Shown here: positions 1-64,000 of the stretch, one piece after another
Layout: each line of letters begins with the position of its first letter
Numbering within the stretch: the stretch's first letter is position 1
From: Acanthamoeba sp. SK_2022b
Taxonomy: Eukaryota > Discosea > Longamoebia > Acanthamoebidae
Reading direction: 5' to 3'
Length of the DNA stretch: 64,000 bases
Assembly (NCBI GenBank): GCA_027943245.1
Contig: JANDJZ010000027.1
Span: 62,001-126,000 of the forward strand
The notes under the pieces: generated by a model
Seen by the model: the letters and a program-made list of their open reading frames with translations, nothing else
What the model was told of the DNA's origin: nothing
Database searches by the model: none
Position numbers and translations under genes: made by a program

Positions 1-229
1 AGACCACCAAGGTTAAGCTTGTGCCACGAGCGCCAACACGGCAAGGTGACGAAGGTGGTGACCTTGGCCTGGAGGAGGCGCGCCGTAGCCTTGTTGATAA
101 GGATCTTCATTGAGGTCCCGCATCAGTAAGACCACAAAGATGTTTTGCAGGAGAACTACGCAGGCAGGGGCACGAACCAGGGGGCGGCCCGCCATAACCA
201 CCACCCGGTGCTCCGTAAGGGTATGCCAT
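1..229 (-). CDS. 5' end of a gene with a Gly/Pro/Tyr-rich N-terminus (partial)
   Basis: A minus-strand ATG at 229 opens MAYPYGAPGGGYGGPPP. A likely short intron (gttcgtgcc to caacaag) joins this to a second exon reading GYGAPPPGQ, after which another intron probably begins. The rest lies left of the window. Gly/Pro/Tyr-rich N-termini of this kind are known from penta-EF-hand proteins, annexins and scramblases, but no catalytic or calcium-binding segment is visible here, so the family is not assigned. The start is chosen because it is the first ATG giving this composition in one frame across the predicted splice. It is tandem to the Dnmt2 gene, whose stop is 166 bases away. Confidence 0.45.
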
Positions 230-291
230 CTTCTGTCTCTCTTCTTGACCTGGTCAGCTAACCAGTGGCTGTTATGATGCACTTCAGCTCT

Positions 292-326
292 TCAAGGTCT
301 CGATTGCAAAGATCAAGGTCTCGATT
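292..326. repeat. Tandem pair of a 14-bp direct repeat
   Basis: TCAAGGTCTCGATT occurs at 292-305 and again at 313-326, a 21-bp period, in the short spacer between the Dnmt2 stop and the next minus-strand start. It lies upstream of the partial gene at the left edge and could be a paired factor site or a small slippage duplication. Confidence 0.6.
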
Positions 327-394
327 TCGCTTAGCGCGGTCATTTTCGATTTTCATTGGCTTCTTTTAGGTTGTCGACGAGAAAAAACGTTTAC

Positions 395-2102
395 TCAAAA
401 CCCTTCGCCACCAGACAGAAGGTGTCGGAGGAGCAGAGAGACGACGTGCACGGAGATGCTGTTGCCCAGCAAGCGATAGGCCTGCTTGGTTGTGACCGCT
501 GGTGGGAACGCGAAGTCCGGTGGGAAGTGCAGCAGGTTGGCGATCTCTCCTGTTTGTTGTGGCCAGTCAGCTACGCGCGGCAACCGAGAGAGCAGCAATG
601 TTGGAAGTGTACGCGGAGTAAAGAAGCGGAGCCTCAGTCGTTGGAGGGCTTCTGCATCATAGGCTGAGATCTGCTCCTAAGGCCACCACGAGAAGAGACT
701 GTTGAGCATGTAGCCCACTCAAACAAGCGGGAATAAGCAAGCAACCTACTTTGGAGGGCGAGGGCGGGCACGGCGGGAGAAAGAGAGGGCCGCTCCCCTT
801 GAAGTTCTTGGCGTAGTTCTTGGTGAAGCACGTGGAGTCCTCATCGGTGGGCGTCACGATATCTAAGTGGGTGGCTCGCAAACGAGTTCAGACATGAGGG
901 GAATCCTCGCCCAGGACAGCGAAAGAGCGTTGCGCACCATAGCGGTAGCCCCGCTCCAGGCTTCTCAAAAAGGAAGACGGGACAAGGTATGGCTCGTCGT
1001 TGCTATCTTCTAGTGGCGTTAGGTAGTCCGCAATCTTCCGGTTCAAATCAGCGCCGCTACTGATGGCAGCTGAAGGAAGGGTCTCCAGGATGCGTCCATG
1101 GTCAGGACACGGTGCGGGTGTTGCTGACCTCTTTGCCTGGAGCGGTGGATAGGTTGGTGGACAGAGGCAAGAGGCATCGGACCACCCTTTGTCATCATTG
1201 CAGTTGCGGGGGGCGCGTACCAGGCAGTAGAAGCGCACTCGAGCGTTGGGTATACCGAATTGCTTAGGCGTAAGGATGAAGTTTTGCACCGAGTAGTCTT
1301 GCTCCTTCAACGTCTAGTAAAGAAATGGCATAAGGAACAAACAAGCAAGCCGTGGCGAGTAAAGCTGAATTGGTGGGGGAGGGTACTTCCTGCAGCACAC
1401 CGAACGTGTCGGACAGCTCGAAGCCCTTAACGTTCTCGAGAAGAATGTAGCTGGGCGGATTCCTCATCTGAAGGATGGCGAAGAGAAACAAGGGATAAAC
1501 ATAACTCCACCGAACAGAAGAGCGCACTGACGAGGAGCACCTTCTTCAAGGCCTCGAGTAAACAGAGCAGGCTTGACGAACGTGCGTCCTTGCTGCCCTT
1601 CTGTAGACCGCCTCTGGCGAGGATCAAACAAGCCCGTCAAGCACTTGTTCTCGTGTGGCCAAGGATCACCGTTAGAAACACGAGAAGGATACCGTGTGTA
1701 CGGCTGGCACGGAGGAGACATGGTCCACATGTCGGCGCCTTGCTTGTCCAACCACTCCTCACCCAGTCGTCCGATATCCGTCTGCCGCAGTACGAAGCGG
1801 GGTCAAGCCCTGCCTTAATGCAAAACAAAAAAGAGTAAGCAAGTACCGTATTGACAGGAACCGTGGGGAAGTTATGGGCATACACTACATTGGCCACCTC
1901 GTTCATATCAAGTGCCTGCAGCACCTCGTAGCTGACCCCGGCTGCCTGCAGAGCATAGTGCTAGTGCCCCCCCCCCGGAAAGAAGGATCCTTAAGGGAGG
2001 GAGTAGCCGGTACAGGGGTAGAAGATGGCGTACCATGCCGCCTACTCCACTGTAGAACTCTAGTACACGGAGACTCTTCTGGCGCTCCGAGGTACTCTCC
2101 AT
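395..2102 (-). CDS. TRDMT1: tRNA (cytosine-5) methyltransferase, Dnmt2/TRDMT1 family
   Basis: The family methylates C38 of tRNA-Asp and some other tRNAs using SAM, despite its DNA methyltransferase fold. The ATG at 2102 starts MESTSERQK, followed by motif I (RVLEFYSGVGGM). Later exons carry the SAM-pocket acidic segment (ALDMNEVANVVYAHNFP), motif IV with the catalytic cysteine (SPPCQPYTR), motif VI (ENVKGFE), motif VIII (IPNARVRFYC), a CFTKNY segment and the C-terminal YRLLGNSISVHVV. Splicing TPR to EIANLLHFPPDF removes a gtacac...cag intron and restores the family sequence across the junction. The gene has several short introns and shares an 84-bp divergent spacer with the F-box/ankyrin gene. 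All key motifs are intact, so it should be active. No other cytosine methyltransferase is visible in the window. Confidence 0.93.
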
Positions 2103-2186
2103 CTCTGTCCGAGGCAGAAAATAAAATTAAAAAAATCGAGAACGTTCAGATAAAAACATGGTGGAGGTTTTGCTCCGTTTCCAACA
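2103..2186. promoter_or_regulatory. Compact divergent promoter between TRDMT1 and the F-box/ankyrin gene
   Basis: Only 84 bp separate the two start codons. The spacer includes an AT-rich stretch (aaaataaaattaaaaaa) at about 2118-2134 that could serve as a core element for either side. No CpG island or known activator site was recognised. Confidence 0.5.
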
Positions 2187-3702
2187 ATGGAGCCAGAGAA
2201 AGAGGAAGAACGCTGGGCCTTTGGGGCGCTTCCTTTGGAACTGCAGGTCTATGTGATGGGATTCGTGCCACCACTCGACCTACTTCTCAGCGCTGCCTTT
2301 GTAAGCCGGTGCTTCCCCCTCACTCCCATTTGGAGCACATGAGGTACCCACACTGACGGGAGCAAGCAGTGACTGGCAATGGTTGATAGCGACTGATGCG
2401 GTGTGGCAAGCCGTCCATCGGCACACATTCGGAGGACCACCACCGCAGGACATCAACGAAAGTCTGTTCGATGACGATGACTCCGAAAAAGAGCAGACCG
2501 AGGCTGACACGCGGTGGCGCCGGCACACGCTAGCGATCCTTGCCAACATGAAGCGCAAATGGCCCAACTCGTGGCGGGATGTGGGCCTCACAACGCACGA
2601 CGAGTGGTTGACATGGGCCATCCAACAGGGCCACGTCAGCATCGTACTGCCGCTGCTATACGGCCGTTCGGCCATCGAACTGGCAAAGCTGCCTCACGGA
2701 CTCGTGGTCAGCGCAGGACGGGCGGGGAGCGTGGAGCTGCTGACCCTCCTGCAACCCCACATCAGCGTTGACGTGGAAGAGGATGGCCGGGCCATGACCG
2801 CTCTCCACTACGCTTGCCTGCATGGCCACACCGAGGCTGTGGTTTGGCTTCTCAGGCACGGCGCACACGCAAACAAGTTAAACGCCGAAGGCAAGACTCC
2901 GCTTATGTTAGCTGCTGAAAGCGGGTCCAGCCGAATTGTGGCTGCCCTCCTGACCCACGGCGCCGACCCCCAGAGGGAGACCTGCTACGGCCACACCGCG
3001 CTACAGTTCGCGGCGAGGTCGGGAAGCATAGAGGTGGTCCACGCTCTCGTGGCTGCCGGGGCCGACATCTGCGCTCGCACGAGGAACAAGCTGAGCCCGT
3101 TGGACTGCGCCGTGGCGAAAGGAGACGAACGCATGCTAGAGTTCCTGCTCGAGTTGCTGGATGGACAACATCACGCCGTACGACGAGACAAGGTCACCGG
3201 TGGCTGCCTGGCCTGGGCGGCAAGGAAAGGTCACGCAAGCATGGTCCGCACCCTACTCAGGCACGGGGCGCCGGTAACTGGCACCGCACTCAAGCAAGCT
3301 GTGGGCAACGACGACATGGAGATCGCTGCGGTGTTCTTGGACCACGGTGCCGATGTGAACCAATTCTACGACACACGCAGGCTTCTCGATGCCTGTCACC
3401 TGCGCCCCATTGGCGAGCTTCTGATCTCCCGCGGCGCCCGGCACTCCCCCGACTTCCTCATTCGCGCCGCTCTGCAGCAGGACGACGTCCAGGCCCTGCG
3501 CGTGCATCTCTCCGACCTGACCGCGGCCAACGCCGCAGCCTCGCCTCCCCTGCCCCTCTGGCGCTATCTGTCTGAGGCGCTCCTGCATGGCAGCGCCGTC
3601 ATGGTGGAGGCGCTCCTCGAGCACGGGGCTACTCCCTCCCCAGCCATCGTTCCGAAGATAACTGCGCTGCTCCACCGGCGCGGAGCCGACCGGCACGGCT
3701 GA
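2187..3702 (+). CDS. F-box and ankyrin-repeat protein
   Basis: Proteins with this layout usually act as substrate receptors of SCF ubiquitin ligases: the F-box binds Skp1 and the repeats bind the target. The ATG at 2187 begins MEPEKEEERWAFGALP, leading into an F-box-like segment (ALPLELQVYVMGFVPPLDLL). A short intron follows, then SDWQWLIATDAVW. One long exon then encodes at least five ankyrin units, recognisable by TALHYACLHGHTEAVVWLL, TPLMLAAESGSSRIVAALL, TALQFAARSGSIEVVHALV and SPLDCAVAKGD, with further degenerate units to the C-terminus. The exact first splice junction is uncertain because two nearby GT donors are possible. Length is about 490 residues. The substrate is unknown. Confidence 0.8.
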
Positions 3703-4154
3703 CCGTCGGGCGGCGAGGGCAGGGCGAGGGGGGGGGGATGGGGTGATGACCCAGGGGCATGTGTTCCCTCTTTTATTGCTGATCGGTGGCGGTAAGGTGA
3801 TTACAAATATGCAAAAATGGCGTAATTGGTTTTTTAAATAAAAAGAATAAAAGAGAGAATTCAACCTAAAAACACACAAAACTTGGGTACTAAGCGCCGC
3901 CACACACCCAGGGCCTTCTAGTCGTACACTAAACACTGCGGGCGTTCACGTGAAGCTGGACCTCGATGGCGGGGGGGGGAAGCTGTTGTCGCTCGTGTTC
4001 GGCACCAGCTCCGCGCCTCGATGCTGCTTCCTCATCCTACTTCTCCTCCTGCTGCTGCTAGTCCTCATCATCGTCCTCCTCGTCGTTCCTCTCCTCTTCA
4101 CTGGTTCGTTCCAAGCCGAGATCGTTGGCCGTCCAGTCGCAGTGTCGATGTCGC
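3703..4154. other. Convergent 3' spacer with polyadenylation signals
   Basis: This 452-bp spacer lies between the stops of the F-box/ankyrin gene (+) and PH paralog A (-). AATAAA occurs at 3837-3842 and 3846-3851, about 140 bases past the plus-strand stop, in a locally AT-rich patch, and is a credible poly(A) signal. A purine/pyrimidine-biased tract (ctcctcctgctgctgctag and similar) covers about 4030-4100. No further gene was seen. Confidence 0.5.
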
Positions 4155-6021
4155 TTACTCGTCCGCACCGCGCTCCTCGCCAACAAAATAGTGGAAGATG
4201 ATGTCGAACCCTTCCTTGTACACGCTGTACCCGAACCCCTTCATCAGGTACTGGTACTCCGCGTACGCCGGCCCATCCGACCCGAGCGCGCCCTCGAACG
4301 CCGCCAGGTCGTCCTTGTTGGCGCCGGAGATGTCGCACAGCGTGAGCACGTTGTCGGTCGTCGGGTTGGGCTGCAGCACGCCCAGGCGCACGAAGCCCTC
4401 CGATGAGGTCACAATCGAGAGACACAGCGGCGTGACGCTCGAGTTCTTGAGCACGTCGAGCGCGTCCTCGGGCATGTTGGGGAAGCCGAAGCTCTCGAAC
4501 GCGTCGAGCGCCTGCCGCAACTGATCTTGGAATGTCGCGCCTGTTGTCGTCAATGTCCAATGACGTGGCGACACAGGGTCAGTTTCACTTTAGTGCTGCA
4601 ATGGAGCGCTAGAAAACTAATTGAAAATTAATTTCGGCTTCGATTAATTAAGAAAATTAATTAAGAAATAAAAACGGCCGAAGAAGACGAGGAGGGAGCG
4701 CACCAGGAAGCTTGACTCGGATTTCAGTCTGGCGAGGAGGAGCGGCGCCCATGTCGCGTCCGACGCTGTACACCTTGTCGATGCCGTGCCTCGTGCCCCA
4801 GTCCTTGACCTTCACAGAGGGCTCGCCGGCGTCGGCGGCCTCTAGCGCGAGGCTGAGGGGAATCTCCACGGGGAAGTACCAGCCGCCGTCCATGCCGCCC
4901 TTGCCGGACATGTCGATCCACGATCCGATTTTGACGGGGTTGATGAGGGCACCCACGTCATTGAGTCGGTCGATCTCGCTCTCGGGCGCACCAACATTCC
5001 AGAAGAAATCGACCATGCGCTGAATGAAGATGTTCTGGGGACCCGCAGTCCTCCAAGTGAGCTTCTGCATGCTGGCCGAAGTGAAGACGTGGAATTCGAT
5101 CGCCATGTCCTTGGGGATGTCATCGCCCGTGGGGATGCTCTCGGACCAGATCTGCCAGAACTCCAGCACCTTGCTCTCGTCCTCCTGGAGGAAGGGGATG
5201 CAGCCCTTGGCGAGGGACAGCTGAGTGCGAGCTGATGCGTTGGCGGGCTTGAGGGTCTTGGGCTTCTCTTCCTTCTTCGAGGGCGAGGGGGTGGTCGAGG
5301 TCGATTCGCTAGTATCCTTCGTCTCTCCATCCTTCTTCGCCTCGGCATTCTCGCCATCCGTGGTGTCCTTGATCTTCACCTCACCGTTGGCCTTTTCGCC
5401 ATTATCAGACGAGGCAGGGGTAGGGGCAGAGCCGCCCTCGCGGTTCTGCTTCTGCAGGTTCTCAACGCTGGCGTTGATGGCCGCCATCCATTCTCGTTTG
5501 TTGCTCTCCGATTCGGCAGTAATCACGAACGTCCTCTGAGCCGTCTGAATCTGGAAGGCATACTTCTTTTTGGTGAGGGTGGTCTCAGAGAGCTTGGAGC
5601 TCTTCTCGAGATCGATCGTTCCCTTGGGTGATTGGTCCTGCAGAGGCGAAAAATAAATAGGGGCGATTAGCAATTGCTAATCGATTGCGATTAAGATTGG
5701 CACACCGCACAAGAGCTCTTGTACCTTGGGGGTTTTGAAGTAGAAGATCGAGCCATCCTTAAGAACGCACCACCTCTTCTTCCAGGTCTTGATGTTGCCG
5801 CCCTGCTTGGTCAGGTAGCCGTCCTTGTCCGGATTTGTGAGAGAAGCGACAGAAATGCCCTGTGGAAGAGTTGGATGAGAACCTTGAACAGATCTTGCAA
5901 GATGGAACGAGCACGTTGATTGTTTTGCGTTTAATTATTGTTGGATTTAATTCAATTGAAGAACGAAAAACGTCCCCAATGGCACAGCGCTCGAGAAAGC
6001 GCAGTGTACCTTGAGAGACAT
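4155..6021 (-). CDS. PH-domain protein, paralog A of a two-member family
   Basis: Four exons (6010-6021, 5725-5859, 4704-5637, 4155-4540) add to 1467 nt, exactly 488 codons plus stop. A four-residue first exon (MSLK) joins a pleckstrin-homology domain (GYLTKQGGNIKTWKKRWCVL ... YAFQIQTAQRTFVITAESE ... REWMAAINAS) that probably binds phosphoinositides or a protein partner. A low-complexity Lys/Glu/Ser/Thr linker follows, and then a conserved roughly 300-residue region I do not recognise (GCIPFLQEDESKVLEFWQIW, GSWIDMSGKGGMDGGWYFPV, GFGYSVYKEGFDIIFHYFV). The paralog at 29,559-31,208 has the same exon plan, with exon 2 (135 nt) and exon 4 (386 nt) identical in length. Introns are AT-rich and include a perfect palindrome. 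The function of the C-terminal region is unknown. Confidence 0.85.
5664..5683. repeat. 20-bp perfect palindrome in intron 2 of PH paralog A
   Basis: CGATTAGCAATTGCTAATCG is a perfect inverted repeat with no spacer, in the intron between exons 2 and 3. It could form a hairpin in the pre-mRNA. Confidence 0.8.
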
Positions 6022-6314
6022 GTTGTATGTTTTGCCCTGCGCTGGAAATTAACAAATCGCCACCAATGCAGCCTTCCCCTCTTGGTTTTTGCTGTGGTTG
6101 CCTGCTTGGTGTTGCGGCTCTTTTCTCTTCTGCTCCACGCGCCACGAAAGCCAATCGCCAGCAAAATGAACAGGTGTTATGTCCGGAAATAACCACAAAT
6201 TGTTGCCACCAGTTTTCCGCATCTCATTCGTCTGCCGCCAACTGCGCTGAAAGCGCCCGCCGCAAGCAGCGAACGGTCCTTGTTGCCAAAAATGCGTGGA
6301 GCAAACGCAACAAG

Positions 6315-7320
6315 CTAAATCTTGCGCGTGAGGAACATGCAGAGACCTACCCGCGCCGTCTCCAAACCGAAGTTGCCCACCTCGACAAACCAGCCGTTCC
6401 AGAAGCCAGCCACACCACGCTGCTGGTAGAGGTCGCTGACGCAGTGGCCGATGCTAGAGTACTTGCCACTCTGCATGTTCACACTGATCGTGCTGAGCGG
6501 TAGGAACGCCAGGCGCCACGCTAGGCGCCACGCGTATAGCAGCCTGTAGTCTTCAAACAGCTCTCGTCTCGTGCGCATAAGGACCTCATCGCCCAGGGTC
6601 TGCAGGGCCAAGTAGGCCATGAGGGGCAGCACTCCAGCGTAGAGATTGCACAGCAGCCTTGCGCCATAGCGAGCCACCTGCCACTCTATGGGAGACTCGC
6701 TATCTGAGCCGCTCTCTGATGTAACACCAAGTGAGGAGGTGCACCACATGATGACCAGTACGCTGGGCAGAAGGTGAATGCCAAGACAGCAGGAGATCGT
6801 ACCGCTGGGCTGTGGCGCGACGTGGTCGAAGAAGAGATCGGGGTAGTTGGTATCCGGGTTCGCCAACACCATGCGCGTTTGCATAGTGCTTAGGGGGTGG
6901 GAGACGACTGCGCCCAAAGCCTGCAACGCCAAGATGCGCAGCACCGGCGGGTAGGACTGGAAGCTTGTATGTGCAAGCATCTGAAGTCCTCTCTGAAACG
7001 GCGGTAAATTGTGAGTAGGCCTCACGAAGAGCGATTCAGTAAGGGAGAGGCACCATGGCTGCCGGGAGGACGAGGGAACGCAAAAGAAGAGCCACGTTCC
7101 CCCTCATCCAGCCGTTGGGAAGCTCTTTGAAGATTCTGTGTGTTTCATCTACCAGCGCTCGCCCGTCTACCTGCTGCCGCACCCGCATCACATAAATCCC
7201 ATTCCGAAAGATCTGCACGATTGACGTCGCTACAAAGCTCTCCACAAGACCAAAGTAGCGTTGCTTTGAGGGCAGTGTCGGACCAGCGCCATGGCTTTGT
7301 GCCCCGGCATGGCTTGCCAT
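6315..7320 (-). CDS. Mitochondrial carrier family (SLC25)-like protein
   Basis: Two exons, joined across an intron of about 60 nt (gtgcctctccc ... tttcag). The ATG at 7320 starts MASHAGAQSHGAG. Carrier-like features are a first-repeat segment (GLVESFVATSIVQIFRNGIYV ... RVRQQVDGRAL), a second repeat with a degenerate signature (SHPLSTMQTRMVL) and a third with PLSTISVNMQSGKYSSIG ... GVAGFWNGWFVEV. This three-fold pattern of a helix, a Pro-containing motif and a second helix with GxxxxWxG matches SLC25 carriers of the mitochondrial membranes, but the PxDxxKxR motifs are weakened, as in divergent members such as SLC25A46 or Mtch-type proteins. The substrate cannot be named, and a structural rather than transport role is possible. 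Confidence 0.65.
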
Positions 7321-7563
7321 CCTGCTCACTTGCGTTTCTAAGAAGGGCGCTTCTCTCCTTTTTTTTTGTGCTGACCGGGCACTGGTGTGGTGTCGCCTCA
7401 CCGGTTGTGGACCAACAGCAACCAAGCTCCGGTCCGTTTAGTACTGACCAGCGACTCCCGGGCCAGCAGCATTCTATGTATGACCCGAAGAGGAATAGTT
7501 GTAAAGAAAGGAGAATAAGAGAGTAGGTTACACCGGTTTGGTAAGTAAGGTGTGGAGCTGTGT

Positions 7564-9169
7564 TTAGGAGAAGGCCTGACATGGCGCCGTGCAGAGGTCG
7601 CCCATGCCGCCGCATCGCTTCTCGGCCCGCCGTTTCCGCCATTCGTCGATGCGGCTCTCGTCCACCTCGGGCTCTCCCACCAAGGGACGGTAGTTGTCGC
7701 CGTTCAGCTTGTCTGTGGTGTGAGGAGTAGAGTGGGTGGCGGCGCGAAAGATCAGCTGTCAGTCCAGGCAATCCCTTGTTTGCACGATCTCAAAGAGGGT
7801 GACACCCAGGTACCTGGGGGCACATAGTAGGGCACGAAGGCCAGGAAGAAGTATTGGCCAAGCAGTTCACGCAAGTTGAAGATAATGCCACGGTTGAACC
7901 GACAGCTGGCGGCCTTGCCGAGAGAAGAAATCACGAGCATAGGACGGTTAATACGTTAACACATTGAAAATTGAAATAAAGAGGATGTAGTTGTATGGAT
8001 GGTGGAGAAGGCGTACCATGCCCTTGCAGCAGTTGTACTCGATATGGGTCATGTTGTTAGAAACCAGGTACAGGTGGAAGATGACCATGCCGCTCAGCGA
8101 GAAGAGCTGCGCAAGGGCACAGATATTGCTGATGCCGAAGATGATGACGTAGATGATCTCCTTCACGAAATCATGGTCGTCTGCACAATCGGTGAGGAGG
8201 GCATGAGTGAGCGCAAACGACCGGCGTCCTTCAATGCAGGGCGCATGTACCGCTGTCGATCTTGAACGGACGGAGGATCGTTCGCAAAATTGAGAAGGTG
8301 AGGACGGCTATGCAGCCCACCCACGCCAAGACCAATGTCTGGATGAAGAACTTGTGATTCCTGAAGCCAATGCAGTTGTCGACCCACTTGCTGCGCGAGG
8401 AGCGAGTGCGCAACGTGTTGTAAAAACAGCTGGTCAGCGCCTGGCGAGTGCAGTGTATCGAGATAGATCGATTCTCTTATGGTGTACCAGTGGTGGTCCA
8501 TCTTGAGAGTACAGCGATTGCATCGTCGGCAGTGATGAGCTCTTGGATAGCGTAGAAGGCGCGTTAAAAAAGGTCAGTGGTCGTCCGCCACGGGGTTGGT
8601 GATAGGGAGAGGCACCTAATGGGCTTGTAGACCTGGCACTTTTCGCAGTAGGACCAGAAGTAGCCTTCGTCCTGAACCGCCGTCGAGTGGACCACAGCGG
8701 CTAGCGATCGCCGGTACGGAAAGGAACACCATCAGTGGCGAGGTGCACGCGCAATGAAGGCACCAGGACATGTACCATAAGGTTCGTCGACGCTATTAAG
8801 AAGCAGCCCTTCTCGTTCATCGTCCTCGTCCACCTCATACAGGGGAGGATCCTGTGCGAGAGTGAGCACGACCGTCTTTTTGGTGCGCCAGGGGAAAGGT
8901 GCAGCGAACCTTCCAGGCCGGCGATGGAGAGCCCGGTTCGGTCAGCCAGGCCCGCAGGTAGCATGTGCCAAAGAGCACGAGATAGCTCATGTAGCAGGCC
9001 GTTGCCACATAGCCACCTTTAACCGGTCAGCTGAAGTAGAGATTGGGTTCTTTGGGGGGGGGTTACCTATGTCCTCCTCGCCCAGCCAGGGGAAAATCGA
9101 AACGAATATTGTGGTGAAGGTGTAGAGGGAGGTCAACAGAACCGCCACAGCTACATGCAGGTACGTCAT
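7564..9169 (-). CDS. DHHC-type protein S-acyltransferase
   Basis: This enzyme class attaches palmitate to cysteines of membrane-associated proteins. The ATG at 9169 opens TM1 (MTYLHVAVAVLLTSLYTF). The next exon gives TM2 (GGYVATACYMSYLVLFGTCY) and the TEPG motif, the counterpart of DPG. The cysteine-rich domain assembles over three exons: YCEKCQVYKPIR, AHHCRRCNRCTLKMDHH, then CKWVDNCIGFRNHKFF. TM3, TM4 and a TTxE-like MTHIE segment follow. The C-terminal exon ends EWRKRRAEKRCGGMGDLCTA and stops at 7564. An intron splits the codon of the catalytic cysteine (TG|C), so an unspliced reading falsely shows DHHW. It is divergent from the MTRR gene with 149 bp between starts. Golgi or ER location is expected from the family. 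Substrates are unknown. Confidence 0.9.
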
Positions 9170-9318
9170 GACGTGCGCCCTTCACGGTCCGCTGTTTCAA
9201 TTTCGGCCTTTAATAAATATATATTTTTGCTTTCTTTATCCATTTGGGGATAAAAAACATAAAGTATTTAAAACAGGTCGTGCAACCAGAAGTCTTCGCG
9301 TTTGCTTGCCGGAGAGAG
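9170..9318. promoter_or_regulatory. Divergent promoter between the DHHC gene and MTRR
   Basis: The 149-bp spacer holds an AT-rich core (ttaataaatatatatttttg at about 9210-9229) that could supply TATA-like elements in both directions. No other site was recognised. Confidence 0.5.
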
Positions 9319-12316
9319 ATGCAGCAGGAGGCTGGCACAGGGCTGAAGCTGTTGGTGTGCTATGGATCGCAGACGGGAAATGCTGAGTTCCTTGCCAAAC
9401 GTGTGCACGCCCTCATCGACAAGGAACTGCCGGACCTCCATCCCCAGCTGCAATGCATGAAAGATTACGCCAAGGTATGCTCGTCGCCTCTGGCTGCCAA
9501 GTTGTCGTCTCGCTCCTCGCCGCTGTCTCCGCCAAGATTTGGATTTGTTCGGTCTAAAGATCGAGCGAAGATCGCTTTGGATTTGCTGCTCACACATGCG
9601 CGGCTGCAGTTTGCGCTGTCGGAGTTCGATCTAGCCGTGTTCGTGCTGTCATCCACGGGCGAGGGCGAGCCACCCGACAACGCGCGATCTTTCTGGCGCT
9701 TCCTCGCGCGCAAGACCCACCCCAAGGACCTCATGGCCCGCCTCAAGTTCACCATCCTCGGTCCGGTCTTCCTTCATCTCTCTCTCTCTCTCTCTCTCGT
9801 GTGTGGTGGCACCATCGCTCACCATCAATCCGTGGGCCATTGCTCTCTTGTGGGCGGAGGGCGTGCAGGCCTGGGCGACACAAATTACGAGACCTACCAG
9901 CAGATGCCCCGTCGATTGGAGGAGCGGCTGCTCGAGCTGAGCGCCGCTTGCTTCTACAAGAGGGGCGAGGCCGACGACGCCACCGGGTGCGACACGCTGT
10001 TCTACTGCCTGCACGGGCCGCGCCCTCCCTCCCCCTGACTGACTTGTCGCCCGCCAGGTTGGAAGACGTGGTGGAGCCGTGGATCGGCGGGCTGCTGCCC
10101 GCGGTCAAGGCCGCCGTCGACGCGTCGGCCCGCCCCACTGAAGCCGCCGCCGCCCCTCCTTCGCCGTCTCCCATCCCCACTCCTGCCGCCGCCGCCGATG
10201 ACGTCACACAAGCCATGTACGGCCTCTCTCTCGACGCCGCGTCCGCCGCCGCTACCCCCGCAGCCGCAGCCGCTCCGGTCACGGCCGCGCCCGTAAAGAA
10301 GAAGATCATCATCCGCAGGGCCCCACAGAAGGAGATCCCCGACCTCGCGCCCTGCCCCTTCGCGCTGGCCTGGGTCGACGACGCCGACGACGCCGACGAC
10401 GCCGGGCGACAGAAGGCGGCCTACGCCCCCGCCGTCCCCGCGTCCATCCCCGCCGCGTCGCCCCTCGTCAACGCCGAGCTGATGGGCGCTCGCTACCTTT
10501 CGACTACCGACGCCGTCAGACCCGTCCTCGAAGTAGAGCTTCGCCTTCCCTCCGACTCGGGTGCGGCGTGTGTGTGCGGCTGTGTCGCTACAGGGCGGGC
10601 CGAGCAGAGAAGCGGCTGACGTAGTGGTGTGCCGCGTGTGCAGGGCTGAAATGGCTGCCCGGCGACGCTTTCGCTCTGCTGTGCCCCAACCCCACGCGCG
10701 AGGTCACGCAGGTCATCAACCGACTCGGGCTCGACGGCAGGCGCGTCTTCTCCCTCAGCCCCGTGTCCGCCTCCAGTATGCCCGTCCTCTCCCACTTCTC
10801 TCCGCCAGCCTCGCTCTCTCCCTCTCTCTCCTTCGGTGTGGCCTCATTCTCTCCCCTACCCTCCCCTTCAAACCCATCATTGGCAGGTCCGCTGCCCCAG
10901 CACATCCGGTTCCCCTGTACCGTCCGCACTGCGCTCACCCACTACGTCGACCTCCACGCCGTCCTCAAGAAGAGCTCCCTTCGCGCCTTTGCCGAGCACG
11001 CATCCGACCCCAAGGACAAGGTCGATACCCTCCCCAGCCCACTCCCCCGCTCATAGACCTGGTCAGTGTGCCGACGTGGGGTGACCACAACGTGTGTGTG
11101 TCCGTGTGTTGCATCTGCGGTGGGCGTGTGGGAACAGGAGCGTCTGCTGTTTCTGTCGAGCGTGAAGGGCGCCGACGACTACAGGCGGGAGGTGCTGGAG
11201 GAGGGCGCGACGCTGCTCGACCTCCTGATCGACTACCCGTCGCTCCAGCCCCCGCTCGAGGAGGTGCTCGACAAGCTCCCGCCCCAGCAGCCCCGCTACT
11301 ACTCCCACGTCACGTCGCCCCTGGCGTCGACCTCGACCGTCAGGTTCGCCTTCTCGCTCGTGCGCTGGACGTCGCCGGTCAAAGGGCGCGCGCGCCGGGG
11401 CCTCGCCACCGACTGGCTCTACCGCACGAGCGTGCGCCGCGGCTTCATCGCTCCGCTGGACGACAACGCCGAGGAGGAGGCCGCCGCCCTCGAACGGGAG
11501 AACGAGGCCGAGGCCAAGGCGCGGGAGCACGAGGGCCACCAAGTCGACATGCAACATGTGCCCGTGTTTGCTCGACCCACGCGGGTAAGCCCCATTCGTT
11601 GCGTGAATGGTTTGTGGGGTGAGTGAGACTCACTCGTGCACGTGTGAAGGACTTTGTGGTGCCCGAGCTTGAGGCCAACATCATCATGGTGGGCGCTGGC
11701 ACTGGCGTATCGCCTTTCCTCGGCTTCGCGCAGCACAGGTACGGGGTGGTATTATTATTAATAAACAGTATATTATATTTATTATTAGTTGTATAAACAA
11801 CACAAAAGACTAACACCCTTCGTGTATGCGTACATAGGGAGCTGCTTCTGGCGGAGAAGCCAGAGGACAAGAGCAAGAGCGATTGGTGGCTCTTCTTTGG
11901 TTGCAGGAACGAGAACAAGGACTTCCTCTACCGGTCCGACCTCGAGGGCAGTGTCGAACGCGGCGTCCTCCATAAGCTCACGGTCGCATTCTCTCGCGAC
12001 TCGGAAGAGGTACATGTGCCAATTTCATTTTTATCTATTTATTTGTTGGTATCACCAAGACACTAACGCGGGCAGTGTACCAAAGGTGGTCTACGTGCAG
12101 CACCGAATGGTGGAGCACGGGGCGGACATCGCCGATCGACTGCTCAATGCCAACGCCTCGATCTATGTGTGCGGCGACGGAGCGGGAGTGGTGAAGGGCG
12201 TCAACGCGGCGGTGGTGGAGATCCTAACCCGGTTTGGCGGGCTCGACCCGGCTGCTGCCAAGGACCGACACTCCTCCCTCCTGAAGGACCGGCGCCTCCT
12301 CTTCGACGTCTGGTAA
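9319..12316 (+). CDS. MTRR: Methionine synthase reductase (diflavin reductase)
   Basis: The enzyme passes electrons from NADPH through FAD and FMN to reactivate cobalamin-dependent methionine synthase. The ATG at 9319 starts MQQEAGTGLKLLVCYGSQTG, the FMN-binding loop. Then come LSSTGEGEPPDNARSFWRFL, GLGDTNYETYQ and ACFYKRGEADDATG. An Ala/Pro-rich linker leads to the FAD domain (YLSTTDAVRPVLEVEL, WLPGDAFALLCPNP, RYYSHVTS) and the NADPH domain (GTGVSPFLGFAQHR, WWLFFGCRNENKDFLYR, IYVCGDGAGVVKGVNA), ending in Trp before the stop. EPWIGGLLPA after ADDATG, and the LLDLLIDYPSLQPPLEEVL segment, favour MTRR over P450 reductase or NDOR1. Introns are numerous. One carries a (CT)n run near 9780-9799 and one is very AT-rich. 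Presence of MTRR implies a B12-dependent methionine synthase elsewhere in the genome. Confidence 0.9.
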
Positions 12317-12470
12317 CACACAAACGCAGATCTCGCGCTAACCGATTCGGATAAAATAATTATAATGATAATGTTTAAAAAAAGCCCCTACACACATGTG
12401 CCTCCAACTTCTCTCTCTCATCCCCTAATCTCTCGCTCACTCTCTCACACTCGCACTCTATAGCTATAAC

Positions 12471-13731
12471 TCACACTTGGCCGCGCTTCGACGAGCTCTG
12501 GCTCTGGATGTTGATGGACGCCTTGGCCTGGAGTTCCTTCTTCTTGAGCACCATCGTCGTGGAGCGGATCGACTCACTCCGCTTCAGTCTCGGGCCCATC
12601 TGGAACGTGAGGTTCGTGTAGCCCGGCTGGCGCTTGGTCGACGTCACTGCGTACACGCCTGGTCGAGGAGAGAATCAAGAGAGTCAGCCAACCGCGCGCA
12701 CAACTCTCTGAGCACGCGCGGAGAGGGAGGAGAGGAGGCCTGAAGGTGGGTGGTTACCTCGTTCACCCGCCCCCTGTGCGATTCTGGTTAATCGTGTCTC
12801 GCCTCGGTTGCCGGTCCACTCCACCAGCTCGAGGTTGTCCTCTTCCTCCTCCTCGTCTGGTGGCGCCTCGGAGCCCTCGGCCGAGTGGTCCTCGGGGTAG
12901 TAGTAGGGATCGGGCAGCCAGAGCTCGTCGTCCTCCTCCTCGAGCTCGGGGAGGGCTGGTGGCTCGGGCTCGGCGGCAGCGTCGTCGTCGACCTCGGCCT
13001 CCCACTGAAAGTAGAGGGCGTCGGCGTCGTTGTTGACGACCTCGTGCTTGCGGCCCCAGTAGACCCACACCACGCCGATGAACAGGACCACGATCATCAC
13101 AATTCCAAAGACCGCGAGCAGCACCGCCTGGTCTATCGACATCCAGGGGCGGCTGGTGTCTGCCGCCTTCAGCAATGCGGCGCCCGACGGGCTGGGCGAC
13201 GGGCTCACCAGCGCCGTCTGGTTCACCTCCAGAGACGCCCCGAATTCGCCGAACCTCGCGCACTGCGTGAGTGGGGAGGGGGGAGGTGAGCTGGGGATGG
13301 GGCACAACCGCGAGGCAGCGAGATGACGCACCGCGCACTGGATGGTGGTCGTAGTCAAGGCGAGGACCGTGCAGTAGTCCGAGCTGAAGGCCTGGGAGGG
13401 GGCGTCCCACACGAGGCACCGGGGCACGTAGTAGCGGAGGCCCACGCTTCGCCACGCCGTGCGTTCGGCTATGAACCCGGTGGGCAACGCCGGGAACGAA
13501 AGGATGGGCAACGAGACCGTCACCGCGCCGCTCACGTTCACCTGTCGCTCCGCGCCTGCACAGAGTCCCCCACCCCAACACCAGCACACCATGCGTGGTC
13601 GTCATCGTCAGCTGTGCTCACGCGAAGCAATCACGCGACCATAGGACGGTTACGAACCGTTGGCGAAGAAGTGGAGCCCCACCACTGCAGTCGAGACGCC
13701 GTCCGCCGATGAGGACCAGGAGTAGAGATTG

Positions 13732-13805
<74 letters not shown>

Positions 13806-16800
13806 GCGAGCGCGAAGAGGGGTGAGCCGACTTGTGGGGGGCATATATGTGCGTGCGTGTGTGGCGTTACCTCTGATATTCGGCGAACACGAACTGGAGC
13901 TGGACCTCCTCGACGCCGAGCGAGGGCTGCGTGCCGGTGGCATTGCCGTCGCGCTTCGCGTTCGCAGAGCGGGCCAACCGCTTCGTCGACGATGACGACG
14001 AGTCGGCGGCGGAGACGAGCTGGAGGAACGCCGCATCGGAGACCTGGACGGTGGACTGACTGCCCGTGAAGGTGCCGTCGAGCAGCGAGACGAAGTTCTT
14101 GCCCCACTGCAGCGCGAAGTAGTCGGACGAGTAGGCCTCGAAGCTCTCGCCCGACACCACGCCCGACGACTCGCCCTCCGCGAACCCGAGGAAGATGGCC
14201 TGCAGCGCGGCGAGGCACTTTTGGCGGAACGACGCGCTCCGCTGCTCCTGGCTGGCTGCCAAGCTCAGCGTCGAGTAGGCGTCTATCAAGGAGGAGGGGG
14301 CACGCAAGAGAGAGAGAGAGAGGTTGAGTCATCGCTGCGTTGCCTTGAGGCTGGGGAGGAAGGGAGAGGGGGGGCGTATACCGAGGAACGCCTGCGCGGA
14401 CTCCTGCTGAATGCTGCTCGACCGGCGAGGCGAGCCCAGGAACGCACTCAGACGCTCGACGAGCTGGCCGAACTGATCCACGAGAGTCTCAACCTGGTGG
14501 TCGCTCAGCTCGGCCCCTCCCTGCGCGATCAGGTCGAGGTAGCCGATACGCTGGACCACCGTGTAGACGTCGAATTCGACGGCGTAGTCAAAGAGCAGCG
14601 TGTCGATCAGACTCTCCCTACGGGACACGACACGGGTGAGCTGGGAGGGCGCGAGCCCTCGCGACATGGAAGGGGAAGCGAGTGGAGATCGTCTCACCTG
14701 AGTTGATAGCGGGTCTGCTGCTGGCAGTCGAGCGCGTCCCTCTTGGCACGCAGCTGGCGGTAGTGCTCGGCCAGCTCGTCAGAGGGCTCCCCAGTTACTG
14801 CACCAGTGGCCACGGTAGTAAGGAGAAGGGTGAGTGTGTGCAACATCGCTTCACAACGGGAGGAGGGGGGTCAAAAAAAGAGGTTGCGCGCACTCCCGAT
14901 GATCCGCTCGGTCTGCGCGACCGCCTCGTCGACGTTCCGAATGGCTTGCGTGGTGTTGGAGTGGCCGTTGATGAGGTCGGCGATGAACCATATCGCCTGC
15001 CCAACGGTCGGCATATCTGATGTGCGCCGCGCCACAGGCACCCAATGTGAGACGCCATGGAGACGCATACAAGAGCAGAGACGCCGCCCCATACCTGCGG
15101 AATCGACGGCCGGCTGGAGCACGTTGAGCCTGATCCATTCGGCGAGTTCCTGAGATGGAGAGGAGAGGTCAGAGGGGGAGGAGGGTGCAGAGTCGGTCGC
15201 CGGCGAGATCAATACCTCGTCGTTCAGCAGCAACAGTTCCCTATCGGCCAGCTGGGCGCTCGCGCTCAGGTTGTACGAAGCAGAAACGCCGTTCTGCGAT
15301 TGAGGTGTCGAAGGGGACACGTGGGGTCAGCCCGAACGCGCTTTCTGGTCCAAAGGGGAGAGTGGGGGAGGGGTACCTGGTCGAGCACTTCAACATGAAG
15401 CCAAGCGTTTCCTGGCGGGAGCAAAAAGCTCACAGTTGGCTGGTCGCTGAGCCCAGGGGCCAGCGGATAGCGCTTGCCCGTGCCCGCCGGCTCAGCGAAG
15501 AACCGATACCGAAGCGGCACCTCGCCCTCCGTGAAGAGGTCCTGCGATTGTTTCGCCCACGATCACCACCAGACGCAAAGACCAGTGGGGGAGGCGGGCG
15601 GAACTCACCTCCCAGTAGCTGCAGACGATTTGGAATGCGTAAGAGTAGGCCTCCTCACTTCCGGTGGCAGTCCAGGAGTCGTTGGCGAACAGCCTGCAGG
15701 AGCCGGCGGCCGGGCGCGGGTGCACCGACAGGTCGACCAGCGCATACCCTGCACGGGAGCGCGCGAGAGTGAGTGGACGGTCGGATGGTTGTGAGAACGG
15801 GTAAGCCACACGGGGCGACGCTGGGCCCGTTGGGTGAAAGGGGAGGGGAGGGGAAAACCTGTGGCTCCGGTGGAGTCGGTGGCCTCCACCCTGAAGGTGT
15901 AGGACTGGTCGGCGCCCAGGACGTTGGCCTTGATGACCAGGTTGGGCAGGTAGCGAGACGACTCCAGCACCTTGTCGAGGTCGCTGTCCAGCAGGGGGCC
16001 TGTGTGCGTGCGTGCGTCCAGGGTGGTGATGGATGCAGGAAGGAGGCGGTGTCATTTCACGCACGCACGCGCACAGCACACACGCGCTTGAACAGAGGGA
16101 TCGGTAGTGGAGTGGAGTGAGTACCAGACTCGACCGACCACTTCCACTGCAGGCCATCGTCCTCGGACGTGAGCTGCGCGGAGGCCGACAAGATAACCTT
16201 GTTGTTGGCGTTGATGACGTTCTCGTTGTTGGTCAACCCGACCAGCTCGGCAGTGACCACCGGACCTCTGCTGTTCGTCCGCACCACGAGCGTCGCCGTG
16301 GCCGACAGCCCACCTTCCTTTTGCTGCGCTCACAGATAAGATAAAAACAAAAGATTAAGACATGGGAGGGGCTCGACCACACGCAGTAGGGCATATGGCT
16401 GACTGGCGGTGGGAGAGGGAGGCGTACGGTGGTCACAGAGAACAGGAACTCGCCGATGGGCAGCTCATACGAGGGGATGACGAGCCGAGCTGAGTTGACG
16501 AGGTAGTACGCGGTGGCAGTGCTGTCCCAGCAGTTCGCGCCAGTCGCCGTATTGGTGCAGGACCTGTGTATGAGGCGAGGTGAGGGGGGGGGCTTGGCTG
16601 GCGAACAGGAAGAGATCGCAGGGGAGTGGGGGAAGGGGCTACGCACCACTGGTAGCTGAACTCCCCGGACAAGTTGTCAAAGTCGACGGACTCGGACGCA
16701 TCCAGCACGAGAGCAACAAGAGGGTCGCGCGTCAGCGTGAACGATTGCAAGGCGCTCCCGCCGATCTCGGTGAACGGAGCAGTCGGAATCACCGAGAGCT

Positions 16801-19800
16801 CGACCTGCGTTTGGCCCAGAAACCTGTGCGACGAACACCGAGCGTGAGCGCAGTGGCCTTCCCCACACTCCCCACGCAAAAAAATTATGCGGTGCGGGGA
16901 CGTACCCGGTATAGGTGGAGTGTTGGGCGCGCAGGTTGAGTGTGTATCGCTGATTGGCCTGGAGCGTGCCCGGCCCCATGAAGAGCACCGGGGTGTTGCT
17001 CGTGTCGTTGTTCACCTGGAAGGGCGGGCCCTCCAGCTGCGTCCACGAGAACTGCAGCTCGTCCCGCGGCTCCAGGAACGTGACGGCGCAGCCTGTAGGC
17101 GTCCAAACCCATGTCAGCTGCACGCGCACCAAGGCCTCACACACATAGACGAATAGGGCACCTGATGTGGTGGCTGTGCCGTGGAACTTGACGCTCCGTC
17201 CCACGCGAGTGGAGATCACGTCCAAGCGGTTCATGGGCACGACCGAGAGCGTGGGTATGGGGTCGAAGGCGAAGGTAACCTAAAAACGGAGAAACCTCGT
17301 GCGTTGGTCTCGAGAGGAAGGCCAGAATGACTGTGAGAGGCTCAGTAGTAGTAGTACCGAGTAGTTGGCCGGGTTGGCCGAAGTGAAGTTAAAGTGGTTG
17401 GTCACGCTGAGAACGAACACGTATTCCTCTCCCTCTGCGAATGTGTCTCGAACGTAGTCGGCGGACAGAACGACATAGTCTGCATCATTTCCCATCGCGT
17501 GAGCTACGTGTGGGTACTAATTGGGGGAGGGGGAGAGCACGAACCATCCTTAAGCGCGTTGAGGAACTGTTGCACGGCTCTCCAATTGGTGGGCCCCGGC
17601 ACGAGGTCCCAGTTGAAGCGCATGGCTCTACCCCCAGTGCCCAGGGACGGACGGCCGTCCAGCACCAGATCCGCGCAAGCGCTCATGTACACGGGCGCCT
17701 GTAATAGAGAAACAAAACCTTTTCAGGCCATGCCGGAAAACGCGGAAGCGGCAGGCCAAGCAGCGCAGGAACAGGACAGGGCTCGTACATGAATGAAGGG
17801 TAGTGGCAAGATGGGCTCCGGAGCGGGAGCGATGGCGTAGCTCAAGCCCGCCACGCCCAAGATCAGCGGAGTCGAACCAACCGCCGAGCTGTGTGGCAGA
17901 GTGATGAGCATCGCATGAGTGATTTCAAACAAATGATTGGGCCAGCAAACACGCGTGAGAGGCAGCGCACATGATGACCCCGGGCTTGAACACGACATAG
18001 TCGCCGATCTCGACTTGGGCGTTGGATCCCAGCCAAATGTCGAGCTCGTCTGCGCTTGGCCACACGCAGTAGGCCCCTACGCCAAACAGGCTGGTCTGTG
18101 CGAGCACCTTGGAACAGTCGTCGATACCGATCATGCCGGCCATGTTGGTCGGCGCGTTGAATTTGACGATCACAGTCACGCCGAGGCCAGAGAACACGAC
18201 TGAGGAGACCCGCAGGGACGCTGCCACGCAGAACGCAGAGAGCGTGTCATTCTCATGGGGTGGGAAGGGGCTGTATGGCACGCGGTGGTGACGTACGAGC
18301 ACAGCAGTTCGACAGGTTATACACGTTGCCCGTGCAATCGCAGGTTGATGTCACGCTCTTCCAATCGTAGAAGCAGATTCCGTTTCCACAGCAGCTGTCC
18401 GGGCAAGGTGCTATATTGTGTAGCGCAATGGCGGAACGGGCGTAAGTGGTGAGCCACACCCCAGGGGAGGAGGCGAAAGGTGGTCGAAGAGCTGCGAGAC
18501 GGGTGGGGCAACGTACGACCGAGCCAGAGAACTGTGAACGGGCTCTCCGAGATGTCGGTGTTGTTCAGATAAACCCTGGCGAGCGTGTATGCGTGTGTGA
18601 GTTTCAACCCAGGCAACCTTTGCTACGCAGCGGGACTGGCGTACCTCAGCTGAACCGTGCCTACAACATTAGGTGTGAAGGTGACATCGTAGAGACCGTT
18701 GTTGCGATCAACAATGGTGAACGTGGTGTTCAGCAGCACGCCATTCCAGTAGGCCTGCAAGAGAAAGGGCGGCGTTGTTTTGTCAACTGTCCGTTCACTG
18801 CGTCTCGATACAATTGGGAGTGTAAGGGGGGGAGACCAACCTCCACAATCCAAGTGAGCCCGCCGTAGAACACGCGATGGAAGTAGGCGTCGTTGGCCTG
18901 AATAGTGAACCCAGTGGTCTCGTCAACCCTCGTCGTGCTGAGCCCTGTGATTGAGAGTTCAAACGTTACGTGATGAGTTGAGCAGCTCACCTCTCGAGCG
19001 AGAAAGCGAGGTGTGTACCCTTGCCATAGGCAATGGAGCAGGGAATGCAAACGGTGAGGCTGAAACAGTCAGGACCAGTCCATCCCGGGTTACACTGACA
19101 GACTCCGGAGATACACTCGCCGTTGTTGGCGCAATCGGGATCCGGCGAGCAGTTATTGATGACTTGGATCGGGATGGACGCGATCAACAGAGGGGTGAAC
19201 CCATTGTCGTTGTCGTAGGAGTACACCTGGAGGAGGTAGCGGCCCTTTCGTGGCGGAGCGGTGTACGTGACATAGTAGGTGCCGTCGCAGTTGTCGACGA
19301 TGTTGAAGGATTCCTTCGTGACCGTTATCTCTGTGCCGTCGCTCGCGTTTACGAAATTGAATCGGAAGAACGTTGAGTTGCCTCCGGTCAGCAGCAGGTT
19401 ATCATATCGATCGCGAGCGGTGAGGGTCAAGTTCTGGGCGGTGCTGACGACCACACGGGTGGCGGTGGGGCCTACGATCGTGGAGTTGCCGTAGATCTCG
19501 CCGGGGTGCACCAAAACGGAGAACGGGCTGAAGAGGACCAGCTCGTTGTCCGTGCCGTTGTTGCGCAGCAGGAACTGATACGGCTCCGAACTTGCCAGCG
19601 TGACGGAATAGAAGTAGTGATACTGACCGGCTTTGCCTGAATTGTTGAGGAACAGTGTCTGTCGATCGGCAGCAAGACCCACCATGTTCAACACCCTGTT
19701 GATATCACGTCCGAGTGGCAGTCAGCAAACTGAACGGGTCGTTTCTCATCATAACGACTGTCGTGCAAGAATCGTTACCAGGAGTCGTCGGTGAGCTGTC

Positions 19801-21466
19801 TCGGGTTCTTGTAGATATCGATCGCCTGGAGGGTGAAGTCCTCGACATCTCCTGCTCTGGTCTCCAGCACCTTTATGTGACTGAGGCCATAGCCCGCACT
19901 CCCCACTGCAGGAAGGCGGCCGTCAGCTTCGGCTCGACAAAGCGAAACAGAACTGGGGGAGGGGGGCGGAGTTGCCTTGCGAATTGTCCTCCAGCACATA
20001 GGAGTAGGAACCCTTCGTCCTCACTTTGTACCCGTCGAAGCATTGAGTACTGTTGACCACCTGTGTGGCGTTTAGCAATCGGGGAGTTCGGCCCGTGGCG
20101 CGAGCCTGCAAACAAGAAAACAGGTGTTGGAGGTGACAGGCGGTAATACCTGAGCGAACTTCTCGTTAACGGTGTTCATTTTGATGAAGTCCTCGGCCGA
20201 AGCAAAGACATCTCCCACCGTCAATGCGCTGTTTCCCATGGTCACATCGTAGCAAGCCTGGTAGAACTCCTCCGCAAAGTCGGAGCAAATGCTGTGAATG
20301 AAGAAGGAGTGGGGGCTCGCCGGGTCAGGGGGAAAACCGCCAGACGCATAACAGTGGCAGGAGAGCGGCACCTATAAATCCTCGTCGTGTTGGTGGTCGT
20401 GTTTCCGCTGCCAGTGCCCTCAATGATCTCGACGAATTCGAACTGCGCCGGAGAGCAGGCAAGACCGCAAGCCATGAGCTCGTAGTAGCTAACGCATTCG
20501 GCCGAATCAAACATGGCGGCAAAGTCCTGGGAAGGGCAAGGGAGTGACGTCAGAGCCGGCGCTGAGCGTGACACTGCAACGCAAAGCCATCGGGGAGCGA
20601 GGGAACAAGCACCGCCACATTGGCAAGACCGGTTTCCACGTCATCTGAATCGCAGCAGGAGTTCTCGCTGTAGTAACTGCATTGCCCGATCGAGGTGGAG
20701 GGCTGCGCACCACGGTCAGTGGCCATAGCATTCGGCAAGTGACGCTGGTGCTTGAAGGTGATAGCACTTACCTTGGAGGAAAACTTGGAAGGTTCGTAGG
20801 CCGTGCACTCGGTGCCGTCAATCCAGGAGAGGGAGAAAGGCGAGCCATAGATCGCCTCACCATTCACCTCGATTCGAATTTGGTAGGTGCCGGCGTAGAG
20901 GGGAGTGTAATCGATCACAAACTGAGGATCACTCCCCGTCACTTGTGCTACTGGATTAAGGATTGAGGGAAGACCCGCAACGGCGATGGTGGCGGTGACC
21001 TCAGGGGGGGTGTCGGCTTTGTAGGGACGGTGGCACGAATCGACCAAATTTACGTAGATTTGGGTGGCCAATGGAGAAGTAACGCCGCCCCGCAGACCGG
21101 GCCCATCTGCGTACGCGGCTGAAGGAAGCAGAGGAAACTATCGAACAAAAAGAGTAGTGTGAAAACGAAATCGAAGTGGTAGTTGCAAAAGATAAAAATC
21201 GAGTAGAAAATCGTAGCATTGAGCTTTTCAGAAGTTAATGGCTGGGGGGGGCTTCAAGCGTCACGCTGAGCTCGGTTACGTACAGTTGCAGAAGAGTCAG
21301 AACAGGGATCTACAGGGCAAGAAGTGACGTTGGCTCGCCCGAAGAGCCTTAGGGCACCGAAGTCTTGGCGAGCATCGATGAGGAAGGACGATGTGGAGGC
21401 TTCAACAGCTCCATAGAGGAGGAGGAGATAGATGAGGAAGCGCAGACGGATCCATTCCATAGTCAC
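12471..21466 (-). CDS. Large type I membrane receptor: filamin-like, EGF-like, REJ and GPS-like regions, one TM
   Basis: The ATG at 21466 begins a signal peptide (MTMEWIRLRFLIYLLLLYGA). In order follow: a filamin-type Ig repeat (ADGPGLRGGVTSPLATQIYV ... GTYQIRIEVNGEAIYGSPF); Cys-rich segments somewhat like folate-receptor modules (CSYYSENSCCD, FAEEFYQACYDV); a second Ig-like region; an EGF-like module (CANNGECISGVCQCNPGWTG); more Ig-like sequence with many NxS/T sites; and a long REJ-like stretch (FSYQWC, FTLVYRFFAE-type segments, GYLDLIAQGGAELSDHQVET). A GPS-like motif (CLVWDAPSQAFSSDYCTV ... IQCACARFGEF) and one TM helix (AVLLAVFGIVMIVVLFIGVV) come next. The cytoplasmic tail is acidic, ending SSSKRGQV. 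The HL[ST] cleavage site of active GPS motifs is missing. REJ-GPS resembles polycystin-1, but the 11-TM channel-like part is absent. I judge it one gene because coding exons and small introns alternate without a break. Length is over 2000 residues. Confidence 0.78.
13734..13803. repeat. (CA/TG)35 microsatellite abutting a 3' splice site
   Basis: About 35 uninterrupted CA units on the plus strand. In the sense of the host gene (minus) this is (TG)n followed at once by tag and the exon starting CAATCTCTACTCC. The repeat therefore occupies the place of the polypyrimidine tract. The splice restores the frame (EYQ-SNLYSWSSSADG). Confidence 0.9.
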
Positions 21467-21908
21467 TCTCCCGCATACACCTAGGCTCGTCTGCGAGCTC
21501 CAGTGTCTCTCTTGTGCGAGGTCGTGCGTCCTCCCCCCTTATCCTCTTCTTCTCTTAAAGATGGGATAACTCAAGATCTTCCCTTTCTTTGCACTCACGG
21601 TCTTCTTCCCGTTCCCCTTACCGCGGTTACTCTCCCGCCCACTCACCAAACACCGCCGGTCTGGCCCTTGTCTCTGTGATGGCCAAAATTTGGTGGTTGC
21701 TTTGCGGAAGGGTGACAGGATAAATTCCAGTGTGGTAGAAATTTTAAACTTAACAGACCAACAAAAATGTGTGCGGTATGTAAGACAAGTGGTGAGATTC
21801 GAACCCACGCTATGTAACTCGGATTGTCGACATCCGCTGTTTTTCCGCATTTTGGGGCATGCGGAGAAGCTCGCGTACTCATCGAGACAGCGTTTGTGAG
21901 GATCAAGC
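21467..21908. promoter_or_regulatory. Divergent spacer between the REJ receptor and EBP1 genes, with a tRNA-like fragment
   Basis: A 442-bp spacer between two start codons. The EBP1-proximal half holds, on the minus strand, a T-arm-like hairpin (stem 21792-21796 with 21804-21808, seven-base loop) containing a B-box-like GGTTCGAATC, an anticodon-arm-like hairpin at 21820-21836 and a T5 run at 21763-21767. No matching acceptor 5' strand or D arm is found, so this is not a working tRNA. The rest shows no recognised motif. Confidence 0.45.
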
Positions 21909-23545
21909 ATGCAGCAGGACGACGACATTCAAGAGGAGGAGCTTAACGCCAGCACCCCCGAGGTGTATGAGAAGTACCGCGCTTGTGGCGAGATCACCAA
22001 CCGTATGTTCATCTTGTTGCCTCTGGACTTTGATTCCTCTGCCAGGGAGTAATTTCTAATCCATTCGCGATTGTGCAGGGGTTCTCGCTAAGGTTGTGCA
22101 GGCTGCCGTTCCTGGCGCTAAGATCATCGATCTGTGCGTGTTGGGCGACAAGTCCATCGAGGAGGGCACCGCTGCCGTCTACAACAAGTCCAAATTCGAG
22201 CGTGGTGTGGCCTTCCCCACCTGCGTCTCCGTCAACAACACCGTCGGCCACTTCTCGCCTCTCACCGGCGATAACACCGTCCTTCAGGAGGGCGATCTTG
22301 TCAAAGTGTACGGCCTCTCAACAAATCCTCTTCCATTCCTTCTCCGTAAACTGATTAAGCGGGGAACCCCTTGATCCTTTACACTTGTGAGACCCCGCAA
22401 ATATATGACGGCTAACCCTCACTTCTACCAGTGATCTCGGAGCCCACATCGATGGCTTCATCACACAGGGCGCCCACAGCTTTGTGTGCACGGCCAACAA
22501 GGACCAGCCCGCCACTGGCCGTCACGCCGATGTGATTTGCGCTGCCTACTTCGCCGCTCAGGCTGCTCTCCGATTGTTCAAGGCCGGTAAGACGGTACGC
22601 CGAATTCAATCTTTGCATAAAACAGCTCAATCTCCGCCGTCCTGACCCTCCGATCTCCACAGAACCAGGAGATTACCGCCACCATCCAGAAGGTTGCCGA
22701 CGAGTTCAAGGTGCAGCCCCTCGAGGGCGTGCTCTCGCACCAGACGAAGCGCTTCGTCGTCGACGGCAACAACGTCGTGATCAACAAGGAGACCCTCGAA
22801 CAGAAGGTCGAGGACGTCACCTTCGAGGACTGGGACGCCTACACCTTTGACATCGTGATGTCCACCGGCGAGGGCAAGGCCAGGGAGACCGAGGCCAGGA
22901 CCACCATCTTCAAGAGGGCCGTTGACCAGCGGTACACGCTCAAGCTCAAGGCTTCGCGTGCCGTCTTCACCGAGATCAACACCCGCTTCCCCACCATGCC
23001 CTTCACCCTCAGGTGCGCCACTCCCCTCCTCTCCTTCATTGGGAGTCGCGCCCCTGTCTCACCCGCGCAATCCAATGCACATCGCATCTCTCTCCTCCCC
23101 CAGGGCTCTCAAGGACGAGAAGACTGCCAGGCTCGGTATCACCGAGTGCCTCAAGCACGACCTCGTTGAGCCCTACCCCGTTCTCTACGAGAAGCCCGGT
23201 ACGCGCCTGACCTGCCTGCCTGTTGTATGTCGGTGATCCGTTGCGGCGAGCGTTGTTGGCTGACGTGTAATTGGGGGGACGACAGGTGAGCTCGTGGCCC
23301 AGATCAAGTTCACCGCCATCATCACCCCCTCGGGAACCGTGCGCATGACCTCCCACCCCGAGCCCCTCGTGCGGTCGGACTACAAGATCACCGACGCCGG
23401 TGTGAAGAGCATCCTCGCGTCGGGCGTGAAGAAGGGCGCCGCCGCCAAGAAGAAGAAGAAGAGGAGCAAGAAGGCCGCTGGTGGTGCCCCCGCCGCCACT
23501 ACCGAGGCTGCCCCCGCCGACGAGAAGAAGGAGGAGAGCGCCTAA
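21909..23545 (+). CDS. PA2G4: EBP1/PA2G4 (p38-2G4), aminopeptidase-fold ribosome-associated factor
   Basis: EBP1 has the type II methionine aminopeptidase fold but is catalytically inactive. It binds ribosomes and RNA near the peptide exit tunnel and influences growth. The ATG at 21909 starts [20 protein letters not shown]. Six exons give [55 protein letters not shown], a long exon with [16 protein letters not shown], then [20 protein letters not shown] and [20 protein letters not shown], ending in a Lys-rich tail ([10 protein letters not shown]). Length is about 397 residues, matching the family (near 394). The metal ligands of true MetAPs are largely replaced, as in known EBP1. Spliced junctions such as AACC|GGGTT (N-R-V-L-A-K) read through in frame. 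Confidence 0.95.
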
Positions 23546-23721
23546 ATCCTGTCCTGTTGTTTGGAAGAACTCCACTACGACACCTTCGCTGACGCTCAAC
23601 AAGACAAGTCAACATCACCCATTTTTCTCCCGCTGGCGAACGAGCAAGCAAGCATGCAAGCTTTCTTGTATGTCTTGTGCTTTGGATGAGTGGGATCGGT
23701 GTGGTTTGTGTTGGGCAGGTG

Positions 23722-25143
23722 CTATACGATGTCTTTCGCATCGTCGAGTAGCTCCATGTCGTCGGCGGAGTTCATGAAGCGGTCGACCTCCTTGGTGTTG
23801 GGCAGGTGGAGGTAGAAGCAGGACATGAGGGACGAGAAGAGGGCCAGGCAGATCGGAAGGAAGGCCACCACCCACGGTAGATCCTCCCGTGCGCTCAGCA
23901 TGATGTTGAAGACTACGCACACCCACAACGGTGCTTAGAACGCGAGCAGAGGACAAAGAGAGAAGTGGCGGCTAGCACGTACCAATGGTGGGGATGAGGA
24001 GAGGCCACTTGATGAGGTAGAACCATGAGCATTCGAAGCGACCGACGGCACCTCCGACGCTACGTCGAAGGGTGGCGTGTAGGACGAGGGAAATAGCCGG
24101 GAAGGAGAGGAACAGCAGGTAGATGGTCCAGAAGGGAATGAGCACGGCCGGCCAGCTGGCGTCGGCCAGGACGTCGAGCTGCTTCAGGTGCACCAGCAGC
24201 AAGCCCAGCGGAAAGAGGACCGACGGGAAAGTGAGTCCGAACAGTCGTTCCACGAAGTCGTTGCCCTCCACCGCCCAGTCTGTCGTCCTTACCATGGCCG
24301 CTGTTTTCTGTCGATGGAGAAGGTCAGCAAGGTGGCGCCGTCTTGCGCTCTACTTCCTAGGGAGCAGCCAAGGCGTACATATATACAGGTGAGGGAAGCC
24401 AAGAAGAGAGGAGCGAAGGCGAGCCATTGGAAGACGGCCCCCAAGGTGTAGCCGAAAGCAAACGTCCATAGACCCCAGTAAGAGATGAAGGGCGGCACGG
24501 CATCTTGCAGGAGAAGCTCCCGCCACTCCACCTCCCACACGGTCCACCAGACCGTCTGAAGGGCGTTCACCGCCGTCGCCGCCTTTCCGCGGCTCTTCAG
24601 CTCCGCGATGTGCGTGTCGTGCTCGATGTCTAAGCTCTCGTGCTGTCCCTCGCCCTCGCCATCCTCGTACTCGAGCTCCACCATCTCCAGCCCCTACTCG
24701 CACACCACAGCGGTGAGACGCGTCCCATAATTATTTCCCTGCCCGTGGGGATCCCTTACCCCCCCCCCAGAGGCGCTACATACCTCATCGGTTCGGAGGC
24801 GACCACCCATGCGTATCACGCCGACGCCTTCGGAGGACGAGAGCCTCATGTGCTCCTTGCCTGCCCCCTCCCTGTCGTCGTACCCCGCCGGGACTCCCGT
24901 CTCTCTTCGCTCCTGTGGCGGGGCGAGTGTGGCCGTATCGTCGTCGTCGCTGCTGCCCGAGGAGGCGACCTTGTGGTAGTTCCGCTTGCTTGTGGTTCCC
25001 GTCTTGGGCGCCTCCAGTGTTTCCTTGTGCTTGCTTCTGTCGAGGGTGTGCTCGGCAGCGGGTGCCGTTTCGCCGAAGGGGAGGCCTCTACTCGCTTCGT
25101 CGGTTGGGGAGGCCGCACTTGCAGGCAGAACGTAGAGGTCCAT
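23722..25143 (-). CDS. Multi-pass membrane protein, possibly TMEM185-like
   Basis: The ATG at 25143 starts MDLYVLPASAASPTDEASRG, and a polar N-terminus of about 170 residues follows, rich in Ser, Asp and Glu (SSGSSDDDDTATL). The later exons encode about six hydrophobic helices, including FISYWGLWTFAFGYTLGAVF, LFGLTFPSVLFPLGLLLVHL, WPAVLIPFWTIYLLFLSFPA and LPWVVAFLPICLALFSSLMS. The pairing of a polar residue, Trp-Pro and a helix starting VxxxPxxL resembles TMEM185/FAM11-type proteins, but this is a weak visual match. The cytosolic C-terminus is acidic (SADDMELLDDAKDIV). It converges on EBP1 (176 bp between stops). The function is unknown. Confidence 0.6.
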
Positions 25144-25295
25144 GATTGTGTGAGGTAATGGTTGTTAAGAGAGAAGAGAGGGCGACGAGGTCGAGTGTAT
25201 GTGTTGAGGTGCTCGGCGCCAGCGAGGCAGCAAACTGGCGTTTGGCGTGCCACTTGCGAACTAAATTTTAGGGAGAACTGAACCGGATCGGGACT

Positions 25296-25317
25296 TAAAG
25301 GCCACCGGTGGCCTTTA
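25296..25317. repeat. 22-bp perfect palindrome in a tandem intergenic spacer
   Basis: The core AAAGGCCACCGGTGGCCTTT (25297-25316) is flanked by T and A, which extends the perfect symmetry to 22 bp. It lies about 104 bp past the stop of the spartin-like gene and 153 bp before the start of the next minus-strand gene. It could be a 3' hairpin or a dimer-binding site. Confidence 0.85.
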
Positions 25318-25420
25318 TCTGATTGGCGGTTGAGCGAGTTTAAATCGGAATTTCAGATATGAAGATTTTTATCTCCTCTCCGCCAATACCACAAAGCTCC
25401 ATTTCGGCGCATTTCTGTGC

Positions 25421-28400
25421 TTAGCGGCGGTACTTCTGCTGCACGAAGGCGAGGGACATGACCGCGTCGATCCACTCCTCGCCGCGTTGAGTCAACTCAG
25501 CGTCGGTGCCGCCGACCCAGCCTGTTGATGTGATACAACATAACACGGCATGAGCACTGGGGGGGGGGCTTGGTACGTTGTCGGCAAGGGGAAGGAGGCA
25601 CCTGGGTGTCCCTCACAGTGCAGCGACACGATCTGGTGTTCGCCCTTGGACACGATCTGGAAGGAGTGCTTGTACTTGGTCTGCAGCTCGCTGATGGGCT
25701 TCATCTCCAGGATTTCGCGGCAGGGAATGTAGCCGGCCAGCTCCTCTTGCAGCTGCCAAAGGGACCACCACACGGCCATCAGCGAATCGGTGTGATCACA
25801 CGTCCACCTGGCGCTAGTTGTCAGGAAAGGAAAGGAAAGGACACGCGTACCTCATCCTTGTACCAGGCGAACGAATAGGTTTTGAGGATGGCGTAGTAGG
25901 GCTTCCAGGGCTCTCGCACGTTGCCCTCGAACTTGAGCCAGCCCTCCTTCCACCCGACTGCAAGAGGCAGAGCCGACAGCCAGGCCAACAAGCAAGTTGA
26001 GCGTGCACACACAGAGAGATATGCGGAGGCAAATCAGGAGAGGACGGGTGCATGCGTACCGCCGTGGAGGGCGTCCTGCTTGTAGGGGTCGTAGGTGAGC
26101 GCGCCGGCACCCACCTTCAGAGCCAGCTTGGGCACAAGCTTGTAATACATCGAGACCAGGTCGAACGTCTTGAATCCTACACGCGTATCAAAAACGAAAT
26201 AAATCAATAAATAATATAATTTTAAATAAAATGTTTGAGGGATGGCAGGGGAACACGCTGTGCCGGCCCAGCGCTTACCTCCGACGGTCACGTCTGCGGC
26301 CATGTTGAACTGGGTGCGCGTGAGTTCGGCGTGCTCCTTGCCGCGCCTGTGCTCGACCACGTCGGCTGTGCTTTCGCGCACGTCGGATGCCACGATCTTG
26401 GTCGAGATCACCAGTCCCGACCACACGTTGCCTGCAATCACAACACCATCCGTGCGTGCATGCGAGTAAGTCGACAGGGCTCAGCCACACACACCCCACA
26501 TACAACCCCATACCGATGGCTGCTCCAGATGACTTGGCCACGTTGATGGCCTTGTCTCCCTTCGTGGGTCCTTCGTCCTCCTTGCCTACTTGCTTCTGCA
26601 AAAAGGTAAGCCTCCGCTGTGAGAAAAACCAACCGCGGCCGGGAGGACGACGGCCAAAGAAAACAGGAGGAGGGGGTTGGATAGAGATGGGAGGTTGGTT
26701 ACCTCTTTGTAGTAGTCGGTGTCCTTGTACTGCTCCACGCCCCAGTGGCCGGCCTTGGCGACGCCGGTGCCCGCGACGTTGGCGCCCTTGGCCACGGCGC
26801 CCGACACCATGCTGACGCCCTTGCGGAACTTGATCGCTGTCTTGGCTCGGGACTCGACCTTCTTCCTCTGCTCCTCTGTTACCTCCTCCTGGCCAGAGTC
26901 GGTATGGTCCTTGACGAAGCCCGCCACCCTGCCGCGGAGACGTGAGGTGAGTGGATGGGCGGGAATGTGTCAACACTTCACAAACGGAGAGCGAGAACCC
27001 TCGCATGCCGGATCCCATCCACCCGGCGCCCTTCACCATTCCCTTGCCGATCGATGCGCCGCCGGACTCGATCTTACGCGCCGCCTTGGACGATGTACTA
27101 TTGGAAGCGTCTCAGCACAGGGCTCGGTCTTACATGCACGTAAATTACAACATAATATTGGGGGGGGGATGACATGCGTACAGGTCTGCATCTTCGTGAA
27201 GCGCGATCTCCTTCAGCTCCTCCTCGGTGAAGATTTTCTTGTACATGGTGGCGAAGCACATCAATATGGTCTCGAGATGACCCACCACGTCGTCGGGCGT
27301 GTCCCTGCAGCCACCACCGACGACAAAACCACGAGGCGATGCGACATGAGACAAAATAAGGGATAGGGGGAGGGGAGAGAGGCGTACGGAGCGAGCGTGA
27401 GCATGAAGAAGCGATTGTCGTGCCCGTTGCGCAAAATGAACTGCTTGTCGTTCGAACAGAACGCGGGCCTAGACACAAGTGCACGAGAAGGTGTGAATGA
27501 GCGACTGCGGACAACAGGAGCAGTCAAATCGACGCAGCTGGTACCGGGAGTAGAAGAGGTCGATCGACCGAGCGTCGCCCTCGCCGTAGAGGCGCACGCC
27601 CATCTGCGGGTCGAGCACGACGTTGACGGAGACCGGTCGCTGCTCGTAGAACGTGGAGGCCACTCCCTTGTAGACTGACAGCAGCTCGGCGCCGTAGAGG
27701 CACAGCGGGAACAGATCTAAACGCGCCTGCATCATGTTGTCCCTGTTCTCCGCTGAGGCGGCGGCGTTGGGCCCCGCGACGACCGGAGGAGGCGGCGGAT
27801 AGCGCGTGTGCTGCGCCGGCGGAAGTGCAGGCGCGCCGGTGGAGAGCGGGGCCTGCGAGGGCGCTGAGGCGGCGGGCCTGTTCGCGGGCAGAGGGAGCGC
27901 CGGCATGGACGACGTATGAGCCACGCCCGACGGCCGGTTGGGGAGAGCCGGGATTGAGGGTGTGAGGGACGGGCCCGCGGGGGCGGTGCGCTGCGCGGGA
28001 GGGACGAAGCGCGTGGTCCCCTCATCGCCGCCGCTTCGGTTGGGCTGGGCTGTCGGCAAGGGCCGAGGCGGAGCGAGCCCGCTCGGATTCTGGTTGACGG
28101 AAGCGTTTCGTACGGGCAACGGACGAGGCCCGGCACCGGGACGCTGAGATGCAGGGCCGGAGGCTGCAGCGGCGGCAGGCGGGGTCGGCAGGGACGGTCG
28201 AGGAGCGCCCGGCCCAGCGGCGTCTGATGGCCCGCCAGGCCGCACGTTGGGCCGAGCCGTGGGCGACGCTGTGCTGCCATTGGTGGAAGTGATGGGAGCA
28301 GGAGGCGTGTAGGACGTCACGTGCACGAACTTGGTGGTGCCGCAGTTGCTCGGCGGCGCCGCAGGAGGTTGGCCGCCTCGCGCCCCGCCGGGCAGCGGAG

Positions 28401-29094
28401 GCGGAGTGTACGCCGAAGCGCCCACGAACTTGGAGGCCTCGTTTGGGACTGGCGCCGAGGTGGTCGAATTGGACTGCGCGCCGCCAGTGGCCTGAGGCAT
28501 GTAGGGAGTGGCGTGGATGAAGGATCCCGACCGTGGGGCAGCTGCTGTCGAAGCGGGGGCGGCGTGCGTGCTGGACTGGAAGGGCAGCGGCGGAGGCCCG
28601 GGATAGGAAGAAACGTGCACAAATGACGACGGGGCGGGGCCACCCGACACCGATGACGAGCGCACTGAGCGCCCCGTGTTGGGCGAGCTGGGGAGAGGCG
28701 GTGGCACATAGGCGGTGGCCGATACGAAGGAGGACGGAGGGTCGGTAGAAGCAGTGGAGGATACGGAAGGCGAGCGCGCGGCACGCCCCGTGTTGGGTGA
28801 GCTGGGCAAGGGCGGAGGCACGTAGGCCGTGGCTGGGACAAAGGAAGAGCCGCCGCGGGGAGGCATCGCTGGAGCGTTGGAGGGCTTGGCAGGGAGAGGG
28901 GGCAGGTTGTAGGGCGTGGCGCTCACAAAAGTAGAGGATGAGGTCGGGGGCGGGAGAGAAGGTGCAGGCGCCGTGGCGTTGGGGGAAGTGGGCAGGGGCG
29001 GGGGCACGTAAGCGGTGGCCGACACGAACCCCTTACCTTGTCCCGGGACATTGTTTTGATTCCCGCCGCGAGATGGAAGTGGTGGGCCTTGCAT
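25421..29094 (-). CDS. Spartin/senescence-domain protein with proline-rich repeats and a C-terminal PH domain
   Basis: Spartin-family proteins act at lipid droplets and endosomes. The ATG at 29094 starts MQGPPLPSRGGNQ. The first exon encodes about eight degenerate copies of F-[VI]-x-x-[ST]-x-Y-x-PPPLP (FVSATAYVPPPLP, FVPATAYVPPPLP, FVHVSSYPGPPPLP, FIHATPYMP and others), then a further Pro-rich stretch. A PH-like N-terminal segment follows (LLSVYKGVASTFYEQRPVSV ... FILRNGHDNRFFMLTLAP). The senescence domain is recognised by SSKAARKIESGGASIGKGM, KFRKGVSMVSGAVAKGANVA, GDKAINVAKSSGAAIGM and TKIVASDVRESTADVVEHRR. A true PH domain ends the protein (EGWLKFEGNVREPWKPYYAI ... EEWIDAVMSLAFVQQKYRR). The family's usual MIT domain is not seen. 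About nine introns. Confidence 0.75.
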
Positions 29095-29558
29095 CAATTA
29101 TTTAATGTTTGTGCAGGACGACTAGAAATGTAAATGTGACAGGCACAACCCAGAAGCGTGGAGGACGTGCTCGTGCTGGTGGGAACAAGACGAGAGGCGA
29201 CGCTGCCTTGCGGGCGAGTTATAACCTTCGGCGGAGTCAAGCGAAAATAGAGTGGTTTTTATGTAAGTGGTCGTGCCCTAATGCATGGCGTGACGAAGGT
29301 CGGGCTGGGGCAACCTCGCGATGAGTGCGGCCACCGCCATTGCGCACGCCTGCCTCACAGGCAACAACAGCTTTGGGATAAACCATTCTTTACATTCCGC
29401 CAGGGTGGCGTGAGCGATGTGGCAGTAGGCAGAAGAATGTCGAGTGCGTTCTTGCACCCGTTACAGATACGGCTTTGCCTTTGCGCATAAGTGTCTGTTA
29501 CCTGTTAACAACAGCTCAGCCGAGGGATCATCACATGATCTCAGCTTCTGGGTCCAGC
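29095..29558. promoter_or_regulatory. Divergent spacer between the spartin-like gene and PH paralog B
   Basis: 464 bp between two start codons. Small ORFs here have no recognisable similarity and I treat them as noise. No TATA-like or CRE-like element stands out. Confidence 0.4.
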
Positions 29559-31208
29559 ATGAACGCGAGCGCTGTAAAGGTTCGCCCTTGACTGATCTCA
29601 GGGAGACGGTTTGGATTGTGAGAGCCTACTCTCACCACCCCTACCCACCCAGGGCATCTCGGTCGCCTCCCTCACAAATCCGGACAAGGACGGCTACCTG
29701 ACCAAGCAGGGCGGCAACATCAAGACATGGAAGAAGAGGTGGTGCGTTCTCAAGGATGGCTCGATCTTCTACTTTAAAACCCCCAAGGTATTCCCCCCCC
29801 ACACACATAAGTTTCATCCCCACGTGTGGTAGTGACCGTTTGCTTGTAAAATGCACAGGATCTGTCGCCCAAGGGGTCAATGGATCTTGAGCCCAACTCC
29901 AAGGCCTCTGAAACCGCTCTCACCAAGAAGAAGTACGCCTTCCAAGTGCAGACATCACAGAGGACGTTCGTGATTACGGCCGATTCAGAGAGCAACAAAC
30001 GCGAATGGATGGCGGCCATCAATGCTAGCGTGGCGAGCCTACAGCAGGCCCCCTCTGATCCCAACTCGGTAGAGATTAATGGAGGAGCGAAAAAAAATGG
30101 CGAGAAGACCGAGGAGAAGGATAGATCAAAGGAGGAGCCGGCCAAGAAACAGTCTTCTTCCGACGTGCCGTCTCACGTCAAGCTGTCCCTCGCCAAGGGC
30201 TGCATCCCCTTCCTCCAGGAGGACGAGAGCAAGGCCTTAGAGAGCCGCGTGTTGGAGTTCTGGCAAATCTGGACTGAGAGCATTCCCGCCCTTAATCTGC
30301 TCTCGGTCGACTCAGCGATTGAATTCCACGTCTGCACTTCAGCCAGCATGGAGAAGCTCACGTGGAGGATGGCCGGCCCTCAGAACAGCTTTATCCAGCA
30401 GATGGTCGACTTCTTTGGCAACGTCGGTGCGCCCGAGAGCGAGATCGACCGGCTCAACGACGTGGGTGCCCTCATCAACCCCGTCACGATAGGATCGTGG
30501 ATCGACATGTCCAGCAAGGGCGGCATGGACGGCGGCTGGTACTTCCCCGTGGAGATCACCCTCGGTCTCGCTGTCTCGGCGGCCGACGCCGGCGATCCCA
30601 TCACCAAGGTCAGCGAGTGGGGCGCAAGGCACGGCATCGACAAGGTGTACAGCGTGGGACGCGACATGGGCGCCGCTCCCCCGCGACAAACAGAACTCAG
30701 GATCAAGCTGCCTGGTGGGCTCCCTCCTTCCTCTTTCTCTTCTACTGATCAGACTTTGCTGGACCGATGGACATGGGCGTGAATGCTTGGCCCTGCTCTG
30801 ACCGCAGCACCACCAACAACAGGCGCGACGTTCCAGGATCAGCTTCGACAGGCGCTCGACGCGTTCGAGAGCTTCGGCTTCCCCAGCATGCCCGAGGGCG
30901 CGCTAAATGTGCTAAAGAAGTCGAACGCCACGCCACTGTGCCTCTCGATCGTGACCGCGTCAGAGGACTTCGTGCGCCTGGGCGTGCTGCAGCCCAACCC
31001 GACGACCGACAACGTGCTCACGCTGTGCGACATCTCCGGCGCCAACAAGGACAACCTGGCGGCGTTCGAGGGCGCGCTCGGGTCGGACGGGCCGGCGTAC
31101 GCGGAGTACCAGTACCTGATGAAGGGGTTCGGGTACAGCGTGTACAAGGAAGGGTTCGACATCATCTTCCACTATTTTGTTGGCGAGGAGCACGGCACGA
31201 GCGACTGA
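29559..31208 (+). CDS. PH-domain protein, paralog B
   Basis: Exons 29559-29579, 29653-29787, 29859-30714 and 30823-31208 sum to 1398 nt, exactly 465 codons plus stop. The short first exon (MNASAVK) differs from MSLK of paralog A, but both splice in phase 0 to GISVASLTNPDKDGYLTKQG. The PH domain in exon 2 is identical in protein to A, with about seven synonymous changes in 135 nt. The charged linker is shorter and diverged. The unknown C-terminal region keeps GCIPFLQEDESK, SWIDMSSKGGMDGGWYFPVE and EGFDIIFHYFVGEE. In the last ~200 nt of exon 4 the DNA is almost identical to paralog A, although exon 3 has diverged with indels. The start is chosen by analogy with paralog A because the ATG-to-donor segment fits in phase. 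Confidence 0.85.
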
Positions 31209-31468
31209 GGACGATCCGAGGACTGTGGGCAAGCGCGCTTGGAAGAAGGCGATGAACGCGGGTGTATTACTGTGTTGCTTGTGGCTGGTACGACGGTTCT
31301 GTATAGATAGATACCATCTGTTCTCTGGTCAGGCATAGCCTATCTTGCACGGGGCGCGTGCGGGGGTTGTGCTTCTTTTCTTTTCATTTCTTTGTGGCGC
31401 AGCAGCGCGCTGGGTTTGTGACGTCATTTACGGCCAGAGCGAGATCTGGGCCATTTGTTGATTCGACT

Positions 31469-33671
31469 ATGAAGTCCTTCGTCGGTGGAGTCCTGCTTTT
31501 CGCCTTCTTGGGTCTCTTCCTCTCTGTTCACTCGGCCGAGATCTACCGAGGATGGGAGCTGAAGCAGGTCGATAGGCAGATCTCGCTCCAGACCCAGAAT
31601 GTGCGCCACCAGGTCCACATTGTGGCCGTCAATGCGGGCGACAAGTCCGCTTCCACCTTCCTCCTCGCCCTTCCCTCGACAACGGCAAGCCATTTGGCAT
31701 TTGTGCTTGCTGAGCACGATGGTCAGATTGCCAATGTGGCCCCCACTTCCGGCGATCGCGATGGCGTGACCTATTACAGCGTCGCACTCAACAAGGCCGT
31801 CGAGCCGAAGGATCAAGCTGTTGTCGGTGTCGTCTTCGTCTTCTCCCACCTCCAGCAGCCCTACCCAGTCGATGTCAGCCAGACCGATCCGCAATTGGTG
31901 GTGTACACCGACAATCACTACTTCTTCTCGCCCTACACCGTGCGCAGCCAGAAGACCCTCATCAAGCTGCCCAGCGCCGCAGTGGAGAGCTACTCGCAGG
32001 ATGCCCGCCCGGCTGTTCACAAGGGCGACACCATCACCTACGGTCCCTACGAGGCCATCCAGGCCTACCAGCAGAGCCCCCTCAGGATTCATTTCGAGAA
32101 CAACACGGTACGCGAGATTCGAGTGTCCACAACTTGGCTTAGGCCTCCCCCACTGAGTGGCTGGCTAATCTCTTGTGCCCTAATGGTGACAGCCTTTCTT
32201 GACCATCACCAAATTGGTGAGGGAAATTGAGGTCTCGCACTGGGGTAATGTCGCCATCACTGAGGAGATTGACATGCAGCATGATGGCGCCAAGCTTCAG
32301 GGTTCCTTCTCGCGCTTCGACTATCAGCGCTCCCAAAGGGGTTCTGGCGTCGCCGCTATCCGCTCCGTCGTCAACGTCCTCCCCCTGAGCGCATCCGACA
32401 TCTACTACAGGGACGAAATCGGCAACATCTCTACGTCGGACGTTATCGTCTCCAACAACAAGCTCGCCGTCAGCCTCGTTCCTCGGTTCCCGCTCTTCGG
32501 TGGCTGGAAGACCCAGTTCATCTTCGGCTACAACCTCCCGCTCTCCGACTTTGTCTTCACCGACGCGTCAGACTCGTCCAGGCTCGTGCTCAACGCCACC
32601 TTCGGCAAGGAACTCGCTCTCGACGCTGTCATCGACGAGCTCACCATCCGCGTTATCCTCCCCGAAGGATCCAAGTATGTCTTCGCCCCTCTCCCACACA
32701 CACGCGTGCTTTCTGCACATTCGTGTGAGCAGACAAGCACTGCTGGGTTTGCAATCATGGGCTAACCCGTCGCTCGTTCTTTTTACCCCAACGCACATCA
32801 GGAACGCTCGCTTCGAGCTGCCCTTCGCCGTTGATTCGGAAGAGACGGCCCTCCACCACACCTACCTCGACACCTCGGGCAGGCCCGTGCTCATTCTCCA
32901 CAAGAAGAACGTTGTGGGCGAGCACAACCAGCACTTCCAGGTCACCTACAACTTCAGCAAGACCAGCATGCTCCTCGAGCCTTTCATCCTTGTCATCACC
33001 TACTTTGTCGTGTTCCTCTTCGCCATGTTCTACGTCCGCTTCGAGCTCTCGATCAGCCGGGTAACACCTCCCCGTTGCCCGCAAACCTTGCCGCTCGTTT
33101 TGCTCACCCGCATTCCGCGCGTATGCACTCCCACATCTCATAATGCAGGAGAAGATCCTCGACCCCAAGGAGGCTAAGCTGGCCAAGATCCAGGAGCTCG
33201 TTTCCAGGGTTAAGGAGATCCACGATGAGCGCAGCGACGTTCAGCAGTCTGCCGCCAAGAAGGCCATCAGTGGCAAGACCGCGGCCGCCATCCAGGTCCG
33301 CCCACGTCGTCATTTGGTAGCATCGATACATTTGACTAACAGCACAACACACGTATGCGGGTGCACAATATGTACAGGAGAGGAAGAACGCCGAAGCCAC
33401 CTTCAACGCCACCCACAAGGAGGTGCAGAAGATCGAGACCGAGCTGGAGGAGCTGCACGTGGGTGCGGCCACCAAGGTCAAGCAGCTCGAGCGGAAAGAG
33501 AGGGAGAAGCAGGGCCTGCTCAACGATCTGGTCCAGAACGAGGAGAGCAACCAGGACAGGAAGGGCAACTCCAACGTCTACGAGGCCAAGAAGGGACAGC
33601 TCCAGAAGGCCCTCGCCAAGCTCGACGAGGAGGTGGAGGATCTCGTCTACGAGCTCACCGAAGAGTTTTAA
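31469..33671 (+). CDS. RPN1: Ribophorin I, oligosaccharyltransferase subunit
   Basis: Ribophorin I (OST1) is an ER membrane subunit of the oligosaccharyltransferase complex and delivers substrates for N-glycosylation. The ATG at 31469 opens a signal peptide (MKSFVGGVLLFAFLGLFLSV). Family segments include VDRQISLQTQNVRHQVHI, YTDNHYFFSPYTVRSQKT, PFLTITKLVREIEVSHWGNV, FDYQRSQRGSGVAAIRSVVN, YYRDEIGNISTSDVIV and PRFPLFGGWKTQFIFGYNLP. A late TM helix (PFILVITYFVVFLFAMFYVR) and a basic, coiled-coil-prone cytosolic tail follow. Total length is about 605 residues, like the human protein (607). Four introns, two near the C-terminus. The first intron is placed after FENNT at 32107, where in-frame continuation resumes with PFLTITKL. 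Confidence 0.95.
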
Positions 33672-34453
33672 CTTTATCTCAGCGAGATGTCGCCTCTCTG
33701 AGCCTTTCTAACCCTCCCTCTCCCGCTCACCAGCCTCATCATCTCTTCGCCCCCTTCTGTTGTGTTCCTACACCCCATGCCCCAATTAGACGTATTTATT
33801 CCCCAAAGCACCTGGTGGGAGGGCAGAACGTGTAGTTGTTCTGACTTTCCTTGGGGCGGGCCGATGAGAAAAGGAAACCACCACGTCTTTTGGCCAAGCC
33901 ATGGCATCCGGATAGCACTTGTTTTGGCAAAGGGAACGGAGTCGATGCCGATGCTTGCGGAAGCGAGGGTGGCGTGTCAGATCATGTGCCATTACGTTGG
34001 CCGTGTATCAAGGACATCAATCGGTTCTTTCGATTCTTCTTCGCGACACCGACATCTTTCAGACCGATACTTCCCTTTTTTCCGCTAGACAAGCACAGAA
34101 CTGCCCTCCTCGACGATGCATGACCCTAGCAAGAACATCATCACTTTACCCTCACCTCATCCTGCATTTTAGGCCTGTCTTTTGCTACCTTCACCCAAGC
34201 ATGGTCATTCAGGGCCACGATGGTTGTTGTATGTAGTCCTAGGCTATCCAAGGTCTTGCATTGCCTGGCCATTAACAGGTGGTGCTCCCGCCCGCTCGGA
34301 GGGGGATAGCGTGTCTTCTTCTCTCCTCCACCCTAACACTACAGCTGGTCGGAGCTGTCGAAGTTGGGTGACATCCTCGTACAACCTTCTAATGCTTGGT
34401 CTGTGCAACCCGAGCGCGGAAGCACGTAAGACGTGGTCTGGCGGAAAATGTAT
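33672..34453. other. Convergent spacer without a recognised gene
   Basis: 782 bp between the stops of RPN1 (+) and the MED11-like gene (-). Open frames on the plus strand near 33762-34236 overlap each other in several frames, lack family similarity and have no convincing splice partners. They may be 3' UTR. I see no repeat or RNA gene. Confidence 0.4.
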
Positions 34454-35307
34454 TCACTTGTCGCTGGTGGGTTGTTGGAAAGCGAGCTGCTGCTGTTCAA
34501 TGTGAGCGAGGAGACGGCCGAGACGCGCGCGCACGGTGTGAGTCTGCATCTTAGCAATCTCAAAGTCCATCTTTGCGTCGTAGCTGTGACCCTCGAAGGG
34601 CAGCGTGGGCGGGATGTGCTTGATCTGCTCTCGCAACGTCTGGTGAATCTCCTGCAAGTAGCCGCACGGCGCCGTTTAGCCTGGGCAGCTCCACACGAGA
34701 AGAGTGAAGCAAGAAGGGCGCCACGTACGTGGGTAGTGGAGAGGAAGTTATCGATGTGTGCGCGCAGTCGTTCGCGCGTCTCTTCCGTTGCAGCCACTCG
34801 CGCCAGCTCCGTCGCTGTCTGCGCTGCAATCTCGAGCAGCCCCACCACTTTCTACATTTATTTGATTTTTTCAATCAAATAACGATATATGAACAACAGT
34901 AATCAAGATTCTGCACACACTGCGAAGGTGAAGGTGCAACGAAGCGCAGGGGATGGCAGTACGTTTTCGGTTTGTTGCAGAGCGTGCAGTGTGCTGGAGG
35001 TGAGATCGGTTGCCTGCACTCGCCCCATGAGTGCGTTGAGAGTCCCCCCGAGACTGGAATCGCTTCTTTGTGGACCCAGCAAGTCCTCTACGATGTCCTC
35101 GTCCTCCTCATCTTCCTCGTCCTCGTCCTCATCTTCATCTTCATCTTCGTCTTCATCACCACCCAAATCTTCCTCTTCTTTTGTTTCGCCGCCTTGAGGC
35201 CTCTCTTCATCCATCACCTCACTACCGGTACCGCCGCCAGAGGCCGCCAGGTCCTCGTCTGTAAATGTGGGCCCGCTGGCCAGCTCGTCGTGCTGCGACA
35301 GGTCCAT
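34454..35307 (-). CDS. MED11: Mediator subunit 11 homolog with an acidic N-terminal extension
   Basis: MED11 is a head-module subunit of Mediator that pairs with MED22 and contacts TFIIH and RNA polymerase II. The conserved part assembles from three exons: TLHALQQTEN, KVVGLLEIAAQTATELARVA ... ERLRAHIDNFLSTTH, then EIHQTLREQIKHIPP, PFEGHSYDAKMDFEIAKMQ and VRARLGRLLAHIEQQ. This matches the family pattern of a helix, ExTxERL, and P-x-EGxSYxxxxD. The ATG at 35307 (MDLSQHDELASGP) adds about 90 residues absent from the 117-residue human protein. They include a run of about 30 Asp/Glu residues encoded by a GAT/GAA/GAG repeat at about 35095-35170. A perfect 9-bp stem with a 5-nt loop (34859-34881) sits in the first intron. 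The promoter must lie in or near the 3' end of the tandem TLDc gene, only 56 bp away. Confidence 0.8.
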
Positions 35308-35363
35308 CTGTGTGCGTTTTATCTTTTTCTTTTTCTTTTCACCAAGCGGCCACAGAGGAAAGA

Positions 35364-38300
35364 TCAAGAGAAGGCGTAGATCTCGACGGCGACGGCCTCG
35401 AAGAACTTGGAGGAGCCATTGAGCGGGTCGTTTCGGAAGGTCTCACAGTACTCAGACGTCCCATGCCACAGCTCACTGAGCAAGAGCACACGCGATGAGA
35501 ACAGAAGCAAAAGGGCAAAGCATTGAGGGGAGGAATGTACCTGTCGAGCCAGATGCCGCTTCCACCGCCTCCGCCGATCATGATGTCCTTCTCGTTGCCG
35601 ATCATGAACAGGTCCTTGTTCGCCGTTGTCCACCCAAATTTCCTGCTCAACGCGACCCCCCCCCCACAAAACCAAACGGTCAGACAAAGCACACACGCAC
35701 GCACGCAGGCTGTGCTGTCCAATCCTGACCACACAAAGAGTAGAGGGGCAGGGCAAGGTGCAGTACCGAAGCAGCGGGTGAATGGTGAAGAGGAAGCACT
35801 CGCCCGAGCCGTAGAACTTCTGGGCTTGCTTCCACCCATCGGTGAGGTAGGCTCCGAATATCTGCGTCGTGCGCACAGTGAGCAGTTCCGAACTGATGGC
35901 GCGCGCGGGGGGGTGGGGATGGAGAGAGGCACACCTTGCCCTGCTTGGTCTTAACGAGGAATACGTGGGGCGCGGACTTGTGGCACCGCCGATAGATCGA
36001 CAAGATGGAGAAGCCGTCCTTGGCCGACGAGAAGTGGCGCACGGGGTTCTTGACACGGTAGCGCGAGGGCAGCCACTGCCAGATGACCTCGAACTGTTCC
36101 TGGGAGATCACCTGCGACGACTGCTTGACGGTGGGCAGGTGGGAGATCGACAGCGGGGCGTCTGTGAGCGAATCCAGCTGCGGGTTGGCCTCCTTGGCCT
36201 TGGCTTCGGCCAGCTGCACTTGCCCCGGCGCTAGTTCGGCGAACAGCGAGGCCGTGCCCGACTGTTTTCATCGCCATTGGTGAGGTCAGAGCGTCGCTAC
36301 ACTTGGATGGGGGGGGGGAGAGCAGGGAGGCCGTACGCTGAACAAGAACGCGTCGTCCAGGCCCTGCTCGAGGTATCGCTGAGCGATCGCCCGCAGCCGC
36401 GCCATGAATTCGTGGCCTGGGCGGATGAAGCGCAGCCGTGAGCGAAAAACTGTGGGGCAACTGTGTGGGGGCGACAGCGCCCAGCGAGAGTACGGCGGTA
36501 CCATCGTTGGCCTGCAGGAGGTCCTCCTCGTTGGCCTTGAGTATGCGCAGGGCCGTCTGGTAGAGAACCTGCACGCCCTCGGCCAGCAGGTTGTCGACAA
36601 CCTTGAAGACCGTCTGTTGCGGCAGCACGCCCACGAAGAGGCGTTCGAGCCACTGCTGCATCTCCTTCTGAAAATCTCGGCTGATCATCGCGTCCCTGCA
36701 GCGCCCGTTAAGGTCTGCGCTCACGTGGACCACGTCGGCGTGGTCAACCTCCCACACGCATTCCTTAAGCTGCGACTCGACGGAGTGGAGTGGAGTGGAG
36801 GCGTACGTGAGTGGACGCGAGGCAGATGCTGAGCCAAGAGCCAATCGACGAGCGTGCACAGGGTAGTCTCCACGTCTCGCTTGCTTCGGTTGACTTGCCG
36901 CTGGGTCGTCGCCTGGACGTTCTTGCCCAGCATCGATACCAACACGAAGTAGACCATCGGCTCCGGCAGATAATGGAGGAGCAGGAGCACTGGGCACGCA
37001 CGCATTGGTTAGTCAAAAGAGTGAAAAAAAAGTGCGTGAAGTGGCAACTTAGGCATTAGATCAAGGTGATCTGCCTCCAAGTCTCAGGGTAGTTACCCAA
37101 GTCAGGCAGGCATGGGACGTAGTCCCACTCGGGATTACAGATGGCGAACACGGTGAGCAGGCGCTTGGCAGCCGCAGTGCCCTCGTCGTCGAGCCAGTGG
37201 CTGATCGATATCAGCTTACCGCCGTAGTTCGGGACCCTGCACACACGCAAACGTATTTCAGATTGCGCAGCCCGCTTGGATGATGAGGCGATGCATAGAC
37301 CAAGCTGTTGGGGCCACATCGCCCCCGTGATCGAGCCCCCATGTTACCTTGAGAAGGTGGTGGGCACTTCCAGGCCGGGGAGAATTCTAACGGCAGCGGG
37401 CGCCGATGACGTGGTCTGGGGCTCGCTTGGGCGCGGTTCCGTGGCCAACGACCCGTCTCCGATTCCGGGCTTGCCTTCGTCGCTCTCGGCGCTCATATCC
37501 CTCTTCGCCTCGGCCTCCTGGGCGGCCAGCTCCTGCTTTCCCTCGTGAGTGATGTACACGCGTTGGAGCGCCTCTTCGTAGAGCGTTGGTGATCTCCTCG
37601 TCAGTGCAAGCGCGTCCGCCATCAACGGCCAAAGCTACACACGGTGAGCACTTCTTGACACGGGGAGTAGAGAGAGCGAGAGAGAGAGAGAGAGAAAGAG
37701 AGAGGGAGCCATACCATCGTTCGGTGCGTAGGCGCAATGCCCTGCCTGATCAAATGGCCAAACTGTTCGCGAATGAGACGCCCCGGCTCCTTTCCGCTGA
37801 ACACCATTCCTTCCCATAGTTTCTGAGAGGACACCGCGTCAGAGGGCTGTGCGTGGCTGCGACACAGTCGGCGCTGCGGTGAGGTACCTCGAGCCGGGCA
37901 GAGTCCTGTGTGTATACCGGGCCGGTCTTTGCCGAGTTCATGTGGCCACTCTTGTGGGCGTTCCACACGCTGCAGTGAGAGAGAGAGAGACCGGTCACCA
38001 CTCGGCGGACCGGATTGATTTATCACCACGAGGGTTCATTCGCAACCTTTGCAGTTCGAGCAACGTGATATGAGTGAGCTTGTTCTGCGCATGGTCTTCA
38101 TCGTCGTCCTCGTCGTTGCCCAGTATCATCTCTCGCCTGTACTGTGCTTTGGAAGCTAGCATTCTCCTTCGCTTCTCGGCCTCGTTTTCATCGACCTCCT
38201 GCAGGATGGGAGCGCCACACGGAGCCAGTGAGCTTTGGAGCGCCATTCACACCACTTGATGTGATAGAGCACAGCATAGATGCAGCAACGCATGCTCTGG

Positions 38301-39472
38301 ACAGGAGTACCTCTTCGCCGTCTGATTGCTCGTCCGCCACTCCCTCTTCGGCCTTCTCCTCCGACAGTTGAGTCTGTTCCATCTGATCTCTCTCCCAATC
38401 GACGCTGTCGGTCTTTCGCTCGATGAGCGAGAAGTAAACCTGCCAGAATATGTCCTCGTCGAGCTGCGCCGGCACCAGGTCATGTCTCAGCTTCTGCAGC
38501 TTGGGCACTGGGTGTCCCATTACGCGCCACGCGGTGTTGGCGGAGGCAGTTCTCGCAATGCATCCAGACGCCTAGCCAAAGGGGACACCTACCAAGGGCC
38601 AGCATGGCGGTGACGTGTTTGGTTTGCTTGGGGGAGAGAGTGTAGACGCATTCGTGGACCAGCTCTGGTGAGCACAAACCAAAGTTAACATGGCGCCACA
38701 GAGAACGAGAACGAGGGGGGCACTGGAGGGTAGGCAAAGTACTGGCAGGCTGCGGGCCTTTCGCTGTCTCGACGGGGAAGTTGGTGAATGTCGATGGATG
38801 GTCTGTCACGTTCTGTACAAAGTCCACCAGATCGGTGGTGATGGCAAGCTCCTTCTTCTCTTGCTCACTCGGCACTGCGCTCACATCCGGGCGGTGTTAG
38901 CCGGCAGCGACAGGTGCAGCCTCTAACGAGCAGAGCAGAGAGGGGAGCAGGAGCGCACATGCAACGGGCTCATCGTCCGCGAGTGGCTGGACGATGTAGG
39001 CAGCTGAAGACGACACAGCGTTGTACAGGCCCGACAGCGTAGACTCAGCCAGCCCAAGCCCCGCGCTGAGTCGCCATACCAATTGGGAGCAATAAGGAGG
39101 AGAGGGCGAGGAAGGGAGGCCGCTATTGATTGGGCACGTACTTGAGAGCTGGCACGTCCTTTGTAAAGTTTCCAAAACCCAACCAGCCCCAACCTGCAAC
39201 CCGCTCACTTGATGAGGGGTGATAAAAAGCTTCGAAGGAAAGGAAGGGAAAGTACCGCCTCCACCTGCAGAGCTTTGCGCATCTATAGCAGCTTTGGGTT
39301 CCGTCTTGGGCGAAACAGATGTTTTGGTCTGATCTGGTCCTGTCAGTTCACCAGCGCTCTGGGCTGGTGCTGCAGATTTCTTTCTCTTTACGGGCACCGC
39401 ATACATCTGCCCTCCAATGGTCGTCCACAGTACACCACCATCTTCGTCCTCTCCTCCCTTAGAGCCCTGCAT
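35364..39472 (-). CDS. BSD-TBC-TLDc protein (TBC1D24-like C-terminal half)
   Basis: The ATG at 39472 starts MQGSKGGEDEDGGVLWTTIG. The N-terminal third resembles BSD-domain proteins: GLGLAESTLSGLYNAV, DLVDFVQNVTDHPSTFTNFP and the BSD core LVPAQLDEDIFWQVYFSLIE. An in-phase splice (GEE|EVDENEAEKRRR) leads to a TBC domain (GHLIRQGIAPTHRTM|LWPLM, VPNYGGKLISISHWLDDEGT, VLLLLHYLPEPMVYFVLV, WLERLFVGVLPQQTVFKVVD, LLAEGVQVLYQTALRILKA). A TLDc domain ends the protein (IFGAYLTDGWKQAQKFYGSG, GECFLFTIHPLLR, GGGGGSGIWLDR, GTSEYCETFRNDPLNGSSKF). TBC plus TLDc is the TBC1D24 layout (vesicle traffic and oxidative-stress protection). The YxQ glutamine finger is missing, as in TBC1D24, so GAP activity is doubtful. 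BSD plus TBC is unusual, and joining into one gene rests on in-frame splices read by eye. Confidence 0.75.
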
Positions 39473-41090
39473 TTTGGCTTCCTCCTCCTTCTGTGGTGCG
39501 CAATGACGCGGCGTGCACTGCTAATTCGTTATGCAGGTTTCAACGACGCTCAATCCTTCGCCCTTTCTGGGTAGCTTTTCTTTTCTGCTGCCGACCATTG
39601 GCTACAAGAATGGGGGAAGGAGGACTCGAACCCAGCAGACAACAACAAGAGCAGTAGCCAGGAGGGAATGGACATGGAAGAAAATGAGAGTGGGAAGAGT
39701 GCAAGGAGCAACAAGGCCACCTGCCCAAGGCTACATGCACAAGCAGAACTCAACCCCATGGCCAACAATAGCATGCACCACAACAAACCTTCGCCCACCT
39801 CTGCCCTCCAAGTACCTTTGTAATGTTGAGAACAAGTACATGCTGGCACTATCACTGGCATGCACAAACATGGCTTCTGTAATATCACCATCTCTTTGGG
39901 TAACACTCATGAGGACATTGGGCAGATATCCTCCACATTCTATGTAGGCCAGACCCAAATGTGCTCACTGGTTGTTATTTCCACCTTCCCTGGCAGTTAT
40001 GAGGTAGTGTCATCACTGGAAGTGATGCATCACTAGCAGATAGTTCTGGTTCAGAGGTCCACAAACCAGTGCAACTAGTCCTTTTATATGAGTGATGCTT
40101 TCTCTTCCTTCCTATACCCAAAATGTGTTTAGTTGGTGATATAGAATCAGTATGAATTTTGATGTGCCCTTCTGCAGTCTCCTTGGCCACTTGGTAGCTG
40201 TGCAGCAGGTCACATAGTTACTTTTTCCTGAACACTCCATTGGTGGCATAGTGATCTCCATGTACTTTTATCAAAAATGAGACTAGTTGTAGATTCTGGA
40301 AAAAAACTATGAACTATCATCAAATAAAAGGTCCAGTCATTTTAAAAATGATTTTGATATCAAAATAGGTTTTAACTCCAAATCTCCCATTTTGTAAAGA
40401 TAAAATTACTTTTGGTGAAAAATGCTAAATCACTTGGCAAATCCAAAGAAAACAAGTGATTTTTATAGCATATCAAATAAATGTCAACTTATATATCCAG
40501 CATAACCCATGTTACAATGCATACTGTGGCCACTTCTCCAACAGTAACAACAAGTATCACTTAGGACTGCAAGGGCATTAAGACAATGAATCAAACTCAA
40601 CCCCAAGGCAAGTGCATTTTACCATTAATGTTCCTGTGCAGTCCTGCCCAATTTTAGATGTGCCAGCTACTCCACCCATCAGCAAAGACAGAATTTTGCA
40701 GCCTGCAAGTTCACAGTTTCAGGTGATGTATTAACCATTCAGGGGTTTCATTTTATTGCACATAACAAACAATTATTACCCTTCCTAAAATATTGTAAAC
40801 TTAAAATAACAATTCTTACTTGGTCTAAAGCTGGTTAATTCACCAGAGAGCACTGCCATTTTTGACCTCTCATTTTATAATAGAGGAGGTTCACTTCATG
40901 TCCAGCAGCAAGATCAATGCTCAGACTCGACCTGAGCACTATGTGGGAATACATGGCTTTACATGGATATTCCTATTACCCTCAAGTCCATCCACAGCCC
41001 GGAGTACAGATCAAATCACATGATAAGAATAATATTTATTTGACTGGTGTCCTGCCAAAGGAAAGCAAGTCAGGGTGTTGATCGAGAGGA
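39473..41090. other. Gene-poor spacer with a 1.1-kb AT-rich island
   Basis: 1,618 bp without a recognised gene, the longest gap in the window. From about 39950 to 41040 the sequence turns strongly AT-rich, clearly unlike the GC-rich surroundings. Minus-strand reading gives short coding-like fragments broken by stops, including CCYCWRSGHSMHC, which looks like a damaged zinc knuckle, at about 40540. This suggests a decayed retroelement or other insertion but does not prove it. No terminal repeats were found. Confidence 0.45.
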
Positions 41091-43594
41091 TCACAGGAAG
41101 ACGTTGGTCTTCTGTTGGATGGTCTTGCGACAGAGCGGGCACTGCGTGGTCTTGTCGCCGCAGGCCTTGCACGAGCACAGGTGGCGACAGGGGAGGAAGA
41201 GCACGCTCTTCTTCTCCGTCCAGCAAACGACGCACTGGCCGTTGGCCTCCTCCTCGCTGGCTTCATCGCCTCTCGGCATGTCGTCGACACCACCTTGCTG
41301 TTCTTCTTCTTGGGCCGCCAGCTCTCGGGCAAGCTGTTCATCAGCTTCTTCCATCTTTCTCCGCTTGATCACTTCGGCTTCTTCATCTTCTTCATCGTCA
41401 TCATCATCGTCCTTCTTGGACTCTTCTGGGTCCACGTCGTGCTTCCTCTTCTTCTCACCCTCGACTTCCTCTCCTTTATTTGCTTCCTTGTCGGCTACCG
41501 GGCCGGGGAAGAAGGGCTGCTCGACATTGTGAACGGTCTCGAGGAAGGTAAGCTCGTCATTCAGCGAAGGATCTTGGATGACCTCCATCTCCTTCTTGTA
41601 GAACGCTGTAACACCAACAACCATCAAGGTGAGTTGTGCAACGCAGTCTTATGGGCATGAGAGACGTGTGTACCGATGAAGTCGTTGAGCAGCTGGAAGC
41701 GGTTCGCAGGCGTGATGAGCGACAGATAGCGCGTGGGCATGGGCGCAGCAACTGTGGTGGCCATCGAAGGCAGACCCAGCGTCTGGTTCCTCACCTCCAG
41801 ATATGGCCTGATAAAGTCGGTGTAGTAGACCTGCAACACAAAGGCAAAGGTGAGTCTAGGGCCGTCAGTGCGACACAACAGTGGGGGGTTCGCGTACAAG
41901 GAGGACAGCCTTCCGGATGCCAACGTCATCAATGTGGCCCTCCTTGAACCGGAGCTGCTTGGTATCAGTTTGCTCGATGCCCAACAAGTTGTCCCACTTG
42001 GACCTGAATGAAAGAAGCTATGAGTAAGCCAAGGCTCTGCGAGAGCAGTGGGCCGCAGAGCCCATGATGAAGGGGTAATTCGTACACGAGCGTGAAAGGG
42101 GTGTCGAGGCCGGCAGGCTCCTTCTGGCCGACCTTGAACAGAAAGAGGCCGCCCCGCGTCTCACCCTTCTCGTTTTGAGTTGAAGGGAAGAGTGTGGAGT
42201 GCTTAGCCTGGCCGCCGGGCTGTAGATTGCTCACCTCGGGCGAGCCGTAACCCGAGTGAAGCTGCCACACGTCAGAGTCGATACCGAGGCTTACGTTGAA
42301 GCCAGTGGGCGTCTGGTTGCAATGGAAAAAGGCATGAGTCTGGGCTGAGGGTTGAGATGAAGTCTGAGAGCTCCCAGGCCACACATACCACGGTGTAATC
42401 GAACTCGTTGTCGATCATCTCCCGGAAGTCCTTGTTGGAGATGACGGTGGCGTAGTTGCAGCCCGGAGTCTTGCTGGTCTCCTCCACGGTGTCACGAGCC
42501 AGGTCCATGCCGATGCCAATGATCGTGGACCACAGCGACACCTCGGAATTCTGCTTGACCGTGGCGATGAACTTTCTCTCGTCCTCTGAACCAGCTTCCA
42601 TATCTGTAGGGCGTAACGAACACCAGTGAGCCGACCAATAGCAATGATATGTGAGCGCATCGCATATTCCTCGTGCAGCATACCGGTGAGGAAGAAGACA
42701 CGACTCGACCTGTTGGGACCCTCCTCGGCCTTGGCAAACATCTTCGTGGCCGCCTTGAAACCTTCACACACAAACGATTGCCAGTTAGGAACGAGGCCTC
42801 AAGAAGAGAGGGACAGCAAAACTGGAGTGCACACCTTCGGTGAGTTCGGTGCCACCACATGCGCGGAGCTTGAGGATGGCCTTCTCCAGACCGACCTTCT
42901 CGATCTCGGCCCACTTGGTCAGCGGCTGCAGCACTGATGCCTTGTTGTTGAAGAGCACCAGGCCGAAGGCGTCGTCATCGCGTAGCTGCGTAAGCAGGGT
43001 AAGCAGGCAGTCCTTGGCTACCTGGAGCTTCTTCTGCCCGCCAGCGCCGACCGACTCGGACTCGTCATCATCGTCGTCGTTGTCGTCGTCGTCTCCGCGG
43101 AAGGTACTGCCCATCGAGCCGGAGATGTCAAGCGCCACCACCAGGTTGAGCGCGGGCCGGTTGCTGTGGCGGCCCTGCGGGTTGGTCTTCATGCCAATGC
43201 CGTCGTACTTGGAGTTGTAGCTTACGCCGACCCAGCAATCCTCGGCCTGTGTGAGCGGGTCACGGGTGTGGGCCTGGGCATAGCGGCACTTGACCTCCTC
43301 GTCCCTCTCCCTGTCACCCGTGATGAAATAGTGCGCGTAGAACGCAGTGTCGTGGGTGCCGGTGTAGGTGATCTCGGGGATTAACTGTGGTTGTTGCTCC
43401 ATTTCCTCGCCGCTGGGCATCGCCTGTGCCTTCGCATAACGTCTCCTGCCACGCTTGTTGGCGATTGCCTGCGGCTTTGCCAACCCACCACCGGCCTTGC
43501 CCTGTTGCTGCTGCTGCTGTTGGGCTGCGGCGGCATACTTGCGCGGCGCCTTCCCACCGACGCTCTTCCTCGCCGTCTGCTTGGTGCGGGCCAT
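41091..43594 (-). CDS. vWA-RING protein with a histone H3 tail-like N-terminus
   Basis: The ATG at 43594 opens MARTKQTARKSVGGKAPRKY. After initiator Met removal, residues 1-18 match the canonical histone H3 tail except Val for Thr11, keeping K4, R8, K9, S10, K14, R17 and K18. A polyQ run and a basic patch (NKRGRRRYAK) follow. The same exon (42835-43594) continues into a von Willebrand A domain with a MIDAS-type motif (ALDISGSMG) and an acidic insert (DDDDNDDDDDESES). Later exons finish the vWA domain, add a beta-rich middle region and an acidic linker, and end in a complete C3HC4 RING (CVVCWTEKKSVLFLPCRHLC ... CGDKTTQCPLCRK). Length is about 690 residues. RING-HC domains of this type act as E3 ubiquitin ligases. 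The H3-like tail may recruit chromatin readers or writers. That role is inference. Confidence 0.88.
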
Positions 43595-43650
43595 GGTGTG
43601 AGCTGGTCTGGGCGAAGAAAAGAATGAATTAAAACGAGGGCCAATCACGG

Positions 43651-43658
43651 TATTTATA
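43651..43658 (-). promoter_or_regulatory. TATA box of the H3-tail-like gene
   Basis: On the minus strand the sequence reads TATAAATA inside GGTATAAATACC, 57 bases upstream of the ATG at 43594. This is a canonical spacing for a short 5' UTR. Confidence 0.6.
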
Positions 43659-44059
43659 CCTGGCCTAGGCTTCGGCGAAAGGGGTGGCGGTGGCATTTTT
43701 CCGGACAGCGAACCCATGCACCCACACCAAGCCGGTGCGCAGCCCAATGAAGAATCACAGGCGACCTTGTCGAGGAGGTCACATGTTGTTCTTTTCCTTT
43801 TGATTCTTCACACAGCCATTGGGCGAGTTTGTGTTTCTCCCCTCTTGCGCACCCTCGTTCACGCTGGCCTTGACGTAGCTTTGGTTTTTGTTTTGTTTTT
43901 TTTTTTTTTTTGTTAACAAAATGTCGACACCTAAACGCTTTTTGTTCGTCACACAATACAAGATCAACACAGGCCCACGCTCTGGCGTGAAGTGCATGTC
44001 TTTGGCACCCACGCTGTTTATGTACACTATGGTGAGCCTCGGTTGTGGTAATGGGCAGG
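43659..44059. other. Upstream spacer of the H3-tail-like gene, with a bulged inverted repeat
   Basis: Spacer in tandem minus-strand context. GCCCAATG and GAAGAATCA (43742-43757) are inverted at TGATTCTTC (43801-43809) and CATTGGGC (43817-43824), with a 7-nt bulge on one side and a 43-nt loop that includes CACATG. A long T-rich run lies at about 43888-43912. No gene was seen. Confidence 0.5.
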
Positions 44060-44945
44060 TCAGTCGTCGATGATGATCACAACGTCTTCCGACTTCTTGC
44101 CATCTTGTGAACAGGGAGCCGCGGTCGAGGTAGTCGTGTTCGCCGCGGGAGCAGAGACAGGAGGGAATGGAGGCTGGCCTTGAGGCATTCCCGCAGCGGC
44201 GAGGGTGAGAGGGTAGAGGTGTTGAGCGAGGAGGTTGGAAGTGTCGAGGTTGTGTGCGGAAGGAGGGTAAGGCGGCATGGGGAAATGATAGAGAGGCGTG
44301 GGCGCCGCGGAGCTGGCCAGCAGGGCAGCCTGTGACGGCTGGGCAGAAGCGGCAACCGAGGCAGCTGATACAGGAGGCTCGGGAAGACCCAGCATACCGC
44401 GCACCTGTGAGGCAAGGAGCAGCAGATTACCCAACGTGGGATCTTCACAACTCAAACTTGCCCACTGTATGTACATAGAGAGTGTGCAGATGGAGAAGGA
44501 GAGAGGAGCCATAGCCTCGCTGATGAGTATGTAGAAGCAAGTGGAATGCAATGCCATGTGTTGCACCAAGTGCGTGTCGGTGCACGATATGAAAGAGGAA
44601 GAGGATAACACGAACCGCTTGCGGGTTCATGGAGGGTAGAGTGGGCACGTCGGGCTGGGTCGGCTTGGGTGGACCATCCCTCTGCTGTGACCCCGTCACT
44701 GCTTCTTGTGCGTCTTCCACAACCCGTCGCATTTGCTTCAGGTCTGCGTGTTGGAGTCATCCGTGATAAGTACAAGATCACGTTCCGGAAAGAAAGTGAG
44801 GCCTATTTGGGTGGGGGGGACCTTTGCGCAGGCGGGCGGCGAGCTCTAAAATCTCGCTATCATCTGCAATCGTGTAAATGTTTCGCACATCCGGAAGCAT
44901 GCGCTCGGTTATACTGACAATGGACGACACCTGCTCCTCATCCAT
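44060..44945 (-). CDS. Unknown protein with a helical N-terminus and a C-terminal SUMO-interaction-like motif
   Basis: I do not recognise the family. The ATG at 44945 begins MDEEQVSSIVSITERMLPDV, a helical segment weakly like UBA/CUE domains (MLPDV ... EILELAARL). The second exon gives a helix (LKQMRRVVEDAQEAV) and a polar linker. The third gives WASLSCEDPTLGNLLLLASQ, then a long Ala/Pro-rich tail with AAPTPLYHFPMPPYPPSAHN. The last residues are DVVIIIDD, where a hydrophobic run followed by acidic residues is a classic SUMO-interaction motif. Exons join in phase (PQA|WASLS). It is tandem with PRPP synthetase (152 bp). Confidence 0.6.
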
Positions 44946-45097
44946 CTTCGCAACAAACAAAAAAGAAGAGAAATCTTTTTTCCCCGGCTTACGAGCTTGG
45001 TTTTGTTGGTAAGAGTACAGGCGCGGTCCGCAACAGAGTTGAGGTGATCGAGGATGAGGATGGAGGACCCCTTGACTGCCTTTGCGCCGAGGGCCGT

Positions 45098-46579
45098 CTA
45101 GTACTTAAAGACGTTGTTGGAGATGGACTGGGCGAGCGAGAGGACCTCGAAGGGCTTCTTGCCCTGGATGACCTCCGCAGTCTCCGGGCACGAGTTGGTG
45201 GTGTAGAAGTGATGGAAGGGCTGCTCCGCGTCCTTGGGCTGTAATCACGCGCCAAGGTAAGCACCCCCGGGGGGTCGAAGGTTTTGAGCGACAGAATAAG
45301 AGAACGCACCTCGGTGAACCTCTTCCAGCTTTCGAGAGGGAAGACGGCATGAGTGACAAACGCGCTCACCTTAGCAGCCCCGAGTCTGTACAGGCCATTC
45401 TTGCACTCGATCAAGGTGCCACCTGGCATGTGAACGACGTGTTTGAGTGCAGCGGTTCCAAAGGGCGTTAGGCTCGCTGGCGACGGAGGCAATGTACCCG
45501 TCTTGACCAAATCGTCTATGATGAAGACGTGACGGTTCTTGATCTCTCCCTCCTTGACCGAGACGATCCTCTTGTCGCCCTCTCTGATCTTGGTGCAAAT
45601 CACCAACTTTGTGGACCGCAGCGGCCCATAAGCAGACGCATGTCAGCGTTCATCAAGAAGGGAAGGGATAACCAAACGAAACGCGCGTGTACGGTGGTGG
45701 CACCTCGAAGCCGGCAAACATCTTGCCGAATCTCTTGCAGGCGCCCTCGTCGGGAAAGGCAATGGAGATCTCTTCATGGCTGTGGACGGCCTCCAGCTTG
45801 CTAATGAACAGCGGCACGGCGCTCACCAGCAGCGGCACGGACGTGTCGCCAAAATAAAACCTGCAGTGAAGAGGCCACACATCGGTCGGAGAGCACAGCG
45901 AGCAGAGTACGGAGGATTGGGTACTCCACACCTGTTCTGAAGGGCGTGGATGTCGTAGATGATGAGCTTGGCCGGACCTCGTTGGGTGAGAGGGATGTTG
46001 GAGAGCAGGCGCGCGAAAGTCACCGCCGTAGCGATCTGGCCCTCGCTGTCCACGCGCTCCATCGTTCTGTGAACAGAAAGAGAATGAACGTCGGAAGGCA
46101 CCTGACACGTTGTTCAAGGCGACAAGGCGACATCGAAACAGAGAAAGGAGTACCCGGTGGGGAAGTAGGGGCACACCAGAATGAGCGACTTGACGAGGTA
46201 TTTGGGCAGTGCATACAGCACTGTTGAGAAGGTCTTTGTTAACTGAGCACCCAAGAGGGAGGAGAAGGCCAAGGACCGTACCAGCGAGCTGAGCGAGAAG
46301 CGAGGACGGGTTCAGGAAAGACGCCAGGAAGACGACGTGACGGCCGCGAATGGAGTCAACGTGATTAATGAAGAGATTGGGAAAACCGTCCTCGAAGTTC
46401 TTCCATTCGATTTCACCAGGGAAGAGGAGCGCCTGGTTGCCTGGCAGTTGCAGGATCTCTTCGGCCAACTTCTTCATCTCAGGGCTATGAAAGAGCACGA
46501 TCTTCTTTCCCGAGGGGAACGCAAAACCGCCACCATCTTCTGTCCTAGGAATCTCTCTGCTCTCCCGAAGCCACTGCAT
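45098..46579 (-). CDS. Ribose-phosphate pyrophosphokinase (PRPP synthetase), plant PRS3/4-like
   Basis: The enzyme makes PRPP from ribose 5-phosphate and ATP for nucleotide, His and Trp synthesis. The ATG at 46579 starts [18 protein letters not shown]. Conserved segments run through the exons: [108 protein letters not shown], the metal/PRPP loop [39 protein letters not shown] and [20 protein letters not shown]. This closely follows plant-type synthetases of the phosphate-independent class rather than animal PRPS1. Cytosolic, as no targeting sequence is evident. It diverges from the four-TM gene with a 250-bp spacer. Confidence 0.9.
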
Positions 46580-46829
46580 TCTCGCTTCCCTTCTCTACTC
46601 GGTCTTACAAACAATCAACCGCAGCAAATTTGGAAGGGTTCGCAGAAATCCAAACATTCTTGCCAATGTCGACAAATATGAGGGTGGCGCAACCGAGGCT
46701 AAATTTCGCGCAAGGAGACACGGCCGACAACAACCCGCGCAAAGCCCGCACGCACAATACACACCAACTCGCCTTCTTTAATCAAAGCATCACCTTCGCA
46801 ACCAGCTCTCGACTCAACCAGCCGCGGCC
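46580..46829. promoter_or_regulatory. Divergent promoter between PRPP synthetase and the four-TM gene, with an E2F-like site
   Basis: 250 bp between start codons. TTTCGCGC at 46704-46711 fits the E2F consensus TTTSGCGC and lies about 125 bp from the PRPP synthetase ATG, which would suit S-phase control of nucleotide supply. This is inference from one 8-mer. Confidence 0.35.
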
Positions 46830-47991
46830 ATGGGCTTCTTCACCAAGCAAAAGTATGACTACGCCGGTATGCTGGCCGTGAGGCTGCAGAAGTTCATCAT
46901 TTTCCTTTTCGTACGTCCCCTCTTCGGCACTTTTTGTTGTAATTACCCGAATCTATTAATGACGATCAACGATATGTGACTGTCCAGCTCTTGAGCCTCA
47001 TCTGGTTCGGCCTGCACGTCCATGGTATGGTCAAGCACGGCCAGTTCTACGCCGCTCCCTTCATCGGAGCCAATATTAGCTGGTATGATTGCTTCTTTTT
47101 CTCCGTTTTGTGCATTAGGCATCAAGATCCTTGCTTACTTTACCTTCGGAGTGCAGGCTCATCATGTATGCGGGCTTCGTTGGCGCATACAGGCGCAACA
47201 CCGCGCTCCTGATGTTCTACTTCATCGTTTCCCTTCTGGGCGCCCTCGCCCTCATTGCTGGCTTTGTTGTCGCCTCGGTTGGTATCAGCCTGGCTGTTCT
47301 CCATGACTGCCAGGAAACCGCCGGCTGCGACGCCCGCGCTGAGGCCCCCAAGGACGTCACCGTTGTCACCGCTGTCGTCTTTGCCTTCACCATCGTGCCT
47401 CTCCTCCTTAAGGCACGGCTCACCCTTGTCTTCTGATCCTGTGCACACCTTCCCACCTCCTTGCCTCTAACACTTCCTTATGTTTGCAGGTTGTGGGTGC
47501 CGTTCTCGCCCTTGTCACCAGGCGCGAGATTCTCATCGCCCGCGCCGAGTCCGCCGCCAAGCAATCGTTGATGGAGGTACCCCATACCGTTGATCTTCCC
47601 CTCGGTTGCAAAGGCGGAGGGTAGAAGGCGGAGCGAGGATGCTGACGCGCCTCTTTCGTGGCTTTCACGAACTCTCTTTGGCTGCCAGGAGGGCATCACC
47701 ATCCCCGCCGACGAGGTGGTCGAGTCCCCCAAGGCCGAGAAGGTCGACGCCCCAGAGATGCCCCAGGTGCAGGCTCAGTACATCCCCATGCCCGCCTTCT
47801 ACCCTCCCTCAGGCCAGGTACGCTGTCGTGTTTTTCCCAAGGTTTCGCAGCTGGAGCTCCAGTGCCTCACTCCGTGTTTCGTGCTGCAGCAGGTGGATCC
47901 TCAGGCGTGGCAGGCGCAGGGCTTCCAGCCTATGGGCGCCTACTCCCAGCCCATCGTCTATTACTACTACCCTGCCCCCCAGCAGCAGTAG
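46830..47991 (+). CDS. Four-transmembrane protein with a Pro/Tyr/Gln-rich tail
   Basis: The ATG at 46830 starts MGFFTKQKYDYAGMLAVRLQ, continuing into TM1 (KFIIFLF|LLSLIWFGLHVHGM). TM2 (LIMYAGFVGAYRRN), TM3 (LLMFYFIVSLLGALALIAGF) and TM4 (VVTAVVFAFTIVPLLLK|VVG) follow, with a Cys-containing loop (HDCQETAGCDARAE) between TM3 and TM4. The cytosolic tail has IPADEVVESPKAEKVDAPEM and repeated aromatic/Pro/Gln residues (QAQYIPMPAFYPPSGQ, VYYYYPAPQQQ), typical of adaptor-binding tails. Topology resembles tetraspan or MARVEL-like proteins, but the tetraspanin CCG signature is absent. Five short introns. The function is unknown. Confidence 0.7.
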
Positions 47992-48232
47992 GCTTCCCGC
48001 GTGCCGACCTCGTAGCGCGCTACTACGACCTCGCCTTACCCCCCTCCCTCACAATCCACGGGGAGGCCAGCAAGGCGTTGTCTCGGCCGTCGTCATCACT
48101 TCGACCGCACACAGACACCACACCACGTTTGTCCCCGTTAGCCTGTATTTAGATGTTTTCTTGCCCTCGTCTCTCGATTAAAGTGTTTATGACCTTCCCG
48201 CTGGTGAACGTGAAGTCCCTCTTTGTCCAAGC

Positions 48233-49101
48233 CTAGTCTCGTGGCCGCTTCGTCTTGGACGTCGCGCGGGATGGTGATGCGGGGTGCTTCTTCCCCGCTG
48301 TTGGCGATGACCTCGCGTTTACTCTCTCCTCCTTGTCGGCGTGGTCATGCAGGTAGTCCGTTTGCGACTGGACCGCGATCGCGTGGAGACAGGTTAGACT
48401 GCGCGCACAAGCGAGCGTCGACATCGCTCTGTGTGGCCGCGAAGCATGCGTACCAGCTGATACGTGAGCACGCCTCCCTTGCTCGCGCCCTTCCTGTCTG
48501 CCTTGTCGTTGCTTTCCTTCTCGTCAAGCAGATCGGTGAGGAAGTCGGGCAGCCGTCCAGCCCCTCCTTCGTCTACTCCACCATCGCTCCCGGCGTCTGT
48601 CTGCAGGAACGACACTTCGGGCAACTGCGAGAACGGAAAAGAGGCCTGCGATGCGAGCGGGTCGCCCAGAACGCTGAACGTGGTCGGGCTGTCTCCTCCT
48701 CCCTGCAGCACCGGTGGCGCACTGCGTCAGCGTGCCCTTGGTACTACGCAGTGCGAGAAGAGAGGGCGCACCATGGTGGCTGCATAGGAAGGTTGTTGCG
48801 TCTGTTGTGACGCGTCATCGAATGCAAACGCATCTGGTGCACGGGCTCTCCGCTTGCCGGCAGCTCCCACGCTCTTCGGAGACTTGGCTGCCGCCGCAGC
48901 AGGACGCTTCGTTTCGTCAACCAGGGGTAGGATGCCCTCCAAGGCCTGCTTGAAGTGAAAGTCAAAATCATGCTCATTGATGTCTTCTCCCTCCGAATCC
49001 ACACCGCTGCTGTACTCCTCATCGTCCGCTCGCAAGACGGCGTGTTTGTCCGCCCGCGCCCGCCACAAAATCCCATTCGTGTCGTACGGACATGCTTCCA
49101 T
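48233..49101 (-). CDS. Unknown acidic/basic low-complexity protein
   Basis: Not recognised. The ATG at 49101 starts MEACPYDTNGILWRARADKH. The first exon has an acidic stretch (DDEEYSSGVDSEGEDINEHD), a short conserved-looking helix (HFKQALEGILPLVDETKRP) and an Ala/Lys-rich basic patch (AAAAAKSPKSVGAAGKRRAR). A middle exon reads LPDFLTDLLDEKES, and the last exon ends in a basic tail (SRATSKTKRPRD) that could be a nuclear localisation signal. Junctions were chosen for frame and GT-AG ends. A nuclear regulatory protein is plausible but unproven. Confidence 0.55.
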
Positions 49102-49273
49102 CTTTTTGCTTCTCTTCTTTTCTTTCGTTTTTTGCAAGAACGTTCTTTTTGATGTACATATGAACAACCGTAATCGCAAAGGCGAGCCGCAGCACAAGGC
49201 GCTGGCAATTGCGCAGCGCTTCAAGGCAAATCGCTAAGGCTCTTAGGGGCAGGAGGAGCACTGAAATAAGGAA

Positions 49274-49524
49274 TTAATCAACTTGCCAGATTTCAATAGG
49301 CTGGGGGGGAAGGAGATACCCAAGGTCAAGCTTGGCCTTATACTTGCCATCCTGGCCCGTGTGACCTCCGCCAGAGTTGCCGGTAGTCTTCCACGTCTTC
49401 TTGATCGGTTTCTGCATGAACACACCATATTAAGAACTGCTCACCACACCCTCCCAAACAACAAAGATCATACAGGCTGCTGGTCCTTAATCTGCTGCTC
49501 AAAGAAAGCCTTCTTGTCTGACAT
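49274..49524 (-). CDS. Small 62-residue protein, two exons
   Basis: Exons 49474-49524 and 49274-49411 sum to 189 nt: 62 codons plus stop. The sequence begins MSDKKAFFEQQIKDQQP, splices in phase 0 (gtatga...cag) to KPIKKTWKTTGNSGGGHTGQ and ends YLLPPQPIEIWQVD. Two exons meeting in frame at good splice sites, with hydrophilic but non-repetitive composition, support a real gene. No family was recognised. A 36-bp palindrome lies 82 bp upstream. Confidence 0.55.
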
Positions 49525-49594
49525 GTTGAGTTGCCGTAGGGAATGAGAGAGGGTGGCGCGGTTCGACGGGAAGAGCAACAAAGGAATTACTCGG

Positions 49595-49641
49595 ATTTCT
49601 GGTTGCGCCAACCAGAAATGAACGTTCATTTCTGGTTGGCG
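49595..49641. repeat. Triple-arm inverted repeat containing a 36-bp perfect palindrome
   Basis: Arm ATTTCTGGTTG (49595-49605) is inverted at CAACCAGAAAT (49609-49619) after a 3-nt loop, and the same arm recurs at 49628-49638. The outer 49606-49623 and 49624-49641 halves (CGCCAACCAGAAATGAAC and its exact complement) form a spacer-free 36-bp palindrome. It lies 78 bp past the cytochrome b5-domain stop. Confidence 0.95.
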
Positions 49642-49718
49642 TGGTGTGGTGCCATGCGTGCCTGACCACAATGAGCTGACCTTGCGCCACTTTAATCCCA
49701 GCAACACAGCGGTGGAGC

Positions 49719-50375
49719 TTAGTTGGAAGGTGTCTTGGCAATCTGAGGTCCATCGCGCGCTGGAAACGCCGTGTCACTGCCCTCCTCTTCTGCCTCTACC
49801 GTTATCTCTTCCTTCTCCTTGCCCCACGTGCTGGTCTCGGCCAAAGTCGGTGTTGGCTGCGAGTGATTCTCGGGCACAAGCGGGCCCACTATACAGGTGC
49901 GCAGAAGGCTTTCTCCGTTCACCCACTGATGGGTTGCATCTGCTCACGAACGTAATTTCGCCCATCAAGACAAGGCAAGCAAGTGGAGAATGGCGGATAC
50001 GTACTGAATAGCCGCGTCGCATCCTTACCGGCAACCTTGAGCAATATTGAGGCGCCTGCCCACGCGACCAACGTCAACAGATATCAGTTGAATGGGTTTT
50101 TTTTTTGGTTTTCTTGTGTATCAAAACTTACCGCCGGGGTGGAAGTCGAGGTAGGGGGTGATGTTGTAGACCCTGCCGTTGAAGACGATCCAGGCATCGT
50201 CCGGCTTGTTATGCAAGGCGAGTTCGGAAGGGGTGACCTTGTGCTGCAGCCCTCCCAGCCCATTGGTTATCTTGCCCGTCGCACATAGCCTACCCCAGTC
50301 GCCCAACGTGTGTCCTGGCTTCAGTGGCTCCTTCCTTCGCCGTCCGCTCACCTTGCCCTCTGCCTCCTGCGCCAT
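49719..50375 (-). CDS. Cytochrome b5-domain protein related to the N-terminus of CYB5R4
   Basis: The domain binds heme through two histidines and carries electrons for lipid desaturation or hydroxylation. The ATG at 50375 starts MAQEAEGKVSGRRRKEPLKP. The CYB5R4-type leader is clear (GHTLGDWGRLCATGKITNGL) and is followed by DDAWIVFNGRVYNITPYLDF, HPGG (first heme ligand), SILLKVAGKDATRLF and, in the third exon, NATHQWVNGESLLRTCIVGP, where the His of THQW is the second ligand. The splice HPG|GAS reads through. The tail is acidic, ending QIAKTPSN. No CS or FAD/NADH reductase domain follows, unlike animal CYB5R4. A stand-alone form like plant RLF is a good comparison. It diverges from the M3 peptidase with 149 bp between starts. 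Confidence 0.88.
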
Positions 50376-50524
50376 CTTCTCGTCTTGTGCCTTTTCTTTT
50401 TCTTTTCCACACACAAAAAACAGCTTTTCTTTTGTTCACCGCGTTGAATAGCCCAAAAAGAATTACGCGAGGAGGAAACACGTAGTGCTTTGGTGGAAAA
50501 AACAACAACAACCAGTGCTGCAAG
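50376..50524. promoter_or_regulatory. Divergent promoter between the cytochrome b5-domain and M3 peptidase genes
   Basis: 149-bp spacer between start codons with several short A- or T-rich runs. No specific factor site was recognised. Confidence 0.45.
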
Positions 50525-53500
50525 ATGGAGGACCAGAAGAAGGTACCACGGCGAATGCTGCGAGAGTGGGTGATTGGAAATTGCTGGTAATACTGGCTTG
50601 TGTGCGCACAACTCATCCAAGCGCCCTTATTGCTGGGTCACCAGTACCTGAACGAGCTTAGATTTTTGACTCCCGAGGAGATCACTGCTCTGGCAGACAA
50701 GATTATCGCTAATTCCACGAAGGTACCTCTGTTACCTCAAGGAGCCAGGGACTTTGGTCTGATGCCAACTGTTTTCCACCCGGGCTGCAGATCCAAGATG
50801 CAGTGGCAGCGGTGCAAGAGGGGCAGCATTCATTCGCGAACACGGTGAAACTGCTGGCCGATGATGAGCTCATCAGTGACACTCTTGCGGCCAACTGCTA
50901 CTTCCCTTCCTACGTCTCCATGGACAAAGCCACCCGGTATGCTAATATGGGGATCGCTTGTACCCACGTTCGTCGTGGCCTGACGTGGACGTGGACATAC
51001 AGGGAAGCGAGCACAGAAGCGAACAAGAAGATTGAGGCGTTCGGCATTGAATCGAACATGCGCGAAGACGTCTACCAGTCGCTCCTCGCGTATAAGGCCA
51101 AGGGCGAAAAGCTCAGTCCTGTTGACCAGCGCCGTACGCTCTCCTTCTCACTTGACTTGGATGCCTTTCTTCTTAGGTGGCTTGTTATTGACGCTTGCCT
51201 CGGATCTCTGTCCATGCCACAGTTTTGGACAAGCAACTTGAGACCTTTGAAAGGAATGGTCTAGCCCTTCCCAAGGAGGAACGCGAGAAGCTCAAGACCA
51301 TCAAGAAAAGTAAGCCATGTTTTATTTCCCGTGTCTGGCGTCTGAAACTCATGCACCATTTGTGCACAGAGATGTCGGAGCTATGCATTCAGTTTCAGCA
51401 GAACATCAACGAGGACAAGACCTCCCGCGAGTTTACTAAAGACGAGTTGGCCGGCCTGCCCGACGACTTCCTCGAAAACCTGGGCAAGTCCGAGGACGGC
51501 CAAAAGTGCGTGTCCAATGGAACTTGGGTTGTATTGAATACGTGTTAAGCGCTCCTACATACAGGTACGTGGTCACGCTGAAGTACCCTGAAGTCTTCCC
51601 TGTACTGCAAAAGGCTACGAATGAGGAGACGCGTAAGACCATGGAGTTTGCCGATTCAACGCAGTGCATGAAGGAGAATACGCCTCTCCTCGAGGAGGTC
51701 ATCAAGCTGCGGCACCGTATGCGCTTCCCCCTTACGCAACTCTCATCATCATTTGGACAAGCATATCTGACGAGCGCGACATCGTCCTTCACAGAGGCCG
51801 CCCAGATTCTTGGCTTCCCCACTCACGCCGACTACGTTCTCAAGATCCGAATGGCCAAATGTATGTTCACCTTTACTGGCTTTCATGCACACTTACACTC
51901 ACCAACTCGCGCACTTCAGCTGTGCAAAACGTGCTCGAGTTCGAGAATGCGCTGAAGGACAAGCTTATCCCCTTTGGCCTGAAGGAAAAGGAAAAGCTTC
52001 TCAAGCTCAAGGAAGAGGAGAAAGAGGCATTGGGTCTCCCGTTCGACGGTGAGATCAACGGCTGGGACTTCCGGTACGCACGGATATATATTCCTTTCAA
52101 ATTCGCTTTTGCTCATGTAAGTCAATCGGCACAATGCAGATACTATCATCGCCTGCTGCTAGAGAAGGAGTACGAAGTCAACGATGACGAAATCAAGGAG
52201 TACTTCCCCATCGAGGTCGTGACCAAGGCTCTTTTGGGTATGGCTATGCTAGCACTTCTTCGGCAAACTGCGTGGACTTTACTCACGTGCTGGCCAAACA
52301 ACACACGACCGACTGGACAGAGATCTACCAGGAGATCCTCGGGCTGAGGTTTGAGGAGGTGGACAAACCTTATGTGTGGCATGAAGACGTGAGACTCTTC
52401 TCCGTGTATGACCAGGGCTCCAGCGACTTCGTGGGCCATTTTTACTTGGATCTCTACCCCCGGGATGGTACGAATGGGCCACTGGGCTTCTAGGCCCACA
52501 CTTCCATCGAAACGCGTTGCCTAACGAGACATCCCTCCAGGCAAGTACACCCATGCTGCGGCCTTCCCGCTCCAGCCTACGGCGATCAAGCCCGATGGCT
52601 CGCGCCAATACCCGGCCGCTGCTATGGTAGGCTTTGCCCTCCTGATGACCAGTTGAGTGGGAGCTGCACGCCAACAGTCATTCATCTTTGTTTGTTTCCC
52701 CAAGGTGGCAAACTTCTCCAAGCCCGGCAAGGATCGGCCTTCGCTTCTCAAGCACTCGGAAGTGGTCACCTATTTCCATGAGTTTGGGCACATCATGCAC
52801 AACATCTGCTCCACTGTCCCCTACAGCCGCTTTTCCGGCACTTCTGTGGAGAGGTGTGAATTCATCTTATTCTCACTTGCTGTTTGGGTATTACTGGTTC
52901 TAATCGCGGTACGCATCAGGGATTTCGTGGAGGCGCCGTCGCAGATGTTGGAGAACTGGTGCTGGGAGAAAGATATTTTGTACAGGCTCTCTGGCCACTA
53001 TAAGGACACGTCGCAGCACCTTCCCGACAACTTGCTCTCCAAGATGGTTGCCGCCAAGAACGTCAATACTGGGCTTCTCAACCTCCGTCAGGTACCATGC
53101 TCGCGCCTTCCACACGTTTTCGCGCCTCACCCTCACCGCACTCGCCTGTTCGCCGCCGCAGATCTTCTTCGGGCTGTACGACCAAACCATTCACTCGCAG
53201 CCGGAGACTGACACGGCTGCCCTCTGGCACAAGCTCAAGACCGAAGTCTCTCTTGTGGGCAGCACGCCTGGTACTCCTCGCCGACTCTCCTTCCCAGGAA
53301 AGTGCGAATGTACTCACGTGACGAAACCAGGAACCAACCCCTCGGCCAGCTTCGGCCACCTGGCAGGCGGCTACGACGCCCAGTACTATGGGTATCTCTA
53401 TTCGGAGGTCTTCTCGGCCGACATGTTCAGCCGCTTCAAGAAGGAGGGCACACTCAGCCCCAAGGTACCTTCCTCCATCCTTCTTCGCGTGCCCTACGTG

Positions 53501-53680
53501 CGTCGGCTGAATACGAGTTGCTATCGATCTACGCAGGTGGGCAAGGAGTACAGGGACATCATTCTCGCGCGGGGTGGGTCAGTTGACAGCATCACCTCTC
53601 TCGTGGAGTTCCTCGGAAGGGAGCCCACGCAGGAGGCCTTCCTCGAGCACCTGGGCCTCACTGAGCCGACCAGCGCCTAG
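50525..53680 (+). CDS. Thimet oligopeptidase-like M3 family zinc metallopeptidase
   Basis: M3 peptidases cleave short peptides in cytosol or mitochondria. The ATG at 50525 gives a six-residue first exon (MEDQKK) that splices to [20 protein letters not shown]. Family segments follow over more than ten exons: [93 protein letters not shown]-type [20 protein letters not shown], and the zinc site [11 protein letters not shown] (HExxH; near 52775), with the third ligand region [16 protein letters not shown]. The C-terminus has [20 protein letters not shown]. It lacks a visible targeting peptide, which suggests a cytosolic thimet/neurolysin type. All catalytic residues are present. Confidence 0.92.
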
Positions 53681-53768
53681 ACACCACCCTGGCTGCGAGC
53701 TGCTCTCGTTTTTTTAATGCGCGATTTCTGGCAGCGGTAAATGGCCATTTTCGATAACAATTAATTGT

Positions 53769-54714
53769 TCAGCTGAGGTCATAGGCCACTTGCGTGGCGT
53801 GAGCGGCGGAGTCAGCCAGCCTCTTTGTGGTCGGCTCATCGACGGCAAGCTCCATGGTGACCTCCTTCCACATGCTGCTTCGGCTCACCTCCACGAACCC
53901 GAGGCCCGTAAAGAGCGCGATAGAGGGCGCGTTCTCCTCGGCGATCTTGGCCACGAACTTGCCCACCCCTGTAGCCACAGGCCAGTTCACTCTCCTGTTC
54001 TCTCTCTCCCCCCAGTGAAGTACCTTGCGTTGTGACGGCGTAGTTCATCACGAGGAGCATAGCTTCCTTGCCTAGGCCCTTTCTTCGACTGCGCTCCTCG
54101 GCGGTCATGATGTTGACCTCGCCCACTATCACCCCATCGTCCTCATCCTCGCTCAGGAACAGGTCCACATCACCAGCCATCGCTAGACAACGCCGGCGTC
54201 AGCGCACCGCAATATGTACGCGTGTGCGACCCCGAGAGAGACCTCGTACCGTATCTCTGTGTGCTCTGCGCGTTGATCGCGTTCTCTTCCGGGATACTCT
54301 TGTCCAGGATGATGAAGATACATTCTGCAAGAGAGAGGAGTGCGTGAGCCTAGAAGCCAACACGGGACAAATGGAGAGGATGCACACTGGTGGGATCGTC
54401 GTGCCACGTCCGCTGCATGTCGTGCACGTCCTCGAGGGCCATGTCTTCTGACGCTGTCATCTCTGCATTCGCACGACAGGTCATCACCCAGCGAATTAAA
54501 AAAAATAACTTGGTACCATAAGACGTGCCTTGGATGTAGGGGTCCTTCATCCACTGATGGTAACTGCAACAATAAGATTTATTTTAATTTAATCCAAATG
54601 AACGTCTGAAAGAAATCATTCGCCGTACGTAGAGACGTGTTCCTTGCGGTAGGGCACCAGCACAACCTTCTCACCGACAATACATATGTTGTGCGTGTCT
54701 TTCATCGTGACCAT
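53769..54714 (-). CDS. NAT9: N-acetyltransferase 9 (NAT9) homolog
   Basis: A GNAT-fold acetyltransferase linked in animals to tubulin acetylation and microtubule stability. The ATG at 54714 starts MVTMKDTHNICIVGEKVVLV, with a second ATG nine bases on (MKDTHN). Family segments: KVVLVPYRKEHVSTYGE, YHQWMKDPYIQ, EMTASEDMALEDVHDMQRTW, IFIILDKSI, MAGDVDLFLSEDEDDGVIVG, the acetyl-CoA loop RRKGLGKEAMLLVMNYAVTT, and KFVAKIAEENAPSIALFTGL followed by GFVEVSRSSMWKEVTMEL. The KGLG element and the C-terminal beta strands match NAT9. It shares an 81-bp spacer with the F-box gene. Confidence 0.92.
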
Positions 54715-54795
54715 CAAACTCGATAGGAAAACCAGAAGAATAAGGCGGCAGAAATAACAAGGCCGCACGTGCAGCGTACACAGAACGCGCAGCAG
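54715..54795. promoter_or_regulatory. Compact divergent promoter between NAT9 and the F-box gene
   Basis: Only 81 bp separate the two ATGs, so core promoter elements must overlap or lie in transcribed sequence. No clear TATA box is present. Confidence 0.45.
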
Positions 54796-56180
54796 ATGGA
54801 TGAACTCGACCTTGTGCAGGTGCCGAGACAAAAGATGGAGCTGCTGTTGAACAAAGTTAGCGCGCTGGAGGCAGAGCTGAAAGAAGTGAAGGACACGCTG
54901 GCGCAGGTGCTTGTCCTGGTGACCGCCATGCAGCAGTCACAAGTTGTTGACTCTCCTACAGGCCCATCACCCTTACTAGACCTGCCAGTAGAGGTGCGCT
55001 CTAGACTTGCCAAACCGTTCAAACCCTAACCGCAAGCGTTTGCATTGCTTCAGATTTTGCAGCGCATCTTATACTTCCTCGATGATCGGGCCCTTTACTA
55101 CGCCTCCAAGACCTGCTCAGCCATGTATAACGTGTCTGGTAGGCTTCCTCTCTTCCTAGGATACCAGCGCCACCAGGATGACGCCTGTAAGCGTGCAGGG
55201 AGCAACATGATATGGAAGGGCAAGTTTGCAAGCAAGTGGCCAGCCTTCTACGAGACGTTCCTTCTTGAACAAAGAGAGAAGGAGGAAGGTGACGTGGTCG
55301 AGCTTGCCGAGGGCACCTACAAGCGCCTCTTCAAGGAAACCAGCCTGGGTCGTCGGTCGTGGCGCGTGCAGGTGTCCCACCCCTCCGCTCTCGCAACGGA
55401 AGCTTCCCATTGCTGATTCCCTTCTCTTCCAAGGTGTACAAGAGAGACTTGAATGAAGGATTCAGGGCCTCGTTCACCGACGCCACGGTGTGCCTCGATC
55501 CCTTCACGCTGACCTACGTCGCCATCTACTTCCCCAACCCCGTCCAAGGCGCGTCAATGGGTGCGCAGACTCCCTATGTCTAGCGATGGCCACCGATCTC
55601 TCACCACTGACCAAGCTGCTGGTCTAGAACGGGGAATCGACTGGTCACGCATCCGCTCCGTGCCGCCCGAGCTGTGGGGCTTTGACTCCAACCAGATATG
55701 GAACGGCACACCGGTGGAAGAGGTGCGCCCTTTTACCTTTGCTTTGCTTTTGTGAAACGTTCTCACCGTGCTGCGTGGGGGAGATGCAGCTCTCTGTTGG
55801 AACAAAGATTGAGGTGCAGTGGGCCTTCACGCCTGAGCTGCCGCTGTGTTGGTGGTACGGCGAAATAGCCGCGATCGAAGACGAGCCAGAGCCAGGTGAG
55901 CACTTCCATCCACCCATTGCTGAGCTAGTCGAGGGGCTAACTCCGGGCACGCCCTTCTGCAGAGATGGACACCGAGGCGCCCAAGCATAAGAGGAAGCGG
56001 ATATCGCTGGCCTTCCTGCAGTACCCCGAGGACAGCATCTGGGCCAGCGCCACTATGCCCTATCCTAACCTTGACAAGGAGGTACTCCCTGTGCGAGGTT
56101 TCTACGGGGGCATCCGCGTGATCAAGCGGCCGCAAGACCTCGCCTTTTGGGCCAACCTAAAGAAGACCGGTGCCTGGTAG
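54796..56180 (+). CDS. F-box protein with an N-terminal coiled coil
   Basis: The ATG at 54796 begins MDELDLVQVPRQKMELLLNK, continuing as a heptad-rich helix (VSALEAELKEVKDTLAQVLV). The F-box follows (LDLPVE|ILQRILYFLDDRALYYAS), split by an intron. Later exons give SNMIWKGKFASKWPAFYETF, DPFTLTYVAIYFPN, RGIDWSRIRSVPPELWGFDS, then VGTKIEVQWAFTPELPLCWW with YGEI. A last exon holds FLQYPEDSIWASATMPYPNL. The TKxEVQW and WWYG segment resembles a C-terminal region of some plant and protist F-box proteins, but its ligand is unknown. An SCF receptor role is inferred from the F-box. Seven or so exons. Confidence 0.72.
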
Positions 56181-56369
56181 TGCGGCGCCATTCTTCTCCG
56201 CGTTCCTCTTGAGCTTTCTTCGTTTGGAAGGCAGCTACTTCGCTGGTAGGAAGGCCAGTTAATTGCTGAAATTTTGGGCGGACGCAGGCAAACATGTTGT
56301 ACAAGCGTGTAGAATGGAGTCCGCAAGACGCACAACGACATTTGAGCAAGAAAGCAGTGGCTACAGAAT

Positions 56370-57152
56370 ATGATGTCGATTATGTCACGATACGCTTCTA
56401 CCAGCGACTCGACGACCTCGCTCGCAATAGGAAAGAAAAGAGTCTACCCGCTCTCGGGAGAGCAACAAACGCGGAAAAGAGAGAAGTCGCTCCAAGCAGA
56501 AGCGGTAGCTGGGTCCGAGAAGGAACACGGCTTCCGCATCAAGTGCTTCCTTGAGATGTGCCAACGCCATGATGGTTCGTGCACTCTGCTCGTCTGGTCG
56601 CTGTCTCACGTGTAGCGCATAGACTTCATCAGCAGCTCAACCGCGATCGACGGATACATATTAGCCTTAGCTTCTCTCTACATGAAGCGGGCTGGGCTCA
56701 GCAAGATCGGCTACACCAAGGATTGTTACTTTTTCTTTGCTCTCTACCTCGCCATCGGTACCTTCACGCCCCCAGCATGACAAGCTCTCTACCCAGCGTG
56801 ACTGTATGCTGCACAGAGACCGAGGAAGACCTTCCCAGAGGAGCCGAGGAGATCCTGCGCTACCTGCTCGGTCCTGCTCCCCATTCCCAGAACGCGCACG
56901 ATCCTGCGGCGAAGAAGCCTATGGAGTGGGAAAGAAGACTCGGTCTCTTCCTCACCGGCAAAGACAAGGTACGTGCTACAGGACTCTGTGCCCTTCGTTC
57001 TCTGAGTGCTGATCGTGGAGCAGTTCTGGGCAAGGCTTGATTACCGAACGTGGATGTCTGAAGAGAAGTGCAGACGAGAGATGAGCCGATTCCCGAAGCA
57101 CAACAAGTTCATCCGTCGGCAGCGAACACCAGAAGACATGGAAGATTGGTGA
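56370..57152 (+). CDS. Speedy/RINGO-like cyclin-dependent-kinase activator
   Basis: Four exons (56370-56574, 56623-56757, 56817-56968, 57024-57152) total 621 nt, exactly 206 codons plus stop. Speedy/RINGO proteins bind and activate CDK1/CDK2 without cyclin homology. The core pattern is present: FRIKCFLEMCQRHDDFISSS, IDGYILALASLYMKRAGLSK, then IGYTKDCYFFFALYLAIETE with EDLP, LG and EWERRLGLFLTGKDKFWARL, then DYRTWMSEEKCRREMSRFPK and HNKFIRRQR. These parallel the family's KYLLAM...YFKRA, NFFLALYLAN-MEEDEE, LW-RxxYRAxVS, CEEVMAI and W-R-R blocks. Start ATG at 56370 (MMSIMSRYAS) is the first in the exon's frame. The assignment is by motif order, and biochemical activity is not shown. Confidence 0.8.
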
Positions 57153-57243
57153 CCTAACCCTAAGGCTACTTCTGGCTCACGGTGCGCTGTAAAGAGCAGC
57201 TTTGTGAAGAAGAGTGCGAGCGTGGCATCAAATTGCCTTTTCT

Positions 57244-60207
57244 TTAGCTGCTGGGCAGCTCCGCTGGTGGCTCAGGGGACATGATGTCCGCGCTCGGGCT
57301 GTAAAGCACGACCGGACGCACGGGCCCCTCGTCTCCTTCGCCCTCCTCCGACGTTGACCGAAGTTTGGCCTGATCGTCGACTCCTTTGGAGTCGCCGTTG
57401 GTCTCGCCCGGGTAGAGCGCCTGCACCTTCATCGTCATGAGGAGGTGCACGATCTCCTGGAACGAGGGGCGCTGGGCGGGGTCCTCCGACCAACACCGCA
57501 CGATGAGCTCCCGCAGCGGCTGCGGTGCGCTCCTTGGTACCTCGGGCCGCAGGTGCTTCGAGCCCACTTCGAGCACCACCTGTGCTCTCCCCCCCCGCGG
57601 TCCCAACATACCAAGGTCAGCACCAGCGCCGCCGTCGTGCCCTGCTCACTGCGGCCCCGTACCTGGAACGGTGGCATGCCGGCGTGTGGATCCTCGCGCG
57701 TGACGCATTCCCAGATGACCACGCCAAAGCCAAATATGTCGGCCTTCTCGGTGTAGAGCTCGTTGCGGAGCACCTCTGGCGCGGTCCTGCGGTTGATTCG
57801 CGAAACAGTGAAAGGTGTCCACAGCGACGGTGGCGGCCAATGAAACAAACGCTGGAGAGAGGCTGGCAGTGCTGGGGGGAGCTCTGATCATACCATGAAG
57901 GGGTGCCGCAGGAGGTCATCTGCGAGATGGCCGGTCGGTCGGTCAACATCTTGGACAGCCCAAAGTCGCACACCTTGCACGTCCAGTTGTTGTCGAGCAG
58001 CAGGTTATGGGACTTGATGTCGCGGTGGATGACGATCGGCTCGCAGCCGTGGAGGTAGGCCATCCCCTTGGCGGCGTCGAGAAGAATCTTGCGAACGATG
58101 GGCCAGTCCAGCTGCACGGTCCTGCGGGTCATAGTCACCATCGTTAGAACACGCAGCCCATTGCGGCGTGAGATCCAGAGAGGGCGAGACGAGAAGCAGC
58201 GTACTGGTCGTGCAGAATCTTGTAGAGCGAACCCTTGGGCATGTACTCCATGACGAGGCACAGGTCGGGAGGCTCCATGTATGTGGACAGGAGCTGCAGG
58301 ATGTTCGGGTGATGCAACGACCTGCGACCCCCACAGAAATCAACAAATGATATGAGAGGAAGATTAATCTTGCGTACTTCATGATGGAGGCTTCTTTGTG
58401 GAAGTTGTCCAGGAACGCGGCTGACTCGTCTTCTCGCAGCTCAATGAAATAGCCGGGAAGCTTCTTCACCGCCACCACCGTTCCCTGCCACATTCCTGTT
58501 CACATCACACACGCGCGCGCGCGCCAGCAGCAGTATGCAGCGGAATTGTGAGGAGAGGGAGAGGTGTATGTGCGCCCTTCGCCACAGCGCAGAGCGAAGC
58601 GGGAGAGGGTGCCTTTGAAGACGTCGCCATAGCTGCCTCGGCCGATACGGCCGAGAATCTTGATTTCGGCGACCTGGATCTGCTTCTTCCAGTTTTGCCC
58701 GGCGCCGCTCCGCTTGCCGAGCCGCGCCCGAAGGTTGTGTTGCTGTTGGTGGTGGTTGTGGTGGTGGTCACGCTCGCCGCCAACGACCTCCTTAGCCTTG
58801 GCCGGATTGCCCAGGTTGCCCGTGGGCGAGTTCGAGAGCAGGGCGGTGCTCTCCGTGGTGACCAGCAGCTCCTCAGACCCAGTGGGGCCGCGGCTGGTCG
58901 TGTCGCGACGCGGCGAAGGCCTGGACTCGCAGTCGTAGTCGTCGTAGTCGTAGGTGCTGTCCCTGTGCTGGCCGCCGGTCTCCTCGCCCTTGCCTCGGGG
59001 CTGCCGCTTCTCGCCAATCTCCGCGTACAGGCGACCGCGGCTCAGCCTGCCGCGCCACTTGAGGAACAGAATGACGCCGAAGCAAATGCTCGACACCACG
59101 ATGACCACCCCAACCAGCACGGACATCTGACCGAAATACGAAGGCCAAGCATGCACGAGGGTGAGAGCGGCCACACAACAGCGGCAGCAGCAACAGCCAG
59201 ACAACAGCTAAGTAGATCGAGCAAGTGTGAGCGTACGAGAATGGCGATGAACTCCCACCGAGCCATGTCGATCGTCGAGTCGCCTCCCGACTCCTTGGCA
59301 TAGATGTGGATGTCGGCCCCGTTGAGCACGAGCAGGCCAGAGTCGACGTTGAGCGAAAGGCTGTTTAGCGCTTGTGGGCCGTAATCGTAATCCGGCAGAC
59401 CGGCACTCTGTCGTGCGCACGCCCCCCCCCCCCCAAACGATGACGACTGGTCAGAGTCCGCGATGAGCGCGAGCTCCGGCCGCATACGGACCCCGTATAA
59501 GCGAGAGGTGGCCTTCTGATGGTAGCCGCAGCTGAGACACCCGCTGCACAAGCTGGCATTGCCCTCGAATCGGAGAGAGGAGATCACCTCCTTCTGCACC
59601 AGCACGTCGAATGCCGTGCGCGTGTCGTCTATGATGCGGATCGGCACGGGAGTCAGTGGACCGCGCGCGCCATGAGAAGGAGATGGCGGGGGCGGGAGAG
59701 AACCTGGTGAGCAGCCAAAGCGGCCGTAGAGGTCGATCTCCACCCAAGCTATTCGCATGTTGGCTGGCAACTGCACGCGTAGAACACCACGCGACGCCGC
59801 TCCATCAGCCGCACGACTCACAACGAGCGCAGATGAAAGCGAGCCGTACAGGATTCGAGAAGGGCTTGGTGCCGCTGCTCCACTCGCCGCCACCTTGACT
59901 TGGGTCTGAGGCGGCCCAGCCCTCTGGCCACGACGTAAGCCCTGCGTGCGTGGTCGTGAGGTCCCGATGAGCGAGAGCTACTCAGGGGTGGCGCCCAAGG
60001 CTGCTGGTGAGGGGGATGGATACCAGAGCTGTTGCAGGCAGAGTTCAAGGGGGTGGAGCAGTTGGTGCCCCCTGGCCACACCACGCGCACGGTAAATCTC
60101 TGAAAGTCGCTGGCCCCTGTCGCTGCACCTCGCGCGAGCGCCAGCAAGCATAACGACAACAGAGCGGCCACCGTAGCCGCTGCTGTTGATGTTCCATTCG
60201 GCCTCAT
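57244..60207 (-). CDS. Receptor-like TKL protein kinase
   Basis: The ATG at 60207 opens a signal peptide (MRPNGTSTAAATVAALLSLC). A glycosylation-rich extracellular region of about 250 residues includes NCSTPLNSACNSS, MRIAWVEIDLYGRFGCSP and CSGCLSCGYHQKATSRLYGV. One TM helix (MSVLVGVVIVVSSICFGVIL) is followed by a His/Gln/Asn-rich juxtamembrane stretch. The kinase domain carries the glycine loop (GRIGRGSYGDVFKG), VAVKKL, HRDIKSHNLLLD, CDFGLSK, APEVL and DIFGFGVVIWECVTR, and ends with the RPSFQEI motif. The HRDIKSHN catalytic loop is typical of tyrosine-kinase-like Ser/Thr kinases. All catalytic residues are present. The extracellular ligand is unknown. A TATATAA element lies at 60231-60237. 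Confidence 0.88.
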
Positions 60208-60548
60208 CGTGGCTGAGATTATTCAACGATTTATATACAAGAAGAAGATGCACAACAGAAGCCAGGCTCAGTCTCGCTGCATCAGCAAACTATGGATCTT
60301 CAATTTACGCAAACGGTGGTGCCACCAGCCACCAGGCCTTGTTTGGGGGCGTTTGAAATTTCCACCCCAACTTGCGTGCCGCCGCGGGAAGGTTTGCTCG
60401 CACACACGGCAGGCTTCGGGCCACGCCCATAGCACGTGAAGGGACCCTACTGTGGGTCAGTTGTGTTGATTGATGATCATCAATCAACGAGGTAAATGAA
60501 TCAATAGAATTTATTAATTACAAATGCGCAGCGCTGTCAGCTGGAGTA
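60208..60548. other. Tandem intergenic spacer with a 24-bp palindrome
   Basis: 341 bp between the receptor-kinase start and the ceramidase-like stop, both minus. Contains the TATA-like element of the kinase gene near 60231 and a perfect palindrome at 60465-60488. Otherwise no gene was recognised. Confidence 0.5.
60465..60488. repeat. 24-bp perfect palindrome
   Basis: The halves GTTGATTGATGA and TCATCAATCAAC are exact complements without spacer. It lies 61 bp past the stop of the ceramidase-like gene, a placement shared with the palindromes at 25296 and 49606. Confidence 0.9.
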
Positions 60549-62090
60549 TCAGAAGACAGGGCTGCTCTCGGCCCAGGTGTCAGAGAGGAGGTGAAAGTGC
60601 TCGTGTCGGAACATGGTGTAGAGCACGCAGAGGGCAAAGGCACAGAACACGTGCCAGATCGCGTGGCCTGGGCAGGAGTAGAAGTGAAAGCGTGCGTCAG
60701 TCCTGCAAGCAAGAACGCGAAAGCCAGCCGGCCACAGGACAGGAGGTGGAGTACCCTGGAAGACTGAAGTAGGCGAACAAAGGATGCTGTGCCTGTCGAG
60801 CGTGTGAGCCGCGTATCCGATCACGAATAAAATGATGGCTGCGCAGCGTGCCAAGCCGACAAAGAAGAAGATCAGCACTCGTTCAGGTCATGTGCACGGA
60901 GAAAAGGAGTCGGTGGCGCACCAGCGATGAGCAGTTTCTTGTCCCTGTTCCACTGGCGCTGGTTCTGAACGTGGTGGTAGATATAGTAGACGAAGGTGAG
61001 GACGTCGAGCCCGAGGATGAAGCCCATGAAGAAATCGCGCAGGATGTCGTTGTAGATGCTGAAGTTGAAGAGGCTGTAGCAGAAGAAGGCGAACGCGGCG
61101 TAACCCACGAACATCGCCATGACCTTCTGGTACACCTTGCTCTGCTCCGACTGTTGCTCGGACGACATGAGGTACGCGCTGTGAGGTGCGGCGGCCTGGT
61201 CCTTGCCGGCAGCCGCCTTGGCCTGACGAGCCTGCGCCGACAAAGCGTTAGGACCTCACGACGTGTAAGAAGAGGAGAGAAGAGAGGGAAAGAGATGGAC
61301 AAGCACTGCAAAAAGAGTGAACGAAAGTGAAGGTGGTGGTAGTGGTGATGGTGGTCTGGTCATACGATGGCGATTCTGAGGAAGTTGTAGAAGAAGGGGA
61401 ACGCGGAGATGGTGAACATGGCGAACTCGTCGTAGTGCTTGCCCTCCCTGCATCGGCAAGAGTGGTACCAGAACGTGCCACACGCATGAATCACGTTCGC
61501 CACTGCGGGACAGAAGACCCTCACGTCAGTAAATCCCCCATTGGTGGGTGAGCAGAATCGATAGGGCGAACAGGGCTCGAGCCGTGGAACGCGACGCACC
61601 TCCCCACACAATCGAAACGATGGGATAGGAGACGATGGGGTTCACCATCTTCTCGCCCTTGGAGTTTTGCACCGGCCACAGCAGGTTGTGCACGCCGCAG
61701 TAGATCATGAAGAACCCCACCGCCAGGAACGAGAAGTCACTCCACGCGTTGACCGGTTCGCCTGTTGCACGACGCTCAGAACAAAAACGACGATGGGAGG
61801 GGGGGGGGGGAAAGTAGAACGAAAGCGAAACACTTGGAGGGGTGTGTACGCATGAAGTTGTGTGTTCGCTCTAGCTCGCACCAAGGGCCGGGCTGATATG
61901 TGAAGGACTGCCAAGGGTTGGTGCCCTCGAGTATGTAGCTGGCCGAGACAGCGGCCACGAACGCCACAACATAGAGCGCGGTGAAGGGGCCTGCCAGGGC
62001 CTGTCCTGTGGTCATCTTCTTCCCCACCGCCGCTACTTTCTTGGCGCCACCTGCGCTGCTCAACTTATCGAAAGCTGTCGTGACCGTCAT
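60549..62090 (-). CDS. Alkaline-ceramidase-like (CREST) multi-pass membrane protein
   Basis: Alkaline ceramidases hydrolyse ceramide in ER or Golgi membranes with a zinc held by three histidines. The ATG at 62090 starts MTVTTAFDKLSSAGGAKKVA; TM1 follows (FTALYVVAFVAAVSASYILE). Family signatures are GEPVNAWSDFSFLAVGFFMI (EPxNxxS pattern), NVIHACGTFWYHSCRCREG with the first histidine and HYDEFAMFTISAFP, then four more helices including GYAAFAFFCYSLFNF and LIFFFVGLARCAAIILFVIG. HTLDRHSILC and the C-terminal GHAIWHVFCAFALCVLYTM (HAxWH, two zinc ligands) follow. A longer frame upstream has no ATG, so 62090 is preferred. Enzymatic substrate is inferred. Confidence 0.72.
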
Positions 62091-62501
62091 CTTTTTCTCT
62101 TTGGTGTTGGTGATGCCAGTAACCTTACTTCGATAAGTGTCCGATGTCTGTTCAGACCCCACTGGAGGCGTTGATAGGGGTTTTGGTGCCGGTGGTCCGA
62201 ACGTGGGCGGGTTATCGATAGGACGCAACGCAAAGAGGGAGCACAAAGTCAGACCCACAAGTCAGAAGACATCACCAGCGGAAGGAAGGCGAGAGGGTGT
62301 CTGTAACTCCTCCCTGACCAGTTGTAGGCAGCTGGCCGCAGTCTCTTGTCCACCGTCTCTACTCCGAAGCTCCTGCTGACGTCAGCGCCAAGGCAGAAAG
62401 CTGACGTCAGCAAAGGTCGCAGTATTTTCCTCGTTGCTCTTCGGCCACTCGCAATGTGAGGGGAATGGCCTGCCGAACGAGCCCCGGAGAACAACAAGGT
62501 G
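62091..62501. promoter_or_regulatory. Divergent promoter between the ceramidase-like and F-box/LRR genes
   Basis: 411 bp between start codons. Two identical 12-bp palindromes with a full CRE core sit close to the F-box/LRR gene. Nothing else was recognised. Confidence 0.5.
62375..62411. promoter_or_regulatory. Two CRE-like palindromes
   Basis: GCTGACGTCAGC occurs at 62375-62386 and at 62400-62411, 25 bp apart (about 2.4 helical turns) and 91-127 bp upstream of the F-box/LRR ATG. TGACGTCA is the classic bZIP CRE core. Two exact copies in one short promoter suggest a real paired site. Confidence 0.7.
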
Positions 62502-63800
62502 ATGGAGCCAACGCTGTGCGAGGCTGCGTGCCCATGGGCGATGCTGCCTGATGAATTGTGCACACACATCTTCTCTATGCTGGAAGTGCCGGACCTATGT
62601 TCTTCGACTCGTGTTTGCAGAGTACATCCCCCCCCCTCCCAAGTTCTTTGTCCCGTGTAGCTCACCGCTCATCGGGCTACAGCAATGGAGTGGCCTCGCC
62701 TGGGCGGAGCAGAAGGAGCTTGACTTGTCGCCCTTCTTCAAGCGCGTAGGCGACCAAGTCCTTTTCGCGCTCCTGAAGAAGGTTCCTAAGGTGGTATCAG
62801 TGACCATAAAGAGCATGCTCGGCTCGAAGGCGCGAGTTACCGACGCGGCCATTGAGGTATACCAACTCACTTGTAGTAGTGCCGCTCCTGACCACTAACC
62901 CACCCGGCGCAGGAGCTCGTTCGACGCTGTCCTAAAGTGGAAACCCTCTCTCTGATCAATTGCACTTTGCTCACTTCGGTAACCATCGAAACGATAGCAA
63001 GAGGCTACGGGAGTCAGTTAGTTTCGCTCTCAGCTGAAGGTAACGGAGCGGCCTCATACTTACCCTCAGGCGGTAGTTAACTGACCCAGGATTATATGTC
63101 AACCGACTCTCAGGATGTGTGTATGCGATCACGGACCAGAGCATCCGGATGCACTTTGCTCACCTGGCACCTTTGCAGCGTCTCAGTGTGGAGGGCTGCT
63201 GGAGGATAACTAACGAGGGCATCAAGACGCTCTCGCAGACCTGCACCGCACTTAAAACCATCAAGCTCAGCGGCTGCTACAAGCTCTCTAATGATGCCCT
63301 CAAGTTCCTGGCAAACAACTGTCAAAGTGAGTTCACACCGATCCCAAGGTTGTTTTGTGCCAATGTCACAGCGCTGAGTCGTCCACACAATAGGCATGGA
63401 GAAGTGGAGATTGGCCAGACTTCCTGCCCTCTCTAGCGAAGGACCTAAATACATCGCCCACACCAGAGGAGCCACCCTGCGCGTACTCGATGTGTCAGGT
63501 AAGCGCCTGATCTCGCCCCGGCGGATTGCTCACTGGTCTCCTTTCTGACCTAGCGCCATTCTCAGCTTGTCCTGTGACCAACTACGGAATTGCGGCCGTC
63601 TTGACCGGGTGTCCCAACCTCCAAGAGCTATCGGTGAAGCATTGCAAGCACCTGTCCAACGAGGCCTTCCTAGAGTCGATGACCCACGGCACGAGCCTGA
63701 TCACGATCGACGTCCAACGTACGCAGCTCATCCACACCCTGACCCACAAGGCCAGGGCCACGCTGAACCTCCTCTTCCCGATCGTGTGTGTGTGCGTGTG

Positions 63801-63894
<94 letters not shown>

Positions 63895-64000
63895 GCACAG
63901 GCGTGAACCTCGATAACGAAGGAGTGAAGGCAATCATTACTGCCTGCCCCAACTTGAAGGTCGCCAACTTCAAGGTACGACTCCCTTACCTTTGACTTGC
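62502..64000 (+). CDS. F-box and leucine-rich-repeat protein (partial, runs off the right edge)
   Basis: The ATG at 62502 starts MEPTLCEAACPWAMLPDELC, leading into an F-box (PDELCTHIFSMLEVPDLCSS). Later exons hold Cys-containing (LRR-CC) repeats: ELVRRCPKVETLSLINCTLL, LQRLSVEGCWRITNEGIKTL, CTALKTIKLSGCYKLSNDAL, VTNYGIAAVLTGCPNLQELS and VNLDNEGVKAIITACPNLKV. This is the FBXL2/FBXL20-like arrangement, an SCF substrate receptor. Introns are frequent, one with a (GT)n tract at its 3' end. The promoter carries a CRE-like pair. Confidence 0.8.
63784..63893. repeat. (GT)n microsatellite abutting a 3' splice site
   Basis: About 110 bp of GT units with a few interruptions (ttg twice). In the sense of the host gene it ends tgtgtcgcacag just before the exon starting GCGTGAACCTCG. 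The splice C|GCGTG restores QRVNLDNEG. Confidence 0.9.

Follow-up and report, generated by a model that had tools for sequence, protein, structure and literature searches.

An apparently old imitation of the histone H3 tail at the head of a eukaryotic family of vWA proteins

The gene discussed here lies in a 64,000-nucleotide stretch of Acanthamoeba DNA (the window, by which we mean the whole of the stretch that was analysed), and its vWA-RING product opens with a nearly complete histone H3 tail. A profilin encoded by this genome agrees with such a source, since it matches the PDB profilin II chain 1f2k at 1.3e-74 and profilins I/IA at about 1e-67, all three of Acanthamoeba, and the next profilin comes in at 3e-33. 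An earlier note, made from the sequence alone, took this for a tail copied onto one gene, and here we must part company with it, because the tail turns out to be a trait of a whole eukaryotic family: an H3-like head was found in 72 of the 158 vWA relatives listed, in the strict form MART[KR]QTA in 66, and the idea that it is unique to one gene is rejected. As the related proteins of rotifers, sponges, a fungus and further eukaryotes start alike, the head appears to be a histone imitation of long standing, preserved with care, and not the accident of a single gene. The reading that we prefer, with a probability of about 0.55, is that one old fusion followed by selection has left these proteins with an H3-tail decoy or bait, serving for sequestration or ubiquitylation.

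The tail and its gene

The N-terminus of the protein, MARTKQTARKSVGGKAPRK, is that of histone H3 residues 1-18 with T11V as the sole difference, and R2, K4, R8, K9, S10, K14, R17 and K18 are all unchanged. When the first 20 residues were compared with PDB sequences by phmmer the best match was histone H3 (E = 2.2e-7), and H3 chains were still matched, at 7e-6 to 4e-5 among the 60 matches listed, when the full 685-residue protein served as the query. Translation and phmmer thus bear out the earlier reading of the tail as H3 1-18 apart from T11V, and in this protein the main modification sites that it had called preserved (K4, R8, K9, S10, K14, R17 and K18) are indeed present. A Pfam hmmscan of the 685 residues found no histone fold, and what we have is a protein that copies a histone tail in sequence without being a histone. 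Nor is the likeness a matter of chance, because a degenerate DNA pattern for MARTKQTAR occurs six times in the 45-Mb genome against none for the reversed-pattern control, the six sites being four H3 or H3-like genes, the vWA-RING gene and one further fusion.

The gene (Table 1) has six GT-AG introns of 67-82 nt as read from the sequence, and its product aligns end to end with that of an orthologue, P0002, at 88% identity. Because a reading frame of 687 codons plus stop (2064 nt) nearly fills the 2096-nt contig of P0002, that contig is most likely a spliced transcript from which introns are absent; it starts at the same methionine and has the same first 20 residues. Among the matches listed, 69 of the 72 headed relatives also start there, and the listed proteins of P0122, P0128 and P0137 extend about 23-31 residues before the head, the initial Met being missing in two of these three. 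The ATG of the tail, at 43594, stands in the context CACACCATGG. There is a second in-frame ATG at 43717, upstream of both the tail ATG and the TATAAATA box, which may have a promoter-like function, and GC3 is 0.46 between the two ATGs, against 0.90 for the tail and 0.78 for the coding sequence. On GC3, the position of the box and the orthologue, the H3-like Met favoured by the earlier note is most likely the true start. Its claim that tail and vWA sit in one uninterrupted exon needs some trimming: exon 1 does hold the tail and the beginning of the vWA, including DxSGS and T249 of the MIDAS, but the vWA ends in exon 3. No Pfam match was found for two neighbouring ORF pieces.

Table 1. Features of the vWA-RING gene and of its product, in positions of the window
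Feature	Position	Strand	Basis or remark
Whole coding region	41091..43594	(-)	7 exons, 685 aa; one open frame
Exons 1 to 7	43594-42835, 42761-42684, 42603-42389, 42312-42086, 42003-41898, 41830-41674, 41605-41091	(-)	introns placed by hand
TATAAATA box, promoter-like	43651-43658	(-)	64 nt 5' of the ATG; read from sequence
H3 tail mimic: Met + H3 residues 1-18 (T11V) + Tyr, MARTKQTARKSVGGKAPRKY	43535..43594	(-)	translation; phmmer
Disordered linker, residues 20-76: Ala/poly-Gln, then GKAGGGLAKP...NKRGRRR	43367..43537	(-)	pLDDT of orthologue model
vWA, residues about 150-340, exons 1-3	42422..43147	(-)	Pfam VWA_2 E 1.3e-13, VWA E 2.4e-10; above cut-off
Beta-sandwich and helical part after the vWA, residues about 341-545	41514..42421	(-)	
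Charged linker, residues about 546-636: basic clusters KKRKHD and KRRK, acidic runs	41241..41513	(-)	from translation
C-terminal RING (C3HC4_3), residues 637-679; protein ends ...NVFL	41112..41240	(-)	Pfam E 3.6e-13

In a model of the orthologue, pLDDT lies below 50 over residues 1-61, which are predicted to be disordered, and the H3 tail is predicted to be exposed and flexible. The vWA that follows has an intact MIDAS (D156-x-S158-x-S160, T249 and D280), whose residues are invariant in the 20-sequence alignment A2, and DxSGS was found in 73 of 73 headed proteins; a fold search gave a match to 4fx5, in match lists dominated by the single vWA domain. The basic clusters of the charged linker may act as a nuclear signal. 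As to the RING, it scores 49.5 bits against a cut-off of 27 for PF13920, so that the coupling of tail to RING proposed earlier stands, and its best PDB match is the IAP-type RING of BIRC3/cIAP2 (1.3e-9); the whole looks like a putative RING-type E3 ubiquitin ligase.

Ancestry of the head and its upkeep

Two protein searches, with 120 of 403 and 120 of 381 matches listed, yielded the 158 distinct vWA proteins, and as candidates were collected with tail words as well as vWA words, the sample is biased towards headed relatives. The named carriers of the head are bdelloid rotifers (Rotaria, Adineta), the sponges Corticium candelabrum and Sycon ciliatum and the fungus Endogone, and many others are eukaryotic transcripts or metagenome records without a name; the protein of the window has the MART[KR]QTA-type head joined to the vWA scaffold of the family. 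Headless relatives make up 86 of the 158 among the matches listed, 83 of them prokaryote-like by name or start, and because headless prokaryotic proteins outnumber the headed ones that the searches drew, any headless eukaryotic relatives just as similar ought to have turned up as well. A search with the tail alone had 120 of its 813 matches listed, and these comprised seven members of the H3-headed vWA family and 113 proteins with a core-histone Pfam domain.

Our tree has 84 rows (61 headed, three headless eukaryotic and 20 prokaryotic, the last drawn from the 83 prokaryote-like headless proteins), with 12 rotifer-like headed rows, similar to others and picked by eye, omitted. The eukaryotic clade of 61 headed and three headless rows is divided from the 20 prokaryotic ones by a split with support of 100/100. 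Those three exceptions look N-terminally incomplete: P0035 is without an initial Met, P0131 has 335 residues, and P0127 starts at a Met that aligns to one in the interior of the headed P0041. On the prokaryotic side, A[RK]T[KR]QTA is encoded nowhere in the 80 loci kept of at least 157 found, and the matches in these loci start between query residues 36 and 144, in many cases near 70-80 and in none within the tail; no viral relatives were found among 50 pattern matches in viral_contigs.

The simplest account would be a single gain of the H3 head at the base of the eukaryotic clade. Repeated fusion of H3 to vWA is formally conceivable as well; a second gene in the same genome shows that fusions of the H3 tail can recur. 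That fusion lies on contig C694 (G000:C694:21243 downward, (-); L006; L104 5744-4646) and has four exons and 288 residues, beginning with MARTKQTARKSTGGMAPRKP..., which is H3 1-18 with K14M; a zinc finger of the PARP/ligase type comes next (PF00645, E 2.6e-14).

That the source of the head was H3 itself is suggested by those relatives that retain H3 up to about residues 42-57. Here similarity to histones was scored against 300 shuffles, none of which did as well in P0041 (H3 similarity as far as position 42), P0026 (into the high 50s, with a gap), P0040 (from residue 35 to beyond 52) or P0045 and P0043 (a retained stretch around 40-52), and in P0026 the Pfam histone model also aligns at residues 7-55 with E 7e-5, below the cut-off. 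In the U-box branch many proteins retain QLATK, with similarity to about residue 26. Three members, P0045, P0043 and P0029, moreover carry a stretch of the H4 tail after the H3 head and before the vWA (0 of 300 shuffles as good in each); that of P0045 is GLGKGGAKRHRKVLRDNI, which we take to be identical to H4 9-26, with a near copy in P0043 and a shorter one in P0029. The H4 score of P0046 is borderline (3 of 300), and H2A and H2B tails were seen in 0 of 73 heads at a threshold of 3 or fewer shuffles of 300. In our own protein the basic linker bears a weak likeness to H4, equalled by 13 of 300 shuffles (105 of 300 in the orthologue P0002), which is not significant, and we claim no H4 tail for it; the idea is kept alive because this protein and P0002 are sister to the seven-row clade in which the clear H4 tails occur (nine rows together, support 99/90).

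Selection seems to have kept a close watch over the head. Across the 61 headed rows, H3 positions 1-18 require on average 5.2 changes per column on the tree, against 19.1 for the 368 well-filled columns of the vWA core and 21.0 for positions 19-23, so that change in the tail is slower than in the core by a factor of nearly four, and sequences compared in pairs are on average 81% identical over the tail against 36% over the core. Within the tail, constraint is strongest at A1-R8 and fades towards K18: T3, Q5 and A7 show no change at all in the 61 rows, R2, T6 and R8 one each and K4 six, and the counts at K9, T11, K14, P16 and K18 rise to 11, 11, 9, 10 and 20, which means that not every mark site is guarded. 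The earlier note had regarded orthologues without the tail, or with random residues at K4, K9 and K14, as speaking against it, and in this respect the outcome is mostly favourable, with K at position 4 in 53 of the 61 rows (R in five, Q in three), but not wholly so, given that position 14 is something other than K in 11 rows and that position 9 is Leu, Val, Met, Phe or Cys in eight and Gln in one.

The changes at position 9 have a pattern of their own. Scored as K/R, hydrophobic or other, it changes class five times on the tree, and six of the eight hydrophobic or Cys rows fall within one seven-row clade. The eight are P0003, P0026, P0029, P0036, P0040, P0043, P0044 and P0045, and the rest of the head is mostly intact in them, less so in P0043; the protein of the window retains K9.

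Some other variants were noticed along the way. P0042 has three KQTARK-type repeats at its C-terminal end (residues 691-709), P0125 has an extra H3-like motif, RTKQTARR, near residue 632, and the rotifer-type paralogues P0030, P0033 and P0037 have decayed heads (MGHTQQTACKS...) in which R2, K4 and R8 are lost.

The age of the tail can also be judged from its codons. The genome has three near-identical H3 genes, on contigs C86, C256 and C1002. A divergent H3-like gene at G000:C734:20001 (L002) reads MLATKAAQVVVPMAGGIKKPHRYRPG..., and its frame ends early, perhaps at an intron. Comparison with any one of these four genes, H3 or H3-like, shows synonymous differences at 9 or 10 of the 17 codons that specify identical residues, AGC against TCG for serine among them, and random choice from the usage of the vWA-RING gene itself would lead one to expect means of 7.7-9.8. 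That count rejects, for this gene, a recent transfer of the tail from one of the genome's own H3 genes, whether by gene conversion or by exon shuffling, and since the tail is slow relative to the core and its codons are randomised against the genome's H3 genes, it is well supported that the tail is old and has been kept by selection at the protein level.

What the head may do

The mechanism that we would propose starts long ago in an early eukaryote, where an H3 N-terminus was fused, in the simplest case a single time, to a vWA scaffold of bacterial type, the first 17 residues or so being held since then by selection on the protein. The product would display a flexible H3 tail outside the nucleosome, on a vWA scaffold accompanied in most members by a RING or U-box, and removal of the initiator Met would give this tail a free N-terminal alanine. 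Such a diffusible tail could serve as decoy or bait at which PHD, chromo, SET, LSD1-like or haspin-like proteins dock, to be sequestered or, where the member has an E3 module as the protein of the window does, ubiquitylated. Ancestry and selection of the head are the well-supported part of this scheme; removal of Met, binding, ubiquitylation and inhibition are steps that we infer.

Ubiquitylation is in any case unlikely to be the universal function, because at least 19 of the 72 headed proteins match neither of the E3 modules that Pfam recognises in the others, zf-C3HC4_3 (31 of 72) and U-box (22 of 72), although one of those 19, P0101, has another RING. The E3 module varies more than the tail does across the H3-headed vWA family.

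Hydrophobic replacement of a lysine is a feature of inhibitory K-to-M histones, and the members with Leu, Val, Met, Phe or Cys in place of K9 might act as pseudosubstrate inhibitors of H3K9 methyltransferases, which by this analogy is a fair hypothesis. Possible partners are certainly encoded: counted exon by exon, the genome has 48 chromo, 30 PHD and one Pre-SET matches to candidate H3-tail binders. Part of the chromo matches score identically, as repeated copies would, and these perhaps lie in mobile elements. The sole Pre-SET match is at G000:C434:48680-48859, and one SUV39-type H3K9 methyltransferase is perhaps to be considered as a partner. The decoy or bait is favoured because so many possible binders of the H3 tail are encoded and because the PHD of UHRF1 is described as reading free ARTK and VRTK ends, the VRTK of PAF15 being read as the ARTK of H3 (PMC7060239). 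More tentatively, and at slightly worse than even odds, we would extend this to an ancient family, present in many eukaryotes, of soluble nucleosome-tail decoys (H3, in some cases with H4) that titrate, inhibit or ubiquitylate readers and writers, the K9-replaced subset being natural counterparts of K-to-M histones and the H3-tail fusion having been reused on a DNA-break zinc finger.

Other roles can of course be imagined for such a tail. It might not be bait at all and instead act as a modification sensor, marked by histone acetyl- and methyltransferases and kinases so as to switch the vWA-E3 protein in cis, and thereby reporting on chromatin enzymes or on the supply of acetyl-CoA or SAM. The broad retention of R2, K4, R8 and S10 and a tail predicted to be flexible and adjoining a large scaffold would suit this, but K9 and K14, where acetylation would be expected, drift more than A1-R8, and a hydrophobic residue or Cys at position 9 in eight of 61 rows sits badly with it, so that we regard a sensor as unlikely, if far from absurd.

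We are more sceptical of an address tag, in which histone importins or carriers of the HAT1/NASP type would read the H3 (and in some members H4) tail and bring the protein to the nucleus or to new histones. The tails of H3 and H4 are known import signals, and the mixed H3/H4 heads would make sense as a path to newly synthesised histones, given the clear H4 stretch in three members; basic import signals tolerate change, however, and yet T3, Q5 and A7 are invariant in 61 rows, and a loose pattern already finds a basic cluster beyond the core in 49 of 73 headed proteins.

A long shot, in our judgement, is a DNA-damage or stress factor, the tail bringing both the vWA-E3 protein and the H3-tail/zf-PARP protein to damaged chromatin by way of damage-linked H3 binders. 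The zinc finger of the second fusion speaks for it, as do genes of Adineta vaga annotated as von Willebrand factor that are reported to be over-expressed after radiation, FUN_006836 with a log2 fold change of 3.53 (PMC10809525, PMC12220480). Two further vWA genes, FUN_009967 and FUN_010278, appear there among DNA-repair genes and are under-expressed in flight (PMC12220480). Against it, the rotifer genes of these sources are tied to the H3-headed family by annotation only, and in Pfam the protein of the window is without a repair domain. An artefact, finally, be it a wrong start codon, an assembly chimera with an H3 gene or sheer coincidence, is scarcely credible and in the main refuted by conservation, since for all that there is an in-frame ATG upstream, the tail codons differ from those of every H3 gene found in the genome, P0002 and most of the 72 headed relatives share the start, and introns and GC3 back the gene model.

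Known systems and what the family adds to them

From amoebae to sponges and rotifers the tail has been kept as the rest diverged to about 36% identity, which points to a conserved function, most likely in chromatin control. The natural variants (K4R, K9 to L, M, V, F or C, changes at K14, and H3+H4 heads) offer a tool for dissecting H3-tail interactions off the nucleosome, and antibodies to H3 marks, like peptide searches, may catch H3-headed vWA proteins. If the reading as a family of decoys is true, free histone-tail mimics would be an old cellular layer of chromatin regulation and not mainly a viral trick.

As to the scaffold, its counterparts are bacterial and archaeal proteins named 'Ca-activated chloride channel family' or 'VWA domain-containing protein', which have the same vWA and following part, at about 26-35% identity over query residues roughly 70-550 in the better matches; many start with signal- or lipoprotein-like segments, and among the matches listed no H3 tail was seen in them, their listed Pfam domains being without RING or U-box. 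Plant E3 ligases of the RING-vWA type (WAV3/RGLG) unite vWA and RING in one protein, as the protein of the window does, and we know of none with an H3 tail. With histone H3 the protein has residues 1-18 in common, and some relatives continue to about 42-57, but by Pfam it has no histone fold.

Histone mimicry is known so far from viruses and from a small number of host proteins, in the form of short motifs. Influenza NS1 and SARS-CoV-2 ORF8 are viral H3-tail mimics that capture H3 binders, and viral H3 mimics are short and are not known to place the H3 N-terminus at the start of the protein; the H3-headed vWA family, by contrast, is cellular. Short H3 mimics also occur in host proteins, among them the VRTK of PAF15 and EHMT1/2 targets such as LIG1 and WIZ, which are likewise non-histone proteins that offer an H3-like peptide to H3 binders, and in PAF15 the mimic is also N-terminal and stands beside ubiquitin signalling (PMC7060239, PMC10611923). 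These are short motifs in single proteins, whereas the family has 17 of 18 H3 residues, family-wide, on a vWA that often comes with its own RING or U-box. We found no published account of it in the open-access literature, and though histone mimicry itself is known, what is new is a conserved cellular family that carries a near-complete H3 tail, in some members joined by that of H4, on a vWA scaffold to which an E3 module may or may not be attached.
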